A stretch of DNA of 64,000 nucleotides from a virus. The stretch covers positions 1-64,000 of IMG/VR virus record IMGVR_UViG_3300020162_001876, one strand, 5' to 3'. Positions 1 to 64,000 of the stretch are shown here, piece after piece. Position numbers and translations under genes: made by a program. Positions within the stretch are counted from its first letter, which is position 1. Each line of letters opens with the position of its first letter. The notes beneath the pieces were generated by a model, which did no database searches, was not told the DNA's origin, and saw only the letters and a program-made list of their open reading frames with translations.

Positions 1-10
1 TATAAATTAA

Positions 11-22
11 CTTCGTATATTA
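11..22 (+). promoter_or_regulatory. Early-type promoter box 1
   Basis: CTTCGTATATTA followed by AGACATAATTAA, 48 bases before the ATG at 70. The preceding TAA makes TAACTTCG, close to the Bacteroidota -7 consensus TAnnTTTG. Promoter function is inferred from repetition of the box before successive genes. Confidence 0.65.
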
Positions 23-69
23 AGACATAATTAATAATAAAAAATAAGTTTAATTAAAATTTAAAGGTT

Positions 70-471
70 ATGAACAGAAATGAAATTATTGCAAAAGTAA
101 AAGAATTAGGTTTAACAACAGAAAAACCAGCACATCAATGTAAAACAGAGTATTTACAAGAATTACTCAACACACATCATTCAGTTAATATTGAGGTAAA
201 ACAAAAAGGTAGACCTGTGAATGAAAACAGTAACAGACAAAAACGAATTGCTGAATTAGAAGCAAAACGTGCAAACGGTGAATTACGTAAAGGTAGACCG
301 GTTGTTGAAGGGAGTAATCGTCAAATAAGATTATCATTGAAAGGTACTCTTAAATTAGGTAGAAAACCAAACCCAGAAAGTGTAGCTTACAAACGCCGAA
401 TGGAGTTAGAAGCAAAACGTGCAAACGGTGAACTAAAAAGAGGTAGACCAGCACAAGTAAAAGCAGAGTAA
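70..471 (+). CDS. Basic AT-hook-like repeat protein, probable DNA binding
   Basis: This 133-residue basic protein has an N-terminal segment (about 3-36) resembling a SAP/HeH-type helix-extended loop, then GRP cores at 46-49, 74-77 and 124-127 (KGRP, KGRP, RGRP) plus a variant GRKP at 97-100. A 16-residue unit, ELEAKRANGEL followed by a basic GRP core, occurs twice (62-77 and 112-127). GRP flanked by basic residues is the signature of AT-hooks that bind the minor groove of A/T-rich DNA, which suits this genome. Function is inferred. It could act in DNA compaction or transcription control. The ATG follows an A-rich leader (TTTAAAGGTTATG) behind box 1. Confidence 0.75.
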   Translation: MNRNEIIAKVKELGLTTEKPAHQCKTEYLQELLNTHHSVNIEVKQKGRPVNENSNRQKRIAELEAKRANGELRKGRPVVEGSNRQIRLSLKGTLKLGRKPNPESVAYKRRMELEAKRANGELKRGRPAQVKAE

Positions 472-482
472 TTAAATTAAAA

Positions 483-506
483 AGGGTATAATTTATATTA
501 TACCCT
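483..506 (+). terminator. Hairpin after the AT-hook-like gene
   Basis: AGGGTATAAT (483-492) pairs with ATTATACCCT (497-506) around a TTAT loop. It lies 11 bases past the stop. There is no clear T-run after it, so termination is uncertain. Confidence 0.5.
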
Positions 507-532
507 ATTCTCAACTATTAATCAGTATATAT

Positions 533-772
533 TTGAAAACACCCACTGTAGTAAATAAGAAATACATTAAATCATATAAAAAATACCCCAAATTTGAACC
601 TAAATCAAACCTAATAGTAGGTTGTGTATATTATGGTAGAAACCGTTCAAATCACTTAAAATTAGGTGTATTAACATTATTAGGTGATAAAACATCTACT
701 CTTAAACTTAAAGATGGTAAATCTGTTAAAGTTAAAAATATGACATTAAAAAGTGCTCAATTAGGGTATTAA
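533..772 (+). CDS. Small basic protein of unknown function
   Basis: A 79-residue lysine-rich frame with no recognised family. The only available start near the 5' end is TTG at 533, because no ATG occurs until late in the frame. It has no CTTCGTATATTA box of its own and lies directly behind the 483-506 hairpin. The C-terminal half (TSTLKLKDGKSVKVKNMTLK) looks like a small beta-barrel. Unusual start and missing promoter lower confidence that it is expressed. Confidence 0.5.
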   Translation: MKTPTVVNKKYIKSYKKYPKFEPKSNLIVGCVYYGRNRSNHLKLGVLTLLGDKTSTLKLKDGKSVKVKNMTLKSAQLGY

Positions 773-786
773 AGAGTATAAATTTT

Positions 787-798
787 CTTCGTATATTA
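787..798 (+). promoter_or_regulatory. Early-type promoter box 2
   Basis: CTTCGTATATTA followed by AGACATAATTAA, identical to box 1 over 24 bases. It precedes the ATG at 825. Confidence 0.65.
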
Positions 799-824
799 AG
801 ACATAATTAAAAAATATAAACGTT

Positions 825-1046
825 ATGAAAGTAAAAGATTTAATTAAGTTTTTAAGTGAACAAGATCAAAATTTAGAAGTAGTTATTAAACATATTGATC
901 ACACAGATTGGAATTATGAATTACCTTTAAGAGCTCAAGATGTTTATGTGGATGAAGTATTTGAAGTGGATGAAGCTAATTTAGAAAAGGGTCAAGTAAT
1001 TGAAAGTGGGGATGAGTGTTTAGTAATAGAATTAAGCTTTGAATAA
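825..1046 (+). CDS. Small acidic conserved phage protein (paralogue of 6252-6491)
   Basis: A 73-residue acidic protein starting MKVKDLIKFLSEQDQNLEVV. The pattern 'short helix, L-S-x-x-D-x-N-L-x-V-V' is a common phage hypothetical family, and the same pattern starts the protein at 6252 (MTIEELIKTLSTLDPNLRVV), so the two look paralogous. The rest is rich in D/E and has no visible catalytic motif. Function unknown. Confidence 0.75.
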   Translation: MKVKDLIKFLSEQDQNLEVVIKHIDHTDWNYELPLRAQDVYVDEVFEVDEANLEKGQVIESGDECLVIELSFE

Positions 1047-1072
1047 TAATGTATTTGGCGAGTATAAAATAA

Positions 1073-1085
1073 CTTCGTATATTTA
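1073..1085 (+). promoter_or_regulatory. Early-type promoter box 3
   Basis: CTTCGTATATTTA, preceded by TTTGGCGAGTATAAAATAA, a flank shared with boxes at 1511 and 4140. It serves the gene at 1115. Confidence 0.65.
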
Positions 1086-1114
1086 ATTATAATTAAAAAT
1101 AAAAATATAAAGTT

Positions 1115-1483
1115 ATGAAAGTATTTAGTAGTGACACAGATCTTTACAAATTTGAAAATTTTGGAAAATTAATTATCAATGAAAAAATTGATAGGAATGA
1201 TCTATGGGGTGAAGGGAGTAATTGGAAATTATTTTTAAAAGAAAATAAAGAATTAAAAAAGGCATTAAAAAAGATTGGAAAAGACTGCTTTGGAAAGGGG
1301 TATAGTATTAAAGAAGATATGTTCTGTTTAATACAATTAATTGATGAAGGAGAATATAACAAAATGTATGTTTCAATATCAGGAGATTCCTCACTTAATT
1401 TTTCAGAAAATTTAGAAGATAAATTTGTAGAAGATTATAATTCAGAAGAAAAATGGGGAGTAAAAAGATGGAAAGAATTATAA
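1115..1483 (+). CDS. Hypothetical accessory protein, 122 aa
   Basis: Not recognised. A mixed-charge soluble protein, lysine-rich in the middle (LKENKELKKALKKIGKD), with an alternating beta-like segment around 65-90 and a WG..RWKEL tail. The start at 1115 follows ATATAAAGTTATG, the same leader ending as its neighbours. A 72-residue frame on the opposite strand inside it is a shadow. Confidence 0.7.
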   Translation: MKVFSSDTDLYKFENFGKLIINEKIDRNDLWGEGSNWKLFLKENKELKKALKKIGKDCFGKGYSIKEDMFCLIQLIDEGEYNKMYVSISGDSSLNFSENLEDKFVEDYNSEEKWGVKRWKEL

Positions 1484-1510
1484 AAATAGTATTTGGCGAG
1501 TATAAATTGA

Positions 1511-1522
1511 CTTCGTATATTA
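1511..1522 (+). promoter_or_regulatory. Early-type promoter box 4
   Basis: CTTCGTATATTA then AGACATAATTAATAAATA. Upstream flank TTTGGCGAGTATAAATTGA. It precedes the ATG at 1554. Confidence 0.65.
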
Positions 1523-1553
1523 AGACATAATTAATAAATAAAAATATAAAGTT

Positions 1554-1826
1554 ATGACAGCAGAACAATTTTTAAACGGAACATCATTCACAGTAGGAGC
1601 ACCAATGTATAGAGGGGCAGAAACATTCAAGTACGATGGTAGTTGTATAATAAGAGAATCTAGATCATCAAAAGATCAAAAAGCATTATTCTTCAGCCAT
1701 GAATGTAATATAATTAAGATAGGTAAGGTAGGATTTACAGGTTTTACTTTTATAGTGAATAAAAGAGTAAACATCAAATACCGATTCGAAGACTTAGTTG
1801 TGTTTGAAGAACAAGAACAAGAATAA
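1554..1826 (+). CDS. Hypothetical accessory protein, 90 aa
   Basis: Not recognised. The protein begins MTAEQFLNGTSFTV, continues in a beta-rich pattern (FKYDGSCIIRES, GFTGFTFIVNKRVNIKYRFEDL) and ends in an acidic EEQEQE tail. No membrane segment or catalytic motif. A single-gene unit between box 4 and the 1832-1853 hairpin. Confidence 0.7.
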   Translation: MTAEQFLNGTSFTVGAPMYRGAETFKYDGSCIIRESRSSKDQKALFFSHECNIIKIGKVGFTGFTFIVNKRVNIKYRFEDLVVFEEQEQE

Positions 1827-1831
1827 TAATA

Positions 1832-1853
1832 AAGGGCCATGTATTTGGCCCTT
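1832..1853 (+). terminator. Terminator hairpin
   Basis: AAGGGCCA (1832-1839) pairs with TGGCCCTT (1846-1853), loop TGTATT. The early box at 1863 follows within 10 bases, forming a terminator-promoter cassette. Confidence 0.65.
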
Positions 1854-1862
1854 ATAATTTAA

Positions 1863-1874
1863 CTTCGTATATTA
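1863..1874 (+). promoter_or_regulatory. Early-type promoter box 5
   Basis: CTTCGTATATTA followed by AAATATAATAATTAAAAATA. It precedes the small lipoprotein gene at 1904. Confidence 0.65.
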
Positions 1875-1903
1875 AAATATAATAATTAAAAATATAAAGT
1901 ATT

Positions 1904-2017
1904 ATGAGAAAAGTAATTTTATTAGTAGTGGTGGTTGTTGGTTTATCTATGTTAACTAGTTCTTGTGGTTCATGTAAGGCACATAGTCGTAAGTGGGACA
2001 CTGTAAGAAGATATTAA
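1904..2017 (+). CDS. Small phage lipoprotein, 37 aa
   Basis: The reading frame encodes MRKVILLVVVVV followed by a lipobox LTSSC with Cys21, then a short GSCKAHSRKWDTVRRY tail. A basic N-terminus, a hydrophobic core at 4-17 and the lipobox indicate export and lipidation, leaving a mature peptide of 17 residues. Own early box (1863) and flanking hairpins support expression. Phage lipoproteins made early can alter the host envelope, for example by superinfection exclusion. That role is inference only. Confidence 0.75.
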   Translation: MRKVILLVVVVVGLSMLTSSCGSCKAHSRKWDTVRRY

Positions 2018-2033
2018 TAATTGAATAATATAA

Positions 2034-2058
2034 ACCCTCTTAAAATAATTAGGAGGGT
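2034..2058 (+). terminator. Terminator hairpin
   Basis: ACCCTCTTAA (2034-2043) pairs with TTAGGAGGGT (2049-2058) with one G-T pair. It is immediately followed by the early box at 2068. Confidence 0.6.
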
Positions 2059-2067
2059 ATAAATTAA

Positions 2068-2079
2068 CTTCGTATATTA
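2068..2079 (+). promoter_or_regulatory. Early-type promoter box 6
   Basis: TAACTTCGTATATTA with the downstream AAATATAATAATTAAAAATATAAAG leader also seen at box 5. It precedes the ATG at 2107. Confidence 0.65.
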
Positions 2080-2106
2080 AAATATAATAATTAAAAATAT
2101 AAAGTT

Positions 2107-2448
2107 ATGACAACAATTAAGATTACACACAAAACATTAATGGTGAATCTAGAGTTCCCAATTGAAGTAGGTCAAGTAAAATTGAATGCAGAATGTCAAT
2201 CGTTCATTAGTCAAAACAATGACACAGGTGAGTTAGAAGGTGATTTTGTATTTTTAGATTATGGGAAGGTAACCTACATGGGTATGCCGATTGATGGTTA
2301 TAATGGAATGAAAAAACTAAAAACATTTCATAAGGAGTTAGGTATTGATTTAGATGCTTTAATTGATAATGAATATAATAAGGTTATCACAAGTGATTTC
2401 CAAAAAATATTCATATCAACCTTTGATAAAGGGTTATTCAAAATATAA
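2107..2448 (+). CDS. Hypothetical accessory protein, 113 aa
   Basis: Not recognised. The N-terminal half is beta-rich (MTTIKITHKTLMVNLEFPIE and following). The C-terminal half is helical (GMKKLKTFHKELGIDLDALI). The protein is soluble with no cysteine pairs or nucleotide-binding loop. A one-gene unit bounded by box 6 and the hairpin at 2455. Confidence 0.7.
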   Translation: MTTIKITHKTLMVNLEFPIEVGQVKLNAECQSFISQNNDTGELEGDFVFLDYGKVTYMGMPIDGYNGMKKLKTFHKELGIDLDALIDNEYNKVITSDFQKIFISTFDKGLFKI

Positions 2449-2454
2449 TTAATG

Positions 2455-2474
2455 GGGGCCGGGTATTAGGCCCC
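2455..2474 (+). terminator. Terminator hairpin
   Basis: GGGGCC (2455-2460) pairs with GGCCCC (2469-2474), loop GGGTATTA, followed by TTAATTTTTT. A strong G/C stem in an A/T-rich region, 10 bases before box 7. Confidence 0.7.
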
Positions 2475-2484
2475 TTAATTTTTT

Positions 2485-2496
2485 CTTCGTATATTA
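2485..2496 (+). promoter_or_regulatory. Early-type promoter box 7
   Basis: CTTCGTATATTA followed by AGACATAATTAAAAATATAAA. It precedes the ATG at 2523. Confidence 0.65.
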
Positions 2497-2522
2497 AGAC
2501 ATAATTAAAAATATAAAATATT

Positions 2523-2813
2523 ATGAAAAATTATTTAGGTAGAGAAGTAATTAAAACCGTAAACATCAAAGTAGAAGGTACATTCAAATCCGTTTATGAA
2601 GCCGAAAAACAACTGAGAGAGATGGGGTATATAATAGGAAGTATGAGTGGAAGAGAACCAATTGGATTCGCGTGTGGGGAGAAATATGACTATATCTCGA
2701 AATGGTATAATATGAATTCAGACGAACATAATTTATTAGACGGGGTAATGATCAGTGATGACTGGAGAGAGGGTAGTGTAGATATTATATGGTTTAATGA
2801 ACCAAAACAGTAA
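2523..2813 (+). CDS. Conserved small phage protein, 96 aa
   Basis: The central part (LREMGYIIGSMSGREPIGFA, then YDYISKWYNMNSDEHNLLDG and SDDWREGSV) matches my recollection of a small hypothetical family found in many large phages. No biochemical role is known to me. The mix of helix and strands suggests a compact alpha/beta domain. Neighbours are single-gene units, so context gives no partner. Confidence 0.75.
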   Translation: MKNYLGREVIKTVNIKVEGTFKSVYEAEKQLREMGYIIGSMSGREPIGFACGEKYDYISKWYNMNSDEHNLLDGVMISDDWREGSVDIIWFNEPKQ

Positions 2814-2831
2814 TTGGATAGTATAAAAAGA

Positions 2832-2843
2832 CTTCGTATATTA
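2832..2843 (+). promoter_or_regulatory. Early-type promoter box 8
   Basis: CTTCGTATATTA preceded by GTATAAAAAGA. It precedes the ATG at 2871 through leader TAATATAGTT. Confidence 0.65.
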
Positions 2844-2870
2844 AATTTATAATTAATAAATAATATAGTT

Positions 2871-3152
2871 ATGAGAAAAGGTACAGTTACAGGTGAATTA
2901 AAATCTATTTTTGAAGAATTAAATATAAAGTATACTGGATGTTACTCCGATACTTATAATTTAAAAAATGGGGAGGATGTTAATTTAAAAAGAGTAGGAG
3001 TAAAATTTATGGGTGTATACCCAACTCAAGAACAAATTAATATAATAAAAGATAAAATGAGTAAAAAAGGATTTACTTATGATTTTATTAAAGAAAATAG
3101 AAGTAAAAGTTTATATAATACTAATGGTACTAGATTCTGTTTCAAGTATTAA
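2871..3152 (+). CDS. Hypothetical accessory protein, 93 aa
   Basis: Not recognised. A basic soluble protein with the pattern LKRVGVKFMGVYPTQEQINI then IKDKMSKKGFTYDF, suggesting a small alpha/beta fold. No catalytic signature. The start follows the AATATAGTTATG leader ending shared with the next gene. Confidence 0.7.
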   Translation: MRKGTVTGELKSIFEELNIKYTGCYSDTYNLKNGEDVNLKRVGVKFMGVYPTQEQINIIKDKMSKKGFTYDFIKENRSKSLYNTNGTRFCFKY

Positions 3153-3190
3153 AATAATATTATAAGGGGTATTAGGAGAATTTAATATTT

Positions 3191-3202
3191 CTTCGTATAT
3201 TA
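3191..3202 (+). promoter_or_regulatory. Early-type promoter box 9
   Basis: CTTCGTATATTA followed by AAATATAATAATTAAAAATAATATAG. It serves the two-gene unit starting at 3231. Confidence 0.65.
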
Positions 3203-3230
3203 AAATATAATAATTAAAAATAATATAGTT

Positions 3231-3440
3231 ATGAGCGAATTAAGATGGACAGACCAAGACATGATCAATTTTGCAGGACGATTCTCAGAATATGAAGTGT
3301 GTGAGGAACATTTAGATGATTATAGAGAGGATGTAACAATAGAAGCTCTTAAGAAAAGAATTGAGGAAATAGTTTTTAAGGTAAAAGATAATCCAGAGTT
3401 ATTATTACAAATAGAGAATATTATAAATTCTAAAAAATAA
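3231..3440 (+). CDS. Hypothetical helical protein, 69 aa
   Basis: Not recognised. An acidic, mostly helical protein beginning MSELRWTDQDMINFAGRF. The C-terminal half is a probable long helix (IEALKKRIEEIVFKVKD and following). First gene of a two-gene unit: the next start is only 5 bases past its stop. Confidence 0.7.
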   Translation: MSELRWTDQDMINFAGRFSEYEVCEEHLDDYREDVTIEALKKRIEEIVFKVKDNPELLLQIENIINSKK

Positions 3441-3445
3441 AAGTT

Positions 3446-3688
3446 ATGTTAGTATTTAAAGAAAATGTTTACGGTTTTGTTTATGATTCACAGTATGGTA
3501 ATGTTACTCAAATTTTCAAAACACCATTAGATGAAGAAACAATTAATATAATTGAAGAATCAATTGATGAAGATTATGATATTTTATTTACAGACATTGA
3601 AGATGTAAAAGAAATGTTTGAGATAACATCTAAAGAAGATTTAGATGGTGATGAAGAAGGTTTTAATGAAGTACTTGATTTTATATAG
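3446..3688 (+). CDS. Very acidic small protein, 80 aa
   Basis: Strongly acidic, with many D/E residues and long acidic runs (IEESIDEDYDILF, EDLDGDEEGFNEVLDF). It lacks any box of its own and starts 5 bases after the preceding gene, so it is probably co-transcribed from box 9. Small acidic early phage proteins often mimic DNA or bind host polymerase. No specific family was recognised and that role is speculation. Confidence 0.7.
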   Translation: MLVFKENVYGFVYDSQYGNVTQIFKTPLDEETINIIEESIDEDYDILFTDIEDVKEMFEITSKEDLDGDEEGFNEVLDFI

Positions 3689-3703
3689 TGTTATAATGTG
3701 GAA

Positions 3704-3872
3704 AACACCTTCTAGTGTATTGGTATAATAAATGAGTATTCATGTGTGGGTATAAAATAAATGTATCTTATATGGAAACTGGGAGGTGTTAGGGTGAATA
3801 TAATAGGCAAGGTTCCGCTCCCGCGTGTATGTCATGAATGAGTTTCCTACCCATTCACCTTGTATATACACT
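3704..3872 (+). ncRNA. Candidate structured RNA with interleaved stems
   Basis: The gene-free stretch 3689-3951 contains four exact 7-base complementary pairs: AACACCT 3704-3710 with AGGTGTT 3784-3790; AGTGTAT 3714-3720 with ATACACT 3866-3872; GGAAACT 3774-3780 with AGTTTCC 3841-3847; GGTGAAT 3793-3799 with ATTCACC 3853-3859. The last two interleave, as in a pseudoknot, inside the stem closed by 3714-3720/3866-3872. The first pair crosses the closing stem, so it may be an alternative state. The segment is richer in G+C than neighbouring intergenic DNA. No known RNA family was recognised. Some pairs could arise by chance. Confidence 0.35.
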
Positions 3873-3913
3873 CTTAAAAACCCCATTTAAAAAATATAAG
3901 GGGTATAAAATAA

Positions 3914-3925
3914 TTTCGTATATTA
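3914..3925 (+). promoter_or_regulatory. Early-type promoter box 10 (TTTCG variant)
   Basis: TTTCGTATATTA, with T replacing the first C of the box, preceded by GTATAAAATAA. It precedes the small membrane protein gene at 3952. Confidence 0.6.
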
Positions 3926-3951
3926 TATTATAATTAATAAAATAATAAATT

Positions 3952-4113
3952 ATGAAAAAGTTAATATTAAATGTTAAGTATTTTGGTATCTGGGGTATAA
4001 ATAAAATATATTCTTTAAAAGATTTAAGATTAGATACACCCATACCATTACCCACAATGATAATAATTTTAGTTGCTTGGTGGATGTTATTAACTTATTT
4101 ATTAATTTTATAA
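3952..4113 (+). CDS. Small membrane protein, 53 aa
   Basis: The frame reads MKKLILNVKYFGIWGINK and onward, then a hydrophobic C-terminal helix at about 36-53 (MIIILVAWWMLLTYLLIL). One membrane span with a basic N-terminal half suggests a tail-anchored inner-membrane protein. Own promoter-like box and A-rich leader support it as a gene. Function unknown. An opposite-strand 66-residue frame over the same bases lacks any such signals. Confidence 0.65.
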   Translation: MKKLILNVKYFGIWGINKIYSLKDLRLDTPIPLPTMIIILVAWWMLLTYLLIL

Positions 4114-4139
4114 TACCTGGTTTGGCAAGTATAAAATAA

Positions 4140-4151
4140 CTTCGTATATTA
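4140..4151 (+). promoter_or_regulatory. Early-type promoter box 11
   Basis: CTTCGTATATTA preceded by TTTGGCAAGTATAAAATAA, the same flank as at boxes 3 and 4. It precedes the ATG at 4177. Confidence 0.65.
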
Positions 4152-4176
4152 TATTATAATTAAAAATAAAAATATT

Positions 4177-4383
4177 ATGAAAAGTTTAGAAGATTACATT
4201 AATTCAAATTTTGAGGAGTTCAATAGTTTAGACAGCAATGAAGTGATCGAGTGCACCACCGATGAATTTAGTAACTCAGAAATTGAGTATTTAAAATTCA
4301 ACTACAGATTTGATTACAGAGGCATATGTGTGTATTATGTTTCAGATTCAGATGAAGTGTGGATTGAAAATATGAATATATAA
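4177..4383 (+). CDS. Acidic hypothetical protein, 68 aa
   Basis: Not recognised. Acidic, beginning MKSLEDYINSNFEEFNSLDS, with aromatic-rich strands later (YLKFNYRFDYRGICVYYV). A one-gene unit. No motif indicating an enzyme was found. Confidence 0.7.
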   Translation: MKSLEDYINSNFEEFNSLDSNEVIECTTDEFSNSEIEYLKFNYRFDYRGICVYYVSDSDEVWIENMNI

Positions 4384-4407
4384 CCCCGCTTGGAGTGTAT
4401 AAAATAA

Positions 4408-4419
4408 CTTCGTATATTA
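4408..4419 (+). promoter_or_regulatory. Early-type promoter box 12
   Basis: TAACTTCGTATATTA with upstream flank CTTGGAGTGTATAAAA. It precedes the ATG at 4446. Confidence 0.65.
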
Positions 4420-4445
4420 TATTATAATAATTAAAATTAAAGGTT

Positions 4446-4661
4446 ATGATAACAAAAAATAGTTGTATTCTATTTAATAGACATGAAATAAATTATCTTA
4501 CAGTTGAATTAGGGTCTGCTGAACATTCAGAAGCATATAATAAGGGGTATGAATATAGAGGACCAGCTTATGTTGCTAATACAATTGAAATTGAAGCAAT
4601 GGATGAAGCTAATAAAACATTTATTAAAAGTCTTAAAATGAATTTGGAGGTATTAAATTAA
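4446..4661 (+). CDS. Hypothetical protein, 71 aa
   Basis: Not recognised. A mixed alpha/beta protein beginning MITKNSCILFNRHEINYL, with an acidic middle (ANTIEIEAMDEANKTFI). Its stop codon abuts the promoter box of the next gene (4662), showing how tightly this region is packed. Confidence 0.7.
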   Translation: MITKNSCILFNRHEINYLTVELGSAEHSEAYNKGYEYRGPAYVANTIEIEAMDEANKTFIKSLKMNLEVLN

Positions 4662-4673
4662 TTTCGTATATTA
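4662..4673 (+). promoter_or_regulatory. Early-type promoter box 13 (TTTCG variant)
   Basis: TTTCGTATATTA begins directly after the preceding stop codon and precedes the ATG at 4704. Confidence 0.6.
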
Positions 4674-4703
4674 TATTATAATTAAAAATTAAAATTAAAG
4701 GTT

Positions 4704-4940
4704 ATGAAAGCTAAAGTACAAATTAAATCAGTGTTCGAACAAATCGCTAGTAACGTGTTTACAATGAAAGACATTAACCAAGCTAAGGTATTCATCACTG
4801 AATTTATCACCAGTAAAGGTATAGACGGTGTAGATAAAAATACTATCGTGTATAACGTGAATAAATGTTCTAATATCAACCAATTACAACGTTACGTATG
4901 TAATTCGTTATTAATGTACGAAGGAATGGGAGTTAATTAA
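4704..4940 (+). CDS. Conserved small phage protein, 78 aa
   Basis: The phrases NVFTMKDINQAKVFITEFI and LQRYVCNSLLMYEGMGVN are, from memory, typical of a small helical protein common in large phages. No activity is known to me. It is predicted all-helical. The stop codon lies inside the loop of the terminator hairpin at 4928, so the gene ends the early cluster. An opposite-strand frame of 65 codons is a shadow. Confidence 0.75.
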   Translation: MKAKVQIKSVFEQIASNVFTMKDINQAKVFITEFITSKGIDGVDKNTIVYNVNKCSNINQLQRYVCNSLLMYEGMGVN

Positions 4941-4958
4941 ACTCCCGTTTTTTTCTCT
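4928..4958 (+). terminator. Strong intrinsic terminator
   Basis: GGGAGTT (4928-4934) pairs with AACTCCC (4940-4946), then GTTTTTTTCTC and a further T-run to about 4965. The stop codon of the preceding gene is within the hairpin. This is the clearest terminator of the first 5 kb. Confidence 0.85.
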
Positions 4959-4975
4959 TTTTTTTGAAATAAAGT

Positions 4976-5137
4976 TTGGAGGGACACCCTACCCGAACGC
5001 ACATGCACCACACACGAACGGGCACGGGTTGGCGCCGATCGCCCACGCGTCGTTGCTGTCCGTAACGGGAACGTGATCGAACAGTACACAAATTTCCCGC
5101 CCTTTCAGATCGAAAACGATCTTTCGCCCAGGCCCCT
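4976..5137. other. G+C-rich gene-free island with hairpins and GATC sites
   Basis: About 160 bases that by eye are well over half G+C, while surrounding DNA is strongly A+T-rich. No convincing reading frame. It contains hairpins GGCG-CCGAT-CGCC (5031-5043) and AGATCG-AAAA-CGATCT (5107-5122), a CCCG/CGGG pair (4992-4995, 5019-5022), and four GATC tetramers (5037, 5075, 5108, 5118). Possible identities are a replication origin, a structured RNA, a recombination or packaging site, or recently acquired DNA. The sequence alone does not decide. Confidence 0.6.
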
Positions 5138-5144
5138 GTATATA

Positions 5145-5155
5145 CTCATATATTA
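5145..5155 (+). promoter_or_regulatory. Degenerate early-type box
   Basis: CTCATATATTA, a weak match to CTTCGTATATTA at the downstream edge of the G+C-rich island, 60 bases before the ATG at 5215. Confidence 0.35.
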
Positions 5156-5214
5156 AAACAAATGCAGGTCTCCCCTTATCCCATATACTTATAGGAAATT
5201 AAATTTAAATCAAA

Positions 5215-5448
5215 ATGAAACAGATCAAAACCTTAACTTCAATGAGTGAAACGCTTGTTCTCCTATTGGAAGATCTAACCAACTTATTAAATGATATCGA
5301 TAATAGTGATTTAGTAAGGGAAATTGAGAATAACGTTGTTTCTCCCATGGAAGACGCGCAAGCACAATTAGATATTATTTTAGATGATATCGATGAGGGT
5401 ATTTATGATGAATACTCAGGAGAAGAGGATTTCGAAGAGTGGGAATAA
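5215..5448 (+). CDS. Acidic coiled-coil-like small protein, 77 aa
   Basis: The N-terminal two thirds is a heptad-like helix (ETLVLLLEDLTNLLNDIDN and onward) and the end is highly acidic (DEYSGEEDFEEWE). No family recognised. Its leader lacks the usual CTTCGTATATTA box and instead follows the G+C-rich island, so its regulation may differ from that of the neighbours. Confidence 0.7.
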   Translation: MKQIKTLTSMSETLVLLLEDLTNLLNDIDNSDLVREIENNVVSPMEDAQAQLDIILDDIDEGIYDEYSGEEDFEEWE

Positions 5449-5503
5449 CCATTTCGGGAAGTTTTCTTTGGGATGCAAAAATCTCTTTTTAAAAACTTTT
5501 TTG

Positions 5504-5540
5504 GGAAACCTTGTATATATACTTGGTTTCCTAATTTTTC
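5504..5540 (+). terminator. Terminator hairpin
   Basis: GGAAACC (5504-5510) pairs with GGTTTCC (5525-5531) around a loop containing TATATATA, followed by TAATTTTTCC. It is immediately followed by the early box at 5541. Confidence 0.65.
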
Positions 5541-5552
5541 CTTCGTATATTA
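5541..5552 (+). promoter_or_regulatory. Early-type promoter box 14
   Basis: CTTCGTATATTA followed by TATCATATTAATTTAAAATAT. It precedes the lipoprotein gene at 5574 and probably the run of overlapping genes after it. Confidence 0.65.
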
Positions 5553-5573
5553 TATCATATTAATTTAAAATAT

Positions 5574-6239
5574 ATGTTTATGAAAAAGGTTTTATTGTTT
5601 TTAAGTTTAGTTTTTATTTTATTTTCATGTTCGGTTCCCGAAACATATGCTCCACCTTGTCTAGATGGTAGTTGTGATGCTGTTTTTAAGATTGATGAAC
5701 AAACTAACCCAGGCTCATATCAAGATGCTAATGGTGTATGGCATGTTAGATATACCGGGTTAAATTATTTTACTGTTATAGGAGATTTAGATCAATTAAA
5801 TCCAGAATATATTATTAATGGAACACCTTTAATTGAAACAGCATTTGATTCAAATTATTTTTATATAGCAAGGAATGTGTCATGGACTTACCCTATATAT
5901 TCATATTTGGGAATGTTTTCTAATGGTAATTTTTCTACCCCAATTCCTGTAGGTTATCAAACATATACTTTTTCTCAATTAAATTCTCAAACTAGTATAA
6001 TGAATTTAGCAGGATATACTATTCATAAGAATCCTCACCCCGATATTAATCATCCTGCTTATCCTACTTACTTTTCTTCTTATAGTAAGTATAATTATAA
6101 TCCGAAACAAAGTATGGTATTTTTCCCAGAAATGATAGGACAACAAGTTGAGGTTTATATTAGAGTTACTTTTAATAGTGATTTCTATGGTAGTAGGGAA
6201 GAAAAATTTTATACATTACGCATTATATTTGAAAATTAA
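5574..6239 (+). CDS. Phage-encoded lipoprotein, 221 aa
   Basis: The N-terminus MFMKKVLLFLSLVFILFSC is a lipoprotein signal peptide: basic Lys4-Lys5, hydrophobic core, and lipobox LFSC with Cys19. The start may be the ATG at 5580 (third codon) instead. The mature part is beta-rich and aromatic, with no recognised domain. It is expected to be anchored in the cell envelope. A role in superinfection exclusion or receptor masking is plausible but unproven. It leads a cluster of short overlapping genes transcribed from the box at 5541. Confidence 0.8.
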   Translation: MFMKKVLLFLSLVFILFSCSVPETYAPPCLDGSCDAVFKIDEQTNPGSYQDANGVWHVRYTGLNYFTVIGDLDQLNPEYIINGTPLIETAFDSNYFYIARNVSWTYPIYSYLGMFSNGNFSTPIPVGYQTYTFSQLNSQTSIMNLAGYTIHKNPHPDINHPAYPTYFSSYSKYNYNPKQSMVFFPEMIGQQVEVYIRVTFNSDFYGSREEKFYTLRIIFEN

Positions 6240-6251
6240 AATAAGAAAAAT

Positions 6252-6491
6252 ATGACTATAGAAGAACTAATTAAAACTCTCTCTACCTTAGATCCTAACC
6301 TAAGAGTTGTAACTCGTGGTTATGAAGGAGGATATGATGATGTAGGATGGCCTATAGATAAGGATTCTCCTAACGTTATTGATCTAGCACTTAATGTTAA
6401 TCCAGAATGGTATTATGGTAACCATGAAATGGTAAGTGAAGATCATCAGTATAGCCCAGAAACTAAAATTGTAAAAGCTATTGTGTTATGA
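6252..6491 (+). CDS. Small conserved phage protein (paralogue of 825-1046)
   Basis: 79 residues starting MTIEELIKTLSTLDPNLRVV, the same helix-then-strand opening as the protein at 825, followed by a glycine-rich, acidic part (GYEGGYDDVGWPIDKD). Function unknown. The stop codon overlaps the ATG of the next small gene (ATGA at 6488-6491), indicating translational coupling. Confidence 0.75.
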   Translation: MTIEELIKTLSTLDPNLRVVTRGYEGGYDDVGWPIDKDSPNVIDLALNVNPEWYYGNHEMVSEDHQYSPETKIVKAIVL

Positions 6492-6595
6492 AAGAGTGTA
6501 AACATGATTTTAGAGAATTTTGGAAAGTAGATTGGTTTGGAAGACTTAAACTTAAAGAGATTAAATGTATTTATTGTAATTTAAGAAAGAAATGA
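6488..6595 (+). CDS. Tiny zinc-finger-like protein, 35 aa
   Basis: The frame encodes MKECKHDFREFWKVDWFG and onward with C4-x-H6 and C27-x2-C30, the spacing of a minimal zinc ribbon. It overlaps both neighbours through ATGA junctions (6488-6491 and 6592-6595), a strong sign of a real coupled gene. Role unknown. Metal binding is inferred from the residue pattern. Confidence 0.65.
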   Translation: MKECKHDFREFWKVDWFGRLKLKEIKCIYCNLRKK

Positions 6596-6798
6596 TAGTT
6601 TTATTGTATATATGGATTTTAGTTAAGGCGTATTTGAAATTAGGATTGTTTATGGCTTCCCTTGTTACTATAATAACCTTTATAAATAATACTATAGATA
6701 AGACATGGTTTAGAGATTTTATCTTTACTCTTTTTCTTTACCCTGTAGTAATTTATTATCTTATAAAAGAATTAGAAAATGGAGATGGACCTGAATAA
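6592..6798 (+). CDS. Small membrane protein with two spans, 68 aa
   Basis: Two hydrophobic segments at about 2-32 and 43-59 (LVTIITFI, FIFTLFLYPVVIYYLI) separated by a polar turn. The C-terminus is acidic and polar. Start ATG overlaps the previous stop. No family recognised. Holin-like topology is possible but no lysis gene is next to it, so that is not proposed as its function. Confidence 0.65.
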   Translation: MIVLLYIWILVKAYLKLGLFMASLVTIITFINNTIDKTWFRDFIFTLFLYPVVIYYLIKELENGDGPE

Positions 6799-7069
6799 AC
6801 AGTTGGTTCCTTATATGGAACATATTATTAATCAAACCTTAGATATGGTTGAATCTTTATCTAAAGAAAAAGGCCTTGATGTTAAAGAGATAAGTAAGTT
6901 AATTTCTGAATTGGAAATTGAGTTTGGAGACTATACTACATTGTTATCCCCACAAATTCAAGGTAGAATAATGGAGATTAACCATTATATATTAAATAAT
7001 AATAAGATATATGAAGGGTCAAATACCTCACTTAATACCCAACCTTTTGATAATAATTCAAAGAAATAA
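6779..7069 (+). CDS. Hypothetical helical protein, 96 aa
   Basis: Predominantly helical (INQTLDMVESLSKEKGLDV, IMEINHYILNNNKIYEG) and polar. It overlaps the membrane protein gene by 20 bases. The start could also be the ATG two codons later at 6785. Unrecognised. The 96 bases after it (7070-7165) hold no gene, only an imperfect hairpin around AAGCTTCTGCCAAAAGGCTTGGCTT. Confidence 0.65.
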   Translation: MEMDLNKQLVPYMEHIINQTLDMVESLSKEKGLDVKEISKLISELEIEFGDYTTLLSPQIQGRIMEINHYILNNNKIYEGSNTSLNTQPFDNNSKK

Positions 7070-7165
7070 AAGACTTTTAAAAGCTTCTGCCAAAAGGCTT
7101 GGCTTGCAGAGAAATGTTTTGTATTTTTAGAGTACGGGAAAAGAAAATGAACAAAATAAGACGAT

Positions 7166-7468
7166 ATGAATGAGAAAGAAATAATAACGTTCACAATAAC
7201 AGGATGTAGATATTGTGAGGAATTAGAGAGAGGATTGGATAAGGAAGGGATAAAGTATAAGAATATGGATGTAAGTAGGAATAATGATATAGGAGATATA
7301 ATAGAGGGTACTTATAAATGTACTAAATATCCAATGGTAGTATTTCATAGTCCTAATCGATCATTAATTTGGTTACCTGAAACTAATTTATTACCTTCAC
7401 CTAATATTAGAATTTACGATAATATAAATCAAATAATAAAAGAAATAAAAAATGAACTTAACAGCTGA
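7166..7468 (+). CDS. Glutaredoxin/thioredoxin-like protein
   Basis: 100 residues with a thioredoxin-fold pattern: strand EIITFTITG, redox motif C14-R-Y-C17, a helix, a second strand (IKYKNMDVS) and a probable cis-proline at P56 (KYPMVVF). Glutaredoxins pass electrons to ribonucleotide reductase or reduce disulfides. T4 encodes comparable nrdC. The segment after the fold (60-100) is longer than in minimal glutaredoxins. No reductase gene lies in this window, so the partner is unknown. The end overlaps the HD gene by 17 bases. Confidence 0.8.
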   Translation: MNEKEIITFTITGCRYCEELERGLDKEGIKYKNMDVSRNNDIGDIIEGTYKCTKYPMVVFHSPNRSLIWLPETNLLPSPNIRIYDNINQIIKEIKNELNS

Positions 7469-8207
7469 ACAAATTAAAAGTAATTGGGATAGTTTAATGT
7501 CTCGTATTGATACTTACATATCAGAACCAAGACGTACTCAATTAAAAGAATTTTATGGAAATTATCAAGAACGTATCATTATGATGCCTGCTTCTTATAA
7601 AAAAGAATATCATAATGCTTTTCCTGGAGGATATGTAGATCATGTCTTGAGAGTTATAGATGGAGCTATTAAAATAAATAATATTTGGAAAGAAATGGGA
7701 GTAGATCAAGATACTTATACTACTGAAGAATTAGTATTTTCTGCTTTAAATCATGATTTAGGTAAAATAGGAGATGAAAATCACGAATCTTATATCCCTC
7801 AGACTGACCAATGGAGAAAAGATAAATTAGGAGAAGATTATATGTTTAATGATGCTTTAGCATTTGCATCAGTCCCAGATCGTTCTTTATTTTTACTCCA
7901 GTCTAACGGTATCCAATATACTTTTAATGAAATGGTTGCCATTCAGACACATGATGGTATTTATGATGAGGGAAATAAAAAATACTTAGCTACTTTTAAT
8001 CCAGGACAAAAACCTAGAACATCTTTACCTTATATTTTACATCAAGCTGATTTAATGGCTTCTCGTATTGAATTTGAAAAAGAATGGTTACCTAAATTTA
8101 AAGGTGGAAAGAAAGTAGAGATTAAAACGTCTAAACCTGTGATTAAACAACAAACTAAATTGTCTAACGCAAATGCGCCATTTGCAAATTTATTAAATAA
8201 TATATAA
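7452..8207 (+). CDS. HD-domain phosphohydrolase-like protein
   Basis: 251 residues with the HD-superfamily metal ligands in order: H64 (YVDHVLRV), H101-D102 (NHDLGKIG), H167 (QTHDG) and D200 (HQADLMASR). HD proteins hydrolyse nucleotides, cyclic nucleotides or other phosphoesters in a metal-dependent way. The substrate cannot be read here. The C-terminal 40 residues are lysine-rich and polar and outside the domain. The position between a glutaredoxin and the late sigma factor suggests nucleotide metabolism or takeover of host signalling. This is inference. Confidence 0.8.
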   Translation: MNLTAEQIKSNWDSLMSRIDTYISEPRRTQLKEFYGNYQERIIMMPASYKKEYHNAFPGGYVDHVLRVIDGAIKINNIWKEMGVDQDTYTTEELVFSALNHDLGKIGDENHESYIPQTDQWRKDKLGEDYMFNDALAFASVPDRSLFLLQSNGIQYTFNEMVAIQTHDGIYDEGNKKYLATFNPGQKPRTSLPYILHQADLMASRIEFEKEWLPKFKGGKKVEIKTSKPVIKQQTKLSNANAPFANLLNNI

Positions 8208-8482
8208 TGGAAGTTTTCATATTTTCAGTACTAGTATTAGTAGCTATAGTAGGATATATCATTTGGAATTTACTTCTTAAAGTAGAAAAATTAGAGAATA
8301 CTATTGAAGTTCAAGAAAAATATATTTTGGATTTTTACGATTTAGTAAAAACATCAGAAAATAAAATTAAAGAAATTGATTCTAAACAATTATTCCAATC
8401 AGATGATGAGGTAGGTTTTTTCTTTACTAATTTAAAAGTAATCCAAGAATCCCTTTCGGATTATATTAAATTTATAAAATAA
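8207..8482 (+). CDS. Small membrane-anchored coiled-coil protein, 91 aa
   Basis: One N-terminal membrane segment (about 3-24, VFIFSVLVLVAIVGYIIWNL) followed by a heptad-like helix (VEKLENTIEVQEKYI) facing the cytoplasm or periplasm. Its ATG overlaps the stop of the HD gene (taATG) and the sigma gene begins one base after its stop, so the three are co-transcribed. Function unknown. Confidence 0.7.
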   Translation: MEVFIFSVLVLVAIVGYIIWNLLLKVEKLENTIEVQEKYILDFYDLVKTSENKIKEIDSKQLFQSDDEVGFFFTNLKVIQESLSDYIKFIK

Positions 8483-8483
8483 T

Positions 8484-9284
8484 ATGGAGATATTAAATTC
8501 TGAAATTAAAATACTTCATATACCTCAAGAAGAAACAGAAGTACAATATACTAAAAAAGGAACAGTTCGAAAAAGAAAACCTAAAGAAAAAAAGCAATAC
8601 TTCACTCAAGATACAGAAGATGCTATTATAGAGTATTTAGCTGCAACTGATTTACATATTAGAAATAAAATTTATAACGAACGTATTAAATATGCTTTTC
8701 ATAAATTAACTGAAAATATAATTCATACATTTAAATTTTATTATACTGAAGTAGAAACAATAGCTGAACTTCAACATGAAGTAACAGCCTTTCTGCTTGA
8801 AAAACTACATTTATATAAACAATCAAAAGGTAAAGCTTATTCTTATTTTGGTACTATTGCTAAACGTTATTTAATTCTTTATAATAATAAAAATTATGAA
8901 AAGTTAAAAGGTAAAGCAGAAGTAGCAGATATAGATGAAGATAGAACTATTGTTTCTAATATAGTAAATGATTCTGAAAGTATAGATGATCCTTTAATGG
9001 GTGAAAATTATTTTATAGATAAATTTATTCAATATATGGATTTATATCTATTCAAAATATTCCCAGAAATTGAAGATGCTAAAACTGCTGAAGCTATTAT
9101 GCAGCTTTTTAAATTTAGAGAAAGTTTAGATATTTTCAATAAGAAAGGAATTTATATTTATATTAGAGAACAAACAGACCAAGATACTCCTCAAATAACT
9201 AAAGTAATAAAAAGGTTAGAAAAAGTTTATAAACGTTTACATTATCAATATCTAGATTATGGATATGTTAGCTTAAATTATTAA
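8484..9284 (+). CDS. gp55: Late-transcription sigma factor, T4 gp55-like
   Basis: 266 residues. A basic N-terminus (KKGTVRKRKPKEKKQ, about 24-38) precedes a helical core with sigma region-2-like features: KLTENIIHTFKFYYTEVETI, an HEVTAFLLEKLHLYK helix and KGKAYSYFGTIAKRYLI, which matches the aromatic promoter-melting segment of phage late sigma factors. gp55-type factors redirect host RNA polymerase to late promoters. The first AATATTTATA box (9301) lies 17 bases past its stop, just before virion genes. The family assignment is from recognisable patterns, not alignment. Confidence 0.8.
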   Translation: MEILNSEIKILHIPQEETEVQYTKKGTVRKRKPKEKKQYFTQDTEDAIIEYLAATDLHIRNKIYNERIKYAFHKLTENIIHTFKFYYTEVETIAELQHEVTAFLLEKLHLYKQSKGKAYSYFGTIAKRYLILYNNKNYEKLKGKAEVADIDEDRTIVSNIVNDSESIDDPLMGENYFIDKFIQYMDLYLFKIFPEIEDAKTAEAIMQLFKFRESLDIFNKKGIYIYIREQTDQDTPQITKVIKRLEKVYKRLHYQYLDYGYVSLNY

Positions 9285-9300
9285 AAAATTTATAAGCCTT

Positions 9301-9310
9301 ATATTTATAA
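9301..9310 (+). promoter_or_regulatory. Late-type box 1 (ATATTTATAA)
   Basis: First occurrence of the AATATTTATA-type motif, 13 bases before the ATG at 9323 and directly after the gp55-like gene. The motif is the reverse complement of the T4 late box TATAAATA. Confidence 0.6.
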
Positions 9311-9322
9311 TAAAAATATATT

Positions 9323-9688
9323 ATGGATTTTAACAATGTAGTCTTATTTGGTAAAAAGACTTTCGCTGATTTATTAAAAGAGATACATACTAATTCCTCT
9401 ACTAAAGAAAAGGAAATTAGAATAATGATAGAGCAATTAAAACCTTTTATCCATTCAGCTGGTGATGCTGTTATAATTGTTCCTCTTATTAAGGATTATT
9501 TAGATGTATCAGTTAAAAATGATGATTTATTAATTAAAATGGCGGGTATTGTTCAAAGAGCATTAAATAATACTTCAAATGGAGAAGATTTAATGATTAG
9601 TGAAGATGAAAAACAAGCTTTATTAGAAACCATCAATCAATTAGATAAACAAGTAGAAGAAATACCTGTAAGAAAATTAAACGATTAG
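9323..9688 (+). CDS. Conserved T4-type phage protein, probably virion assembly
   Basis: 121 residues, mostly helical (FGKKTFADLLKEIHTNSSTK, DAVIIVPLIKDYLDVSVKND), with an acidic C-terminus. The opening is familiar from conserved hypotheticals beside baseplate genes of large phages. No activity known. It is first in the late operon that continues through spike and baseplate genes. Confidence 0.7.
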   Translation: MDFNNVVLFGKKTFADLLKEIHTNSSTKEKEIRIMIEQLKPFIHSAGDAVIIVPLIKDYLDVSVKNDDLLIKMAGIVQRALNNTSNGEDLMISEDEKQALLETINQLDKQVEEIPVRKLND

Positions 9689-9689
9689 C

Positions 9690-10532
9690 ATGTATCCTAG
9701 TTTACAAAATAGTATATCAAATATAGCATCGGGTAAAGGAAATGGAGGTAAAAGTCTATTTTTCTTTGCTCGTGTTAATGATATTGTTTTATCAACTGAA
9801 ACTAAAACTACTAATTTTTTCCAAGAAGCAGGAGGATGGGCAGGGTTAGGCTCAATTAAATTTACTCCTATAAATTCTAAACCAGATAATGATAAACCAG
9901 TTAATTTAATAGCTAAACCTTTATTTAATAATATTTCTAAATACCCTATTTTAGAAGAGATTGTTTTAATATTAAATGCTCCTTCATATGATTTAAATAA
10001 AAAACCTGATGCTAAAACATTTTATTATTTAACCACAGTTGGTTTATGGAACAGTGTTCATCATAATGCTTTTCCTGATATACAAACCTATAAAGGTGGT
10101 GATTTAAATTTTGGTCATACATTTACTGAAAAAGAAGATATAAGAAATTTATTACCTGAAGAAGGAGATGTCTTAATAGAAGGAAGATGGGGCAATTCAA
10201 TTCGTTTTTCTTCTACTACTAAACAAAAAGTAATAAATAATCCTTGGAGTTCACAAGGTGATATTGGGATGCCTATTACTATCATTAGAAATAATCAAAC
10301 TAATATCGATATAAATCCTGATCCATGGGTTCCCGTTTATGAAGATCCTAATAATGATGGGACTTCAATTTATTTATGTGCTGGTCAAGAAATACCTTTA
10401 GAATACGCTTCTAAAAATTTACAATCATATAGTGTAACTATAGGAGCAGCTTTTAATAGTTCATTACAAATCCCAGATCCTCAGTTTACTTCTCCAAATA
10501 TATCCTCTAAACAAGCAGATAAATTAACATAA
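9690..10532 (+). CDS. Baseplate hub/spike OB-type protein
   Basis: 280 residues. A beta-rich protein with EGDVLIEGRWGNSIRFSSTT near 157-177, a phrase typical of OB-fold baseplate spike proteins. It is followed by a small protein with the repeats of a trimeric beta-helix needle (10534), so together they could correspond to the domains of T4 gp5, split over two genes and without a lysozyme domain. N-terminal 110 residues have no recognised domain. Assignment rests on pattern and context. Confidence 0.6.
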   Translation: MYPSLQNSISNIASGKGNGGKSLFFFARVNDIVLSTETKTTNFFQEAGGWAGLGSIKFTPINSKPDNDKPVNLIAKPLFNNISKYPILEEIVLILNAPSYDLNKKPDAKTFYYLTTVGLWNSVHHNAFPDIQTYKGGDLNFGHTFTEKEDIRNLLPEEGDVLIEGRWGNSIRFSSTTKQKVINNPWSSQGDIGMPITIIRNNQTNIDINPDPWVPVYEDPNNDGTSIYLCAGQEIPLEYASKNLQSYSVTIGAAFNSSLQIPDPQFTSPNISSKQADKLT

Positions 10533-10533
10533 T

Positions 10534-10968
10534 ATGGCATCTTCTTATAAACCTGAATTTCCTTACTTAGGAGACCATTTAATACTAAATTCTGGTAGAG
10601 TTACTATTAATTCTAAAGATGATTCTATAATGCTATTTGCTAAAGAATCTATTAGTTTTTCTTCTGCCGGTACTATACATTTTAATAGTGATGATGAGTT
10701 AATAATTAACTCTCCTAAAATTTATTTAGGATTAGAAACAGACGTTGACAAACCTGAACCTGCTATTAAAGGAGAAAAACTATATAATTTACTAAATTCT
10801 TTAATAGATACTTTAATTAATTTAGGAGAAGGTTTATCATACGCTAAAGATAGTAATGGTATAGGAATCCCTTCAATATCAGTATCTGGAGATAGTTTAG
10901 TAACTGATACTTTAGAACTACAAACTTTAATTGAAAAAATTAAATCTGAAAAAACTTTTCTATTATAA
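10534..10968 (+). CDS. Beta-helical spike tip-like protein
   Basis: 144 residues. Residues about 16-65 alternate short strands (LNSGRVTINSKDDSIMLFAK, then SISFSSAGTIHFNSDD, then ELIINSPKIYLG), the repeat rhythm of the gp5/VgrG trimeric beta-helix that forms the membrane-piercing needle. The rest is helical. It begins one base after the OB-type gene, which supports a joint spike complex at the baseplate centre. Confidence 0.65.
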   Translation: MASSYKPEFPYLGDHLILNSGRVTINSKDDSIMLFAKESISFSSAGTIHFNSDDELIINSPKIYLGLETDVDKPEPAIKGEKLYNLLNSLIDTLINLGEGLSYAKDSNGIGIPSISVSGDSLVTDTLELQTLIEKIKSEKTFLL

Positions 10969-12416
10969 TGGCGGTACCTAAAGGATTATCTAGAATATTA
11001 TGTGATGTGGCTCCTAAAAGAATTAGTAAAGCTACTAATCAAATACTTAAAATTTTATTTAAAATTAATGCGGTTTTAAGTGAAATTAATTCTATTGATT
11101 TTTGTAATCCTTTAGGATATATTATATCTAAAGCTTTACCTCCTGGAGGTCTTTTAGAAACTAAACTTTTAAAATATGGTAAAGATGCTTTAGATTTTAT
11201 AAATAAAATAGAAAATAAACTAAACCCTTTAAGACTTGAAGGAGAAACAGATGAACAGTATAAAACTAGAATTCAATCCTATCAAGCATCTATAGAAGAA
11301 ATTAGGTTAGCGTTAGAGGATATAATTCCTCCTGATGATTTAATTGAAATTATACCAGGTGGAGAAGGATTAGTTAAAACAATACAACAAGTAAATTTAG
11401 CATTAGTTGCTACAAGTGATACTATCGATCCTACTCAGTCTATAGTAACTAAAATTTCTATATTACAATCATTTGCTAGAAAATTAACTCCATTTTTATC
11501 ACCAATTAATATAATTACTTTATCATTAGGTAATCAACAAGCCGAGATAAATAAAAAATTAGCAGGTATAATTAAACCTGAGAGATTTAGAGAAAGTGTT
11601 GGGTTTTTAGTTAAACAAGTAAAAGCAGTTGATAAAGCCATTGTTCAAATACAAGCTACTGTTAAGTTAATTAATACTATTGTAAGAATTATTAATGTAT
11701 TAATTAAAGTATATAAATTTGTAGTTAAAATATTAAAACGTTTAAATACACCTTTAGCAGTAGGAGGTGGAGGTTCACCTGTAGTCTCACAAACTAATGC
11801 GTCAACTAATACCCAAGCTGATACTATCTCTAAAAGTAATCAAAATATTGATGATTTAGAAAAAATTACAAATATAGTATCTAACTTTTTAAAAGGACCT
11901 GTTTTATTAAATATAAAACGTATAAGAAAACAAATACTTAGATTACTAACTGGTCTTAATATTTTATATCAAAATCTTCAAGCTTGTCCTTATACAAGTG
12001 ATGATCAAGGTTTATTAAGTAATGTTCAAGGAAGTATAAATTCTTTAAATAATAGTTTAAGTATTATAGATGAATTATTCCCTACTGCTCAAACTTCTAA
12101 TTTACCTCAATTATATAATGGCTATTCAATTAATATAATTAAAGAAGAAGTAGTTGATGAAGGTATTTCTTTATTAAGAAGAAGAGTAGTAGTAGCTGAT
12201 CAAAGAGGAGTAATTGAATATGAGGGAACACCTACTTATGCTCCTGATGATCAAGTTTTAATAAAAGAAGGTCAATATTATATTGATAAACAAAATCAAA
12301 TCCGTACTAATGATACAGGTAATGATTCACCTACAGATCAAGAAGTAATAGATTTAACAACTATAGCAGGTTATAATCCTAATGATACTATTGGGGGTCC
12401 TGTAACACCTGATTAA
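10968..12416 (+). CDS. Large helical baseplate-cluster protein, 482 aa
   Basis: Long helices with alternating hydrophobics dominate residues 1-400 (AVDKAIVQIQATVKLINTIV, LNILYQNLQACPYTSDD). There is a glycine-rich linker GGGGSP near 265-270 and a polar, aspartate-rich C-terminus. ATG overlaps the preceding stop (taATG). Not a recognised family. Its location among spike and wedge genes suggests a hub or tape-measure-associated structural part. Confidence 0.65.
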   Translation: MAVPKGLSRILCDVAPKRISKATNQILKILFKINAVLSEINSIDFCNPLGYIISKALPPGGLLETKLLKYGKDALDFINKIENKLNPLRLEGETDEQYKTRIQSYQASIEEIRLALEDIIPPDDLIEIIPGGEGLVKTIQQVNLALVATSDTIDPTQSIVTKISILQSFARKLTPFLSPINIITLSLGNQQAEINKKLAGIIKPERFRESVGFLVKQVKAVDKAIVQIQATVKLINTIVRIINVLIKVYKFVVKILKRLNTPLAVGGGGSPVVSQTNASTNTQADTISKSNQNIDDLEKITNIVSNFLKGPVLLNIKRIRKQILRLLTGLNILYQNLQACPYTSDDQGLLSNVQGSINSLNNSLSIIDELFPTAQTSNLPQLYNGYSINIIKEEVVDEGISLLRRRVVVADQRGVIEYEGTPTYAPDDQVLIKEGQYYIDKQNQIRTNDTGNDSPTDQEVIDLTTIAGYNPNDTIGGPVTPD

Positions 12417-12433
12417 AATAAGTTTTAATATTA

Positions 12434-12443
12434 AATATTTATA
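12434..12443 (+). promoter_or_regulatory. Late-type box 2 (AATATTTATA)
   Basis: Only 3 bases separate the motif from the ATG at 12447. If it is a -10-like element, the message would be nearly leaderless or start inside the gene. Confidence 0.5.
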
Positions 12444-12446
12444 TGT

Positions 12447-12941
12447 ATGAAATTAGATGCATTTAGAAAAATTATAAGAGAAGAAGTAAAGAAAGCCATT
12501 CAAGAAGAAATGAGAGAAGTTCTACTTGAAGCTGTAAAATCCTCTAGTAAACCTGGGATCCAATCTACATCACCTCAAATAGTAACTAAACCTTACTCTA
12601 AAGTAGATTCTACTTACAAACCTACTTTCTCAGACATAATTGCTGAAGAAAGAAAACCTATACCCTCAACTGGTAATATAATGTTAGATTTATTAAATGA
12701 AACTGCTCAAACCGGTGAATGGAGAACTTTAAATGGAGGTGAATTTAACGCTTCACAAGCTGTAGGTTGGTCTGGAGGAGCTCCAAATATGATGGGTGGT
12801 TCTAATACCCCTGTAGTAGCTACTGTGGATGAAATGATAAAATCGCAAGGTCCTGTTAGAGATATAAATAATGTAAGTATTGATGTAGTACCTGATTTTT
12901 CAAAATTCATGGGTGCTTTAAAAGAAAAAGGTAGTATTTAA
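12447..12941 (+). CDS. Virion-cluster protein with (L/I)xE leader, 164 aa
   Basis: The first 28 residues form a charged amphipathic helix (MKLDAFRKIIREEVKKAI and onward) with L26-L27-E28 before Ala29, matching the T4 gp21 cleavage pattern (L/I)xE. The rest is polar, low-complexity and glycine-rich (about 80-115). Similar leaders recur at 31905-38524. It lies between hub and wedge genes, so a tail role is also possible. Function not known. Confidence 0.65.
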   Translation: MKLDAFRKIIREEVKKAIQEEMREVLLEAVKSSSKPGIQSTSPQIVTKPYSKVDSTYKPTFSDIIAEERKPIPSTGNIMLDLLNETAQTGEWRTLNGGEFNASQAVGWSGGAPNMMGGSNTPVVATVDEMIKSQGPVRDINNVSIDVVPDFSKFMGALKEKGSI

Positions 12942-13354
12942 TGGCTTATAGTATAATTAATATTAGTCCTTTAGATTTACAACCTAGTAAAGGAATAGGA
13001 ATTCAAGTCCCTTTTAACGGAGCTACTGGATTAAATATTACTTATACCACTAAAGATTCTATTAAATCTAATATTTTAAATTTTTTCTTAACAGGGAAAA
13101 AAGAAAGAGTAATGAATCCTTCATTTGGAGCAGGGATAAGAGAACAATTATTTGAACAAATAGTTCAAGGTACTGTTCAAAATATAGAAGATATTATTAA
13201 ATTTGGGTTAACAGATTATTTCCCTCAAATTAAATTAGATAAATTAACAGTAAACACATCTCCAGACCAAAATTTAATTCAAGTATATTTTAGTTATTCT
13301 ATAATAAACACTAATATACAAGATGAAATTTTAATAAATTTTAATAATGGCTAA
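12941..13354 (+). CDS. gp25: Baseplate wedge protein gp25-like
   Basis: 137 residues with the GPW/gp25 family pattern: an N-terminal flexible part, TKDSIKSNILNFFLTGKKER, the conserved GERvMnPsFG-like segment (ERVMNPSFGAGIREQLFEQI) and a C-terminal strand region with VNTSPDQNLIQVYFSYSI. gp25 nucleates sheath polymerisation and belongs to the wedge with gp6. It overlaps the gp6 gene by 8 bases, the expected arrangement. Confidence 0.9.
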   Translation: MAYSIINISPLDLQPSKGIGIQVPFNGATGLNITYTTKDSIKSNILNFFLTGKKERVMNPSFGAGIREQLFEQIVQGTVQNIEDIIKFGLTDYFPQIKLDKLTVNTSPDQNLIQVYFSYSIINTNIQDEILINFNNG

Positions 13355-15224
13355 TACTAAAGCAGTACAATATTTAAATAAAGACTTTGATAGTTTAAAA
13401 GCACAGTTAATTAACTTTGCTAAAACTTATTATCCTAACACTTATAATGACTTTACAGAAGCGTCACCTGGTATGATGCTTATTGAGATGGCTTCATATG
13501 TTGGGGATATTTTATCATTTTATACTGATAATCAAATTCAAGAAAATTTTCTACAATTTGCTAAACAAAGAAAAAATTTATTAGCATTAGCTTATAATTT
13601 TGGATATCGTCCTAAAGTAACAAGTGCTGCATCAGTTGAAGTAAGTGTGTACCAAGTAGTACCTTCTACTATTAATAATAATCAATACATACCTGACTTC
13701 GGATATGCTTTAATTCTAGAAGAAGGAACTCAATTGCAAGCTAATACTAATGGGAATATATCATTTTATATAAATGAGAAAGTAGATTTTTCTAATTCTG
13801 GATCTTCCCCTATAGATATTTCAGTTTACTCTAATGATATTAGTGGTAATCCTTTATTTTATTTACTTAAAAAAACAGCGAAAGCTACGGCTGGAGCTTT
13901 AACTACAACAACATTTACATTTGGTAATCCTGAACGTTATCCTACCGTAACACTTACTGATTCTAATGTAATTTCTATAATTGGAGTAACAGATTCTGAT
14001 AATAATAAGTGGTATGAAGTACCTTATTTAGCTCAAGACACTATTTTTGAAGCTACTGAAAATACTGCTACTAATGACCCTAATTTATATCAATATAACG
14101 ATACAACTCCTTATTTATTAAAATTAAAAAAAGTACCTAGAAGATTTGTTTCACGTTTTAAAACAAATAATTCATTAGAATTACAATTCGGACCAGGTGT
14201 TTCATCTGGCGCTGATGAGGAAATTATTCCTAATCCTGATAATATAGGTTTAGGTTTACCTTATGGAGTTGATAAAATGATGACCGCTTGGGATCCTTCA
14301 AATTTTTTATATACTCAAACTTATGGTTTAGCACCCTCAAATACTACTTTAACAGTAACTTATTTAAAAGGAGGAGGAGCTATTTCAAATATACCTTCTA
14401 ATACTTTAACTAGAAGAATTGAAGGAACTAATACTTTCGCAGGAGAAGGGTTAGACCCTAATATGCAAAATACAGTAATTAATTCTTTAGCATTCACTAA
14501 TGAAGTTGCTGCAGTTGGTGGAGGAGATGGAGATACTAATGAAGAAATAAGACAAAATTCTTTAGCTATGTATCCTACACAATTAAGAACTATTACTGAG
14601 GATGATTATATTATTAGAACTTTATCTTTACCTTCTAAATATGGTTTAATTTCTAAAGCTTTTATTACTCAAGATATGGGTATAAGTGCTAATTATTCAA
14701 CAGATTTATTAGCTACTCAAAATCCTAATGCCCTTTCATTATATATTTTATCTAAAAATACAACAGGTAATTTAACAGTTTCTAACTTAGCTTTAAAACA
14801 AAATTTAAAAACATTTCTTTCTGAATATAGAATGGTAACTGATGCTGTTAATATAAAAGATGCTTTTATTATTAATATTGGAGTAAATTTTGATGTAGTA
14901 GTTAGACCTAATTATAATAATAAATTAATTATAAATAATTGTTTAAGTGTTTTACAATCTTATTTTAATATAGATAAATGGCAAATTAATCAACCTATTA
15001 TTATATCTGATATTTATAGTATTTTAGATCAAATAGAAGGTGTTCAAACCGTCCAAAAAGTAGAAATAATAAATAAAGCTGGGACCAGCTCAGGATATTC
15101 ACAATATGCCTATGATATTAAAGGGGCTACTATTAATAATATAGTTTATCCTTCTTTAGACCCAAGTATTTTTGAAATTAAAAATTTAACAACTGATATA
15201 CAAGGTAGAGTAGTTACTTTCTAA
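13347..15224 (+). CDS. gp6: Baseplate wedge protein gp6-like
   Basis: 625 residues. The start (YLNKDFDSLKAQLINFAKTY, then DFTEASPGMMLIEMASYVGD) is the hallmark of gp6/baseplate J-type wedge proteins. The central GGGAISNIPSNTL and GGGDGDTNEEIRQNS segments match the J-like core and the region that follows it. Length is close to T4 gp6. Two copies per wedge form the ring that triggers sheath contraction in T4. gp25 lies directly upstream. Confidence 0.9.
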   Translation: MANTKAVQYLNKDFDSLKAQLINFAKTYYPNTYNDFTEASPGMMLIEMASYVGDILSFYTDNQIQENFLQFAKQRKNLLALAYNFGYRPKVTSAASVEVSVYQVVPSTINNNQYIPDFGYALILEEGTQLQANTNGNISFYINEKVDFSNSGSSPIDISVYSNDISGNPLFYLLKKTAKATAGALTTTTFTFGNPERYPTVTLTDSNVISIIGVTDSDNNKWYEVPYLAQDTIFEATENTATNDPNLYQYNDTTPYLLKLKKVPRRFVSRFKTNNSLELQFGPGVSSGADEEIIPNPDNIGLGLPYGVDKMMTAWDPSNFLYTQTYGLAPSNTTLTVTYLKGGGAISNIPSNTLTRRIEGTNTFAGEGLDPNMQNTVINSLAFTNEVAAVGGGDGDTNEEIRQNSLAMYPTQLRTITEDDYIIRTLSLPSKYGLISKAFITQDMGISANYSTDLLATQNPNALSLYILSKNTTGNLTVSNLALKQNLKTFLSEYRMVTDAVNIKDAFIINIGVNFDVVVRPNYNNKLIINNCLSVLQSYFNIDKWQINQPIIISDIYSILDQIEGVQTVQKVEIINKAGTSSGYSQYAYDIKGATINNIVYPSLDPSIFEIKNLTTDIQGRVVTF

Positions 15225-15240
15225 AAAAATTTATCTAATG

Positions 15241-15250
15241 TATATTTATA
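15241..15250 (+). promoter_or_regulatory. Late-type box 3 (TATATTTATA)
   Basis: Located 15 bases before the ATG at 15266 in the short gap after gp6. Confidence 0.6.
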
Positions 15251-15265
15251 TTATATATTAGATTT

Positions 15266-16285
15266 ATGGCTGTATACAAAATATTCCCTGAAAAAGACAC
15301 TTTCATTTCATCATACCGTTCATCTCAGAATTTTGGTAGAGATGAAATATTAGAAATTTTTAGATATGCTTACGACTCTTCTACTTATTTAGATACTACA
15401 AGAGCCTTAATTCAATTTTCTAATACTAATCTTCAAGATGTAATTACAAATAATATTAGTGGAAGTGCTTATAGTGCTTCTCTTAAATTATTTTTAGCAA
15501 ATGCTCTTTTACCTGCAAATTATACTATTTTAGGACATAGAGTAACTACAAATTGGGATATGGGATTAGGTAAAGCTGCTGATACTCCTATTACTACTAC
15601 TGGATGTACTTGGAATTTTCCATGGACTCTTCCTGGAGGAGATTATGATGTTGTAGCTTACTCTCAAAGTTTTGTTTATACTAGTGATAAAGATATTAAT
15701 ATGAATATTACTTCATTAGTAAATTATTGGTATAGTAATCCTAATTCTAATTATGGAATTTTATTAAAACAAAGTAGTAGTATAGAAAACAATACTACAT
15801 CATCATTCGGAACTAAATTCTTTTCAATGGATACTCATACAATATATCCACCACAAATAGAATTAAAATGGGATGATAGTAATTATATTTCCTCTTTAAC
15901 CCAAATAACTTCTTCAAATTTCAATTTAGTAATTTCTAATTTAAAAAATGAATTTCCTGAAGGGACAATTTATACTTTTAAATTAAAAGCAAGAGATCAA
16001 TTCCCTGCTAGATCATTTAGCACCACATCAGTATATTTAAATGCTAAAGCTTTACCATCAACAACTTATTGGGCTTTAAAAGATGCTAAAACTGAAGAAG
16101 TAATAATTGATTTTGACACTACTTTTACTAAAGTAAGTTGTGATAATACAGGTAATTATTTCAAAATATATATGAATGGTTTAGAACCTGAAAGATATTA
16201 TCAAATTGTGATAAAAACTATACTTTCAAATGGAGAAACTATAATTATAGAAGATCCATTAAATTATTTTAAAGTAATTAGATAA
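15266..16285 (+). CDS. Baseplate/tail protein with DNRLRE-like domain
   Basis: 339 residues. The opening KDTFISSYRSSQNFGRDEIL, TTRALIQFS and a later INMNITSLVNYWYSNPNSNY with YGILLKQ follow the DNRLRE (CBM96-like) jelly-roll pattern found in extracellular, carbohydrate-associated proteins. The C-terminal third (about 205-339) looks like a fibronectin-type or Ig-like beta domain. In a phage tail cluster it may bind surface glycan or act as a structural adaptor. Binding activity is inferred. Confidence 0.7.
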   Translation: MAVYKIFPEKDTFISSYRSSQNFGRDEILEIFRYAYDSSTYLDTTRALIQFSNTNLQDVITNNISGSAYSASLKLFLANALLPANYTILGHRVTTNWDMGLGKAADTPITTTGCTWNFPWTLPGGDYDVVAYSQSFVYTSDKDINMNITSLVNYWYSNPNSNYGILLKQSSSIENNTTSSFGTKFFSMDTHTIYPPQIELKWDDSNYISSLTQITSSNFNLVISNLKNEFPEGTIYTFKLKARDQFPARSFSTTSVYLNAKALPSTTYWALKDAKTEEVIIDFDTTFTKVSCDNTGNYFKIYMNGLEPERYYQIVIKTILSNGETIIIEDPLNYFKVIR

Positions 16286-16626
16286 TGGCTGAAGTAGTTC
16301 AATTAAATAAAACAGTTTATGGTAAAATTACATATCCTAATGTAATTGATACTGAATTTAAACAATTAATTAAACCCCAAACTGAAGTAACTTCATCAGC
16401 AGTAACTGTAAATCAATTTTTTAGTTATTATAATGATTTATTCTATGAAATACCTACTGAGGGAGATTTTAATTCACATTTAGAATTAATAAAAAGAAGT
16501 ACAGAATATGTTGGTGTAAATCAAAATTCAGGAGAAATAGACGCTTTATTAGATGAGATCAACCAGCTTAGACTTGAAAATTTAACATTACAACAAACAA
16601 TAGATGATTTAACTGCATCAGCATAA
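16285..16626 (+). CDS. Small structural protein with C-terminal coiled coil, 113 aa
   Basis: A beta/polar N-terminal part and a clear heptad helix at about 82-110 (IDALLDEINQLRLENLTLQQ). Overlapping ATG junctions with both neighbours indicate a coupled operon. Probably an oligomeric connector in the baseplate. Not a recognised family. Confidence 0.7.
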   Translation: MAEVVQLNKTVYGKITYPNVIDTEFKQLIKPQTEVTSSAVTVNQFFSYYNDLFYEIPTEGDFNSHLELIKRSTEYVGVNQNSGEIDALLDEINQLRLENLTLQQTIDDLTASA

Positions 16627-19600
16627 TGGAAATTACAAATATATCACAACTTGATTCAAATCAATTTGTAAATCAAGATTATAAAATAAATGATGAATCC
16701 TTACTAAATTCTTTAGATATTAGTAATGAATTTGGTCTGCCTGATGATAAAGTAGAAGTACATGTTGTATCTCCTAATGGGGATATATTAAATTCTATTT
16801 ATGATTTTAGAAATTATACTACTAGACAAACAGTCCAGGGGACATCTTTATACAATCAAATTGAATTAAATCCTAAAGTAGATTTAGAATCATTTGGAAT
16901 TAATCAAGGTCAATATGATATAACCTATTATTTTTACAGACCCTTATTTCTAAGTTCAGAAACTAATAAATTCTATATATCTGAAATTTCATCAGATAGA
17001 ACTGAAATTAAAATTTCTAATAATAATATATCATATACTGATTTAGGACAATCCTATTTAACTTTTATCACTGAAAGAAATTCAAAAGCTTACTACTCAG
17101 ATTTTATCTTAAATTTTGGTGATAATAAAACTTACATAGGGGTTAATGTAGCTTTTGATAATTCAAATGAAGCTTATGCTAATTTATATATTAAATTATA
17201 TGAGCCTTTACCTACCAATATTAAATTAAAAGATACATTTTGGATTGTAGAAAGTATTTCTGAGCCTTATGCTTTTAAAGTTGATACAACTTTTTTAGCA
17301 GAAGCCACACTTGATACTATATCTTTAAGAGGTCCAAATATTAATATTGAATTAGCTGAAAAAGCTAACTTAACTACACCTTATTTAAATTTATCAACAT
17401 TATTAAATTCTAATATTTCCTCTTCTTACCAACAATTACAATCTTGGTTAGATGAAAAAAGTATTGAAATAACAGTTGATTATACCGAATTTTATAATTT
17501 TATTCACTTTTCATCAGCGAAAGAAAGACTTGAGAATTTTAAATATAAATTAACTCAAATTCAATCTCTTCAATCAGATATTAATGCAATAAATAATTTA
17601 AGTGTTTCTTCTAGTATAACTTATACTTCGGCTAGTGTAATCAATTTACAAAATCAATTAGATACTCTTATTCAAAAATTTGATGGATACGAATATTTTC
17701 TATATTATGAATCTGGAAGTAATTCATGGCCTAAAATTAATTCAACTAAACCTTATATAAATTCTGCAGTTACAACATCAGCTGCTTTAACTTGGTTTGG
17801 TTCAATTGATTATACTTCACCATATTATGGAGGTAAAATTTTAGATGCTGATGATTATGATATTAATAATAAAAATTATGTTTGGAATAATTTACCTGAA
17901 TATATAAAAGCTGATTCTCAAAATGCTAACTTAGAGTTATTTACTTCTATGTTAGGTCAACATTATGACTATATTTGGACTTATATAAAAGATATTACTA
18001 ATTTACAAGTAGCTGATAATAGAATTAATTATGGTATTTCTAAAGATTTAGTAGCTGATACTTTAAGAAATTTTGGTATCAAACTTTATACTAATTCAAG
18101 AAATCAAGAAGATCTATATTTAACATTATTAGGAATTGATTCTAATAATAGTACTTTACCATCTACAGGTTCTTATCTAATTAATAATTATGTAACTGCA
18201 TCTCAATATACTATTCCTGATAATGATATCGTAAAAGAAACATATAAAAGGTTATATCACAATTTACCTTATTTACTTAAGACTCGTGGTACAAGAACAG
18301 GATTAAACGCTTTAATCAACTGTTTTGGTATCCCTGAAACTATTTTAAAAGTAAAAGAATATGGTGGTAATAAGAAAGATCAAGATATAATTGAACAATT
18401 TAATGAAAAGTTTAATTATAGTTTAAAATTAAATAATACTGCTAGTTTAGCTATACCATTTCAACCATCTTATAAACAATATTTAGATACAGGTTTTGAT
18501 AATGTTTATCCTGATACTTTTGAATTTAGATTTAAATTTGATAATACATCTTCATTAACTCAATCCCTTTTACAATCTCAAGATAATAGATTAAGTGTAG
18601 GTATAACTCCAAGTACTAGTTCATATGCTTCTTTATTTTTTAAAGTATCAGGAAGTGGAACTAATTTTATAACTTCTTCTCAAATTACTTTACCTTTCTA
18701 TAATAAGGATTGGTGGAATTTAAATATTACAAAACAATCAAGTAGTCTTAGTTTATTTCCTTCTTCTAGTATAAATCAACTTGTTAGTGATTTTCAAGCA
18801 CGAGTAATAGCAGATGGTGGAACTTTTGAATCTACTGTGTGTTTATTAAGTGATTTAAACTCATTAGTAACTCCAAATTTAACTCAAAATCAATATTATA
18901 CTATAACTGTTGGAAATAAAGATTCAAATGGTATTCAATATTTAACTTCTAGTTCACTTTTTATAACTGGAACCTTAACATCAAGTAATGCAGTATTCAA
19001 TTCTCCCAATACTTTCTATTTAGGTGGAACAACTGATCACCCATTTTCAGGCTCAATTCAAGAATTTAGATATTGGATTGATTCAATTCCTATATCAGAT
19101 TTTAAAGATCATATCCTAAACCCAAGATCTATTAGCTTTAACGGGGTAACAAGTTCTTATAATAATCTAATATTCAGATTACCTTTAGGTTCTGAATTAG
19201 ATAATACTATAACTGCTTCATTATTTTCAGTTCATCCTGCAGTAACAGCTTCATTTACAAGTGCTTCTATAACTTCTTCTAAAGCTGTTTTAAATAATTA
19301 TATTTCATCTTCATATAAAACTAATAATGAAACCTTTTTAGTTAATACTCCTAATATAGGAAGCATTACAGAAATAGATGAAAAAGTAAGAATAGCAGAT
19401 CCTAATTTAGTATCTGGAGATGTTTTAACTCCTTATATTTCAATACAAAAACCTGAAACTTTCCCTTATACTACAGATTTAAATATAGTTGAAGTAGCAA
19501 TTTCACCTCAAGATTCAATTAATGAAGATATTATAGCTCAATTAGGTAACTTTAACATAGATGAATACATTGGTGACCCAAGATTAGCATCATCAGGTTC

Positions 19601-22256
19601 ATACCCGGCTTTAAATGAGTTAAGGGATTTTTATTTCCAGAAATATTCTAAATCTCAAAATGTATTTGATTTAATAAAACTTTTATCTTACTTTGATAAT
19701 TCATTATTCAAAATGATAAAAGATTTTGTTCCTGCTAAAGCTAATTTATCAACAGGTATAGTAATTCAACCTCATATTTTAGAAAGAAATAAAACAGCAA
19801 GACAAGAACCTACACTAGAATTTGTTCAATTTAGTGGGTCTATAGAAGCAGCTTTCATAACTGGTTCTAATGGATTAGACACTGATTTGGACACTACTAA
19901 TACTATAACAACCCAATATCTATCAGGAAGTATAAATATAGTTAATACTGATAGAAGAGAATTATTTACAGGTGAATTAGGTGGAACAGAAATTATAGTT
20001 CATTCACAATCTTTAGAAAATATAGTTTATGAATATAATTCTATTTCTATATCTTCTTCTCAAGATGTAATAAATAATTTTTCAAGGTTACCTATTAATC
20101 CTGTTTTAAATAATGTTATAGGAGCTAGAACTTCTAATCGTTATTTAGATATAGATTACTCTTATAACCCTATAATACCTGTTAATTTTAATTTCTTAAC
20201 ATCTAGTTTATTTTTAAATTTAAGAACAAATGCTTTCCCTTTCTTAAATTCTACTGTACAAGATAGTAATTATACTTTACATAGACATATAACTCCTAGA
20301 TATTTAGGTAGTAAAAATATATCAGCTGCTTATAATATATTTACTCCAGGAGATAGTTCATATGGTTCAGAAGCTACTATTGATTATAATAATGTTAAAT
20401 TTGCTTATTTTAATGAATTAACATCTCAATCTTTAACATTCCCTGGTAGAACTAATGTTAATATTAAATATCTAATTGATAGTTCTTCTAATGTAATAGA
20501 ATTAACAGAGGCTAATAAGAATGTATTTGATGTTCAAAATATCTTTAATAAAACTAAAGCTAATATAGCATTAGAAAATATTAATCAACCTTCAAAACAA
20601 AAACGTATAAATGGATTAAAACCTATATATGCTGGAGGATTTAGATATGAACCTATTTTACAAAACTATTCATTAAGTGGAACAACACAAGCCTCTTTAA
20701 ATTTTAATTTAGAAAACGAAATAACATCATCAAATCCTGCATCAGGTTCATTAATAACATCTTCAGTAACTAATTTTATAGAAATAGGAGCACCTTCATT
20801 AATAACACCTATTACATTATCTCCTCCTTTAAACACTGATGGTTCTTCTATATCAGCAATTTTAAATTCAGGAATACAATTTGATGTAACTAGAAGGTTT
20901 GCTTCAAATGATACTATATACCAAAGAATAACAGGTCAAATAGAAGTGACTGTGAGTATATCCCCTCCAGGAAATCAAGCAATGTTATTATGGAGGGATA
21001 GTGGTCAAGGTCCATATTCAATCGCAATACCTTTTCCTCATCAAAGTGTAGATAATCTAACCCAAACTAATGGAACAGTAATTAATATGTGGGAAGATAT
21101 AAGATATATGACATTACCCGCAGGTTATATATCTATTAGTGATTATGGTCGAGGTGTAATTAGAAATTATATAGGCCCTTTAAATTTCTATCAACTCCCA
21201 GACTATAATTTCAATGATGGGATTGGTTGGATGGAAGTTAAATCCACAGGTACTGAAGCTATTTTTAATTTAACTAATGAGTTAAACTCATTTGGTTCAT
21301 TTACTTTTAATACAGGTTCAGGTGGTCCTTTCCCTATTGAATTTAATGATAATTTATCAATAACTGCTACTTTTCAAATTGACGGTTATATTGAATTGCC
21401 TCCTAATCAAGGAGAAGTGAATGGAACATCTATACCTTTAACTTTAAAACCCTTAAATGGTTCAGAAGGAGTTATTAGAACTACTTTTATTTTTAACCGA
21501 ACTAATACTAGCTCTAATATAAGATTTACACAAAATCCATCAGTTGATTTAGGTATAGGTGCTTTAGGTGAAAATTATATCTTAACAGACGCTCCTAATT
21601 TAATATATACAACTGTAATTATAGACAATGGGTACAAATCAGGCTCAGTAAGTGATGATAATTGGTATTTTGAAAGAGGTGCAAATGAGTATAATAAATT
21701 TACTCAATTAACTGCTTCATATGATTTATCTACTTTATATTCAAAATATGTTTCTTCACCTGTAGGGGAAGTAAATTATTTTACTCAAACTTTACCAACT
21801 GAGTCTATAAATGTTTATGGATTTCAAGAAATAAATGAAATTTTTAACCCTAAACCTGGAGATTTAATTAGATTTTATAATCATGAAGCTAATAAATATC
21901 CATTTACATCTGATTTTGAAAAAGAAATTATTAAAATAATACCACCACAAGGACCTATAGGCTCAGGCTCTTTCGGTACAGGTTCTTACGCTAATCGTTT
22001 AGTAATAGAGGTATTAGGAGATGATATACCTAATATATCCTGTATAAATAAAAACTCACTTCCAGGAGAAATAGGAAAAATTTTAAATTTCATTATAATG
22101 AGTAAAATACCTGACGAAACCAATATAATAATAATAGGTGAAAAAAATAACGGACAAACCTCAGGAGGAATTGTATTACCAGAAAATATAAATAATAATT
22201 TAAAAGAAGAAGCAGGTAATGTAGTTAAGAATTTAAAATCACAAAATTTAATTTAA
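16626..22256 (+). CDS. Giant baseplate/tail protein, 1876 aa, with LamG-like domain
   Basis: The largest gene in the window. Residues about 540-590 (ETYKRLYHNLPYLLKTRGTR, then GLNALINCFGIPETIL) match a conserved core of large tail proteins from Bacteroidota phages. Residues about 615-830 are a concanavalin/LamG-like sandwich (DTFEFRFKFDNTSSL, NTFYLGGTTDHPFSGSIQEF). Its middle includes a peptide (DFQARVIADGGTFEST, nt 18791-18838) also found in the small gene at 58371. The rest is Ser/Thr/Asn-rich beta sequence. It may replace the T4 wedge proteins gp7 or gp10; this is from position and size only. Confidence 0.75.
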   Translation: MEITNISQLDSNQFVNQDYKINDESLLNSLDISNEFGLPDDKVEVHVVSPNGDILNSIYDFRNYTTRQTVQGTSLYNQIELNPKVDLESFGINQGQYDITYYFYRPLFLSSETNKFYISEISSDRTEIKISNNNISYTDLGQSYLTFITERNSKAYYSDFILNFGDNKTYIGVNVAFDNSNEAYANLYIKLYEPLPTNIKLKDTFWIVESISEPYAFKVDTTFLAEATLDTISLRGPNINIELAEKANLTTPYLNLSTLLNSNISSSYQQLQSWLDEKSIEITVDYTEFYNFIHFSSAKERLENFKYKLTQIQSLQSDINAINNLSVSSSITYTSASVINLQNQLDTLIQKFDGYEYFLYYESGSNSWPKINSTKPYINSAVTTSAALTWFGSIDYTSPYYGGKILDADDYDINNKNYVWNNLPEYIKADSQNANLELFTSMLGQHYDYIWTYIKDITNLQVADNRINYGISKDLVADTLRNFGIKLYTNSRNQEDLYLTLLGIDSNNSTLPSTGSYLINNYVTASQYTIPDNDIVKETYKRLYHNLPYLLKTRGTRTGLNALINCFGIPETILKVKEYGGNKKDQDIIEQFNEKFNYSLKLNNTASLAIPFQPSYKQYLDTGFDNVYPDTFEFRFKFDNTSSLTQSLLQSQDNRLSVGITPSTSSYASLFFKVSGSGTNFITSSQITLPFYNKDWWNLNITKQSSSLSLFPSSSINQLVSDFQARVIADGGTFESTVCLLSDLNSLVTPNLTQNQYYTITVGNKDSNGIQYLTSSSLFITGTLTSSNAVFNSPNTFYLGGTTDHPFSGSIQEFRYWIDSIPISDFKDHILNPRSISFNGVTSSYNNLIFRLPLGSELDNTITASLFSVHPAVTASFTSASITSSKAVLNNYISSSYKTNNETFLVNTPNIGSITEIDEKVRIADPNLVSGDVLTPYISIQKPETFPYTTDLNIVEVAISPQDSINEDIIAQLGNFNIDEYIGDPRLASSGSYPALNELRDFYFQKYSKSQNVFDLIKLLSYFDNSLFKMIKDFVPAKANLSTGIVIQPHILERNKTARQEPTLEFVQFSGSIEAAFITGSNGLDTDLDTTNTITTQYLSGSINIVNTDRRELFTGELGGTEIIVHSQSLENIVYEYNSISISSSQDVINNFSRLPINPVLNNVIGARTSNRYLDIDYSYNPIIPVNFNFLTSSLFLNLRTNAFPFLNSTVQDSNYTLHRHITPRYLGSKNISAAYNIFTPGDSSYGSEATIDYNNVKFAYFNELTSQSLTFPGRTNVNIKYLIDSSSNVIELTEANKNVFDVQNIFNKTKANIALENINQPSKQKRINGLKPIYAGGFRYEPILQNYSLSGTTQASLNFNLENEITSSNPASGSLITSSVTNFIEIGAPSLITPITLSPPLNTDGSSISAILNSGIQFDVTRRFASNDTIYQRITGQIEVTVSISPPGNQAMLLWRDSGQGPYSIAIPFPHQSVDNLTQTNGTVINMWEDIRYMTLPAGYISISDYGRGVIRNYIGPLNFYQLPDYNFNDGIGWMEVKSTGTEAIFNLTNELNSFGSFTFNTGSGGPFPIEFNDNLSITATFQIDGYIELPPNQGEVNGTSIPLTLKPLNGSEGVIRTTFIFNRTNTSSNIRFTQNPSVDLGIGALGENYILTDAPNLIYTTVIIDNGYKSGSVSDDNWYFERGANEYNKFTQLTASYDLSTLYSKYVSSPVGEVNYFTQTLPTESINVYGFQEINEIFNPKPGDLIRFYNHEANKYPFTSDFEKEIIKIIPPQGPIGSGSFGTGSYANRLVIEVLGDDIPNISCINKNSLPGEIGKILNFIIMSKIPDETNIIIIGEKNNGQTSGGIVLPENINNNLKEEAGNVVKNLKSQNLI

Positions 22257-22272
22257 AAAATAAAAAATACAT

Positions 22273-22282
22273 ATATTTATAA
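22273..22282 (+). promoter_or_regulatory. Late-type box 4 (ATATTTATAA)
   Basis: Lies in the gap after the giant tail gene, 21 bases before the ATG at 22304. Confidence 0.6.
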
Positions 22283-22303
22283 TTAGTAATTACAAAAATA
22301 AAA

Positions 22304-22963
22304 ATGGGATATTTAAATAATACAACAGTAACAGTTGATGCCATCCTTACTAAAAAAGGAAGAGAACTATTAGCAAAAAATGATGGTTCATTTAGAATCA
22401 CACAATTCGCTTTATCAGATGATGAAATAGATTACACTTTATATAATCCAAACCATCCATCAGGTTCAGCATTTTACGGTGAAGCTATTGAAGCTATGCC
22501 TATAATAGAGGCATTTCCTGATGAAACTCAAATTATGAAGTATAAGTTAATAACTTTACCTAGAGGAACAGCTAAATTACCTGTGTTGGATATAGGATAT
22601 TCATCTATTACTTTAAAACAAGGAGCTACATTAGCTATTACACCTCAAACTTTAAACTATTTAGGAGCTTCAACAGCGTTTGAATCTTCAGGATATACTG
22701 CTACAATCGGAGATTCTAGATTATTATCAACTTTTAATGGAGTAGGTATTAATACTACTGAAGTTCAAGCTTTAAATTCATCAACAACTATAGGTACTAA
22801 TGTTTCTAGAACTGTAATTGGTTCAACTATAAACTTAACAGCTACTACTGTTAATACTTTATTTGGTACAAGAACATCTTTAAGTACTATTTTAACTTTA
22901 ACAGGTAGAGATTCAGGTGCAAGAATAACAGTACCTGTAACAATAACAAAAGTAACTAGCTAA
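22304..22963 (+). CDS. Tail/fibre-associated protein, 219 aa
   Basis: The N-terminus NTTVTVDAILTKKGRELLAK, followed by FRITQFALSDDEIDYTLYNP, is a conserved opening of tail proteins in T4-type phages, from memory. Residues 125-219 form an Ig-like beta region with many Thr/Ser. It begins the fibre gene block 22304-27385. Confidence 0.7.
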   Translation: MGYLNNTTVTVDAILTKKGRELLAKNDGSFRITQFALSDDEIDYTLYNPNHPSGSAFYGEAIEAMPIIEAFPDETQIMKYKLITLPRGTAKLPVLDIGYSSITLKQGATLAITPQTLNYLGASTAFESSGYTATIGDSRLLSTFNGVGINTTEVQALNSSTTIGTNVSRTVIGSTINLTATTVNTLFGTRTSLSTILTLTGRDSGARITVPVTITKVTS

Positions 22964-22975
22964 TAAAAAACTAAT

Positions 22976-24019
22976 ATGAGCTTTATATCATTTAACGCTG
23001 AAGATTTTGTAGTAAGTGCTGATTCTATAACTTCTATATTATGGAGTAATAATCAAACTACTCTATCTAATTTTTTCACATCACCAACCTCTATAAACAA
23101 TAATGCTTATTTACAAGTATATGCTGAAAATCCTACCACTAACCCTACAGCCTTGCCTCAATTTTCAATTGCTTATGGGCAGGTAAACGGTTCAGGTTCA
23201 GTCCCTATTAATTCTTCTGTCGCAGGTTTATCCCCAACAAGAATTACTTATGGTCAATATAGAACCTTAGTTAATGGAGATGAAAATACAAATTTTAATT
23301 TTGGAGCTGGTAATACTAATTCTCCTGATTTTTATGTTCTTAACATAGGTAGAGCTAATTATAAAGAAAAATTATTCCTTGGTACTTTCAATTTAACCTT
23401 ATCAGGTTCTGATGGTACTAATCAATCTTTAATTCAATTGACTGATAACAGCACTCAAGTAACTACTTTAAATTATTGTGATGCTGGTAGAGTATTTGAC
23501 ATAGTAAGTGGTTCTAACGGTGCTTCAACTACATCAATCATAGCATCTAGTTCTGCGGCTGGATATACAGTATCAGGATCATATGGTAAATTCTTACCAG
23601 ATGTAGGTTTAATTATATTAAATGCTAGAGCTTTATCATTATCTGCGAGTTTTGGAGGTATAGGATTAATCCCAGGAACTGGAAATAATTCTACTACTTT
23701 AGGTAATACTAATTTGGGATTATTTAATGCTATTAATAATGGAAAATATTTTTCATTAAATAGTGAAGAAACTATAACTTCTGATTATATATTTGTTAGA
23801 ATCAAAAATAATGATTTTAACTATACTACTAACCCATCTATGATTAGTGGTAGTGGAGAATTTTATTATCCTTCATTAGTTAACAACCCTGAGACTTTTA
23901 TTACTACAGTTGGATTATATAATGATAATAATGAATTATTAGCTGTAGCTAAATTATCAAAACCCTTATCAAAGAATTTTACAAAAGAAGCTCTTGTTAG
24001 AGTTAAATTAGATTTTTAA
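22976..24019 (+). CDS. Fibre-block structural protein with shared C-terminal module
   Basis: 347 residues, Ser/Thr/Asn/Gly-rich with beta-type repeats. The last ~80 residues (FVRIKNNDFNYTTNPSMISG, then TTVGLYNDNNELLAVAKLSK and a PLS ending) are closely repeated in the 95-residue protein at 27098. The shared module probably docks fibre or baseplate parts. N-terminal section not recognised. Confidence 0.7.
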   Translation: MSFISFNAEDFVVSADSITSILWSNNQTTLSNFFTSPTSINNNAYLQVYAENPTTNPTALPQFSIAYGQVNGSGSVPINSSVAGLSPTRITYGQYRTLVNGDENTNFNFGAGNTNSPDFYVLNIGRANYKEKLFLGTFNLTLSGSDGTNQSLIQLTDNSTQVTTLNYCDAGRVFDIVSGSNGASTTSIIASSSAAGYTVSGSYGKFLPDVGLIILNARALSLSASFGGIGLIPGTGNNSTTLGNTNLGLFNAINNGKYFSLNSEETITSDYIFVRIKNNDFNYTTNPSMISGSGEFYYPSLVNNPETFITTVGLYNDNNELLAVAKLSKPLSKNFTKEALVRVKLDF

Positions 24020-24022
24020 TGA

Positions 24023-26053
24023 ATGAGTTTTTCATATAAAACATTAAGTTCAAATGATATTACTTTAACCTCCTATATAGCTAATAAGCAATGGGAGGTT
24101 AATAGTTTATCTTTATCGGAAAATGGTATTAAAATTTATATAGGAGAGAACATACCAATCACTTCTATTTCACCTTTTAATCCTACTAATGATACTGAAA
24201 CTACAAATGAGGAATATAGAAGACTAATATTTTCTTCTATACAACACCTTTTCTATAAAAACTATATATCAGGTTCCAACACAGGCTCATTTTTTAAATC
24301 ATCTTCATACATTAATTATGAACAATCTACTTTATCATCAGGTTCTTCATTATTAACTACTTTAAGATATTTACCTCAAAAAACAGGCAGTAGTAATCCT
24401 AATTTTTCATCTTATGATGAAGGTATAATCTATGATGGAGGTGGTTTATACGATGATACTTCGTATGACGGGGATAGAGGTAGTAAAATAGCAGTTATAT
24501 CAATTGACCAAAATATATTTGGCTCCGGGTTATCCCCTAATTCTGTATTTATGTCAAGTTCTACTTATTATTTAAGGGATGATGGTGAAGGAAATTTCTT
24601 TGATTATTATAATGAAGAAAATTATCTTAACCCTATTTCTTCATCTTTAATAGGTAATGTTTTTTATTCTTTTGGTTTAATAGTTATAACTAATGAAAAT
24701 TATTTATGTTCTTTAAATTTACCACCAACAGCTGTAAATGATTATTTTTCTAGCTTAAATTTAGATACACCAAAAATATTTGATATATTAGGAAACGATT
24801 ATTCAGATTGTGGTAATATACTTTTTGATAGTTTTACTACCCATTCTATAGAAGGATATACATTTCCAACTTTCACTTATGATAATGGATTTATAACTAT
24901 ATTAAACGAACAATCTAATTATATACCAGGAGAATATAAAATAGGATATACCATATTAAATAATAATTTAGTATCTAGTAATACTGCTTCTATAAATTTA
25001 AATATTACTTCAAATCCATTACAAATAGAAAATATAATAACTCAATCAGCTTGTTTTAATTCTACAGCTAGTTTACCTGTTACATTCTCTATAAATTATG
25101 GGGTACCTTATTATAGTTACTCTTTAAATGAAGGTAATACTTGGACAGGCTCTTTAAATCTATTTAATGTAATTGTAAGTGGAAGTATGACTTCTTCTTT
25201 TAATAATAAAATTTATGTGAAGGATTATTTAGGGGATATAGTAACTCAATCCTTTTCATCAAAATACCCTGAAGTAACTGCTAACATAGAAATACAAAAA
25301 CAACCATGTTCAATGGCTTCTAACGGTATAATTTATATATCAGGGGGTACAGCAATATCCGCCTCAGTTAATAATACTAGTTCAGCTTTACCTGCTACCT
25401 TTACAGGGATAGGGAGTACTTCTTACACTATAGGTTTAACAAGTAGTTTTGGATGTACTACTAGTTCAATTTTATCTGTAAATACAGCTATACCTTTAAC
25501 AGGTAGTGTTACTCAATCTAATGTAACTTGTTATAGTGGTTCAAATGGTTCTCTAATTGTTAACATTACTAATATAATTGATGAAGGGTTAACAGTATAT
25601 TTAAGTAAACCCGGACAAAGTATTTATAATAATATTCCTTTAGCTAATTTTGTTAATAATAGTATAACTGCTTCAAACTTATCAACTGGAAGTTATACAT
25701 TACAAATTAGTAATAATAATTTAAATGATTGCCAAAGCTTCTATCAAATAATTAATATAACTCAACCTAATCCAATATTATTTAATGTTACAGCCTCATA
25801 CATAAATTCATGTTCAAATCAAATAATATTTAATGCAACTGGAGGAAATGGTACTTACACATATTATGCTGTTAATACTAGTTCAAATGCGCAATACTCA
25901 TCAACAACTTCTCCATTAGACTTAGGTTCAACTAATGATGGAACATTTTCAACATTTGTTATAGATAGCAACAATTGTGTTTCTACTTCTTCTTTACTAA
26001 ATGTATATGGAAGAACTTATATTTATAGTGGATCAAGTTGTGAAAATAATTAA
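24023..26053 (+). CDS. Tail fibre/adhesin with SprB-like repeats
   Basis: 676 residues. Residues 1-230 are a phage-specific part (KTLSSNDITLTSYIANKQWE). At about 234 PPTAVNDYF followed by FDILGNDYSDCGN is the opening of a cadherin-like/Ig repeat of bacterial adhesins. From about 335 on come repeats with Cys and Gly at SprB positions, best seen at ~495-580: NVTCYSGSNGSLIVNI, LSTGSYTLQISNNNLNDCQS, then INITQPNPI. SprB repeats belong to Bacteroidota gliding adhesins. The phage protein may mimic or bind host surface adhesins. The role is inferred; the repeat similarity is visible. Confidence 0.75.
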   Translation: MSFSYKTLSSNDITLTSYIANKQWEVNSLSLSENGIKIYIGENIPITSISPFNPTNDTETTNEEYRRLIFSSIQHLFYKNYISGSNTGSFFKSSSYINYEQSTLSSGSSLLTTLRYLPQKTGSSNPNFSSYDEGIIYDGGGLYDDTSYDGDRGSKIAVISIDQNIFGSGLSPNSVFMSSSTYYLRDDGEGNFFDYYNEENYLNPISSSLIGNVFYSFGLIVITNENYLCSLNLPPTAVNDYFSSLNLDTPKIFDILGNDYSDCGNILFDSFTTHSIEGYTFPTFTYDNGFITILNEQSNYIPGEYKIGYTILNNNLVSSNTASINLNITSNPLQIENIITQSACFNSTASLPVTFSINYGVPYYSYSLNEGNTWTGSLNLFNVIVSGSMTSSFNNKIYVKDYLGDIVTQSFSSKYPEVTANIEIQKQPCSMASNGIIYISGGTAISASVNNTSSALPATFTGIGSTSYTIGLTSSFGCTTSSILSVNTAIPLTGSVTQSNVTCYSGSNGSLIVNITNIIDEGLTVYLSKPGQSIYNNIPLANFVNNSITASNLSTGSYTLQISNNNLNDCQSFYQIINITQPNPILFNVTASYINSCSNQIIFNATGGNGTYTYYAVNTSSNAQYSSTTSPLDLGSTNDGTFSTFVIDSNNCVSTSSLLNVYGRTYIYSGSSCENN

Positions 26054-26055
26054 AA

Positions 26056-27075
26056 ATGGCTAATACAGGATACTTAACTAGTTCAGGAATACAACAAGTT
26101 TTTACTACAGGACCTTTATCAGGTTCTGTAGTGACTTCAAGTTATTCAGTAGGTTCAACATTTTTTGGCCCTACAGTAAATTTTAAACAATCTTTTATAT
26201 CGGGTACTGTAGATTATATTTACCCATGTAATGATATCCCTCAAATATTTTACAGATATTATTTAAACCCATTATGCGCTTCATGTATAACACCTATATT
26301 ATATTCAGGAACAACTCCTTGTGAAGATTTACTTTATGATTTTACTTACACAATTGATAGAGGTATAGTTAATGCTTCAGACTCACCTTACACTGTAATT
26401 TATTATAGCACTTCACCAACTTTTACTTCTAATACGGGTTCATATATAAATAATAATAGTATTAATAGTAGCAGCATCAGTATTAATGTAAGTAGTAGTT
26501 TAACCTCACCAGTTCCTAGTCGTATAACCCCTATATATTTTAAAGCTTTTAACAGTTGTAGTGCTGTTTTATCATCTTCATTTTCAAATACTTTAATAGT
26601 ATCATGTAGTAAATATACTCCGTCTCCTACTAGTTCATATGAACCTTTTATATTAAAAATAAAAAATAGCTTTTTAAATTCTGGAACTTCTATTCAATAT
26701 ATTCATGATGGCTCTACTTACAACTTAGCAACTAACGCTTCATCTAGTATATATATCTATCAAGAAACCACTCCAACAGTATCAGTTAAAATTTTAGGAT
26801 TAAGAAGTTCTCTTGCTAATAATATAACAACAATAACTAAAGAAAATGGTTCTATAGAAGGTATAGTTTCAACTGTTATTAAAGATTCAACAGGTGCTAT
26901 ACGTAATGATGGGGGAAATACAACCATATATCCAACAGAAGCTTTAATAGATGTAGATAATATTAACTCTACTGTAGATTTAACAATTGATATTGATAGA
27001 GATACATTTACTGATCCTGGAACAGTGTTAGTGAATATAACAAATGCAGCACCTCCTATTTTTGAATTTGAATAA
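26056..27075 (+). CDS. Fibre-block structural protein, 339 aa
   Basis: Begins MANTGYLTSSGIQQVFTTGP, Ser/Thr-rich with a cluster of cysteines in the first third (YPCNDIP, LCASC, TPCED) that could form disulfides outside the cell. The C-terminal half is beta-rich with aspartates near 295-320. It follows the SprB-like fibre by 2 bases, so it is probably part of the same fibre or its chaperone. Not recognised by family. Confidence 0.65.
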   Translation: MANTGYLTSSGIQQVFTTGPLSGSVVTSSYSVGSTFFGPTVNFKQSFISGTVDYIYPCNDIPQIFYRYYLNPLCASCITPILYSGTTPCEDLLYDFTYTIDRGIVNASDSPYTVIYYSTSPTFTSNTGSYINNNSINSSSISINVSSSLTSPVPSRITPIYFKAFNSCSAVLSSSFSNTLIVSCSKYTPSPTSSYEPFILKIKNSFLNSGTSIQYIHDGSTYNLATNASSSIYIYQETTPTVSVKILGLRSSLANNITTITKENGSIEGIVSTVIKDSTGAIRNDGGNTTIYPTEALIDVDNINSTVDLTIDIDRDTFTDPGTVLVNITNAAPPIFEFE

Positions 27076-27097
27076 ATTTTAATTAAAAATAAATAAT

Positions 27098-27385
27098 ATG
27101 ACTAATAGTATTATAGGATTTAAAAGTGAATATATAATTTATGAAAACGAAATCCGTTGTAAAATAGGAGAAAATGATTTTAATATGTCTACTAATCCTA
27201 CTATAACAACTGATAATTCGGGTTCATTAAGGGATTTTGCTACTAGTTCATTCTTTGCTCCCTATGTTACAACTGTAGGTCTATATAATGAAAGAAATGA
27301 ATTGTTAGTAGTAGCTAAATTAGCTAAACCCTTATCCCTGTCTTCAGTAGCAGATACAACAATAGTAGTAAAATATGATATTTAA
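27098..27385 (+). CDS. Stand-alone fibre docking module, 95 aa
   Basis: Nearly the whole protein repeats the C-terminus of the protein at 22976: ENDFNMSTNPTI, then VTTVGLYNERNELLVVAKLA and a KPLS ending before a final beta strand. A single-domain duplicate of a module otherwise fused to a large fibre protein suggests a shared baseplate binding site. Confidence 0.7.
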   Translation: MTNSIIGFKSEYIIYENEIRCKIGENDFNMSTNPTITTDNSGSLRDFATSSFFAPYVTTVGLYNERNELLVVAKLAKPLSLSSVADTTIVVKYDI

Positions 27386-27396
27386 AAACAAAAATT

Positions 27397-27843
27397 ATGT
27401 GGTTATATAAAGGAAAAGAAATAAAAGAATTATCAGACATGCCCGAAAATACTTTCGGGTTTATCTATGTTGTAACACACACCCCTACAGGAAGAAAATA
27501 CTTAGGTAAAAAACAATTAATGTCAGTTCAGAAAAAAGCTTTAGGTAAAAAGGAATTAGCCTTAATTACTGATGGTAGAGCTAGCAAGAAAAAAACTGTA
27601 ATTAAAGAATCAGATTGGAAAACCTATTATGGTTCACATACTGAAATAAAGCAGTTAATAAAAGATAAAAAACATTTGGAATTTACAAGGGAGATACTTA
27701 CATTTGTTCCTACTAAGAAACTTCTTACTTATTATGAAACTAAATATCTTTTTATAAATGAAGTTTTAGAAAAGCAGAATGAGTATATAAATGATAATAT
27801 TCTTGGAAAATTTTATAAAAAAGATTTTGCCTCCCAAAAATAA
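27397..27843 (+). CDS. GIY-YIG endonuclease, SegE-like
   Basis: 148 residues. GFIYVV (21-26) and YLGKK (35-39) are the GIY and YIG segments; DWKTYYGSHTEIKQLI and F.REIL follow, and Y-E-T-K supplies the conserved glutamate. This composition matches SegE-like GIY-YIG proteins common in T4-type phages, free-standing homing or DNA-processing nucleases. It sits between structural and replication genes, an insertion site typical of mobile nucleases, but it has no sign of a disrupted neighbour. Confidence 0.8.
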   Translation: MWLYKGKEIKELSDMPENTFGFIYVVTHTPTGRKYLGKKQLMSVQKKALGKKELALITDGRASKKKTVIKESDWKTYYGSHTEIKQLIKDKKHLEFTREILTFVPTKKLLTYYETKYLFINEVLEKQNEYINDNILGKFYKKDFASQK

Positions 27844-27872
27844 TTCATTATATTAAATAAAAAATAATCCTT

Positions 27873-28025
27873 ATGAAACGTTACAGTCTTTTCGCTAAAA
27901 ATTCAAATGAAGCTATTAATTCTATTAAATCTGCATCTTTAGAAGGAGCAATATTATTTTTTGCATCACAAAAGCAATTAGATTTAAAAAAATTTAACAC
28001 TCTTTTTGATGTAAGAGAATCTTAA
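27873..28025 (+). CDS. Small conserved phage protein, 50 aa
   Basis: The frame reads MKRYSLFAKNSNEAINSIKS, then SLEGAILFFASQKQLDLKKF and ends FDVRES. A small alpha/beta protein with a repeated 'EA/EGA' helix, a type seen before primase genes in other phages by my recollection. Intergenic spacing and A-rich leader support it as real. Function unknown. Confidence 0.65.
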   Translation: MKRYSLFAKNSNEAINSIKSASLEGAILFFASQKQLDLKKFNTLFDVRES

Positions 28026-28039
28026 ATAAAAATAAGGTT

Positions 28040-28972
28040 ATGGTAAATGGAATATTATTAGGTCTAGTACAATCTGTACTAGGTAAAGGCAATGCTACCT
28101 CTAAAGGTAACTATGCCTTTCATTGCCCTCTATGTAATCATAGAAAACCCAAATTAGAAATAAACTTAGTCCCTACTTCTAAAAATGAAAATCCATGGCA
28201 TTGTTGGGCGTGTGATGCTAAAGGTAAAACTATATCTTCTTTATTTAAAACTATAAAAGTAGAAAAAAATAAATATTCGGAATTAAATTTTATATTAGGA
28301 ACTGCAACAAAAATAGATAAATTAGAATTTAATCTTAACGTTGAATTACCAAAGGAATATAAACCTCTATATAATATATCAAAAGCAGATATTATTGCAA
28401 GACACGCGTTATCTTATGTTAAAAAACGCGGTATAACACCTGTAGATATACTTAAGTATCAAATTGGATATTGTGAAACTGGAAGATACGCTAATAAAAT
28501 TATTATTCCTAATTATGATTCTAAAGGTAAATTAAATTATTTTATAGCTCGTTCTTTTGAAAAAGATTCTGTTAAAAAATTTGACGCAATATCTACTGAT
28601 AAAAATTTAATAATTGGGTTTGAAAATTTAATAAATTGGGATTTACCTGTTATACTTTGTGAAGGGGCATTTGACGCGATTGCTATTAAAAGAAATGCTA
28701 TACCTTTATATGGTAAAACTCTATCAAAACAATTAACTAAAAAATTATTAACAAATAATATAAAAGATATTTATCTAGCTTTAGATAATGATGCTTTAAA
28801 AAGTACTACTAAAATAGCAGAGGAATTACTTAATTCAGGAAAGAAATTATATGTTGTGCAATTAGATGGTAAAGATCCAAGTGATATGGGTTTTGAACAT
28901 TTTACTAATCTAATCCAAACATCCCAAGAATTTACCTTTTCTGATCTTTTTTCACTTAAACTCGAATTATAA
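28040..28972 (+). CDS. DnaG-type DNA primase
   Basis: 310 residues. The N-terminal zinc finger has C29-x2-C32 and C55-x2-C58 (HCPLCNH, HCWACD). The TOPRIM core has VILCEGAFDAIAI with E208 and IYLALDNDA with D249/D251, the three metal-binding acids of DnaG primases. The fold between (ALSYVKKRGITPVDILKYQI) matches the RNA polymerase-like part. It would make RNA primers at the phage fork, like T4 gp61. No helicase gene is in the window. The stop overlaps the next start. Confidence 0.9.
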   Translation: MVNGILLGLVQSVLGKGNATSKGNYAFHCPLCNHRKPKLEINLVPTSKNENPWHCWACDAKGKTISSLFKTIKVEKNKYSELNFILGTATKIDKLEFNLNVELPKEYKPLYNISKADIIARHALSYVKKRGITPVDILKYQIGYCETGRYANKIIIPNYDSKGKLNYFIARSFEKDSVKKFDAISTDKNLIIGFENLINWDLPVILCEGAFDAIAIKRNAIPLYGKTLSKQLTKKLLTNNIKDIYLALDNDALKSTTKIAEELLNSGKKLYVVQLDGKDPSDMGFEHFTNLIQTSQEFTFSDLFSLKLEL

Positions 28973-29736
28973 TGAAACAATCTTACGACAGAATTCTTCA
29001 AATATCTGAAGATCACCAACAAATTACTTTGCCAGATTCAAGGTATTATCAAAGAAATGGGGAATATTATCCCTCAATTACTCATGTTTTATCCTATTAT
29101 CCCAAAGGTAAACATTTTGAAGATTGGTTAAAACAAGTAGGATATGCTTCTGAATATATTGTTAAAAAAGCAGCTGAAGATGGTACTCAAGTACATAATC
29201 TATGTGAAGATTATTTAAATGGGAAAGAATGTAGTTTTTTAGATCAATATAATAAACCTAAATTTTCATCAGATGTTTGGAAAATGTTTTTACGTTTTGT
29301 AGAATTTTGGGTAACTTATAAACCTACATTAATAGAAACTGAAGTACATTTATTTTCAGATGAAGAAAAAGTAGCAGGTACTTGTGATTTAATAGTTGAG
29401 ATTAATGATGAGTTATGGGTGTTAGATATTAAAACATCTAATAGCTTAAAACTTACATATGATTTACAAACAGCAATCTATGGTAAATGTTATGAAGAAT
29501 GTTATGATAAAAAACCTCAACGTTTTGGAATATTATGGCTAAAATCAACTAAAAGAGGTATAGATAAATCTGGTAAAAAAATGCAAGGTAAAGGATGGGA
29601 AATTTATGAATCTACTAGAACACAACAAGAAAATTTAGATATTTTTAAATGTGTTAAAACATTATTTGATTTAGAAAATCCTAATCCTAAACCTAATATT
29701 GAAGAATTAAAAACTGTAATTAAAAGAGAGATATAA
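28972..29736 (+). CDS. PD-(D/E)XK nuclease (Cas4/RecB-like)
   Basis: 254 residues. H75 (GTQVHNLCEDYL), E124 (IETEVHLFS), D139 (VAGTCDLIVEI) and D152-I-K154 (LWVLDIKTS) make up the catalytic arrangement of RecB/Cas4-family exonucleases, and a downstream Q (DLQTAIYG) completes motif V. No cysteine cluster for an Fe-S centre as in Cas4 is evident. The tight coupling to primase suggests a role in replication, recombination or host DNA degradation. Confidence 0.85.
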   Translation: MKQSYDRILQISEDHQQITLPDSRYYQRNGEYYPSITHVLSYYPKGKHFEDWLKQVGYASEYIVKKAAEDGTQVHNLCEDYLNGKECSFLDQYNKPKFSSDVWKMFLRFVEFWVTYKPTLIETEVHLFSDEEKVAGTCDLIVEINDELWVLDIKTSNSLKLTYDLQTAIYGKCYEECYDKKPQRFGILWLKSTKRGIDKSGKKMQGKGWEIYESTRTQQENLDIFKCVKTLFDLENPNPKPNIEELKTVIKREI

Positions 29737-29745
29737 ATATTTATA
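29737..29745 (+). promoter_or_regulatory. Late-type box 5 (ATATTTATA in a palindrome)
   Basis: The motif lies in the palindrome TATAAATATTTATA (29732-29745), so the T4-style box TATAAATA is also present on the + strand. 21 bases before the ATG at 29767. Confidence 0.6.
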
Positions 29746-29766
29746 TTAATAACATAACTATATAAT

Positions 29767-30768
29767 ATGATTATTTCTGAAAGAAAACAATTAGGTACTG
29801 TATACCACTTTACTAAAATAACTTCTATAAAATCTATATTAGAATCTAATTCTTTTAAAGGGTCAGAGATAGGGACTTGGAATTATGAAAGAGATTTTCA
29901 ATTTTTTAAAAAAGATGAAAAATATTTTATAGAAAAAGGTATAACTCATTTATATTTTTTCTCTACTACTCGTAATAAATTACTTTATAAACAACCTTCT
30001 TTCGGTATAGGAGGAATGACAGCTCGTATTGTTTTAAATGGTGATAAATTATCTGATAAATACAGATTTGTTCCCTTTAAATACTATGAAGATGAACCTA
30101 AAGATCAAGGTTCAGATGAATCTGAAGAAAGAATTATATTAGGTCTTAAAAAAGAAATCCCTAACGCTAAAAATTATATTAAAGAAATTCATATAATGTT
30201 AGATATAATAGAGGATAATGAGGTTTATTTACAAGAGGCTGAAAAATTACAAAATTATGATCCTTCATTAATTAAACTTTATTATAAAGAGAAAGAAATT
30301 ACTATGGAAGATTATAGAAATAATATTTTACCTACTATAGAACCTTATAGAGATGAAGAATTAGATGAAAATGATGGGTCTTTTGAATACAGAGGGGGCC
30401 CAATATTACATGAAGGATTTACTCCTCAAAAAGCTCCATTAATGAAAAAATTTGTTGACTATGCTTGTGATAGGTTAAATATAGATGAACCTAAAGTTTT
30501 TATTATCAACTCACCGTCATACTCACAAAAATATAAAAGTTTTGGAGGGTACATGCCTTTAAATCAAGAAATAAAAGTAGTAGTTCATAATAGAAATATG
30601 GCTGATATTTTAAGAACTTTAGCTCATGAATTGGTTCATCATATGCAAAATTTAAATAATGATGAATTAAATGGAGAGGATGGTTCTGATAGTGAAAATG
30701 AAGCTAATGCAATGGCTGGAATAATAATGAGAGAATTTGGGCGTGAAAATCCTGAAATATTTGAATAA
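29767..30768 (+). CDS. Fusion of ADP-ribosyltransferase-like domain and zinc metallopeptidase
   Basis: 333 residues. The first half has TVYHFTKITSIKSILESNSF (11-30), THLYFFSTTRN (60-70) and an acidic ESEERI (118-123), resembling ADP-ribosyltransferase-type folds, where H, a Ser/Tyr region and E act on NAD. This is tentative. The second half has H287-E-L-V-H291 (LAHELVHHMQN) and E312 in ENEANAMAG, the signature of a zincin metallopeptidase. The start MIISE with I3-S4-E5 fits a very short (L/I)xE leader. It begins the cluster of possible internal head proteins under a late box. The peptidase call is solid, the transferase call weak. Confidence 0.7.
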   Translation: MIISERKQLGTVYHFTKITSIKSILESNSFKGSEIGTWNYERDFQFFKKDEKYFIEKGITHLYFFSTTRNKLLYKQPSFGIGGMTARIVLNGDKLSDKYRFVPFKYYEDEPKDQGSDESEERIILGLKKEIPNAKNYIKEIHIMLDIIEDNEVYLQEAEKLQNYDPSLIKLYYKEKEITMEDYRNNILPTIEPYRDEELDENDGSFEYRGGPILHEGFTPQKAPLMKKFVDYACDRLNIDEPKVFIINSPSYSQKYKSFGGYMPLNQEIKVVVHNRNMADILRTLAHELVHHMQNLNNDELNGEDGSDSENEANAMAGIIMREFGRENPEIFE

Positions 30769-31308
30769 ATGATATCAATAAGCAAGTTATTTGAAGAAGA
30801 TAAACCAAAAATAAATTATCAAATCTATTGTGATATGGATGGTGTTCTTTGTGACTTTGAAAGTCGCTTTGAACACTTCACTGGTCTAAGTCCTGATCAA
30901 TATAGAGAAAAAGCCAAAAGAGAATATGGTGAAAAAAAAGTAGATGAAATGTTTTGGGATATAATTGACCATCAAGTAGGCTTAAGATTCTGGAGAGGAA
31001 TGCCTTGGATGCCGGAAGGTAGGGAATTATGGGGTTATATTAAATCTTATAAACCCACTTTACTCACTGCTCCTTCATGGCATAACTCAAGCAAAGAAGG
31101 AAAACAATTATGGGTTGATGATCATATACCAGGAACTCCTATAATCTTTAAACAAGCAGATAAAAAATCAGATTTATCAGGTCCAAGTAAGATATTAATT
31201 GATGATAGAGAAGATACTATTATGAATTGGAAACATAAAAATGGTATAGGAATTTTATATACTTCAACAGAACAAACGATAAATGAATTAAAACAATTAG
31301 GAATATAA
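30769..31308 (+). CDS. HAD-family 5'-nucleotidase-like protein
   Basis: 179 residues. D22-M-D24-G-V-L (IYCDMDGVLCDF) is HAD motif I, LLTAPSW is motif II, and ILIDDREDTIMNW is motif IV, so all key acids are in place. The closest known type is the 5'(3')-deoxyribonucleotidase group. The first 10 residues, MISISKLFEE, form a leader with L7-F8-E9, much like the T4 Alt leader (MELITELFDE) removed by gp21. This suggests packaging in the head. Substrate is inferred from family. Confidence 0.8.
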   Translation: MISISKLFEEDKPKINYQIYCDMDGVLCDFESRFEHFTGLSPDQYREKAKREYGEKKVDEMFWDIIDHQVGLRFWRGMPWMPEGRELWGYIKSYKPTLLTAPSWHNSSKEGKQLWVDDHIPGTPIIFKQADKKSDLSGPSKILIDDREDTIMNWKHKNGIGILYTSTEQTINELKQLGI

Positions 31309-31311
31309 GTT

Positions 31312-31881
31312 ATGTCACAATTAAACAGAGAATTCGAAGAAAAAGACATTCAAAGAATGCGAAACATTATTTCAGGTAATACTGGAAATGCTACTAGAAT
31401 TCAAGTCGGTTATAGTAAAGATAAAATTATTTATGGTGAGGGTGATGTGTGGGAAGAAAACGGTAAAACTTGGACTATAAAAAATAATCTTAAACAAACT
31501 GTCACTAAACATGATGACTTAAAAGCAATGGTTGAATTCCCACTTACTTGTCCATGTTGTTCTAAACCAATGAAAGATTTTCATTTAAATAGAAAAATGT
31601 ATAATATACATCAAAAATGTTTTGATTGTGTTATTGAAATGGAAGGTAAAATGAGAATAACAGGTGAGTATGAAGCGTATGAAAGAAAAATGTTAAACTC
31701 TAATAAAAATGCAACTATAGATGATGCTGAACAAATGTTTGATGAATACTTTAATTCTAAAAATGAGACATATGTTACTGAAGCAGGTGATATAGAAAAA
31801 TGGGATGGTGGTAGTATTGATCCTGAAGTTATAAAAGCAATCAAAAGCAATATAAAACGACTAAGAAACTTAGAAATATAA
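31312..31881 (+). CDS. Zinc-finger protein conserved in T4-type phages
   Basis: 189 residues. CPCC (LTCPCCSKPMKD, about 80-91) and H-x2-C-x2-C (NIHQKCFDC, about 98-106) form a four-cysteine or Cys/His zinc site in the middle. The N-terminal part is charged and the C-terminal part is helical (EVIKAIKSNIKRLRNL). The pattern recurs in conserved hypotheticals of large phages. Likely nucleic-acid or protein binding. It lacks an obvious (L/I)xE leader. Confidence 0.75.
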   Translation: MSQLNREFEEKDIQRMRNIISGNTGNATRIQVGYSKDKIIYGEGDVWEENGKTWTIKNNLKQTVTKHDDLKAMVEFPLTCPCCSKPMKDFHLNRKMYNIHQKCFDCVIEMEGKMRITGEYEAYERKMLNSNKNATIDDAEQMFDEYFNSKNETYVTEAGDIEKWDGGSIDPEVIKAIKSNIKRLRNLEI

Positions 31882-31890
31882 ATATTTATA
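31881..31890 (+). promoter_or_regulatory. Late-type box 6 (AATATTTATA in a palindrome)
   Basis: Part of TATAAATATTTATA just after the stop codon of the zinc-finger gene and 14 bases before the ATG at 31905. Confidence 0.6.
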
Positions 31891-31904
31891 TCAAAACTAA
31901 ACTT

Positions 31905-32639
31905 ATGAAAAACCAAACCTTAAAAAACATAATTAAAGAAAGCATTACTGATTACTTATCAGAATTAAATTCAATTGATAAAGAAGTTAAGTTTAAAGAA
32001 GGAGACAAGTGCCTAGCCTTAGTAAGAGGGTCAGCAGCTAGTGGATACGAAGAGTGCACCATATTAGGAATGGATCCATCAGGAGTAGCTGTAGTTCAGA
32101 ATAAAGATGGAATATCTGATGAAGTATATACTAAAGATCTTAGGCCAATTGGCAGTAAAGCAGTCAATGAAGACGAAACAACAAAAGAATCATTATCATC
32201 TACCCCAGGCTTAATGTTTGAAGATAAAGTAACTAAAGACAAATATGTTTATTTAGTTAAAGAAGCTATGAATGAATCTACTGAAAAGAATTTAGTTGAG
32301 AAAAAATTATTATTAGATTTAATTGGTGAAGGGTATAAAGGTGCTTATCTAAATGAAGCTACCGCTATGAAAGCAGCTAAAACTGCTATTAAAGAGCGAG
32401 AAACTTTAATGAAAGAAAATGTTAAAAAAGGTCAAGCTAAAGTAGGTGGTTTAGAAAAACAAGTAGCTAATTTAAAAGCTGAAATGGCTAAACTAATTGA
32501 TAATCCTGAAATGAGAGGTGAATTATCAAACTATACTGCTAAATTAGAAAAAGCTGAACAAGTATTAGAAAAATTAAAAGCAGCATTAGAAAAATCTTCT
32601 CCTAAAAAAGAAAAGAAAGAAAAAAAAGATGACGAATAA
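31905..32639 (+). CDS. Possible internal head protein with coiled coil, 244 aa
   Basis: Leader MKNQTLKNIIKESITDYLSE contains I10-K11-E12 and L18-S19-E20, possible gp21 cleavage sites. Next comes a small beta domain at about 27-80 (FKEGDKCLALVRG, TILGMDPSGVAVVQNKDG) with a KOW/SH3-type look. The C-terminal 110 residues are a lysine/glutamate-rich coiled coil ending in a run of lysines (KKEKKEKKDDE). Basic tail and leader fit a DNA-associated internal protein. Function unproven. Confidence 0.65.
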   Translation: MKNQTLKNIIKESITDYLSELNSIDKEVKFKEGDKCLALVRGSAASGYEECTILGMDPSGVAVVQNKDGISDEVYTKDLRPIGSKAVNEDETTKESLSSTPGLMFEDKVTKDKYVYLVKEAMNESTEKNLVEKKLLLDLIGEGYKGAYLNEATAMKAAKTAIKERETLMKENVKKGQAKVGGLEKQVANLKAEMAKLIDNPEMRGELSNYTAKLEKAEQVLEKLKAALEKSSPKKEKKEKKDDE

Positions 32640-34365
32640 TATCGAACTTTTAAAAAACCATCTTTATAAACTAATTAAGGAGGAACTTGAAGATGAAAAT
32701 CCTGATGAGAATCCTACTGGGAATGTATCCTTAAAAGATATTACTATTGGCTATAGTATTATAACAGATGATCCTAATAAAGTAGAAAAATCTATAAATA
32801 ATTTAGATAACTATGGTGATAAACAAAGACAAGCTGTTACTATAGCTCAACATATAAAAAAATTATCAGGAGGAGAATCCAAAACAATGAAACTTGTACC
32901 TTCAGGTAACGCCGCAGGTCGTAATAATATTGTTAAATGGTCTTTAACTAATGTTTGGTCTAAATTAAATAAACAAGAACGTTTAACTAAATTAGATCAA
33001 GTATTTAAAGCATATAGTACTGAAGGAAAAGATATTGGTGAAGCTTTAAAAACTATCATTTTAAAATTTGATAAAGAAGCAGATTTATCTGATGATACTA
33101 AAATAAAAGAATATATAGCTAATTTAGAAGCTAGTAGTCCTATTTTTACTAAAGTTGGAGGGGGTAATAATATTGGTTATCCTATATTTAGGAAAGGTTA
33201 TTTTTATCCTGCTTTTACTCAAAAAGAGCTTGAAAGATCTTCTTTAAGAAAAGGTAATGAATATACTATTGAAGATAAAGATGGTAAATCAGAATTTGTT
33301 TTCTTAGTAAAAAATAATCCCTTAGTTGATGTTAATATGGGTAATACTGACGCTTATAGAGATTTACTTAAAAGAATAGCTAAAGATGCTGGAGAAAAAT
33401 TAAACACCCTTTCCAAACAAGTATTCTCAGATACTGGAGAAGATGCAAGTGCACCTACTAAAGCAGCTCCTATTAAAGAACCTTCATCTGAAAAATCTAA
33501 TTTTATTAAGACATTTTCTGATGATGAAGGGGCACCTGATGAAGATAGCGCAGATTTATTTTACGCTACCATATTAGGGGATTTCCCTGGAGCAGAAATT
33601 ACAGATAATAAAATATCAGTTAATGATATAACACCTGCTGAGAAAAAAGATTTGATTAACAGATATTTAAAATTTCAACAATCCAATAAACTTTACGAAA
33701 ATAAACTACCAATGAAAGATCAATTAAAAGGACAATTAACTTCTATAATTAAGGAAGTTCTTTTAGAGAAAAAATTAACTCCTGCTAAACTTAAAAAAAG
33801 AAATAAAAACGCTGAAAAAATAAAAAAAGCAAATCCTAAAATGGATAAAGGAGAGGCTTTTGCTATTGCTACTAAACATTTAAAAGAAGGAGAAGGATCT
33901 CTTAAAAATTGGAAAACTGAACCTGTTAAATGGGATAGTGTAAAACCTGATGATTTTATAGCGGATGGTCCTAATGTTGGAGAAGTTTCTCAAGTTATAA
34001 GTAATAGTAGAAGTGGACTTGAATTAAAACGAGTTTGGACCAACTCTAAAAAGTACCCAGTAGGCGAAGAGTTTTTTATTAAACATGATCATGAAGCTAT
34101 GAAAGATGGAAAAGATAATAACATATTTAAAGTAACTAACTATATTAAAGAACCTAACTCACTATCAGAAAGTAATACATCAATGGATGATATTTTATTA
34201 GCTTTTCAAGCTGCTTTAGATATTGAAGATGATGTTAAGCAAGAAGAAGCTTTAAAAGCAGTTTATAATGAATTAAAAAATAAAGTAAAAACTGGAGCTA
34301 GTAATTTATATCAAAAAGCTAGAACAAGTTTTGCTAAAAGTCAAGGTATAGATTTAGATGAGTAA
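32629..34365 (+). CDS. Possible internal head protein, 578 aa
   Basis: The leader is MTNNIELLKNHLYKLIKEEL with I16-K17-E18. Another leader-like stretch (LKGQLTSIIKEVLLEKKLTP) lies near residue 365, followed by a lysine-rich segment (KLKKRNKNAEKIKKANPKMD), as if two such proteins had fused. Residues 400-480 (LKNWKTEPVKWDSVKPDDFI and onward) are a separate beta domain. Overlaps both neighbours. Not recognised beyond these features. Confidence 0.65.
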   Translation: MTNNIELLKNHLYKLIKEELEDENPDENPTGNVSLKDITIGYSIITDDPNKVEKSINNLDNYGDKQRQAVTIAQHIKKLSGGESKTMKLVPSGNAAGRNNIVKWSLTNVWSKLNKQERLTKLDQVFKAYSTEGKDIGEALKTIILKFDKEADLSDDTKIKEYIANLEASSPIFTKVGGGNNIGYPIFRKGYFYPAFTQKELERSSLRKGNEYTIEDKDGKSEFVFLVKNNPLVDVNMGNTDAYRDLLKRIAKDAGEKLNTLSKQVFSDTGEDASAPTKAAPIKEPSSEKSNFIKTFSDDEGAPDEDSADLFYATILGDFPGAEITDNKISVNDITPAEKKDLINRYLKFQQSNKLYENKLPMKDQLKGQLTSIIKEVLLEKKLTPAKLKKRNKNAEKIKKANPKMDKGEAFAIATKHLKEGEGSLKNWKTEPVKWDSVKPDDFIADGPNVGEVSQVISNSRSGLELKRVWTNSKKYPVGEEFFIKHDHEAMKDGKDNNIFKVTNYIKEPNSLSESNTSMDDILLAFQAALDIEDDVKQEEALKAVYNELKNKVKTGASNLYQKARTSFAKSQGIDLDE

Positions 34366-35587
34366 TTTAGATATAAAATTCTTAATTAGAGAAACTCTAG
34401 AGTTAATATTACAAGAAGACAATTCAAAACAACTTCAAGAAAATGTTTTATTAACTGAAGATAAAGTCTCTAAAAACTTACAATACCATTTAGATAAAGG
34501 CATTCCATTACATGAGAATGCTTTTAGATATGGTACTGAGGCCCAACTTCAATTATTTAAAGAAGTTAGAAAACTCTACAATGAGGAAAAATTATATCTG
34601 AATCCTGAAGATAGATGGTTAATTGAAAATACTGACATTGGGAACTATGGTATTTATGAAGACCAATTTGTGGCTTTAGATGTACCAATGGTTGAAGAAG
34701 AAACTAATCCAACTGATAAAATTACTATGGATGTTCCTTTATTTATTCGTATGTTAGAGTACGCTAAAGAAGATGCTAAAACAGATATGGATTTACACTC
34801 GGTAACTGAAAAAGCATTAGATTTAGGTACTGAAGGTAAAACTTTAACTATGAATGATTATGCTACTATAGTAGGTGATCAATCTTTAAATGAAGTAATT
34901 GATTTTAACTTTTATAATTATGTTCCTCATTCTTTTTCACCTGATACTAATGCCTTAAATAAAGAAGAGCATGAAGTTATGATGAAAGATTTAAGAAAGG
35001 AAAGAATGGGTCTTGTAGATTATATTAAATTTGCGGGTTCTATGATAAATAATGAACCTATATATAAAAGTATTTTTAATAAATTAGCTAATTCTAATAA
35101 GAAAAAAATAGAGTTTGCAATAGATCAAAATGAAATTTTAAAATATCAAGATGAAACTAATTTAGATCCTATTAAACTTCAAAAATTTAAAGCTTTTTAT
35201 GAAAAATATAAAGAAATATTCCCTAGCTGGGCTTCTGAAAATGAAAGATTGTATAAAGATGTAATGCAAGCATTAAACCCTTCTTTAAATGAAGCTAAAT
35301 ATCAAGGTAAAGAAGTATCTTTAAATAAACCTAAGCGTGGTGGTTCTAAAAAATTCTATGTTTATGTTAAAAATGGAGATAAAGTTAAAAAAGTACAATT
35401 TGGTGCAGCTGGTGGAGGACAAAATTTAGCAGTTAAAATTAGAGATCCTAAAGCTAGAAAAGCATTCGCTTCTCGTCAAAACTGTGATAAGAAAAAAGAT
35501 AAAACTACTCCTGGATACTGGTCTTGTAATATAGGACGTTATTGGAAATCATTAGGTGGAGGTTCAAACTTTAGCGGATACTGGTAA
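34358..35587 (+). CDS. Possible internal head protein with DUF5872-like C-terminus
   Basis: 409 residues. Leader MSNLDIKFLIRETLELILQE shows I10-R11-E12 and L18-Q19-E20. The C-terminal ~100 residues (GGSKKFYVYVKNGDKVKKVQ, KIRDPKARKAFASRQNC, TTPGYWSCNIGRYW) belong to a phage domain I know as DUF5872, rich in basic residues with two conserved cysteines, usually at the C-terminus of phage structural or internal proteins. The middle is acidic and helical. DNA-contacting internal protein is the best guess. Confidence 0.7.
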   Translation: MSNLDIKFLIRETLELILQEDNSKQLQENVLLTEDKVSKNLQYHLDKGIPLHENAFRYGTEAQLQLFKEVRKLYNEEKLYLNPEDRWLIENTDIGNYGIYEDQFVALDVPMVEEETNPTDKITMDVPLFIRMLEYAKEDAKTDMDLHSVTEKALDLGTEGKTLTMNDYATIVGDQSLNEVIDFNFYNYVPHSFSPDTNALNKEEHEVMMKDLRKERMGLVDYIKFAGSMINNEPIYKSIFNKLANSNKKKIEFAIDQNEILKYQDETNLDPIKLQKFKAFYEKYKEIFPSWASENERLYKDVMQALNPSLNEAKYQGKEVSLNKPKRGGSKKFYVYVKNGDKVKKVQFGAAGGGQNLAVKIRDPKARKAFASRQNCDKKKDKTTPGYWSCNIGRYWKSLGGGSNFSGYW

Positions 35588-35646
35588 TGGAAAATTTAAA
35601 CGAAAAAGAAAAACGTACGAATTGGTGGGAACCTATAACTAAATAA
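35587..35646 (+). CDS. Possible micro-gene, 19 aa
   Basis: ATG overlaps the preceding stop (taATG) and encodes MENLNEKEKRTNWWEPITK. It ends 3 bases before the next ATG, so coupled translation is plausible. Length makes it uncertain. Confidence 0.35.
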   Translation: MENLNEKEKRTNWWEPITK

Positions 35647-35649
35647 ATT

Positions 35650-35991
35650 ATGATAAAATTAAGCAACCTATTAAACGAATCTCAGGATGAAATCTACCAT
35701 TTAGATGGTGTCCTTATAACAGATGGAGCAATACGTAATCAAAAAGATATCTTATCTGATATTCGCTCTTTACTTGCTGTTACTATTGTACGTAGTATAG
35801 ATATGGAAAATGACCCTACTTCAAAATATGATAGAACTAGAATTGAAGTAAAAATAGACCCATACCCTTATTCAAAACAAGAAAATATTAGTAAAGAGGC
35901 TATAGCTAAAAAAGTATCAGAAAGTATCAGAAAAGTGCCTGGTGTAATAGGATTTAGAAGTTCTGATGAAATATCTGCAACAGGAATATAA
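35650..35991 (+). CDS. Possible internal head protein with short leader, 113 aa
   Basis: Leader MIKLSNLLNE with L8-N9-E10 before Ser11 fits a gp21-type cut. The remainder is an alpha/beta domain (IRSLLAVTIVRSIDMENDP, RIEVKIDPYPYSKQEN, EAIAKKVSESIRKVPGV) that resembles a small ferredoxin-like fold. No active-site residues identified. Coupled to the cupin gene by overlapping stop and start. Confidence 0.65.
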   Translation: MIKLSNLLNESQDEIYHLDGVLITDGAIRNQKDILSDIRSLLAVTIVRSIDMENDPTSKYDRTRIEVKIDPYPYSKQENISKEAIAKKVSESIRKVPGVIGFRSSDEISATGI

Positions 35992-36254
35992 TGAAGCCTT
36001 ACCAAGAAATTCTAAATGGTAATTCTCGTTTACGTGAATTTAAACTTGATATAGATAATGATGAATTAAAATGGCATAGAGATAAAAAAGATCGTTATGT
36101 TACTATATTAGAAGGAGAAAATTGGCAATTTCAAAAAGATAATGAATTACCTTTAGCTCTTCAAAAAGGAGACACTATATTTATACCAAAAGAAACATAT
36201 CACAGGGTGATAAAAGGTACAACAGATTTATTAATAACTATAATAGAAAAATAA
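35991..36254 (+). CDS. Small cupin-fold protein, 87 aa
   Basis: The sequence WHRDKKDRYVTILEGENWQF, LALQKGDTIFIPKETYHRVI has the two cupin motifs (G-x-G-type turn replaced by LEGENW, then KGDTIFIP..TYH). The metal-binding His set is reduced: H54-equivalent is replaced, with the H of ETYH retained. The start MKPYQEILNG closely resembles the T4 internal-protein leader MKTYQEFIAE but lacks the terminal glutamate. Binding partner unknown. Confidence 0.7.
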   Translation: MKPYQEILNGNSRLREFKLDIDNDELKWHRDKKDRYVTILEGENWQFQKDNELPLALQKGDTIFIPKETYHRVIKGTTDLLITIIEK

Positions 36255-36985
36255 TGTTAGAATTAACACTATCACAAATAAGAGATAAAATAGGTATGTT
36301 TCCTGTTAGATTTAAACATGATCCTAAAATGACTTATTATTTAAATAATGCTCAAAATAATGATTATGGGTTTTTTAAAGATAAAAACAATATTACTAAA
36401 AAGAAATTTTTTAAAGATGTGATAAGTATTAATGGTAAAGAAATTAAACTTAAATCTTCACTTGAAGAATTAAAAAAATTAATTAGAGAAGAAATTGAAG
36501 CTATTAAAGTTTCTGAACCTTTAACTTTTGAAGGTAATCCATTAGAATTTATTCTAAATAAATATTCTTCTTTAAATGATACTATGATAGACTTATTAAC
36601 ACCTTCATTTAGAGATTATTTAACAGGAATATTTATAATAGCCCCTAAACCTACTACATTTAGAATTTTATTACATAATAATCAAGAATTTTATTTAATA
36701 TATGCTCCTGATGGTTATGTAGCAAAAATAGCTGGTAAAAAATATGATTTAAGAAACTTATCTGAAGAGGAGTATGCTATTAATTCAATATCACAACTTT
36801 TAGAATTAGGTATACCTCCAGCAGCTGAAGGACCAAATTCTGAAATTGATAATCAAGCTGATTTACAAGGAGAAACTCCTGCTGAAACTCCATCTGAAGA
36901 AACTACACCTACTGAAGAGACTCCACCTGAAAACTTAGCAGAGTTAAAACTTCCTTTAAGAATAAAATTAATCCGAAAAAAATAA
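36254..36985 (+). CDS. Hypothetical protein with proline/glutamate-rich C-terminus, 243 aa
   Basis: Contains an internal leader-like helix (SLEELKKLIREEIEAIK, about 69-85). Residues 90-180 are alpha/beta (FRILLHNNQEFYLIYAPDG). Residues 200-230 are a low-complexity PAETPSEETTPTEETPPEN linker ending in a basic tail. It begins at the ATG overlapping the cupin stop and ends before the hairpin at 36996. Function unknown. Confidence 0.65.
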   Translation: MLELTLSQIRDKIGMFPVRFKHDPKMTYYLNNAQNNDYGFFKDKNNITKKKFFKDVISINGKEIKLKSSLEELKKLIREEIEAIKVSEPLTFEGNPLEFILNKYSSLNDTMIDLLTPSFRDYLTGIFIIAPKPTTFRILLHNNQEFYLIYAPDGYVAKIAGKKYDLRNLSEEEYAINSISQLLELGIPPAAEGPNSEIDNQADLQGETPAETPSEETTPTEETPPENLAELKLPLRIKLIRKK

Positions 36986-36995
36986 AAATAAGTTT

Positions 36996-37012
36996 GGCTC
37001 TTTAAAAGAGCC
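36996..37012 (+). terminator. Terminator hairpin of a terminator-promoter cassette
   Basis: GGCTCTT and AAGAGCC pair around TAA. The next bases (CTTCTTATATTG) form the promoter-like box, so the stem abuts the box. No T-run. Confidence 0.65.
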
Positions 37013-37023
37013 TTCTTATATTG
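37012..37023 (+). promoter_or_regulatory. CTTCTTATATTG box
   Basis: Variant of the early box (CTTCGTATATTA), directly against the hairpin. It precedes the exonuclease gene at 37044. Confidence 0.55.
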
Positions 37024-37043
37024 TATAAATTTAACTATATGTT

Positions 37044-37829
37044 ATGAATAAATTTAATAAAAAAAGATTATTTTTTGATATCGAAACTAGCCCAAATGTT
37101 GGTTTCTTTTGGTCTGCAGGTTACAAATTGAATGTACCTTATAGTAATATTATCAAAGAAAGAGCAATAATTTGTATATGTTACAAATGGGAAGATGAAG
37201 ATAAAGTATATTCTTTACAATGGGATAAAGACCAAAATGATAAAGATTTACTAGAAAAATTTATATTAGTAGCTAATGATGCTAAAGAATTAGTAGGTCA
37301 TAATGGTGATAAATTTGATTTACCTTGGATTAGAACACGATGTTTATTCCATGGTATACCTTGTTTTCCTAACTATACTACAATTGATACTTTAAAACAA
37401 GCACGTTCTAAATTTAGATTTAATAGTAATCGTTTAGATTATATAGCCCAATATTTAAATGTAGGTGAAAAATCTGAAACTGGAGGATTTGATTTATGGA
37501 AAGATATTGTACTAAACAATAGTCAAACTGCTATGAAAACTATGATTGAATATTGTAAAAATGATGTTGTAATTTTAGAGAAAGTATTCCATCATCTTAA
37601 AAATTATGTTCCTCATAAAACTCATTTTGGAGCATTAGAGACAGGAGAAAAAACCACTTGTCCTGAATGTGGTTCAGATGATTTAAGACATTCTCAAACT
37701 CGATACACCGCGGCAGGAACGCCTCGTGTTCAAGTACAATGCAATGATTGTCACAAATATCATACAGTAGCTAATAGGACATATGAAGCTATAACTGCTA
37801 ATCAATTGCAGAAAAAAATTAAAGAGTAA
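37044..37829 (+). CDS. DEDD-type 3'-5' exonuclease with zinc ribbon
   Basis: 261 residues. D12-x-E14 (LFFDIETSP) is Exo I; HNGDKFDLPW with D89 and D92 is Exo II; YCKNDV with D174 preceded by Y170 is Exo III of the DEDDy class. A C-terminal zinc ribbon has C206-x2-C209 and C233-x2-C236. This arrangement (RNase H-like exonuclease fused to a ribbon) fits a stand-alone proofreading or DNA-processing nuclease. No polymerase domain is present. Its promoter box is at 37012. Confidence 0.85.
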   Translation: MNKFNKKRLFFDIETSPNVGFFWSAGYKLNVPYSNIIKERAIICICYKWEDEDKVYSLQWDKDQNDKDLLEKFILVANDAKELVGHNGDKFDLPWIRTRCLFHGIPCFPNYTTIDTLKQARSKFRFNSNRLDYIAQYLNVGEKSETGGFDLWKDIVLNNSQTAMKTMIEYCKNDVVILEKVFHHLKNYVPHKTHFGALETGEKTTCPECGSDDLRHSQTRYTAAGTPRVQVQCNDCHKYHTVANRTYEAITANQLQKKIKE

Positions 37830-37836
37830 TATTTAT
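37828..37836 (+). promoter_or_regulatory. Late-type box 7 (AATATTTAT)
   Basis: Overlaps the stop of the exonuclease gene and ends 5 bases before the ATG at 37842. The motif continues as TTTATTTAA, not TTTATA, so it is a weaker match. Confidence 0.45.
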
Positions 37837-37841
37837 TTAAG

Positions 37842-38066
37842 ATGAAACTAAACGAATACCTTAAAGAAGTACAAGAAGTCCAAATTAAAATTGGAGATGA
37901 TTTCACCTTAAGAGGTGATATAGGTGTATTTAAAAAAGGAGAGATGGTTACAATTACTAATAAAAAATTAGTAGGTAATGATATTGAATTAACTTTATCA
38001 AATGGTAAAGGTAAAGAAGATAAGTTTTATTTAGATAAAAACGATGACTTTGAAGAATTAGGATAA
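37842..38066 (+). CDS. Small (L/I)xE-leader protein with SH3-like fold, 74 aa
   Basis: Leader MKLNEYLKE (L7-K8-E9), then a beta-rich domain: IGDDFTLRGDIGVFKKGEMV and VGNDIELTLSNGKGKEDKF, like a KOW/SH3 barrel. The stop overlaps the next start. If processed, only the barrel would remain in the head. Unproven. Confidence 0.65.
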   Translation: MKLNEYLKEVQEVQIKIGDDFTLRGDIGVFKKGEMVTITNKKLVGNDIELTLSNGKGKEDKFYLDKNDDFEELG

Positions 38067-38524
38067 TGAAACTAACCTTATTAAAAGAAATTATTAAAGA
38101 AGAATTAAAAAAGCTCTTCGAAATAGAACCAGATCCTAATTCAGAACCTGAACTTAATATAGGAGATAAAATAGAACCAGAACCTGAAGCAGAACCTACT
38201 CCTGAACCTGATCAACCTGAATCTACTTTACCCTCAGAACAACCTCTTCAAAACATTTCAAAACAAGAGGCTGCTCAAAAGATAAGAGAAACTAAAGGAA
38301 GAATGTTTACTGTTACTTTTATTAAAAAGTCTAATGGGCAAAAAAGAACAATGAATGCTCGTTTAGGTGTTAAGGCTTATTTAAGAGGAGGAGTACTCCC
38401 ATATGATCCTAATACTAAAGGATTAATACCTTGCTATGATGTCCAAACAAAAGACTATAGAATGATTAATATTCAGGGTATAGTTAATTTAAAAACTGGT
38501 GGAGTAGAATATAATGTAGTATAA
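38066..38524 (+). CDS. (L/I)xE-leader protein with SH3-like domain, 152 aa
   Basis: Leader MKLTLLKEIIKEELKKLFE carries L6-K7-E8, I10-K11-E12 and L17-F18-E19. An acidic, proline-rich linker (about 20-62) follows. The C-terminal domain (GRMFTVTFIKKSNGQKRTMN, LRGGVLPYDPNTKGLIPCYD, DYRMINIQGI) is a basic beta-barrel seen in phage proteins. The fused order leader-linker-barrel suggests a cargo protein tethered during head assembly. Confidence 0.65.
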   Translation: MKLTLLKEIIKEELKKLFEIEPDPNSEPELNIGDKIEPEPEAEPTPEPDQPESTLPSEQPLQNISKQEAAQKIRETKGRMFTVTFIKKSNGQKRTMNARLGVKAYLRGGVLPYDPNTKGLIPCYDVQTKDYRMINIQGIVNLKTGGVEYNVV

Positions 38525-38545
38525 AATAAACTAATTAGTAAGTTT

Positions 38546-38562
38546 GGCTCCTAATAGGAGCC
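38546..38562 (+). terminator. Terminator hairpin of a terminator-promoter cassette
   Basis: GGCTCCTA and TAGGAGCC pair almost without a loop, preceded by AAGTTT as at 36996. CTTCTTATATTTA follows at once. Confidence 0.65.
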
Positions 38563-38574
38563 TTCTTATATTTA
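38562..38574 (+). promoter_or_regulatory. CTTCTTATATTTA box
   Basis: Same box variant as at 37012. It precedes the gene at 38595. Confidence 0.55.
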
Positions 38575-38594
38575 AAAGTTAAAAATTATACAAT

Positions 38595-39071
38595 ATGAAT
38601 ATATTTTATATTAATGAAGATCCAATTATTGCTGCCCAAGAATTAGCAGATGATCATATTCGTAAAATGCAAATTGAATCTGCACAAATGTGTTGTACAG
38701 CTCATTGGGAAACTGGAACTGAAGCTCCTTATAAGCGAGCTCATTGGAATCATCCATCAACAAAATGGGTTAGAGAATCCATTCAGCATTATAATTGGTT
38801 AGTAGAACATGGTTTAGAAATTTGTGACCAATTTACTAAACGTTATGGTAAATTGCATAAAACACAAAGTGTATTAGAGTGGTTAAAACAAAACAAACCT
38901 CAAATTTCAGATAATGGTTTTACACCTCCCCCACAATGTATGCCTGAAGAATTTAGAATGGAAGATACAATAGAGGCTTATAAAAACTTTTATATTAATG
39001 ACAAAATTAAAATTAAAAAATTAACTTATAATAAACTAAATAATAAACCTGAATGGATAAACATATTGTAA
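38595..39071 (+). CDS. Conserved phage protein, 158 aa, of unknown activity
   Basis: The protein reads MNIFYINEDPIIAAQELADD, HIRKMQIESAQMCCTAHW, then THWNHPSTKWV-like HWNHPSTKWVRESIQHYNWL and CMPEEFRMEDTIEAYKNFY. I know this pattern from hypotheticals in many large phages and their hosts. Conserved His, Cys and Trp suggest an enzyme. The family role is not known to me, so no function is proposed. It overlaps the FAD enzyme gene by 19 bases. Confidence 0.75.
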   Translation: MNIFYINEDPIIAAQELADDHIRKMQIESAQMCCTAHWETGTEAPYKRAHWNHPSTKWVRESIQHYNWLVEHGLEICDQFTKRYGKLHKTQSVLEWLKQNKPQISDNGFTPPPQCMPEEFRMEDTIEAYKNFYINDKIKIKKLTYNKLNNKPEWINIL

Positions 39072-40390
39072 TTGTAGGAGCTGGAGTAGCTGGTATTAAT
39101 GCTGCAACTAAACTAGTAGATAACAACTATAAAGGTAAAATTACTATTATTGATATGGGGAAAGATCCTCATAAAAGATTACCAAGTGAAGTAATGACTG
39201 GTATGTTAGGTGCTGGTGGTTGGTCTGATGGTAAATTAACTTATCATACAGCTATTGGTGGTCAATTAAAAAAATACTGTGGAGAAGATAAAGCAATGGA
39301 GTTAATGGATCAAGTTATAACTAACTTTAAACGTTTTCATCCTAAACCAGAAGAAGTACAATGTTCAAATCCTGATGCTGAACCTGATTTTATTAAACCA
39401 TATTTTGGTTTACGCTTATTCCCAGTATGGCACGTTGGAACTGATTATCTATTAGAAATAGCTAAAAATTGGTATTCATATTTAGTTGATAAAGGTGTTA
39501 ACTTTCAATGGGAAACTAAAGTAACTGATATTAATTTTAATCCATCTACTCCTGAATATAAAGTAATGATTCATTTAAATCTATTATCTGAACCTGATAA
39601 AACATATTATTTAGGAGGTGATAAACTTATCTTTGCTGTAGGTAAATCAGGTATTGACTTTGGTAAATCACTAGCAGATGAATATGAATTACCAACTGAA
39701 CCTAAATCAGTACAAATAGGTGTTCGTTTTGAAGCACCACAACATCACTTCCAAAAATTAATTGATATTTCATATGACTTTAAGTTATATAGAAAATTTG
39801 ATGATAAAGGAGTATCATTACGTTCATTCTGTACTAACAATAATGCAGCATATGTTGCAGTAGAAGAAACATACGGAAACTATACTTACAATGGTCATGC
39901 TAAAAAAGATGAACGTTATAGAAACAATATGACTAACTTCGGAATCATTATGGAGTTAAATGGTATTGAAAATCCATTTGAATGGTCAAGAAATGTTGTA
40001 TCACAATTGCAATCAGTAGATGGTAAAGGTTTATATTACTCTCCATCTCGTAAAGTATCACTTACCTCTGAAGGAGGTCATGTAGAAGCACATCAAATAA
40101 CAGAGGCTGATATGGTTGATGTAAGACACACTTTTGAAGGTTACTTTAAATATGTTGATGATTTTATTGATGATATGAAAAAAGTATTTCCAACATTAAA
40201 AGATGATTGGGGAATATATATTCCTGAAGTAAAATATCTATCACCTGAGCCACTTGTTGATTATACCAACTTAGCCCTGACTAAGTATCCTAACATACAT
40301 TTTGTTGGTGATGCACTTTCCGCTAGAGGTATAACAGTAAGTGGTGCACAAGGAATTTATGTCGCAGAAGATATATTAAAATATAATTAA
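39053..40390 (+). CDS. FAD-dependent dehydrogenase/oxidoreductase, COG2509-like
   Basis: 445 residues. G9-A-G11-V-A-G14 (IVIVGAGVAGINAA) is the dinucleotide-binding fold for FAD, and the C-terminal FVGDALSARGITVSGAQGIY has the GD motif that contacts FAD. GGWSDGKLTYHTAIGGQL (55-72) is typical of the poorly characterised COG2509 family of FAD-dependent dehydrogenases. Such a full-length flavoenzyme is uncommon in a phage and counts as a possible metabolic or nucleic-acid-modifying gene. Substrate is unknown. Codon use looks like that of its neighbours. Confidence 0.8.
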   Translation: MDKHIVIVGAGVAGINAATKLVDNNYKGKITIIDMGKDPHKRLPSEVMTGMLGAGGWSDGKLTYHTAIGGQLKKYCGEDKAMELMDQVITNFKRFHPKPEEVQCSNPDAEPDFIKPYFGLRLFPVWHVGTDYLLEIAKNWYSYLVDKGVNFQWETKVTDINFNPSTPEYKVMIHLNLLSEPDKTYYLGGDKLIFAVGKSGIDFGKSLADEYELPTEPKSVQIGVRFEAPQHHFQKLIDISYDFKLYRKFDDKGVSLRSFCTNNNAAYVAVEETYGNYTYNGHAKKDERYRNNMTNFGIIMELNGIENPFEWSRNVVSQLQSVDGKGLYYSPSRKVSLTSEGGHVEAHQITEADMVDVRHTFEGYFKYVDDFIDDMKKVFPTLKDDWGIYIPEVKYLSPEPLVDYTNLALTKYPNIHFVGDALSARGITVSGAQGIYVAEDILKYN

Positions 40391-40396
40391 TTAAAA

Positions 40397-40413
40397 GGGA
40401 GGCTTGGCCTCCC
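40397..40413 (+). terminator. Terminator hairpin with T-run
   Basis: GGGAGGC (40397-40403) pairs with GCCTCCC (40407-40413) around TTG, then ATTTTTG. The box at 40422 follows. Confidence 0.75.
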
Positions 40414-40421
40414 ATTTTTGT

Positions 40422-40434
40422 CTTAGTATATTTA
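40422..40434 (+). promoter_or_regulatory. CTTAGTATATTTA box
   Basis: Promoter-like box following the hairpin and preceding the ATG at 40451. Confidence 0.55.
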
Positions 40435-40450
40435 AGTAAATAAAAAGGTT

Positions 40451-40753
40451 ATGGAATATCAAAAACTTCATGTTATAACTGAAGAAATATATCAACAGTT
40501 ACTTGATATGATTTTTTCTAAAGATGAAAATGATTTACATCTAGCGGAAGAAATTATATTAAATGCTGATACAGATGATTTAAATACTTGTCATTATATT
40601 GAGGACATATGTTTGACTTTTGTTATAACTAAACCTCAATCACCTCTTCATCATTATTATCTAGAATTAAGAAAACAACCAAATTGGAAATTAGTCCAAG
40701 AAGTCCATTTAGCCTTTCGAGACGAAGCGTTTGGCCTCTCATTTTTACCTTAG
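40451..40753 (+). CDS. Hypothetical protein whose end runs into a terminator-promoter cassette
   Basis: 100 residues, not recognised, mostly helical (EEIYQQLLDMIFSKDEND, HHYYLELRKQPNWKL). The last 11 codons (after about AFRDEAFG) are encoded by bases that match the terminator-promoter cassette at 40404-40434: TTGGCCTCTCATTTTTACCTTAGTATATTT against TTGGCCTCCCATTTTTGTCTTAGTATATTT. The stop codon TAG lies inside the CTTAGTATATTTA box. The original stop may have been lost, with translation now ending in the next promoter. Confidence 0.65.
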   Translation: MEYQKLHVITEEIYQQLLDMIFSKDENDLHLAEEIILNADTDDLNTCHYIEDICLTFVITKPQSPLHHYYLELRKQPNWKLVQEVHLAFRDEAFGLSFLP

Positions 40754-40761
40754 TATATTTA
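40749..40761 (+). promoter_or_regulatory. CTTAGTATATTTA box overlapping a stop codon
   Basis: Identical to the box at 40422. It precedes the AAA+ ATPase gene at 40789 and contains the TAG stop of the previous gene. Confidence 0.55.
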
Positions 40762-40788
40762 AGCATTATTAATTTATAAATAAAAGTT

Positions 40789-41964
40789 ATGTCAAAACAA
40801 AATCTAGTATCGGTTAATGTAACCGAATTAAAAGAATTCTTAACACATATTGTTGAAAACAATCGTTTCCTACAAAGTCAAGGCAAACTACCAGTATCAA
40901 CTGAAGTCATTGGAGAATCCGGAATAGGTAAAACTTCAGCCATCGTTCAATTAGCTAAAGAGTTAGATTTAAATTTCGTTAAATTAAATTTAGCACAAAT
41001 TGAAGAAATTGGTGATTTAGTAGGTTTTCCAATTCGTCAATTTGAAGTAAAAGATGATAAAGAGACTATTTGGATTGATGAACATGCGTTTGATGAATAC
41101 CTTAAATTAGGTTATAAATCAACTGGTCAGAATCGAATGTCATATTGTCCACCTGAATGGATTGCTAACAAATCTAATGGTGGTATTTTATTATTAGATG
41201 ACTGGAATAGAGCTGATATAAGATTTATACAAGCTGTGATGGAGTTAATTGATAGACAACAATATATTAGTTGGTCTTTACCTAAAGATTGGCATATTAT
41301 ATTAACTGCTAATCCTGATAATGGAGATTATTTAGTTAATAGTATAGACAACGCACAAAAAACACGTTTTATTTCAGTACAATTAAAATATGATATTGAT
41401 TGTTGGGCTAAATGGGCTGAAGAAAATCATATTGATGGTAGATGTATTAACTTTTTATTAATGCATCCCGAATTAGTAACTAAAGATGTTAATAGTAGAA
41501 GCATATCAATGTTCTTTAATTCAATTTCATCTATTAAGAATTTTGATGACTCATTACCATTAATTCAAATGATAGGTGAAGGATCAGTAGGTCCAGAATT
41601 TAGTTCAATGTTTACTATGTTTATTAATAATAAACTAGATAAAATGATTTCACCTGAAAACATAATGAATCAAGACGAACAATATGTTTTAAATACTTTA
41701 AAATCATTAACTGGCAAAGAAGAAAAATATAGAGCTGATATCGCATCAACATTATCAACTAGAATTATTAATTTCTTAGATTTATTTGCTAAAACAAATA
41801 CTGTAGATAAACCAATCACTGAAAGATTATCTAAAATTGTAAATGAAAAAGTATTTACAACTGATATCTGCTATAATATGGTAAAATCAGTTTATAATAA
41901 TAACCCATCTAAATTCAAAACAATGATGATGGATAAGTCATTAGTTGAATTTATAATGAAATAA
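40789..41964 (+). CDS. MoxR-type AAA+ ATPase
   Basis: 391 residues. Walker A G42-ESGIG-K48-T-S (VIGESGIGKTSAIVQL), Walker B ILLLDDWNRAD with D137/D138, and sensor-1-like IILTANPDNGDYL give a MoxR/AAA_5 core. In place of the common DEINRA, the Walker B reads DDWNRA. MoxR ATPases work with VWA-domain proteins as chaperone-like remodelling machines. The VWA metallopeptidase-like gene two positions downstream (43074) is the predicted partner. Substrate unknown. Confidence 0.85.
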   Translation: MSKQNLVSVNVTELKEFLTHIVENNRFLQSQGKLPVSTEVIGESGIGKTSAIVQLAKELDLNFVKLNLAQIEEIGDLVGFPIRQFEVKDDKETIWIDEHAFDEYLKLGYKSTGQNRMSYCPPEWIANKSNGGILLLDDWNRADIRFIQAVMELIDRQQYISWSLPKDWHIILTANPDNGDYLVNSIDNAQKTRFISVQLKYDIDCWAKWAEENHIDGRCINFLLMHPELVTKDVNSRSISMFFNSISSIKNFDDSLPLIQMIGEGSVGPEFSSMFTMFINNKLDKMISPENIMNQDEQYVLNTLKSLTGKEEKYRADIASTLSTRIINFLDLFAKTNTVDKPITERLSKIVNEKVFTTDICYNMVKSVYNNNPSKFKTMMMDKSLVEFIMK

Positions 41965-41971
41965 TAAAATT

Positions 41972-43039
41972 ATGATAGTAAAATGTTTAGGAATATACCA
42001 AAATTCCAGTAATAATATAGATACTAGTTGGTACGGAACAACTGATTATATTATAATAGAAGATAAAACTAAATATGAAAATCTAATAGAAAAACTATTA
42101 AATCAATCCCCTAATACTAATTTAGGGGATAAAGTTTATCTAGGTAAATTATCTAATATTCCAAGACATCGAGTTAAGGAATATTTTGAAAATTCTACAA
42201 GTAAAAAAACTTCTAGAATAGAACAAGCTAATACTATTATTTTTAGTAGAGAATATTTAACTAAATTTAAAATTTTTTTAAAAAAATTAGAATTAAAAGA
42301 ATTATTACCTTTAGAAAAAACCCAAATATTACAAGATTATATAAGAAGAAATTCAAATGAATGGACTTATAAAAAAATAGCACCTGTTTTTGAGGATAAT
42401 ACTTTATTACTTATTACAAATTATTATAAAAATACCAATTTAAATGATAATTTAGTACCTAACTTTAAAAGAATAATTGACACTACCAAAATTAAAACCC
42501 AATATATAGAGGCTTTATATCGTGATAATTATACAAAAGAAGTATTAACCTACCTAGATTTAATTTTACAAAATCCATCAATTAATATATTATTTGATGA
42601 AGATTTTCTAACCGATTTAAATTCAGATGGTATTGAATTAGATAATGATTATTTATCTACTTTAAATAGTATGTTTGAAAGTAAAGAACAAGCTAATATT
42701 AACTTAGCTTTAGAAATGTTATCTAATGTTAATATTGAAAAAAATTATTTTACTATTGCTTTACTTTTAAATAGATATCAAAATCTATTCTCATGGGGTA
42801 GTGGTTTAAGTATGTCTCAAAATAAAAGTTTTAAAAGTATTGAAAAATTCTTAAAAGATAAAGGAATCAATTATCAAGCTGATTGGAGAATATTTAATGC
42901 CGCTTTATATAAAAATGCCCAAAATGATCCTGAAAAAGTTGAAATAATAATTCGTTCAGTTTTAGATAATCTAAATAAATATATGAAAGAAGGTGGTGGA
43001 AGTGGTTTAAATTTATCAAGTATAAAATTGGCCTCTTAA
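41972..43039 (+). CDS. Helical linker protein of the MoxR-VWA module, 355 aa
   Basis: Not recognised. The N-terminus is alpha/beta (MIVKCLGIYQNSSNNIDTSW, YIIIEDKTKYENL). From about 90 on it is helical and rich in Lys, Leu, Asn (EYLTKFKIFLKKLELKELLP), with a glycine-rich GGGSG near the end. Its place between the ATPase and the VWA peptidase and the common gene order suggest it bridges the two. Its stop codon is inside the hairpin at 43030. Confidence 0.65.
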   Translation: MIVKCLGIYQNSSNNIDTSWYGTTDYIIIEDKTKYENLIEKLLNQSPNTNLGDKVYLGKLSNIPRHRVKEYFENSTSKKTSRIEQANTIIFSREYLTKFKIFLKKLELKELLPLEKTQILQDYIRRNSNEWTYKKIAPVFEDNTLLLITNYYKNTNLNDNLVPNFKRIIDTTKIKTQYIEALYRDNYTKEVLTYLDLILQNPSINILFDEDFLTDLNSDGIELDNDYLSTLNSMFESKEQANINLALEMLSNVNIEKNYFTIALLLNRYQNLFSWGSGLSMSQNKSFKSIEKFLKDKGINYQADWRIFNAALYKNAQNDPEKVEIIIRSVLDNLNKYMKEGGGSGLNLSSIKLAS

Positions 43040-43046
43040 AGAGGCC
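43030..43046 (+). terminator. Terminator hairpin
   Basis: GGCCTCTT (43030-43037) pairs with AAGAGGCC (43039-43046), around one A, followed by CTTTGTATATTA, the box of the next gene. It overlaps the stop codon of the preceding gene. Confidence 0.6.
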
Positions 43047-43057
43047 TTTGTATATTA
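43046..43057 (+). promoter_or_regulatory. CTTTGTATATTA box
   Basis: Here the variable fourth base makes TTTG, matching the Bacteroidota -7 element TAnnTTTG exactly at its 3' half. It precedes the ATG at 43074. Confidence 0.55.
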
Positions 43058-43073
43058 TTAAAAAATAAAAGTT

Positions 43074-44252
43074 ATGTCTATATATCATGAAATTACAAAG
43101 TTTTCTAAAACTTTAATGTTAAAAGAACCATTTTATGGTTTATTTTTAATTTCACTTAATAAGGAATTAAATACTTCAATTCCTACAGCGTGTGTAACAC
43201 CTGATAAACTTAATATTAAGTTATGTGTTAATCCTGAATTTTGGGAAAAATTAGATGAAAATACAAAATTAGCAGTTTTAAAACATGAATTGTTACATAT
43301 TGCATTTTTTCATTTACAACATTTTGATCGTTTCCCTAATAAAAAGTTATATAACGTAGCTGCTGATTTAGAAATCAATCAATATATTCAAGATGAATAT
43401 AAAGGTGAAAAATGGGATGGATTAGAATTTGATGAAGGTATTTATAAACCTTTAAATTTATTACCTAAACAAGGTACTAAATATTATTATGATAAATTGC
43501 AAGATGAATTAGATAATAATCCTGATGGTGATTTTGCTAATTATATGAATGGAATGGAGATTGATATTCATGATTTATGGGAAGCTATGGAAGGAATGGG
43601 TGAAGCAGAACGTAAATTAATAGGTAAACAAGTTGACCATCAATTAAAAGCAATTGCAGAAGAATTAGAAAAGCGCTCTAAAGGTCGAGGATTAATACCT
43701 TCTGAAATGAAGGACTATATAGACTCGTTATTTGAAATAACTGAACCTGTTTTAGATTGGAAAGCATACTTAAGAAGATTTAGTAATACCTCAAATAAAA
43801 TTATTACTAAAAAGACTAGACGTAAATTAAATAAACGTTACTCAGACAATCCCGCATTAAAAATTAAACTTAAAAAATCTACATTAGTAGCAATTGATAC
43901 ATCAGGTTCAGTTTCAAATAGTGAATTAGCAGAATTTTTTAATGAAATTTACCACATTTATAAAACTGGTACTAAAGTAACAGTAGTAGAATGTGATGCT
44001 AATATTCAAAGAGTTTACGAATATAAAGGTAAATTAGAAGATTTATCTGTTCAAGGTAGAGGTGGTACGGATTTTGAACCTGTAATGAAGTATTTAGTAG
44101 AACATAAAAATGAATTTGATAATTTAATTTATTTAACTGATGGTGAATGCAGTTCACCTGCTACTAAACCCTTAAAACCTATATTATGGGTGCATAGCTC
44201 AAAATCAAGAATAAACGAAGAATTACCAGGTACTAAAATTAAAATACAATAA
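43074..44252 (+). CDS. VWA-domain metallopeptidase-like protein (DUF2201/COG3864-like)
   Basis: 392 residues. H71-E-L-L-H75 (LKHELLHIAFFH) is an HExxH zinc motif in an N-terminal zincin-like domain. The C-terminal VWA domain has the metal-ion-dependent adhesion site D275-T-S277-G-S279 (VAIDTSGSVSN) followed by GGTDFEPV and YLTDGE. This domain order is that of the DUF2201/COG3864 family, encoded beside MoxR ATPases in bacteria. Together with 40789 it forms a MoxR-VWA pair. In phages such pairs occur but their role is unclear. Confidence 0.85.
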   Translation: MSIYHEITKFSKTLMLKEPFYGLFLISLNKELNTSIPTACVTPDKLNIKLCVNPEFWEKLDENTKLAVLKHELLHIAFFHLQHFDRFPNKKLYNVAADLEINQYIQDEYKGEKWDGLEFDEGIYKPLNLLPKQGTKYYYDKLQDELDNNPDGDFANYMNGMEIDIHDLWEAMEGMGEAERKLIGKQVDHQLKAIAEELEKRSKGRGLIPSEMKDYIDSLFEITEPVLDWKAYLRRFSNTSNKIITKKTRRKLNKRYSDNPALKIKLKKSTLVAIDTSGSVSNSELAEFFNEIYHIYKTGTKVTVVECDANIQRVYEYKGKLEDLSVQGRGGTDFEPVMKYLVEHKNEFDNLIYLTDGECSSPATKPLKPILWVHSSKSRINEELPGTKIKIQ

Positions 44253-44255
44253 GTT

Positions 44256-44957
44256 ATGTCACCAATGGGAATATTAAATAAAATACAAGAGTTTATCAAT
44301 CCTGATAAAAATAATGTTAAAACATTACCTCAAAAATATGATGATATTATATTTGCCCTAACTAATATTAATGATAAATTAGTATTAGGTGGTAGTTTAG
44401 GATTATATGTAATGGGTGTTATAGATTATGATTTTAAAAATCGTAAACCTGATATAGATTTTAGTTTAACTGAACAATTAACTGAAGAAGAATTACTTAC
44501 TCTTAAAGATTTTTTCAATTTAGAATTAGTAATCACCAGTGGGGATTATGATATAATTCCAGTTTCTGAGAATGGTTATGAACATAAACTTCCTAAAACT
44601 AAATCTATTTCACATTTTATTCAAAAAGAATTAATTCAACTAAGAAAAACATCTACTGAATGGATTACACCTGCAGGTGATAGTGGTTACATAGAATATA
44701 CTGTAGACTTTTTTAATAGCCAATATATTAAAAAAAGAGATATTATTTATGTTGATTATAATGGGGTAAAACTTAAAGTTAATCATCCATCTATCACATT
44801 ATCTTATAAATCAAGATACGCCTATGATAATAGAGTAGGTAAACAATACAAACACTTTAAAGATATTGGTGATATTAATTGGAAAAAATACTTTCAAATA
44901 GTAAAAAGTATTAAATCCCAATGGGTAGAAGATACATGGTTTAATGAATTTTCTTAA
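44256..44957 (+). CDS. Nucleotidyltransferase-fold protein
   Basis: 233 residues. LVLGGSLGLYVMG (42-54) is the GGS motif of the Pol-beta-like nucleotidyltransferase superfamily, and KPDIDFSL (64-71) supplies the D-x-D metal ligands. A third acid may be in the later EYTVDFF. Such proteins transfer nucleotides to proteins, RNA or small molecules. T4-type phages carry related hypotheticals. It starts 3 bases after the VWA gene, so it is likely co-expressed. Confidence 0.75.
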   Translation: MSPMGILNKIQEFINPDKNNVKTLPQKYDDIIFALTNINDKLVLGGSLGLYVMGVIDYDFKNRKPDIDFSLTEQLTEEELLTLKDFFNLELVITSGDYDIIPVSENGYEHKLPKTKSISHFIQKELIQLRKTSTEWITPAGDSGYIEYTVDFFNSQYIKKRDIIYVDYNGVKLKVNHPSITLSYKSRYAYDNRVGKQYKHFKDIGDINWKKYFQIVKSIKSQWVEDTWFNEFS

Positions 44958-44964
44958 AATATTT

Positions 44965-44974
44965 AATATTTATA
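44965..44974 (+). promoter_or_regulatory. Late-type box 8 (AATATTTATA)
   Basis: 15 bases before the ATG at 44990. Confidence 0.55.
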
Positions 44975-44989
44975 GAAAAATAATTATAA

Positions 44990-45472
44990 ATGTCTACTAT
45001 TGTATTGCTAAGTTGTACTAAATCTAAATTAGATAAACCCTCACAGGCGCAAGATTTATATTCTGCGTCTCCTACGTTTAAAAAAACATTAGAGTACGGT
45101 AAATCACTTAAGCCCGATAAAATGTATATTCTATCGGCAAAGCATTATTTAGTGCCTTTAACCAAAGTTTTGGCGCCATATGATAAAACTCTTAAAGAAA
45201 TGCCTAAAGAAGAAAAAGAGGCTTGGGGTGAAAAAGTATTAAATCAAATGAAACAAGTAGGAATTAATCCTGAAAAGGATCATTTTATATTTTTAACAGG
45301 TACAGAATATATGAAACCTCTATTAAAATACATTCCTGAAAATCATACTGAAATGCCTATGTCAGGTAAACGTATGGGTGAACGTATGAAATGGTTAAAC
45401 CAACAAATACAAGGTATTAAAGAAATAGTAAATTACGTTAAAAAAACATTATATGAATACTTCTCAAAATAA
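44990..45472 (+). CDS. DUF6884-like protein
   Basis: 160 residues. VLLSCTKSKLDKPSQAQDLY, followed by SPTFKKTLEYGKSLKPDKMY and ILSAKHYLV, then APYDKTLKEM, is the pattern I associate with DUF6884, a family often placed with base-modification or nucleotide-processing genes. The Cys9 and Lys residues of SCTKSK may be functional. A link to 7-deazaguanine-type DNA or tRNA modification is known for some relatives, but no transglycosylase gene is visible here, so no specific role is claimed. Confidence 0.7.
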   Translation: MSTIVLLSCTKSKLDKPSQAQDLYSASPTFKKTLEYGKSLKPDKMYILSAKHYLVPLTKVLAPYDKTLKEMPKEEKEAWGEKVLNQMKQVGINPEKDHFIFLTGTEYMKPLLKYIPENHTEMPMSGKRMGERMKWLNQQIQGIKEIVNYVKKTLYEYFSK

Positions 45473-45698
45473 ATTACAAGAATATATTACTTTATATTTA
45501 AATGATTTAGAAGATTATGGAGATCAAGTTGATTGGTTATTAGCTGAGAGTGCTTTAAATCCTCTTAAAAAACTTCTTGTAGAATCCTTGGATACCTCGA
45601 ATCTTAATACTATATTGTATGAAGCTTATCAAAAAGCATCACCTGTAAAACAACATATTATCAAAGATTTTATATCTTATATAAAACAAATAAATTAA
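45453..45698 (+). CDS. Hypothetical protein, 81 aa
   Basis: Not recognised. A short helical protein (QEYITLYLNDLEDYGDQVDW, ESALNPLKKLLVESL) that overlaps the DUF6884-like gene by 20 bases. Contains no motif. Coupled expression is the only contextual hint. Confidence 0.65.
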   Translation: MNTSQNKLQEYITLYLNDLEDYGDQVDWLLAESALNPLKKLLVESLDTSNLNTILYEAYQKASPVKQHIIKDFISYIKQIN

Positions 45699-45704
45699 TT
45701 CCTT

Positions 45705-45956
45705 ATGGAAACAGTTACAAATAATGATTATAGAACACGCACTATAAAAACGCCTGATAAAATACAAATTACCTTTTTTGATAATAAATTTCACTGTTGG
45801 GATCATGCAGCAATTAAATATCCTAAAGAAATGAAGAAAAAAGATGAATACTACCTTTATGGTTTTCAATATACTAAAGAAGATTGGGTTGAAGCACGTA
45901 AAGATAGAAATGGAGTGCCTCCAGATAAGAACCCACAAGTTAAATCAAGATTTTAA
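45705..45956 (+). CDS. Small basic protein, 83 aa
   Basis: Not recognised. A soluble basic protein (DYRTRTIKTPDKIQITFFDN, WDHAAIKYPKEMKKKDEYYL) with HCWDH near 31-35 that could bind metal. It ends just before the hairpin at 45968. An opposite-strand frame over it is a shadow. Confidence 0.65.
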   Translation: METVTNNDYRTRTIKTPDKIQITFFDNKFHCWDHAAIKYPKEMKKKDEYYLYGFQYTKEDWVEARKDRNGVPPDKNPQVKSRF

Positions 45957-45967
45957 TAAATAAATTT

Positions 45968-45984
45968 GGCTCCTGTAAGGAGCC
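45968..45984 (+). terminator. Terminator hairpin of a terminator-promoter cassette
   Basis: GGCTCCT (45968-45974) pairs with AGGAGCC (45978-45984). CTTATTATATTA follows directly. Confidence 0.65.
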
Positions 45985-45995
45985 TTATTATATTA
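45984..45995 (+). promoter_or_regulatory. CTTATTATATTA box
   Basis: Promoter-like box against the hairpin, 24 bases before the ATG at 46020. Confidence 0.5.
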
Positions 45996-46019
45996 ATATA
46001 TTATAAAAATTAAAGTTAT

Positions 46020-46550
46020 ATGAAAATAGGTTTATGTGGTACAGTAAGTGTTGGAAAAACAACATTAGTTAATGCTTTAAAAGAATTACCACAATTTAAA
46101 GATTATTATTTTGCTACTGAACGTAGTAAATATTTAAGAGATTTAGGCATTCCTCTAAATACTGATTCAACATTAAAAGGTCAGACAATATTCTTATCAG
46201 AACGTTGTGCTGAATTAATGCATGAAAATATGATTACTGATAGAACAGTTATTGATGTAATGTCATTTACACAAGCTGCTAAATCAATAAAAGTAGCAGA
46301 TAAAATTTCATATGAGGAATATGCTCGTAATTTCATTAATGAGTATGATTATATTTTTTATGTATCTCCTGATGGGGTAGAAATAGAAGATAATGGAGTA
46401 AGAGAAACTAATGCTGAATATAGAGATCAAATTGATTTTCTTATTAAAGGTATTCTTACAATTTACTCACATAGAATCAAAAATTTACATACAATATCAG
46501 GTAGTACTGAGGAAAGAATTAAACAAATAATAGAAACCATTTCTTTATAA
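46020..46550 (+). CDS. NadR-like/AAA P-loop kinase
   Basis: 176 residues. P-loop G7-TVSVG-K13-T-T (IGLCGTVSVGKTTLVNAL), an acidic DYYFATERSKYL and DRTVIDVMSF resemble the AAA_28/NadR-type small-molecule kinase family, often involved in NAD or nucleoside phosphorylation. LTGE-type lid residues are not clear. It is the last gene before the late-type box at 46549 and may serve nucleotide or NAD metabolism. Confidence 0.75.
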   Translation: MKIGLCGTVSVGKTTLVNALKELPQFKDYYFATERSKYLRDLGIPLNTDSTLKGQTIFLSERCAELMHENMITDRTVIDVMSFTQAAKSIKVADKISYEEYARNFINEYDYIFYVSPDGVEIEDNGVRETNAEYRDQIDFLIKGILTIYSHRIKNLHTISGSTEERIKQIIETISL

Positions 46551-46558
46551 TATTTATA
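46549..46558 (+). promoter_or_regulatory. Late-type box 9 (AATATTTATA)
   Basis: Directly past the kinase stop codon and 33 bases before the ATG at 46592. Confidence 0.6.
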
Positions 46559-46591
46559 TCAAAAATATTAAATTTAAAACCCTAAAATAAA

Positions 46592-47629
46592 ATGAATTTT
46601 AACGACAATTTTGATTTAAAAAAAGCTAAATCTTTTTTATTATCTGAAAATTTTCAAATGGATGAAACAGAAAATTTGGAAGAAATGGCATCCTTTTATA
46701 GTATCAAACCTGATGTAGATGAAGACGAAGCTAAAGAAGCTATAGCAGCTATAAAAGCTAAATTAAGACCTGGAACTGCTTTTTACCAAACATTAGACTC
46801 ATTAGAAAAAACTGGTGAAGCTGATTATATAAAATTTAAAAAAGAAACTGGTAAAGATATTGCTACTTGGAATAAACCTGAAACTAGAGCTATACTACAA
46901 AATGACGGTCCGTTAGCTCAATATTTAAATGCGGGTTCATCTCCATTAGCTAATAGATCAGGTCGTCCTAAAATGGATAAAGAAATGGGTGATAAAGAAG
47001 AAACAGATCCTAATCAATTAAGTTTTGATTTAGAAGAAAATGAAATGTTAGATGAAATGGCTACATTTTATAAAATCAAACCAGGTATGGAAGATGAAGC
47101 TAAAGATGCTATCGCAGCTGAAAAAGCTAAACTAAGACCTGGAACTAATTTTTATAATACTTTAGATTCATTAGAAAATACTGGTGAAGCTGATTATATA
47201 AAATTTAAAAAAGCTACTATTAGCCCTGAACTTCCTCAAGGAAAAGATGTAGCAACTTGGAATAATCCCGCGACTAGAGGAGTATTAGAAAAAGATGGTC
47301 CTTTAGCTCAATTTCTTGATGCAGGTTCATCACCTAGCGTTAATAAATCAGGTCGTCCTAAAAGTGAAAAAGGTGAAGAAACAGCAACCCCTAAAGCTCC
47401 TACTAAACCTAAAGAAGATAAGATTAAAATTACTACTCCTAAAACCTCATCGACATCAGCTGAAAAATCACCTGCTAAAGAAAGAGATTTAGCTCAAGAA
47501 ATAAAAGATGCTGAAGCTGAAGTGAAAAAATTAGGAACAGCCGCTTTAAAAAGTCAAGATCCAAAAGATATGGCTAAAGCTAAAGCAGCGACTGCTAAAC
47601 TAAAAGCTTTAAGAGCTGAGGTAAAATAA
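46592..47629 (+). CDS. Duplicated-domain protein with GRPK tails, possible internal head protein
   Basis: 345 residues. Two tandem ~100-residue units (about 31-126 and 152-258) share EMAxFYxIKP, KAKLRPGTxFYxTLDSLE, TGEADYIKFKK, DGPLAQxLxAGSSP and a terminal SGRPK. Each is preceded by L-E-E or L-D-E before Met-Ala, possible gp21 cuts, and the leader has FLLSE. The C-terminal 85 residues are lysine-rich. The GRPK cores resemble AT-hooks. Its late box and position before terminase point to a DNA-associated virion protein. Confidence 0.7.
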   Translation: MNFNDNFDLKKAKSFLLSENFQMDETENLEEMASFYSIKPDVDEDEAKEAIAAIKAKLRPGTAFYQTLDSLEKTGEADYIKFKKETGKDIATWNKPETRAILQNDGPLAQYLNAGSSPLANRSGRPKMDKEMGDKEETDPNQLSFDLEENEMLDEMATFYKIKPGMEDEAKDAIAAEKAKLRPGTNFYNTLDSLENTGEADYIKFKKATISPELPQGKDVATWNNPATRGVLEKDGPLAQFLDAGSSPSVNKSGRPKSEKGEETATPKAPTKPKEDKIKITTPKTSSTSAEKSPAKERDLAQEIKDAEAEVKKLGTAALKSQDPKDMAKAKAATAKLKALRAEVK

Positions 47630-47652
47630 TACTTTATAAAATTAAAGAAAGT

Positions 47653-47679
47653 AGCCTAACATTTACGTTAGGCTTTTTT
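47653..47679 (+). terminator. Terminator hairpin
   Basis: AGCCTAAC (47653-47660) pairs with GTTAGGCT (47667-47674), followed by TTTTTT. The downstream TCTCCTTTATATAGTTATA resembles the segment at 55234, which might be another promoter. Confidence 0.85.
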
Positions 47680-47709
47680 CTCCTTTATATAGTTATATAA
47701 AAAATTACA

Positions 47710-49308
47710 ATGAGTGATCAACAACTTCCATTAAAGGAAATCATAAAACAAGAATGGTTAAGATGTCATCAGGACCCAGTTTATTTTATGAAAAAATATT
47801 ATTGGATTCAACATCCTCAACGAGGAAGAATTCAATTTAATTTATACCCATTCCAAGAAAAAGTATTACAGCAAATTCAAAAGAATGAGTATACAATTAT
47901 TAACAAATCAAGACAGCTAGGTATATCAACATTAGCATCAGCTTATGCTTTATGGTTAATGTTATTTAATAAAGATAAAAACATACTTTGTATAGCAACC
48001 AAGCAAGAAACTGCTAAAAATATGGTTACTAAAGTACGTTTTGCTTATGATAACTTACCTAAATGGATGAAATCTGGTGAGAAACCAGCTGAGAATAATA
48101 AATTATCTCTTAAGTTAACTAATGGTTCTCAAATTAAAGCTGTTGGTGCAACAGCAGATGCTGGTAGATCTGAAGCTGTTTCTTTTCTTATTATTGATGA
48201 GGCAGCGTTTATTGAGGGAATCGATGAGATATTCGCATCAGCACAACAAACCTTAGCAACTGGGGGACAATGTTTAGCGTTATCTACGCCTTATGGTACA
48301 GGTAATTGGTTTCATAAATCTTTTACTAAAGCCCAAGCTAAAGAAAATAAATTTGTCCCTTTAAGATTACCTTGGACAGTACATCCTGAACGAGATCAAA
48401 CTTGGAGAGATGCCCAAGATGAAATTTTAGGGCTTAGACATGCAGCTCAAGAATGTGATTGTGATTTTAGCACATCAGGAGATACTGTTATTGAACCTGA
48501 TATGCTTAATTTCTTAGAATCTACTTTTGTAACAGAACCTATTGAAAGACGAGGAATAGATGGATCTTTATGGATATGGGAACAACCTGATTATTCAAAA
48601 TCTTATATGGTTGTAGCCGATGTTGCTAGAGGTGATGGAAGTGATTACTCAGCATTTCATATTTTTGATATAGCTGAAGCTAAACAAGTAGCTGAATTTA
48701 AATCTCAAGTAACAACTAAAGATTATGCTCATATTTTATTTTCAATAGCTACAGAATATAATGATGCCTTATTAGTAGTAGAAAATGCTAATATTGGTTG
48801 GAGTGTATTAGAACAATTAATAGATAGAGGGTATAGAAATTTATATTATTCTTCTAAAGCAGATACAACAATGGGTGCTAACGAAAACCAACTAGCAAGA
48901 ATGGAAAACGGCCAAGGTATGCTCCCAGGCTTTACTACTTCAATGAAGACAAGACCACTTTGTATCTCAAAATTAGTTTCGTACATTCAAGAAAAATCAG
49001 TTACAATACAATCTAAAAGATTATTAGATGAATTAAGAACTTTTGTTTGGAAAAATGGTAAAGCCCAATCACAAAATGGATACAATGATGACTTAGTAAT
49101 GTCATTCAGTATTGGTTTATTTTTACGTGATACTGCTCTTCGTTTTAGACAACAAGGTTTAGATTTAACTAGAGCTACTTTAGGAAGTTTTCATGTTTCA
49201 AGTCAACAAGCTCCAAGTGTATTCTCATATAATAATCATACAGATAACCCTTACAAAATGGATAATGGGGTAGGAGGAACTGAAGACTTTAGTTGGCTTC
49301 TTGGTTAA
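47710..49308 (+). CDS. gp17: Terminase large subunit gp17-like
   Basis: 532 residues. ATPase: S67-RQLGIS-T74 (NKSRQLGISTLAS) is the Walker A region, with Ile at the place of the usual Lys in SRQLGKTT of T4. Walker B is FLIIDEAAF with D163/E164, and a coupling motif STPYGTGNWF follows. Nuclease: VADVARGDGSD with D304. A late ENANIGWSVLE matches the RNase H-like core. It packages DNA through the portal. The missing Walker A lysine is noted as odd; R68 may take over. Confidence 0.93.
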   Translation: MSDQQLPLKEIIKQEWLRCHQDPVYFMKKYYWIQHPQRGRIQFNLYPFQEKVLQQIQKNEYTIINKSRQLGISTLASAYALWLMLFNKDKNILCIATKQETAKNMVTKVRFAYDNLPKWMKSGEKPAENNKLSLKLTNGSQIKAVGATADAGRSEAVSFLIIDEAAFIEGIDEIFASAQQTLATGGQCLALSTPYGTGNWFHKSFTKAQAKENKFVPLRLPWTVHPERDQTWRDAQDEILGLRHAAQECDCDFSTSGDTVIEPDMLNFLESTFVTEPIERRGIDGSLWIWEQPDYSKSYMVVADVARGDGSDYSAFHIFDIAEAKQVAEFKSQVTTKDYAHILFSIATEYNDALLVVENANIGWSVLEQLIDRGYRNLYYSSKADTTMGANENQLARMENGQGMLPGFTTSMKTRPLCISKLVSYIQEKSVTIQSKRLLDELRTFVWKNGKAQSQNGYNDDLVMSFSIGLFLRDTALRFRQQGLDLTRATLGSFHVSSQQAPSVFSYNNHTDNPYKMDNGVGGTEDFSWLLG

Positions 49309-49314
49309 AATCCA

Positions 49315-49325
49315 AATATTTATAA
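49315..49325 (+). promoter_or_regulatory. Late-type box 10 (AATATTTATAA)
   Basis: 16 bases before the portal ATG at 49342. Confidence 0.6.
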
Positions 49326-49341
49326 TATATAATAAAATTTT

Positions 49342-51270
49342 ATGGTAGATACTTCATTCTTTGGTAGATTACAAAGATTATTTTCAACAGATGTAATAAT
49401 AAGAAATGTTGGAGGTAATCAATTAAAAGTAATGGATACAGATCGTATCCAACAACTTGGTACTATCCAAACAAACTCACTTTATGATAGATATAATAAA
49501 GTTTATACTACTACAGGTGGACTAAATTTTAATTATAATAATGATTTATCATATCCTACTACACGTATTCAGTTATACACTGATTATGAATTAATGGATA
49601 GTGATTCAATTATTGCTTCTACATTAGATATATTAGCTGATGAAACTTGTTTAAGAAATGATTTAGGAGAAGTATTACAAATACGATCTTCAGATGAAAC
49701 CATACAAAAAATACTTTATAATTTATTTTATGATGTATTAAATATCGAGTTTAATCTTTGGTCTTGGACTCGTAATATGTGTAAGTATGGCGATTTTTAT
49801 CTTAAATTAGAAATATCAGAGAAATTTGGTGTATATAATGTAATACCATTTTCTTCTTATTCTATTATTAGATTAGAAGGTAAAAATCCTGAAAAGCCGC
49901 AAGAAGTAAAATTCAAATATGATCCAACTTTTACATCTCAACAATCACCATTAGGTCCTCAAGTTATTTCTAATTATAATCGCAATACTAATGAAGGTAT
50001 AATTTTTGATAATTATGAAATGGCTCACTTCAGATTATTATCTGATTTTAATTATTTACCTTATGGTAGATCTTATATTGAGCCTGCTCGTAAAATTTTC
50101 AAACAATTAACTTTAATGGAAGACGCGATGTTAATACATCGTATTGTAAGAGCACCTGAAAAACGTACATTCTTTATTAATGTTGGTAATATTCCACCTA
50201 ATGAGGTAGAAAATTACATGCAAAAGACTATTAATAAGATGAAGAAAACTCCGCATATTGATCATCAAACTGGTGAATACAATTTAAAATATAATATGCA
50301 AAACATTCTTGAGGATTTTTACATTCCAGTAAGAGGTGGAGATGCAACTACAAGAATTGAGACTACAAAAGGATTAGAATACACTGCTATAGAAGATGTT
50401 ACTTATTTAAGAGATAAATTATTCGCTGCTCTTAAAGTTCCAAAAGCTTATTTTGGATTTGAAAAAGATTTAACAGGTAAAGCAACTTTAGCTGCTGAAG
50501 ATATTCGTTTTGTAAGAACTGTAGAGAGAATTCAAAGAATATTAATATCTGAATTAACCAAAATTGCTTTAGTTCATTTATACTCACAAGGATATGATGG
50601 GGAGTCATTAACTAATTTTGAATTATCATTAACAGTTCCTTCAATTATATATGAACAAGAAAAAGTAGCCTTATTAAAAGAAAAATCTGGATTAGCTACT
50701 GAATTATTACAAAATAAAATTGTTCCTACTGACTGGATTTATGATAATATTTTCCATTTTAGTGAAGATCAATATGATGAATATAGAGATTTAATACTTG
50801 AAGACGCTAAACGTAAGTTTAGAATAGATCAAATTGAAACTGAAGGTAATGATCCTTATAAAACAGGTGAAGCTTATGGTACGCCACATGCTTTAGCATC
50901 ACTTTATGGTTCTAGTAGATATCCTGGTACAGAAGGTGTGCCAAAAGGGTATAATGAAGATGGTGATACTTATCCTGATCAAGTATTAGGACGTCCTAAA
51001 GAAAGATCATCAAATATTAATACTCAAGATAGTGCTCTAGGTAAAGATAGATTAGGTAGAATTGGAATGAAAAAAGATGATTCTGAATCTAAAGGATTTA
51101 AAACTTCTTATAAAGGTGGTTCTCCATTAGCTTTAGAAAATGTTGCAACACAAGCAATTTATCATCAAATTTCAAATAATTTAAAAAATATGTTCCCTCA
51201 ACGTAAAATAAAATTGTATGAAGAGAGCGATTTATTAAATGAAGATAACCTTTTAAAAGAAGATAAATAA
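49342..51270 (+). CDS. gp20: Portal protein gp20-like
   Basis: 642 residues. YELMDSDSIIASTLDILADE near 86-105, then MCKYGDFYLKLEISE and LPYGRSYIEPARKIFKQLTL, followed by VGNIPPNEVENYMQKTINKM and LKVPKAYFGFEKDLTGKATL, are gp20 landmarks. Length is longer than T4 gp20 owing to a polar C-terminus (about 540-642) that ends with two LLNED/LLKED repeats of (L)xE type. Twelve copies form the packaging vertex. Adjacent to terminase as in T4-type genomes. Confidence 0.93.
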   Translation: MVDTSFFGRLQRLFSTDVIIRNVGGNQLKVMDTDRIQQLGTIQTNSLYDRYNKVYTTTGGLNFNYNNDLSYPTTRIQLYTDYELMDSDSIIASTLDILADETCLRNDLGEVLQIRSSDETIQKILYNLFYDVLNIEFNLWSWTRNMCKYGDFYLKLEISEKFGVYNVIPFSSYSIIRLEGKNPEKPQEVKFKYDPTFTSQQSPLGPQVISNYNRNTNEGIIFDNYEMAHFRLLSDFNYLPYGRSYIEPARKIFKQLTLMEDAMLIHRIVRAPEKRTFFINVGNIPPNEVENYMQKTINKMKKTPHIDHQTGEYNLKYNMQNILEDFYIPVRGGDATTRIETTKGLEYTAIEDVTYLRDKLFAALKVPKAYFGFEKDLTGKATLAAEDIRFVRTVERIQRILISELTKIALVHLYSQGYDGESLTNFELSLTVPSIIYEQEKVALLKEKSGLATELLQNKIVPTDWIYDNIFHFSEDQYDEYRDLILEDAKRKFRIDQIETEGNDPYKTGEAYGTPHALASLYGSSRYPGTEGVPKGYNEDGDTYPDQVLGRPKERSSNINTQDSALGKDRLGRIGMKKDDSESKGFKTSYKGGSPLALENVATQAIYHQISNNLKNMFPQRKIKLYEESDLLNEDNLLKEDK

Positions 51271-51274
51271 AATT

Positions 51275-51285
51275 AATATTTATAA
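51275..51285 (+). promoter_or_regulatory. Late-type box 11 (AATATTTATAA)
   Basis: 26 bases before the ATG at 51312, just past the portal gene. Confidence 0.6.
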
Positions 51286-51311
51286 TTAGTAGTTAACTAT
51301 ATATTGAATAA

Positions 51312-52169
51312 ATGGCTAATATAAAGCATAACAAATATAAAAACACTGGAATATTATTCGAATTGCTGGTAAGAAAAATTACAGCAGATACTATGTCTAG
51401 TCATGATTCTAAAGCTGTATCTTTAATTAAAAAGTATTTTGTTAATACTGAATTAGCTAAGGAAAATAAGCTTTACCAATCTATATCTAAATCACAAAAC
51501 ATTAGTGAGGCTCAAGCAGAGTCGATTCTTTCAACCATTTTGGAGGTAAGTAAATCCTTAGATAAAACACAATTATCTAAGGAAAAATACAATTTGATTA
51601 AAGAAATTAAATCAAATTTTGATATTGATGACTTTTTTAAGGCTAAGATTAATAATTATAAATTATTATCTTCAACATATACATTATTAGAGGCCAATAT
51701 ATCTCCTACTAAAAATTTAGAGGATATTCTTAGTTCTAAAATGAATATCCTAGAACATATAGCTCAAATTAATAATATAAACTCACCACTACCTTCTGTA
51801 AGTGAATTTGAAACTTTAGATAAAGGAACTCGTGCGTTAGTTTATAAAATAATGTTAGAAAAATTTAATAATAGATTTAATACTTTATCTAATGATCAAA
51901 AAGATGTATTAAAAGAATATATTAATCATATTTCTAATACTACTAATTTAAAAAAATATGTAGATTCTAAATTTACATTATTAAAAGAATCTCTTTTAAA
52001 ATTTCTGCCTAAAATAGAAGATACTACTATTAAAATCAAAGTAAATGAGACAATAAATCTTATTAACCCTATTTTAGAATCTAAAACTCTAAAAGACGAT
52101 AATATAGTTACATTATTACAGTATCAAGAATTATATAGTGAATTAATAAAAATTCATAATGAACAATAA
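51312..52169 (+). CDS. Head-cluster helical protein, 285 aa
   Basis: All-helical and polar (KHNKYKNTGILFELLVRKIT, SEAQAESILSTILEVSKSLD). The first 30 residues are familiar from proteins encoded between portal and prohead protease in T4-type phages. Possibly a core or assembly factor like gp67/gp68 of T4 but much longer. It overlaps the next gene by 11 bases. Confidence 0.7.
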   Translation: MANIKHNKYKNTGILFELLVRKITADTMSSHDSKAVSLIKKYFVNTELAKENKLYQSISKSQNISEAQAESILSTILEVSKSLDKTQLSKEKYNLIKEIKSNFDIDDFFKAKINNYKLLSSTYTLLEANISPTKNLEDILSSKMNILEHIAQINNINSPLPSVSEFETLDKGTRALVYKIMLEKFNNRFNTLSNDQKDVLKEYINHISNTTNLKKYVDSKFTLLKESLLKFLPKIEDTTIKIKVNETINLINPILESKTLKDDNIVTLLQYQELYSELIKIHNEQ

Positions 52170-52830
52170 TTTAAAAGAACTAGTATTAAAACATTTAGCT
52201 GAACTTCTAGATGAAGAATCAGCTTCCAGTGGTGCTGGTGGATATTTAACTAAAGCTTTTGTTAGAAAACCAACTAATCAAGACAAAAATTCACCTACAG
52301 GGTTTGAAAAAATGCCTAAATCTGGTGATGTTTATAAAAAAATGGGATTTAGAATTATTAAGCCTAATGAAAGAATTGATGCTAAAGATTTATGGAAGGG
52401 ACAACATTTAGAAGAAAAAATGGGATACCCTACTCCTAAAGCTTTTAGAAAAATTAAAAAACAACATGAAATTTCTAAATCGGGGCATGAAGATTTACCT
52501 AACCCTGATAAATACTTTGAACTAGTGAAATTTAAAATAGTTGAACCTGAAAAAGAAAAAAAAGAACCAATTAATGAAGTTCGTTACTCTCAATTTAAAA
52601 ATGAAACTAGGACTAGAAAACCTCAAGAGCAATTACATATAGGAATTAAAAAAATTCAACATACTTTAGACGAAGTAAATAAATTAGTTGAGTTTGCTAC
52701 TAGAATGAAAACAGAATTAAAAGGTGATGCCGAACAAATGAATTACTTAAAACGTACTCATAATGCATTAATTAAAATCAATGAAAAAATACAATCAATT
52801 AACGAAAAAATTAAAGGTTTAACAGAATAA
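52159..52830 (+). CDS. Head-cluster protein with possible leader, 223 aa
   Basis: MNNNLKELVLKHLAELLDE contains L13-A14-E15 and L17-D18-E19. A basic middle follows (KKMGFRIIKPNERIDAKDLW). The C-terminus is a coiled coil (KIQHTLDEVNKLVEFATRMK and onward). Possibly a prohead core protein. Unrecognised otherwise. Confidence 0.65.
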   Translation: MNNNLKELVLKHLAELLDEESASSGAGGYLTKAFVRKPTNQDKNSPTGFEKMPKSGDVYKKMGFRIIKPNERIDAKDLWKGQHLEEKMGYPTPKAFRKIKKQHEISKSGHEDLPNPDKYFELVKFKIVEPEKEKKEPINEVRYSQFKNETRTRKPQEQLHIGIKKIQHTLDEVNKLVEFATRMKTELKGDAEQMNYLKRTHNALIKINEKIQSINEKIKGLTE

Positions 52831-52979
52831 TGGCAGCCGTAAAATCAAAATCAAGTTCTACACCAACTAAAATAGATAAACCTAAAAGAAAAAGACCTGG
52901 TGTTCATTCTAAATCTAAAACTTCTAAGTTAAAAGGTTCTAAGAATTATAAAAAATTATATAGAGGACAAGGACTTTAA
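52830..52979 (+). CDS. Small very basic head-cluster protein, 49 aa
   Basis: The frame encodes MAAVKSKSSSTPTKIDKPKR, KRPGVHSKSKTSKLKG and ends NYKKLYRGQGL. ATG overlaps the preceding stop. KRPGVHSKSK..K..KNYKK..RGQG is a phrase common in small basic virion-cluster proteins of large phages. High lysine content suggests DNA or scaffold binding. Confidence 0.75.
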   Translation: MAAVKSKSSSTPTKIDKPKRKRPGVHSKSKTSKLKGSKNYKKLYRGQGL

Positions 52980-52980
52980 A

Positions 52981-52990
52981 AATATTTATA
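52981..52990 (+). promoter_or_regulatory. Late-type box 12 (AATATTTATA)
   Basis: Ends 3 bases before the ATG at 52994, the same extreme closeness as at 12434. Confidence 0.5.
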
Positions 52991-52993
52991 CCC

Positions 52994-54280
52994 ATGACAG
53001 TACAAAATTTATACACGCAATACTTAGATGGTAAGGTAACCAAACAAAAATTTCTTTATGAAGTACGTAGAGATCAAAATCTTACTATGATATCTCCCAG
53101 CAATTCATTTGAAGATGTTGTTAAGATATTAAAAAATAAATCTATTATATCAGAAAAAGCTCATAAAGAAGCTAAACAATCTACTGGAAAGCAAGAAGTT
53201 GATATTATATCTAAAACTATTGATATGGTTAACCCATATGAGTATGCTAATGGTATGGATTATGAATTAGGAATTATAGATGTTCCTGTAACTGAGGGGG
53301 ATTTAGATGAAGAAAATGTACTTAAAGTACAGAAAAAAGTATTAGCTAATCTTACTAAAAATCCTTCATATTATACTGAAAAATTGTATGGTAGAGTTAA
53401 ATTCGATGGTGATAAAACTATTGAAATTAACAAAAAATCAATGGATGCTATTGGTAAAGGTAAAAATGCTAAAATAATCAGAGAAGGATTAGGAGACAAA
53501 CAATACTTTGATGCTCTCCGCAATTCAGATGCAAATAGTATAGAATCTGCTAAAAAAGTTTTAAAAAGAAAATTTAAAGATTTAGGTGATAAGAATATAG
53601 AATATTTAGCTAAAGAATGGGCTAAAAGAGCATTAGATGAACATGGGCAATATGCTGATAAAGTAGCTGATGTAAACCCACTTTCACAAAATGAATTAAA
53701 AGAAAATTACACTCCATTTTCTATAAATGAAGAACAAGAAGCCGTACTCCAAAGATATGCTGAAGCTACAGGTATACCATTAGACAATTTAAAAAATATG
53801 GTTGCTGAAGCTAGAGCAAAGAAAGCTAAAAAAGATTATGATGGAGATGGAACAATAGAATTACCTGAAGAAGAATATATGGGGTCTCGTAATAAATCTA
53901 TTAAACAATCTATGGCAGAAGATATAGATTTAGGTCATCAAGATAATGAACCTCGTATGATTAAAGGTGAATTATATCAAATAGCTAAACAAGCTACTGA
54001 ATTGTACAAAATGATTGATTCCGTAGATAATATGGGAGAAATTGATTTTCCTCATTGGTGGCAGGCAAAAATTGTTTTAGCTAAAAATTATTTAACTGGA
54101 GCTAAAGATTATTTGGATAGTGCTTTAACAGTAGGTAATGAAGAAGGAGAAATGGATGAAGCAGTTGCTTTAAAAGATAAAGCAGGTAATACTCAATATG
54201 CTAAAGATTCAACTGAAGCTTCAAATATAGAAAGAGCAGCTCGAACTAAAGGTGTAATCTTAACTAAAATGAATGTATAA
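52994..54280 (+). CDS. Head-cluster protein, 428 aa
   Basis: Soluble, charged protein. KKDYDGDGTIELPEEEYMGS (about 278-297) resembles an EF-hand-like calcium loop followed by a GSRNKSIK motif. EPRMIKGELYQIAKQATELY with DFPHWWQAKIVLAKNYL (about 318-365) is a phage domain I recognise from T4-type genomes but cannot name. It overlaps the prohead protease by one base. Confidence 0.65.
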   Translation: MTVQNLYTQYLDGKVTKQKFLYEVRRDQNLTMISPSNSFEDVVKILKNKSIISEKAHKEAKQSTGKQEVDIISKTIDMVNPYEYANGMDYELGIIDVPVTEGDLDEENVLKVQKKVLANLTKNPSYYTEKLYGRVKFDGDKTIEINKKSMDAIGKGKNAKIIREGLGDKQYFDALRNSDANSIESAKKVLKRKFKDLGDKNIEYLAKEWAKRALDEHGQYADKVADVNPLSQNELKENYTPFSINEEQEAVLQRYAEATGIPLDNLKNMVAEARAKKAKKDYDGDGTIELPEEEYMGSRNKSIKQSMAEDIDLGHQDNEPRMIKGELYQIAKQATELYKMIDSVDNMGEIDFPHWWQAKIVLAKNYLTGAKDYLDSALTVGNEEGEMDEAVALKDKAGNTQYAKDSTEASNIERAARTKGVILTKMNV

Positions 54281-54897
54281 TGAGTAAATCATTATTAATA
54301 GAATACGCCTTATTTACACCTAAATCAACAGTATTAACTGAAGGTAAAGGTGATAGAAACTTAGTAGTTCAAGGTGTTATTCAAAGAGCAGATGCTAAAA
54401 ACCAAAACGGTAGAATTTACCCTAAAGATATTTTAGCACGTGAAGTTGAAAAATACATTGAAGGGCCTGTATCTGAAAACAGAGCATTAGGTGAATTAGA
54501 TCACCCAGAATCAATGGTAATTAATTTAAAAAACGTATCTCATAACATCAAACAATTATGGTGGGATGGAGATGATTTAATGGGTAAAGTAGAAGTATTA
54601 CCAACACCTTCAGGTAACATCTTAAAAGAATTATTCTTAAATAAAATTACAGTAGGTATTTCTTCCCGCGGTATGGGTTCAGTTCAACCATTAGGAGAAG
54701 GTACAGTTGAAGTACAAGACGATTTCGAACTATTATGTTGGGATTTTGTTTCTACACCATCAACACAAGGGGCTTTTATGACTCCAACAGGATTAAGCGA
54801 AGGATATAAACCACAACATACAAGCAAATACTCAAAAATTAACTCACTAGTATCAGACATTATCTGTTCTCAATCAGGTATATGTTGTATTAGATAA
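54280..54897 (+). CDS. gp21: Prohead protease gp21-like
   Basis: 205 residues. H75 in RALGELDHPES and S128/S129 in KITVGISSRGMGSV are the catalytic His and Ser of the T4 gp21/herpesvirus assemblin-like serine protease fold. GRIYPKDIL and LMGKVEVLPTPSG match family blocks. gp21 is activated in the prohead and cuts after (L/I)xE, maturing scaffold, capsid and internal proteins, which is relevant to the leader proteins elsewhere in this window. Confidence 0.93.
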   Translation: MSKSLLIEYALFTPKSTVLTEGKGDRNLVVQGVIQRADAKNQNGRIYPKDILAREVEKYIEGPVSENRALGELDHPESMVINLKNVSHNIKQLWWDGDDLMGKVEVLPTPSGNILKELFLNKITVGISSRGMGSVQPLGEGTVEVQDDFELLCWDFVSTPSTQGAFMTPTGLSEGYKPQHTSKYSKINSLVSDIICSQSGICCIR

Positions 54898-54914
54898 CCT
54901 TAAAAAAAATAAAC

Positions 54915-55157
54915 ATGGAAAACTTTAACTTTAAAAAATATCTTTCTGAAAGTAAATTATTAAAAGAGGATTTACAAAGCGACTTATTGTTAGCTAATGA
55001 TGGACCTTTAGGAACATTTGGAGTAATACAGAGAGCTATAGAAATGGCAGCTAGTAATAAAGTATCAACAGAAGAGTTATCAAACGCACTATATGAAGCC
55101 CTAACTGAAATAGGAGCTCTCACAGATGTAGAGATCCCGTCAACAGAATTCCGATAG
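54915..55157 (+). CDS. Small leader-type head-cluster protein, 80 aa
   Basis: MENFNFKKYLSESKLLKED contains L10-S11-E12 and L16-K17-E18. The rest is helical (FGVIQRAIEMAASNKVSTEE). Lies between protease and scaffold, so a core or internal protein is likely. Confidence 0.65.
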   Translation: MENFNFKKYLSESKLLKEDLQSDLLLANDGPLGTFGVIQRAIEMAASNKVSTEELSNALYEALTEIGALTDVEIPSTEFR

Positions 55158-55201
55158 AATAAAAATTCTCTCTTAATTTTACCTAATTATTTTAAAAAAT
55201 C

Positions 55202-55230
55202 AAGCGCTTCCTAAAAAGAAGCGCTTTTTT
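55202..55230 (+). terminator. Terminator hairpin
   Basis: AAGCGCTTC (55202-55210) pairs with GAAGCGCTT (55218-55226), then TTTT. It separates the protease unit from the scaffold/capsid unit. Confidence 0.85.
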
Positions 55231-55242
55231 ACTTCTCCTTAT

Positions 55243-55252
55243 ATATTTATGG
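55243..55252 (+). promoter_or_regulatory. Late-type box 13 (ATATTTATGG)
   Basis: TCCTTATATATTTATGG after the terminator, 97 bases upstream of the scaffold ATG. Imperfect match; a longer leader than elsewhere. Confidence 0.45.
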
Positions 55253-55348
55253 ATATCTCAATGATAGATTATCTCAATATAATCTCCCTCATAATCAAAA
55301 CATTCTATATTACTTCCTAATAAGTAATCAAAACAATCACAAATTATT

Positions 55349-56287
55349 ATGGCAAACGAAAACACTAAAATTTTTAGTGAAGCAATCGCTGAAGCAAAAG
55401 CTATTAGAGAAACCGCAATGGCTAATGCTAAATTAGCTCTTGAAGAAGCTTTCGCTCCTCGTATCCAAGAAATGATGAACAATAAACTTGCATCATTATC
55501 TGAAGATGAAGGAGAGATAGAAGAAGAATTTAAATCATCTAATGGAGCTATGCCTGGGACTGATTCAATGGAAGAAATTTCATTAGAAGAGTTACTAGCA
55601 GAATTAGAAGGTCTTGAAGAAGGTCAAGAAGAAGAACAACCAATAGAAGAAAACGAACTTTTTGAATTCGAAGAAGAAGATACAGTAGCTGAAATTACAG
55701 TTGAAGATCTTAAAGATATCGTTAGAGAAGTAGTATCAGATTTATTAGGAGGTTCAGAAGAAACAGACGAAGAAGAAATGGCTGGCGAAGATGGAGAAAT
55801 GGATGGAGAAGAAGAAATAACAGATGAAGAAGATGAATTAAGTTTAGAAGAAATTTTAGCTGAACTTGATTTAGAAGAAACTTATGCTTATGATGATGTT
55901 CCTGAAGACAATCCAGATGATATTGAAGATGATAAAGAACTTGAAGAAGCTATGTCAACTATTGCGGAATTACGTTCTGAACTTAACGAAGTTAATCTTT
56001 TAAATTCTAAATTACTTTATGTTAACAAGTTGTTTAAATCTAAAAATTTAACAGAAGCTCAAAAAATAAAAGTTATTAACGCTTTTGATAGAGCTGAAAC
56101 AGTTAAAGAGTCTAAAAACATCTATGAAACGTTACAAGAATCATTAACAGCTACTCAAATTAAGAAGAATCCAATTAAAGAATCTCTTTCATTTGCTTCT
56201 AAACCAGCAGGGGTCGCTGATAGAAAACCAATCGTTGAAAATAACGATTTTATTGCAAGAATGCAAAAACTTGCAGGAATTATTTAA
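55349..56287 (+). CDS. gp22: Prohead core scaffold gp22-like
   Basis: 312 residues, very acidic (runs such as EEEDTVAEITVEDLKDIVRE and DEEEMAGEDGEMDGEE). The N-terminus IFSEAIAEAKAIRETAMANA, with I13-A14-E15 before Ala16, and the C-terminus ending in IARMQKLAGII fit a T4-type core protein, cleaved and removed during head maturation. It immediately precedes the capsid gene, as in T4. Confidence 0.9.
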   Translation: MANENTKIFSEAIAEAKAIRETAMANAKLALEEAFAPRIQEMMNNKLASLSEDEGEIEEEFKSSNGAMPGTDSMEEISLEELLAELEGLEEGQEEEQPIEENELFEFEEEDTVAEITVEDLKDIVREVVSDLLGGSEETDEEEMAGEDGEMDGEEEITDEEDELSLEEILAELDLEETYAYDDVPEDNPDDIEDDKELEEAMSTIAELRSELNEVNLLNSKLLYVNKLFKSKNLTEAQKIKVINAFDRAETVKESKNIYETLQESLTATQIKKNPIKESLSFASKPAGVADRKPIVENNDFIARMQKLAGII

Positions 56288-56323
56288 AAAATTAAAAACA
56301 ACAAAAATTAAAAAATTAAAAAC

Positions 56324-58006
56324 ATGTCAAATTTAGTAAATTCACTATTAGAGACTGCTAACCCATATACATCTATTCAAAAAGATGCAGCTAGATTAGC
56401 TGGAAAATGGGGTAGATCAGGTCTTTTAGAAGGTATTTCTAATGAAACTGATAAGTCTAACATGGCTATCATCTTAGAAAACCAAGCAAAACAATTAGTA
56501 GTAGAGTCTTCAAACACAGGTACTGGAGCATCTTTTACTGCGGGAACAGGTGAGCAATATGCAGCTGTAGCATTACCATTAGTACGTAAAGTATTTGGTC
56601 AATTAGCTGCTAAAGAATTTGTTTCTGTTCAACCAATGAGCTTACCAGCTGGTTTAGTATTCTTCTTAGATTTCCAATATGGAACTGATGTAGCTCCATT
56701 CTCAACAGCAGCAGGTACTAACTCAATGTACGGTAATAACTCAGCTAACTTCGGTAACGAAAGAGCAGGTGGTTTATATGGTGCAGGTAGATTCGGATAT
56801 TCATCTAACCAATTCTCAGGATCTCATGCAAGTGGTACAATTGGGCAAGCTGCTTCAACAAAAGCAACTCTTACATGTACAACAGCTTCATGGAGTGATA
56901 TTTCTTTTGATGCTGATTTATCTGGTTCTGTAGCTGCAGGTACTATTAAAGCTTTAACATTACCAACTTCAAGTATTACAAGTTGTGATGTAAACGCTAT
57001 TCGTGCTTTTGCAGTAAGTGGTTCAGGTGCTTTCACACCAGCTAAACAATTACCTCAATTTACACAATTAAATTTAGTTCCTGGTAATATTACTTATTTC
57101 TTTACTGCTTCTCAAGCTGAGGTTACAACAGCTGTAGCTGCTTTAACTACTATATTCTATAGTAAACAAACTGCTGATAACGCAAGAGGTGACTTCGAAG
57201 ATGCTTCAGGTGCTGGATATCCAAACGCTGAATCATCTACTGAGATTAAAATTCCTGAGATTAACGTTCAAATGAGATCAGAAGCTATTGTTGCTAAAAC
57301 AAGAAAATTAAAAGCTCAATGGACTCCAGAATTCTCTCAAGATTTAAACGCTTTCCATTCATTAGATGCTGAAGCTGAATTAACTTCTATCTTATCAGAG
57401 TACATCTCATTAGAGATTGATCTTGAAATCTTAGATATGTTAATCCAAAACGTTCCAACTAACCAAGTTGAAGTATGGTCGGCTAAAATTGGTAACCAAT
57501 TAGTGAATGGTACTATGCAATCAAACACATCAGGTGCTTACTACACTCAAATGTCTTGGTTCCAAACTTTAGGAATTAAATTACAAAAGATTTCTAACAT
57601 TATTCACCAAAGAACTTTAAGAGGTGGTGCTAACTTCATGGTAGTATCTCCAACTGTAGCTACAATCTTAGAATCAATCCCAGGATTCGCTGCTGATACA
57701 GATGGTGATGTAACTAAAGCTTCATACGCGTTTGGTGTTCAGAAAATCGGTGCTTTAAACTCTAGATATAAAGTTTACAAAAACCCTTACATGTTAGAAA
57801 ACACTATCTTGTTAGGATTTAGAGGTAACCAATTCTTAGAATCAGGTGCTGTTTATGCTCCATATGTTCCACTTATCATGACTCCATTAGTGTATGATCC
57901 AAATACTTTCACTCCTAGAAAAGGTATCATGACTCGTTACGCTAAGAAAATGGTAAGACCAGAATTCTATGGTAAAGTATTAGTAGCTGATACTAACATT
58001 ATCTAA
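56324..58006 (+). CDS. gp23: Major capsid protein gp23-like
   Basis: 560 residues. GEQYAAVALPLVRKVFGQLA (about 76-95), FVSVQPMSLPAGLVFFLDFQ, NVQMRSEAIVAKTRKLKAQW, TPEFSQDLNAFHSLDAEAEL and the end GIMTRYAKKMVRPEFYGKVL are diagnostic. Likely processing by gp21 after E61 (QLVVE) or E52 (IILE), similar to T4's cut at residue 65. A Ser/Thr-rich insertion lies at about 160-280. HK97-type fold, forms hexamers of the shell. Confidence 0.95.
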   Translation: MSNLVNSLLETANPYTSIQKDAARLAGKWGRSGLLEGISNETDKSNMAIILENQAKQLVVESSNTGTGASFTAGTGEQYAAVALPLVRKVFGQLAAKEFVSVQPMSLPAGLVFFLDFQYGTDVAPFSTAAGTNSMYGNNSANFGNERAGGLYGAGRFGYSSNQFSGSHASGTIGQAASTKATLTCTTASWSDISFDADLSGSVAAGTIKALTLPTSSITSCDVNAIRAFAVSGSGAFTPAKQLPQFTQLNLVPGNITYFFTASQAEVTTAVAALTTIFYSKQTADNARGDFEDASGAGYPNAESSTEIKIPEINVQMRSEAIVAKTRKLKAQWTPEFSQDLNAFHSLDAEAELTSILSEYISLEIDLEILDMLIQNVPTNQVEVWSAKIGNQLVNGTMQSNTSGAYYTQMSWFQTLGIKLQKISNIIHQRTLRGGANFMVVSPTVATILESIPGFAADTDGDVTKASYAFGVQKIGALNSRYKVYKNPYMLENTILLGFRGNQFLESGAVYAPYVPLIMTPLVYDPNTFTPRKGIMTRYAKKMVRPEFYGKVLVADTNII

Positions 58007-58030
58007 GAATAACGATTCTTAATATTAAAG

Positions 58031-58059
58031 AGACCTAGCGAAAGCTAGGTCTTTTTTTT
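58031..58059 (+). terminator. Strong terminator after the capsid gene
   Basis: AGACCTAGC (58031-58039) pairs with GCTAGGTCT (58044-58052) around a GAAA tetraloop and runs into a stretch of T. Confidence 0.9.
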
Positions 58060-58069
58060 ATTACTTATT

Positions 58070-58080
58070 AATATTTATAA
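58070..58080 (+). promoter_or_regulatory. Late-type box 14 (AATATTTATAA)
   Basis: Follows the capsid terminator and precedes the ATG at 58101 by 20 bases. Confidence 0.6.
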
Positions 58081-58100
58081 TAAATTAAAACAATAAAAAA

Positions 58101-58364
58101 ATGGCAGATATTTTTGAAGGACACTTACCAAGACTAGAATCCCCATTAAGTAGATTAGAAGTAGTATCTTCTAGTTATACAAGCAGTGGGTATATTTTTG
58201 AACAAACTCCAAGAGCAATTAATTGTAGCTCAGATGGTACCTTATTAGTAACTATGGGTAGCTCTGTAACAGCATCTCTTTATGTAAATGCAGGACTAAA
58301 CCCATACCGAATAGAAAAAATTCATTCAGGATCTTCAGCAGGAACTATAGTAGGATTATATTAA
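58101..58364 (+). CDS. Small beta-rich capsid-adjacent protein, 87 aa
   Basis: A beta-rich protein (VVSSSYTSSGYIFEQTPRAI, TLLVTMGSSVTASLYVNAGL) with no charge clusters, resembling a decoration or fibre adaptor domain. First gene of the 58101-60080 unit. Function inferred from location only. Confidence 0.65.
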   Translation: MADIFEGHLPRLESPLSRLEVVSSSYTSSGYIFEQTPRAINCSSDGTLLVTMGSSVTASLYVNAGLNPYRIEKIHSGSSAGTIVGLY

Positions 58365-58370
58365 GATATT

Positions 58371-58529
58371 ATGATAGGATCAAATATTTACATAACAAAT
58401 AGGTTTACAGTAGGTGATAAAATTACATCACGTATTAGTGCTTTCAAATCAAGAGTATTAGCAAATGGAGGAACTTTTGAAAGTGAGACCTGCTTAAAAA
58501 ACACACTAACAACATTAAACAACCTATAA
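58371..58529 (+). CDS. Small protein sharing a peptide motif with the giant tail protein
   Basis: Encodes 52 residues: MIGSNIYITNRFTVGDKITS, then FKSRVLANGGTFESETCLKN. The stretch RVLANGGTFESETCL parallels RVIADGGTFESTVCL of the giant tail protein (nt 18791-18850), including the cysteine. ATG lies 6 bases after the previous stop, and its stop overlaps the next start. Likely a virion helical hairpin or adaptor. Confidence 0.65.
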   Translation: MIGSNIYITNRFTVGDKITSRISAFKSRVLANGGTFESETCLKNTLTTLNNL

Positions 58530-59788
58530 TGAGTTTACTAGATTCAGCTTCGTTAATTTTAACACCAAACGCTTACTCATCTTCAAAAATATATAGTATA
58601 ATTCCATCTAACGGGAATGGTGATGCAGTATTTCAAAGAAATAGTCAAGCTATAGTAACTAATTCATCAAATTTGCTAACTTTACAACCTAGCACACTAC
58701 CTAGAATACAATATCCTAACACAGGATCAGGTTGCCCTAGTTTCTTATTTGAATATGTCAAAACCCAACAAGTAACATATAGTACTACACCGTACTCTAG
58801 TTCTACCTTCTGGAATCAAGGTTCAGGGTCAACATCACAAGTATCAACTATAAATTCACCCGAAGGTATAGCCAATGCTTCTGAAATAATAGCATCAGGT
58901 TCAGGGGAGCATTACCTAAGATCACATACATTAGGGGCAGCAACTTCAGGATCTATGTATACTGTATCAGCATACGTAAAACAAAAAGAATATGAGTTTG
59001 TTCAATTAAGAACTGCAAATGCAATAACATCCGTGAGTACTTTTGACTTTACTACTAAAACTATAACTGCTGGAAATAACGCTGTAAGTGCGAGTTTTGA
59101 GGAACTTCCCAACGGTTGGTATAGAATATGGCACCGAACAACCCCAATTACATCAGGGTCATTCCGTGTTGGTATACACTTATTAAGTGGATCTTCTACA
59201 ACTACTAATTTTACAGCGCCTGAAGGTAATACTGATGGAGTGTATTTTTACGGACCTCAACTAGAGCTAGGAAATTTAACAAGTTACATACCTACTACAA
59301 GTAGCGCAACTGCTACAAGAGTTGGCGAACCCCTAACAATATCTAATTTATATACAAATGATATAATAACCAACCAAGGAGGTACATGGTATGTAGAATT
59401 GGATAATACTCAAACTCCCATAGTAAGAGATGCAGCTTTTGGAATAAGGTTAGATACAACATCAAGTCTGGGTAACCCAGCAACTAATTTTAGAATATCA
59501 CCTCAAACTAATGGGAAAATGAGTATAATATCAGGTTCTACTGCTGTTTCAAATAATCTAGGAACTACTGATACTCTTAAAATTGCAATGAAATGGAATG
59601 GTACTAACTTAGTAAGTTTTTTTAACAATAATCAATCAGCATCAGTTGCATTTACCGCAACAAATATGGAATATTTACACATAGGTGGTTCTAATGGGCC
59701 TGGTGTTCCAATGTATCTAAAGAAATTATATATATTTCCAAAACCATTAACTGACGATGAATGTAGATCTTTAATACAATTACAATAA
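58529..59788 (+). CDS. Capsid-cluster carbohydrate-binding-like protein
   Basis: 419 residues. A jelly-roll module at about 125-250 (YTVSAYVKQKEYEFVQLRTA, LPNGWYRIWHRTTPITSG, VYFYGPQLELGNLTSYIPTT) is the pattern of CBM-type domains in phage fibres. A LamG-like domain follows at about 275-415 (GGTWYVELDN, LKIAMKWNGTNLVSFFNNNQ, YLHIGG). Such proteins decorate heads or form head fibres and bind glycans. The glycan is unknown. Confidence 0.75.
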   Translation: MSLLDSASLILTPNAYSSSKIYSIIPSNGNGDAVFQRNSQAIVTNSSNLLTLQPSTLPRIQYPNTGSGCPSFLFEYVKTQQVTYSTTPYSSSTFWNQGSGSTSQVSTINSPEGIANASEIIASGSGEHYLRSHTLGAATSGSMYTVSAYVKQKEYEFVQLRTANAITSVSTFDFTTKTITAGNNAVSASFEELPNGWYRIWHRTTPITSGSFRVGIHLLSGSSTTTNFTAPEGNTDGVYFYGPQLELGNLTSYIPTTSSATATRVGEPLTISNLYTNDIITNQGGTWYVELDNTQTPIVRDAAFGIRLDTTSSLGNPATNFRISPQTNGKMSIISGSTAVSNNLGTTDTLKIAMKWNGTNLVSFFNNNQSASVAFTATNMEYLHIGGSNGPGVPMYLKKLYIFPKPLTDDECRSLIQLQ

Positions 59789-59789
59789 T

Positions 59790-60080
59790 ATGCATATTTA
59801 TAAATTAAAATACCAGGACAAAACAAAAGCTACACAAGATTTTGTTAAAAAAGGAATATACTTAGAAACATCTGAAGGGATACAGTGGAGTGATTTTATA
59901 TTAGCTATAGTTGATATAGGATTAATTGTAGATATAGATGGCACTTACGATTCTAATGATAATATAATTACACCACCTACTTTTATTCCTGGATATCATT
60001 ATGATATAATGAGTACATTGGAAATAGATTTTGGAGATAATGAAATTTTTCCAAACAATCCTAAACATGGATTTCTATAA
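59790..60080 (+). CDS. Hypothetical capsid-cluster protein, 96 aa
   Basis: Not recognised. It reads MHIYKLKYQDKTKATQDFVK, with a hydrophobic FILAIVDIGLIVDID and a C-terminus GYHYDIMSTLEIDFGDNEIF. It begins one base after the lectin-like gene and ends at the terminator, so it may assemble with it or aid its folding. Confidence 0.65.
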   Translation: MHIYKLKYQDKTKATQDFVKKGIYLETSEGIQWSDFILAIVDIGLIVDIDGTYDSNDNIITPPTFIPGYHYDIMSTLEIDFGDNEIFPNNPKHGFL

Positions 60081-60085
60081 AATGC

Positions 60086-60110
60086 AAAGAGGACATAAGT
60101 CCTCTTTTTT
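60086..60110 (+). terminator. Terminator hairpin
   Basis: AGAGGAC (60088-60094) pairs with GTCCTCT (60099-60105), extended by A-T pairs, then a T-run. Confidence 0.88.
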
Positions 60111-60128
60111 ATTCAACATATTTTGTCT

Positions 60129-60138
60129 ATATTTATAA
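60129..60138 (+). promoter_or_regulatory. Late-type box 15 (ATATTTATAA)
   Basis: 21 bases upstream of the phoH ATG at 60160. Confidence 0.6.
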
Positions 60139-60159
60139 TAAACAAATAAACGTTTCACT

Positions 60160-60846
60160 ATGGCATCCAACCGTCACACTGATGAGGTTTTCACACAAAA
60201 AAGAAAACCAAAAAATCCAATTAAGTTCCAACTCCAACTTAATGAAGAACAAAAATTAGCAAAAGCACTTATTATAGAAAATCCAGTAGTCGTTTTGAAA
60301 GGAATGGCAGGATCAGGAAAAACTTTAGTAGCAGTACAAGCTGCGCTAGATATGCTGTTTAGTAGAGAAGTAGAGAAAATTATTATAACAAGACCTACAG
60401 TAGCTAAAGAAGAATTAGGTTTTTTACCAGGGGATATTAAAGAAAAGATGGATCCGTGGTTAGCACCAATATATCACAACTTATACATGCTATACGGTAA
60501 GGATAAAGTTGATAAAGAATTAGAACAAGGTAATATTGAAATTGTACCATTTGCATTTATGAGAGGTAGAACATTTGTAAACTCTTTTGTAATAGTGGAT
60601 GAGGCGCAAAACGTTACTCAAGATCAAATGGAAACTGTTTTAGGAAGACTTGGTAAAGGATCTAAAATGGTAATATGCGGGGATTTAGCTCAAATAGATT
60701 TAAAAGTAAAAAAAGAAACTGGATTTTCTTTCTTAACAAGAGTCGAAGAACAAGTAGCAGGATTTAAAATATTTGCTTTAAAACAAAACCACAGACATGA
60801 AATTGTATCTCCAATATTAAAAGTATACCAAGACTTTAGAGATTAG
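60160..60846 (+). CDS. phoH: PhoH-like ATPase
   Basis: 228 residues. P-loop G48-MAGSG-K54-T (VVLKGMAGSGKTLVAVQAAL), Walker B FVIVDEAQNVTQDQ, and conserved ITRPTVAKEELGFLPGD and CGDLAQIDL blocks place it in the PhoH family, which is common in marine phages. The C-terminus LKQNHRHEIVSPIL matches as well. Proposed roles for PhoH include RNA metabolism; the phage role is not settled. Note the late box, unlike a metabolic gene expressed early. Confidence 0.93.
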   Translation: MASNRHTDEVFTQKRKPKNPIKFQLQLNEEQKLAKALIIENPVVVLKGMAGSGKTLVAVQAALDMLFSREVEKIIITRPTVAKEELGFLPGDIKEKMDPWLAPIYHNLYMLYGKDKVDKELEQGNIEIVPFAFMRGRTFVNSFVIVDEAQNVTQDQMETVLGRLGKGSKMVICGDLAQIDLKVKKETGFSFLTRVEEQVAGFKIFALKQNHRHEIVSPILKVYQDFRD

Positions 60847-60856
60847 AATATTTATA
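60847..60856 (+). promoter_or_regulatory. Late-type box 16 (AATATTTATA)
   Basis: Immediately after the phoH stop codon, 14 bases before the ATG at 60871. Confidence 0.6.
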
Positions 60857-60870
60857 TTAAATAATTTAAT

Positions 60871-62037
60871 ATGGCTAATTCACAAGTTTGGACAGGAACT
60901 GCTACTTTTATTCAAGGCGCAGCTACTCCATTTGGATTTTATGATAATGACTACCAATTTCAGATAGATGCTGTAAAAGTAGCAAAATTTTGTGCTCAAC
61001 GTTTAGGATATCCTTCAATGGATATTGAAATGGATAGTGGTTCATTCTTTGCTTGTTTTGAAGAAGCTGTAACAACATATGGCAATGAACTTTATTTATA
61101 TCAAATTAGAAATAATTTTATATCTTTAGAAGCTAATCCAAATCAAACTGTTTTAAACAACATTGTAATCCAACCTTCATTAGGAAATTTAATTAGAATA
61201 GCGTCTGATTATGGTAGTGAAGCGGGAGTAGGAGGACATACAAATTACTACTCAGGCTCATTGGATATGACAGCAGGTCAGCAAGATTATGACTTAACCG
61301 CTTGGGCTTCATCTTCAGGAGTAATATCAGGAAATGATTCAATTGAAATAAAAAATATTTTTTATGAAAATGCACCTGCTATTGTAAGATATTTTGACCC
61401 TTATGCGGGAACCGGATACGGTTCACAACAATTATTAGACGCTTTTGGATTTGGTAACCAATCCCCAGCTATTAACTTTATGTTAATGCCTCTTAACTAT
61501 GATCTTGCAACAATTCAAGCGATTGAATTAAATGATCAAATAAGAAGATCAGCATTTTCATTTAATATTGTAAATAATAAATTAAAAATATTTCCTATCC
61601 CTACTCATGATAAAAAACTATATTTTGAATATATCAAAGTATCAGAAAGAGACAGTGTTATACCAACTAGTGGCCCTGGATCTGGAGATAATTTAATTAC
61701 TGATATTTCAAATGTCCCTTATGAAAACCCAACTTATTCTAATATAAACGCTCCAGGTAGATATTGGATATTTGAATATACCCTAGCATTAGCAGCTGAA
61801 ACTCTAGCATTTATTAGAGGTAAATATACTCAAGTACCTATACCAGGCGCAGAAGTAACGTTAAATCAGGCAGATTTATTAGGAAAAGCTAAAGATCTAC
61901 AACTGGCGTTAATTGAAAAATTACGTTTAGATTTAGACGAAGCTTCACGTAAGATGCAATTAGAAAGAAAAAAAGCTGAAAATGATGCTATGCAATCTAC
62001 TTTACAGCAAATACCAATGAATATTTTTATAGGATAA
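60871..62037 (+). CDS. gp13: Neck protein gp13-like
   Basis: 388 residues. AVKVAKFCAQRLGYPSMDIE, then FFACFEEAVTTYGNELYLYQ near 32-70, then NNKLKIFPIPTHDKKLYFEY and the C-terminal GRYWIFEYTLALAAETLAFI and VTLNQADLLGKAKDL are gp13-type blocks. It closes the portal after packaging and binds the tail with gp14. Directly followed by gp14. Confidence 0.88.
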   Translation: MANSQVWTGTATFIQGAATPFGFYDNDYQFQIDAVKVAKFCAQRLGYPSMDIEMDSGSFFACFEEAVTTYGNELYLYQIRNNFISLEANPNQTVLNNIVIQPSLGNLIRIASDYGSEAGVGGHTNYYSGSLDMTAGQQDYDLTAWASSSGVISGNDSIEIKNIFYENAPAIVRYFDPYAGTGYGSQQLLDAFGFGNQSPAINFMLMPLNYDLATIQAIELNDQIRRSAFSFNIVNNKLKIFPIPTHDKKLYFEYIKVSERDSVIPTSGPGSGDNLITDISNVPYENPTYSNINAPGRYWIFEYTLALAAETLAFIRGKYTQVPIPGAEVTLNQADLLGKAKDLQLALIEKLRLDLDEASRKMQLERKKAENDAMQSTLQQIPMNIFIG

Positions 62038-62038
62038 T

Positions 62039-62563
62039 ATGGCATATTTTGGAAGAAGTAGAGATATTAATACATTTACTAATATTAATAACGAATTATT
62101 AGGACAAGTAATTGAACAAAAAGTTGGTTACTATCAAGTTATTTTAGATGAAACTACACCTAATATTTATGGTGAAAGTACAAATAAAAAATATAATGGT
62201 CCTGTATTATTAACTTGTTTATTAGAAAGAGGTGATACAACTCCTATAACAGATGATTTTGGAATGGATTTTGAAAGAAAATTAACTGTAAGATTTTTTA
62301 AACCTCATTTAATAATAGCCAATGTAGAACCTTCGGTAGGTGATGTAATTTTATGGAATGAAGATTACTATGAAGTAAATAATGTTAATGAAAATCAATT
62401 AGTAGTTGGTAAAGATCCTGAATATGCTTATACAAGCCAAGATTTCGTCCCTGAAGCAGGTTCAAGTTTATCAATAATATTAGAATGTTTCTATATCCGC
62501 CCAGAAAAAGTTAATATCAGAGAAAATAGATACCCAGGTAATCCTGGTTCTTTAACAGTTTAA
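62039..62563 (+). CDS. gp14: Neck protein gp14-like
   Basis: 174 residues. It starts MAYFGRSRDINTFTNINNEL, then EQKVGYYQVILDETTPNIYG and DFGMDFERKLTVRFFKPHLI, followed by VGDVILWNEDYYEVNNVNEN, the pattern of T4-type gp14. Shorter than T4 gp14 (256 residues). Forms the neck ring with gp13. Confidence 0.85.
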   Translation: MAYFGRSRDINTFTNINNELLGQVIEQKVGYYQVILDETTPNIYGESTNKKYNGPVLLTCLLERGDTTPITDDFGMDFERKLTVRFFKPHLIIANVEPSVGDVILWNEDYYEVNNVNENQLVVGKDPEYAYTSQDFVPEAGSSLSIILECFYIRPEKVNIRENRYPGNPGSLTV

Positions 62564-62572
62564 TAATTAATA

Positions 62573-63448
62573 ATGGAAATTAAACCACGTCCCATAAATA
62601 GAAGAGAATTCTTAACATCTCTTTCAGAACCCTACCAAGAACCGGAAGTGGCAATACAACCCTATACTAATCCTAATTCTAAAGAATCCTTAAATGCCCA
62701 ACCTGGACAACCTGAATTTAATAGAGCTTTAGAAACTTCATTAAAAAATGATGAAATTGCTACTATTAATATAGGATTAGAAGATCATGATAATGCTATT
62801 TTATATTATTTAAATAATGTTATAAAACCTACAGTAATTCAAAATGAAAGACAAATAGCAGTTCCAATTATATATGGTTCACCTGAAAGATGGAAGTCAA
62901 TTCAATATGATGGATTTTATCGTGATAAAAATGGAAAGACTATGGTTCCTTTAATTATGTTTAAAAGAGAATCATTTGAAAAGAATAGAACTTTAGGTAA
63001 TAAGTTAGATGGTAATGTAGTTCATAATGTTCAATATTTTGAAAAACAATATTCACAACGAAATGTATATGATAATTTTGACGTTTTAAATAATCAAAAA
63101 CCTCAAAAAGAATATATTTTAGGAATAATACCTGATTATATTACTTTAACTTATAAATTAAGCATTTTTACAGATTATATAGAGCAAATGAATCCTATAA
63201 TAGAAGCATTAGAATTCGCATCAGATTCATATTGGGGAGATCCACAAAAATATCAATTTAGAGCTATAATGAATTCTTTCCCTACTCCTGTATTATTAGA
63301 AAATAATACCGATAGAGCTAGCAAAAGTGAAATTACTTTAATTTTGCAGGGATATATTATACCTAATACTATAAATGTAGCTCAAGCAGGGCCTAATCCT
63401 AAATCATATAATGTTACAAAAACAATTTTTACTGAAAAAATAAAATAA
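62573..63448 (+). CDS. gp15: Tail sheath completion protein gp15-like
   Basis: 291 residues. VPIIYGSPERWKSIQYDGFY, PLIMFKRESFEKNRTL, EYILGIIPDYITLTYKLSIF and TDYIEQMNPIIEALEFASDS with AIMNSFPTPVLLENNTDRAS are characteristic of the T4-type gp15 tail terminator. It stabilises the sheath end and connects to the neck. The order gp13-gp14-gp15 supports it. Confidence 0.85.
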   Translation: MEIKPRPINRREFLTSLSEPYQEPEVAIQPYTNPNSKESLNAQPGQPEFNRALETSLKNDEIATINIGLEDHDNAILYYLNNVIKPTVIQNERQIAVPIIYGSPERWKSIQYDGFYRDKNGKTMVPLIMFKRESFEKNRTLGNKLDGNVVHNVQYFEKQYSQRNVYDNFDVLNNQKPQKEYILGIIPDYITLTYKLSIFTDYIEQMNPIIEALEFASDSYWGDPQKYQFRAIMNSFPTPVLLENNTDRASKSEITLILQGYIIPNTINVAQAGPNPKSYNVTKTIFTEKIK

Positions 63449-63449
63449 A

Positions 63450-63839
63450 ATGGCAGCAGGAACATACAATATTACATTAGAACAAGGTTCAACAGTAGAT
63501 TTTCAAATCCAATATAAGGATTCAAATAATAGTCCTATTAATCTAACAGGATATGGAGCTGCTATGCAAATTAGAAGCAATTATGCTGATAATAACCCTA
63601 CAACTTACATAACTCTATCAAGTTCTTTAGCGACAGATGGAACAGGATTAAATATGGCCTCTTCAAGTACAGGATATATAGGAGTATTCATATCTGCCTG
63701 CTCATCATCAGCATTAAATTTTTCAAATGCTAGATATGATTTAGAAATATATTCAGGTAGTGTAGGTTCATGTCCTATAACTACACGTATTTTAGAAGGT
63801 CAAGTTTATTTAAGTAAAGAAACAACAAGATTTATATAA
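63450..63839 (+). CDS. Ig-like virion protein, 129 aa
   Basis: Residues 1-50 (MAAGTYNITLEQGSTVDFQI, then SPINLTGYGAAMQIRSNY) match the N-terminal Ig/BppU-like modules of phage tail and baseplate proteins, here as a single domain of about 125 residues. The first gene of a new fibre block. The role is probably adaptor. Confidence 0.75.
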   Translation: MAAGTYNITLEQGSTVDFQIQYKDSNNSPINLTGYGAAMQIRSNYADNNPTTYITLSSSLATDGTGLNMASSSTGYIGVFISACSSSALNFSNARYDLEIYSGSVGSCPITTRILEGQVYLSKETTRFI

Positions 63840-64000
63840 TGTCTCAAGTAAATATAACATTAAATACTAACACAGTTGACATTAATACAACTAATAACCA
63901 AATAGTTGTAAATGATCCCTCTAATAATATAGTTAATGTAGTACAACCTGTCACTACAGTAGTAGAAGTAATTACTTCAGGACCACAAGGTCCACCAGGA
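63839..64000 (+). CDS. Collagen-like fibre protein, cut by the window edge
   Basis: Start overlaps the previous stop. 54 codons are visible: MSQVNITLNTNTVDINTTNN, then a Val/Asn-rich beta segment and finally SGPQGPPG, the start of a collagen-type G-x-y repeat. Such stalks occur in phage tail fibres. The 3' end lies outside the window, so the length is unknown. Confidence 0.75.
   Translation, partial: MSQVNITLNTNTVDINTTNNQIVVNDPSNNIVNVVQPVTTVVEVITSGPQGPPG

Follow-up and report, generated by a model that had tools for sequence, protein, structure and literature searches.

The receptor-binding parts of myophages of Bacteroidota are poorly known, and the locus described here raises the question of what repeats of the kind carried by bacterial surface adhesins are doing in the tail module of what is probably such a phage. 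The locus lies in a 64,000 nt stretch of viral DNA (the window), part of an incomplete virus record of 110,998 bases, where an initial annotation made from the sequence alone had placed a tail fibre with SprB-like repeats at 24023-26053; the ORF and its coordinates are correct, with 676 aa encoded on the + strand. That the repeats belong to a phage structural protein of the tail module is likewise supported, the "tail" being judged from synteny with baseplate wedge genes.

These gp25- and gp6-like baseplate wedge genes are found upstream, at 12941-15224, the T4 gp6-like one (13347-15224, + strand) matching PHROG 219 at E 1.9e-19 and being 49% identical to the baseplate wedge protein of Flavobacterium phage vB_FspM_immuto (immuto). 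The gene order is the same as in immuto, from the baseplate wedge gene to gp165 and then the SegE-like gp170, and identity to this phage is 62% for the portal (49342-51270) and 77% for the tail-module ORF 22304. A further upstream tail-module ORF (22976-24019, + strand, 347 aa) is the orthologue of immuto gp164, with 50% identity. Given this homology to immuto the virus is taken as a T4-like phage whose host is probably one of the Bacteroidota; the Bacteroidota phage of the initial annotation thus stands on the relationship to immuto, the repeat itself not giving the "strong support" that had been claimed for it. The second-best portal match, at 53%, is to a record named Microcystis phage Mel-JY01 (PP395634.1), whose stated Microcystis host looks odd for the lineage. 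In the same part of the window, 27397-27843 encodes a SegE-like GIY-YIG endonuclease (Pfam E 2.5e-30) for which the PHROG family label "NAD synthetase" is apparently misleading, and a 333-aa ORF at 29767-30768 has a HELVH metalloprotease-like motif close to its C-terminus.

The protein starts with an N module (aa 1-230, 24023-24712, + strand as for all the parts that follow), a conserved domain of the tail module that immuto gp165 also has, presumed to be the virion-anchoring part. Next comes a cadherin-like or bacterial-Ig-like module beginning with PPTAVNDYF (aa 231-335, 24713-25027), already singled out in the initial annotation. It is a real conserved domain, kept in all orthologues and in the syntenic relative L127 (85.9 bits in the latter), and it is its assignment to a bacterial Ig/cadherin type that is weak, there being no Pfam match to aa 231-335 and hhalign values of 25% and 6% against two consensus sequences written by hand (shuffles up to 1.8). 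Four further domains complete the chain. D1 (aa 336-415, 25028-25267) is an Ig-like beta-sandwich of marginal SprB kinship (hhalign 38.5%, pLDDT ~80), and D2 (aa 416-488, 25268-25486; 90.9% over 70 columns, pLDDT ~80-90), D3 (aa 489-583, 25487-25771; 97.9% over 77 of 78 columns) and D4 (aa 584-665, 25772-26017; GG..YTY ... D.N.C, 97.5%, pLDDT ~85-90) are SprB-like repeats. D3 is the repeat that had been read at residues ~495-580, and the degenerate copies reported on both sides of it, D2 and D4, are real as well.

These percentages come from hhalign against a bacterial SprB profile of 78 positions that covers the full repeat, built from 55 bacterial loci with a search seed that was a consensus written from general knowledge; the five of the 55 reference repeats that were checked in Pfam are all PF13573, at 44-61 bits (cut-off 28). 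With the same profile the N-terminal region scored ~0 and column-shuffled or reversed controls stayed below 3, so that statistically supported homology over the repeat unit was found for D2-D4 (90.9-97.9%), and in D2 and D3 the alignment runs over nearly the whole length of the bacterial repeat. Profile searching, proposed in the initial annotation as a check, therefore gave a divided answer: a profile-profile match for D2-D4, and none for the window protein on its own, which has no Pfam match even at E 10 (and so falls short of the PF13573 gathering cut-off of 28 bits), nothing usable in single-sequence PHROG and NCBIfam scans, and in a PDB sequence search only weak matches, to two "decoration protein" chains (5lxk and 8zvi, E 0.025-0.045).

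Could the likeness then be one of composition, a Ser/Thr/Asn-rich beta-protein sharing no descent with SprB? The lack of a Pfam match and the large composition bias corrections for the window protein would fit such an origin, which is nevertheless extremely improbable and was already disfavoured on the evidence of ordered profile-profile matches with clean controls and of shuffle tests. Twenty orthologues were obtained from viral contigs and 19 sequences aligned; when searched with the SprB profile by hmmsearch, the window protein scored 8.4 bits (best domain 10.3, the stretches aligned in D3 being 491-516 and 548-583) and the best orthologue 46. The best-domain score was reached by none of 200 local shuffles in any of the 19 sequences, and the full score exceeded all 200 in 15 of them, the window included, the exceptions being L004 and L017, which did no better than many of their own shuffles, and L014 and L016, which were equalled by one or two. 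Furthermore, whilst 8 of the 19 orthologues match PF13573 below the cut-off (best 21.7 bits), L127 passes it at 55.5 bits (E 4.3e-15) with four clear repeats, and is 32% identical to the window protein over 530 residues. As L127 combines repeats above the cut-off with the same flanking domains, it ties the degenerate copies of the window to unmistakable SprB copies and speaks against composition as the source of the resemblance. Judged by their sequences, D2-D4 are distantly related to the SprB repeats found in surface adhesins of bacteria.

The structure prediction that had also been called for agrees with this, AlphaFold2 giving four confident beta-sandwiches across aa ~330-665 and nothing usable N-terminal of them; the N module was modelled with low confidence both within the whole chain and alone (pLDDT 25-39; alone 39). 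The Ig-like fold of the repeats is thus predicted with confidence, and it is synteny that suggests an anchoring role for the N module. In Foldseek many chains of Ig/FN3 type were matched, the nearest solved bacterial structures being fragments of the Aureispira grappling-hook protein GhpA and the best viral match a "SprB repeat" protein of an uncultured Caudovirales phage (BFVD A0A6J5LD72; E 9e-13, 20% identity). Whole-chain TM-scores were low, as would be anticipated when a flexible rod of several domains is compared with its N-terminus unmodelled.

An Ig-like repeat of this type is by no means confined to one lineage. A pair of consensus SprB repeats matches 287 phage records, mostly of phages of enterobacteria, and the PF13573 cut-off is passed, to give two examples, by Wac of Lw1 (46.4 bits) and Hoc of a Klebsiella phage (36.1 bits), both of which score higher in Ig_3. 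SprB in phages is therefore one face of a broad Ig-like group, as far as sequence profiles can tell, and since Pfam SprB also picks up fibritin and Hoc in T4-like phages of enterobacteria the repeat implies neither a host phylum nor gliding. A literature search on SprB repeats in a phage or tail context returned nothing apart from work on polymorphic toxins. A further 75 viral contigs were found to have SprB repeats. Seven viral loci (L131, L139, L142, L157, L159, L160 and L161) have ORFs of ~700-1240 aa with seven SprB-profile repeats at near-constant spacing, and in L131, L142 and L159 a nearby ORF on the opposite strand ends in a weak match to GLYN, a module discussed below. Eight loci (L104, L123, L124, L128, L129, L144, L148 and L166) have a gp6-like baseplate wedge gene just upstream of an ORF of 1390-1575 aa, with SprB-like repeats in its C-terminal part.

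The closest parallels among T4-like phages are Hoc and fibritin (Wac), such as Lw1 Wac and Slopekvirus Hoc, which combine Ig-like repeats with a conserved anchoring domain, a combination that here is suggested by synteny, and which reach 46 (Wac) and 36 bits (Hoc) in Pfam SprB. The window protein may then, like Hoc of T4, bind polysaccharide, mucus or particles weakly and so keep the phage near its hosts, having no part in the receptor-binding step itself. Hoc carries variable Ig-like domains in a row and has been called an environment-sensing device (PMC10385173), and Ig-domain adhesins of gut phages are described as raising retention (PMC13370021); the SprB matches of Hoc and fibritin could be read in the same direction. 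Those proteins sit on the neck or capsid and have unrelated anchors and Ig_3 matches, whereas synteny places the window protein, with its N module, in the baseplate region and not on the capsid, and general environmental adhesion is accordingly rated as quite unlikely.

In bacteria, SprB repeats are present in many proteins of Bacteroidota, and giant ORFs filled with repeats of this type are found in 7 of 8 Bacteroidota genomes (chosen for carrying SprB loci), where the matches are restricted to the repeat part of the profile. D2-D4 resemble the PF13573 repeats of the T9SS adhesins of this phylum in their tandem order and in aligning with them, including C..G.NG, L..G.YT and ITQP. They differ in being three diverged copies, as against long near-identical arrays, and in belonging to a phage tail-module gene in which no T9SS sorting domain was found. 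Capture of a host adhesin module, one of the origins suggested in the initial annotation, is plausible, but repeats of 80 residues that are so diverged reveal neither the direction nor the donor of any transfer. The other suggestion, direct binding to the gliding apparatus, is unsupported. It would have the repeats bind host SprB, by homotypic contact or mimicry, with the moving adhesin as receptor, and it draws on reports that gliding and T9SS mutants of flavobacteria are phage-resistant, SprB and RemA having been proposed as receptors (PMC13288928, PMC7345892). That resistance concerns the host's own adhesin and not the phage repeat. No SprB-specific region was found in the phage protein, and no T9SS C-terminal sorting domain in it or in the product of the adjoining ORF 26056 with Pfam or NCBIfam, a match to Por_Secre_tail in one orthologue being at chance level (E 0.21). 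Moreover, since the repeats are of a generic kind in Bacteroidota and phages of non-gliding enterobacteria have them as well, sharing them does not imply mutual binding, and such an interaction is considered very improbable.

What is new here is the anatomy of the insertion, that is, the difference between a compact and an interrupted form of the same gene. The compact gene (~300-390 aa) consists of the N module and a C-terminal "GLYN" module and was found at 79 loci, immuto included, by searches with a compact query, which favours this form. The interrupted form, found at 29 loci (the window, 27 further contigs and L127), consists of the N module, the cadherin-like/SprB array and, further on, a separate GLYN ORF; the last is seen in all of them but L017, whose contig ends too early. 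In immuto gp165 (QQO92083) a single 357-aa gene carries homologous N and GLYN modules in the same gene order, unlike the window in having no cadherin-like or SprB array. In the window both modules of the gp165 family are present on separate ORFs, 24023 and 27098: the N module is 38% identical to gp165, and a 95-aa ORF (27098-27385, + strand) is 36% identical to the gp165 C-terminus (E 9e-18) and scores 86 bits against the compact-gene profile. Positions 3-242 of that profile are found in ORF 24023 and 241-357 in ORF 27098, so the halves complement each other, and it is exactly at the end of the N module that the cadherin-like module begins. The orthologue of gp164 upstream also ends in a GLYN module, by a match to the GLYN profile. 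Between the halves lies ORF 26056 (26056-27075, + strand, 339 aa), the product of which is probably the distal part of the same structure. About half of the orthologues have it fused to the C-terminal end of the array, in one chain of ~1000 aa, and in all the unfused orthologues examined a homologue is directly downstream.

In a tree rooted by long-branched outgroups, a single branch (support 96/57; recovered in 96% of bootstrap trees) sets the interrupted form apart. The compact form also occurs in the distant phage LR756508, for whose homologue a search for relatives found none. The simplest reading of these sequences would be a single insertion of the array into an ancestral compact gene, and we infer from them that the compact form came first. 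In immuto, gp165 is followed first by separate tail fibre and spike genes (gp166-169) and then by the SegE homologue; the window has none of these genes at that place, and three of the four were not found in the incomplete 111-kb record, in the missing part of which fibre genes may lie. It is possible, if on the whole improbable, that a bacterial adhesin cassette (cadherin-like plus SprB) entered the middle of a conserved tail gene once, in T4-like phages of Bacteroidota, replaced the separate fibre and spike genes in host recognition, and has been kept variable by recombination at domain borders.

The rod is the faster-evolving part of the protein. Mean pairwise identity among the orthologues is 70% for the N module, 45-46% for D2 and D3 and 53% for D4, and between the window and its close relative L001 nucleotide identity is 98-100% in the N module, ~65-72% across D1-D3 and ~93% in D4. 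The changes of level fall near nt 25011-25045 and 25771, at the domain borders where D1 and D4 start. Other tracts of this pair, which has a background of ~70-80% nt identity, are equally mosaic (ORF 16626, 26280-27100 and beyond 27900), so that exchange reaches beyond the rod and selection on D1-D3 is not proven. The picture is one of recombination at domain borders in two phages that are mosaic in general, and the idea of D1-D3 as a uniquely hypervariable cassette is weakened. In ORF 16626, which encodes a 1876-aa tail-module protein, a divergent tract at 20730-21480 (63-81% nt identity to L001) lies between near-identical tracts.

Ig-like repeats often serve as spacers. The rod could, on this analogy, be passive, a spacer or decoration that binds nothing itself and holds another receptor-binding part off the baseplate; the binding tip could then be the product of ORF 26056, which about half of the relatives have fused to the end of the array. 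A contact surface would account better for the faster divergence and the exchange of D1-D3, even if other tracts are mosaic too, and a mere spacer is rated as unlikely. Swapping of outer domains by recombination is what would be expected of a part that meets the host surface, and the rod most likely helps the phage to hold that surface. A precedent is gp98 of Cellulophaga phage phi19:1, a virion protein supported by mass spectrometry according to its record, which also has SprB-profile repeats (30.5 bits, shuffle maximum 6.8). It differs from the window protein in belonging to a different phage family, with no flanking-domain kinship found, and it lies below Pfam detection, not being listed by Pfam SprB.

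The account that we favour, as more likely than not, is of a baseplate-associated adsorption protein with a swappable Ig-like rod. The N module and the separately encoded GLYN module (27098-27385) would anchor the protein in the tail. From there a rod would point outward, made up of the cadherin-like module and the four Ig-like domains (D2-D4 being SprB-like) and lengthened by the product of ORF 26056. The array would have entered an ancestral compact tail gene a single time, parting its two halves, and the outer domains of the rod would since have been swapped between phages by recombination. The homology of the domains, their predicted fold, the anatomy of the insertion and the mosaic exchange are what the analysis shows; the place of the protein on the virion and its binding to a ligand of the host surface are inferred.

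For those who annotate phage genomes, a SprB label on a phage protein denotes an Ig-like repeat, which by itself identifies neither gliding nor a Bacteroidota host. The compact/interrupted pair marks out the added segment together with the modules that likely anchor it. A candidate adsorption rod is thereby recognised in 29 loci, for which the cultivated relative immuto, having no rod, is a natural control.
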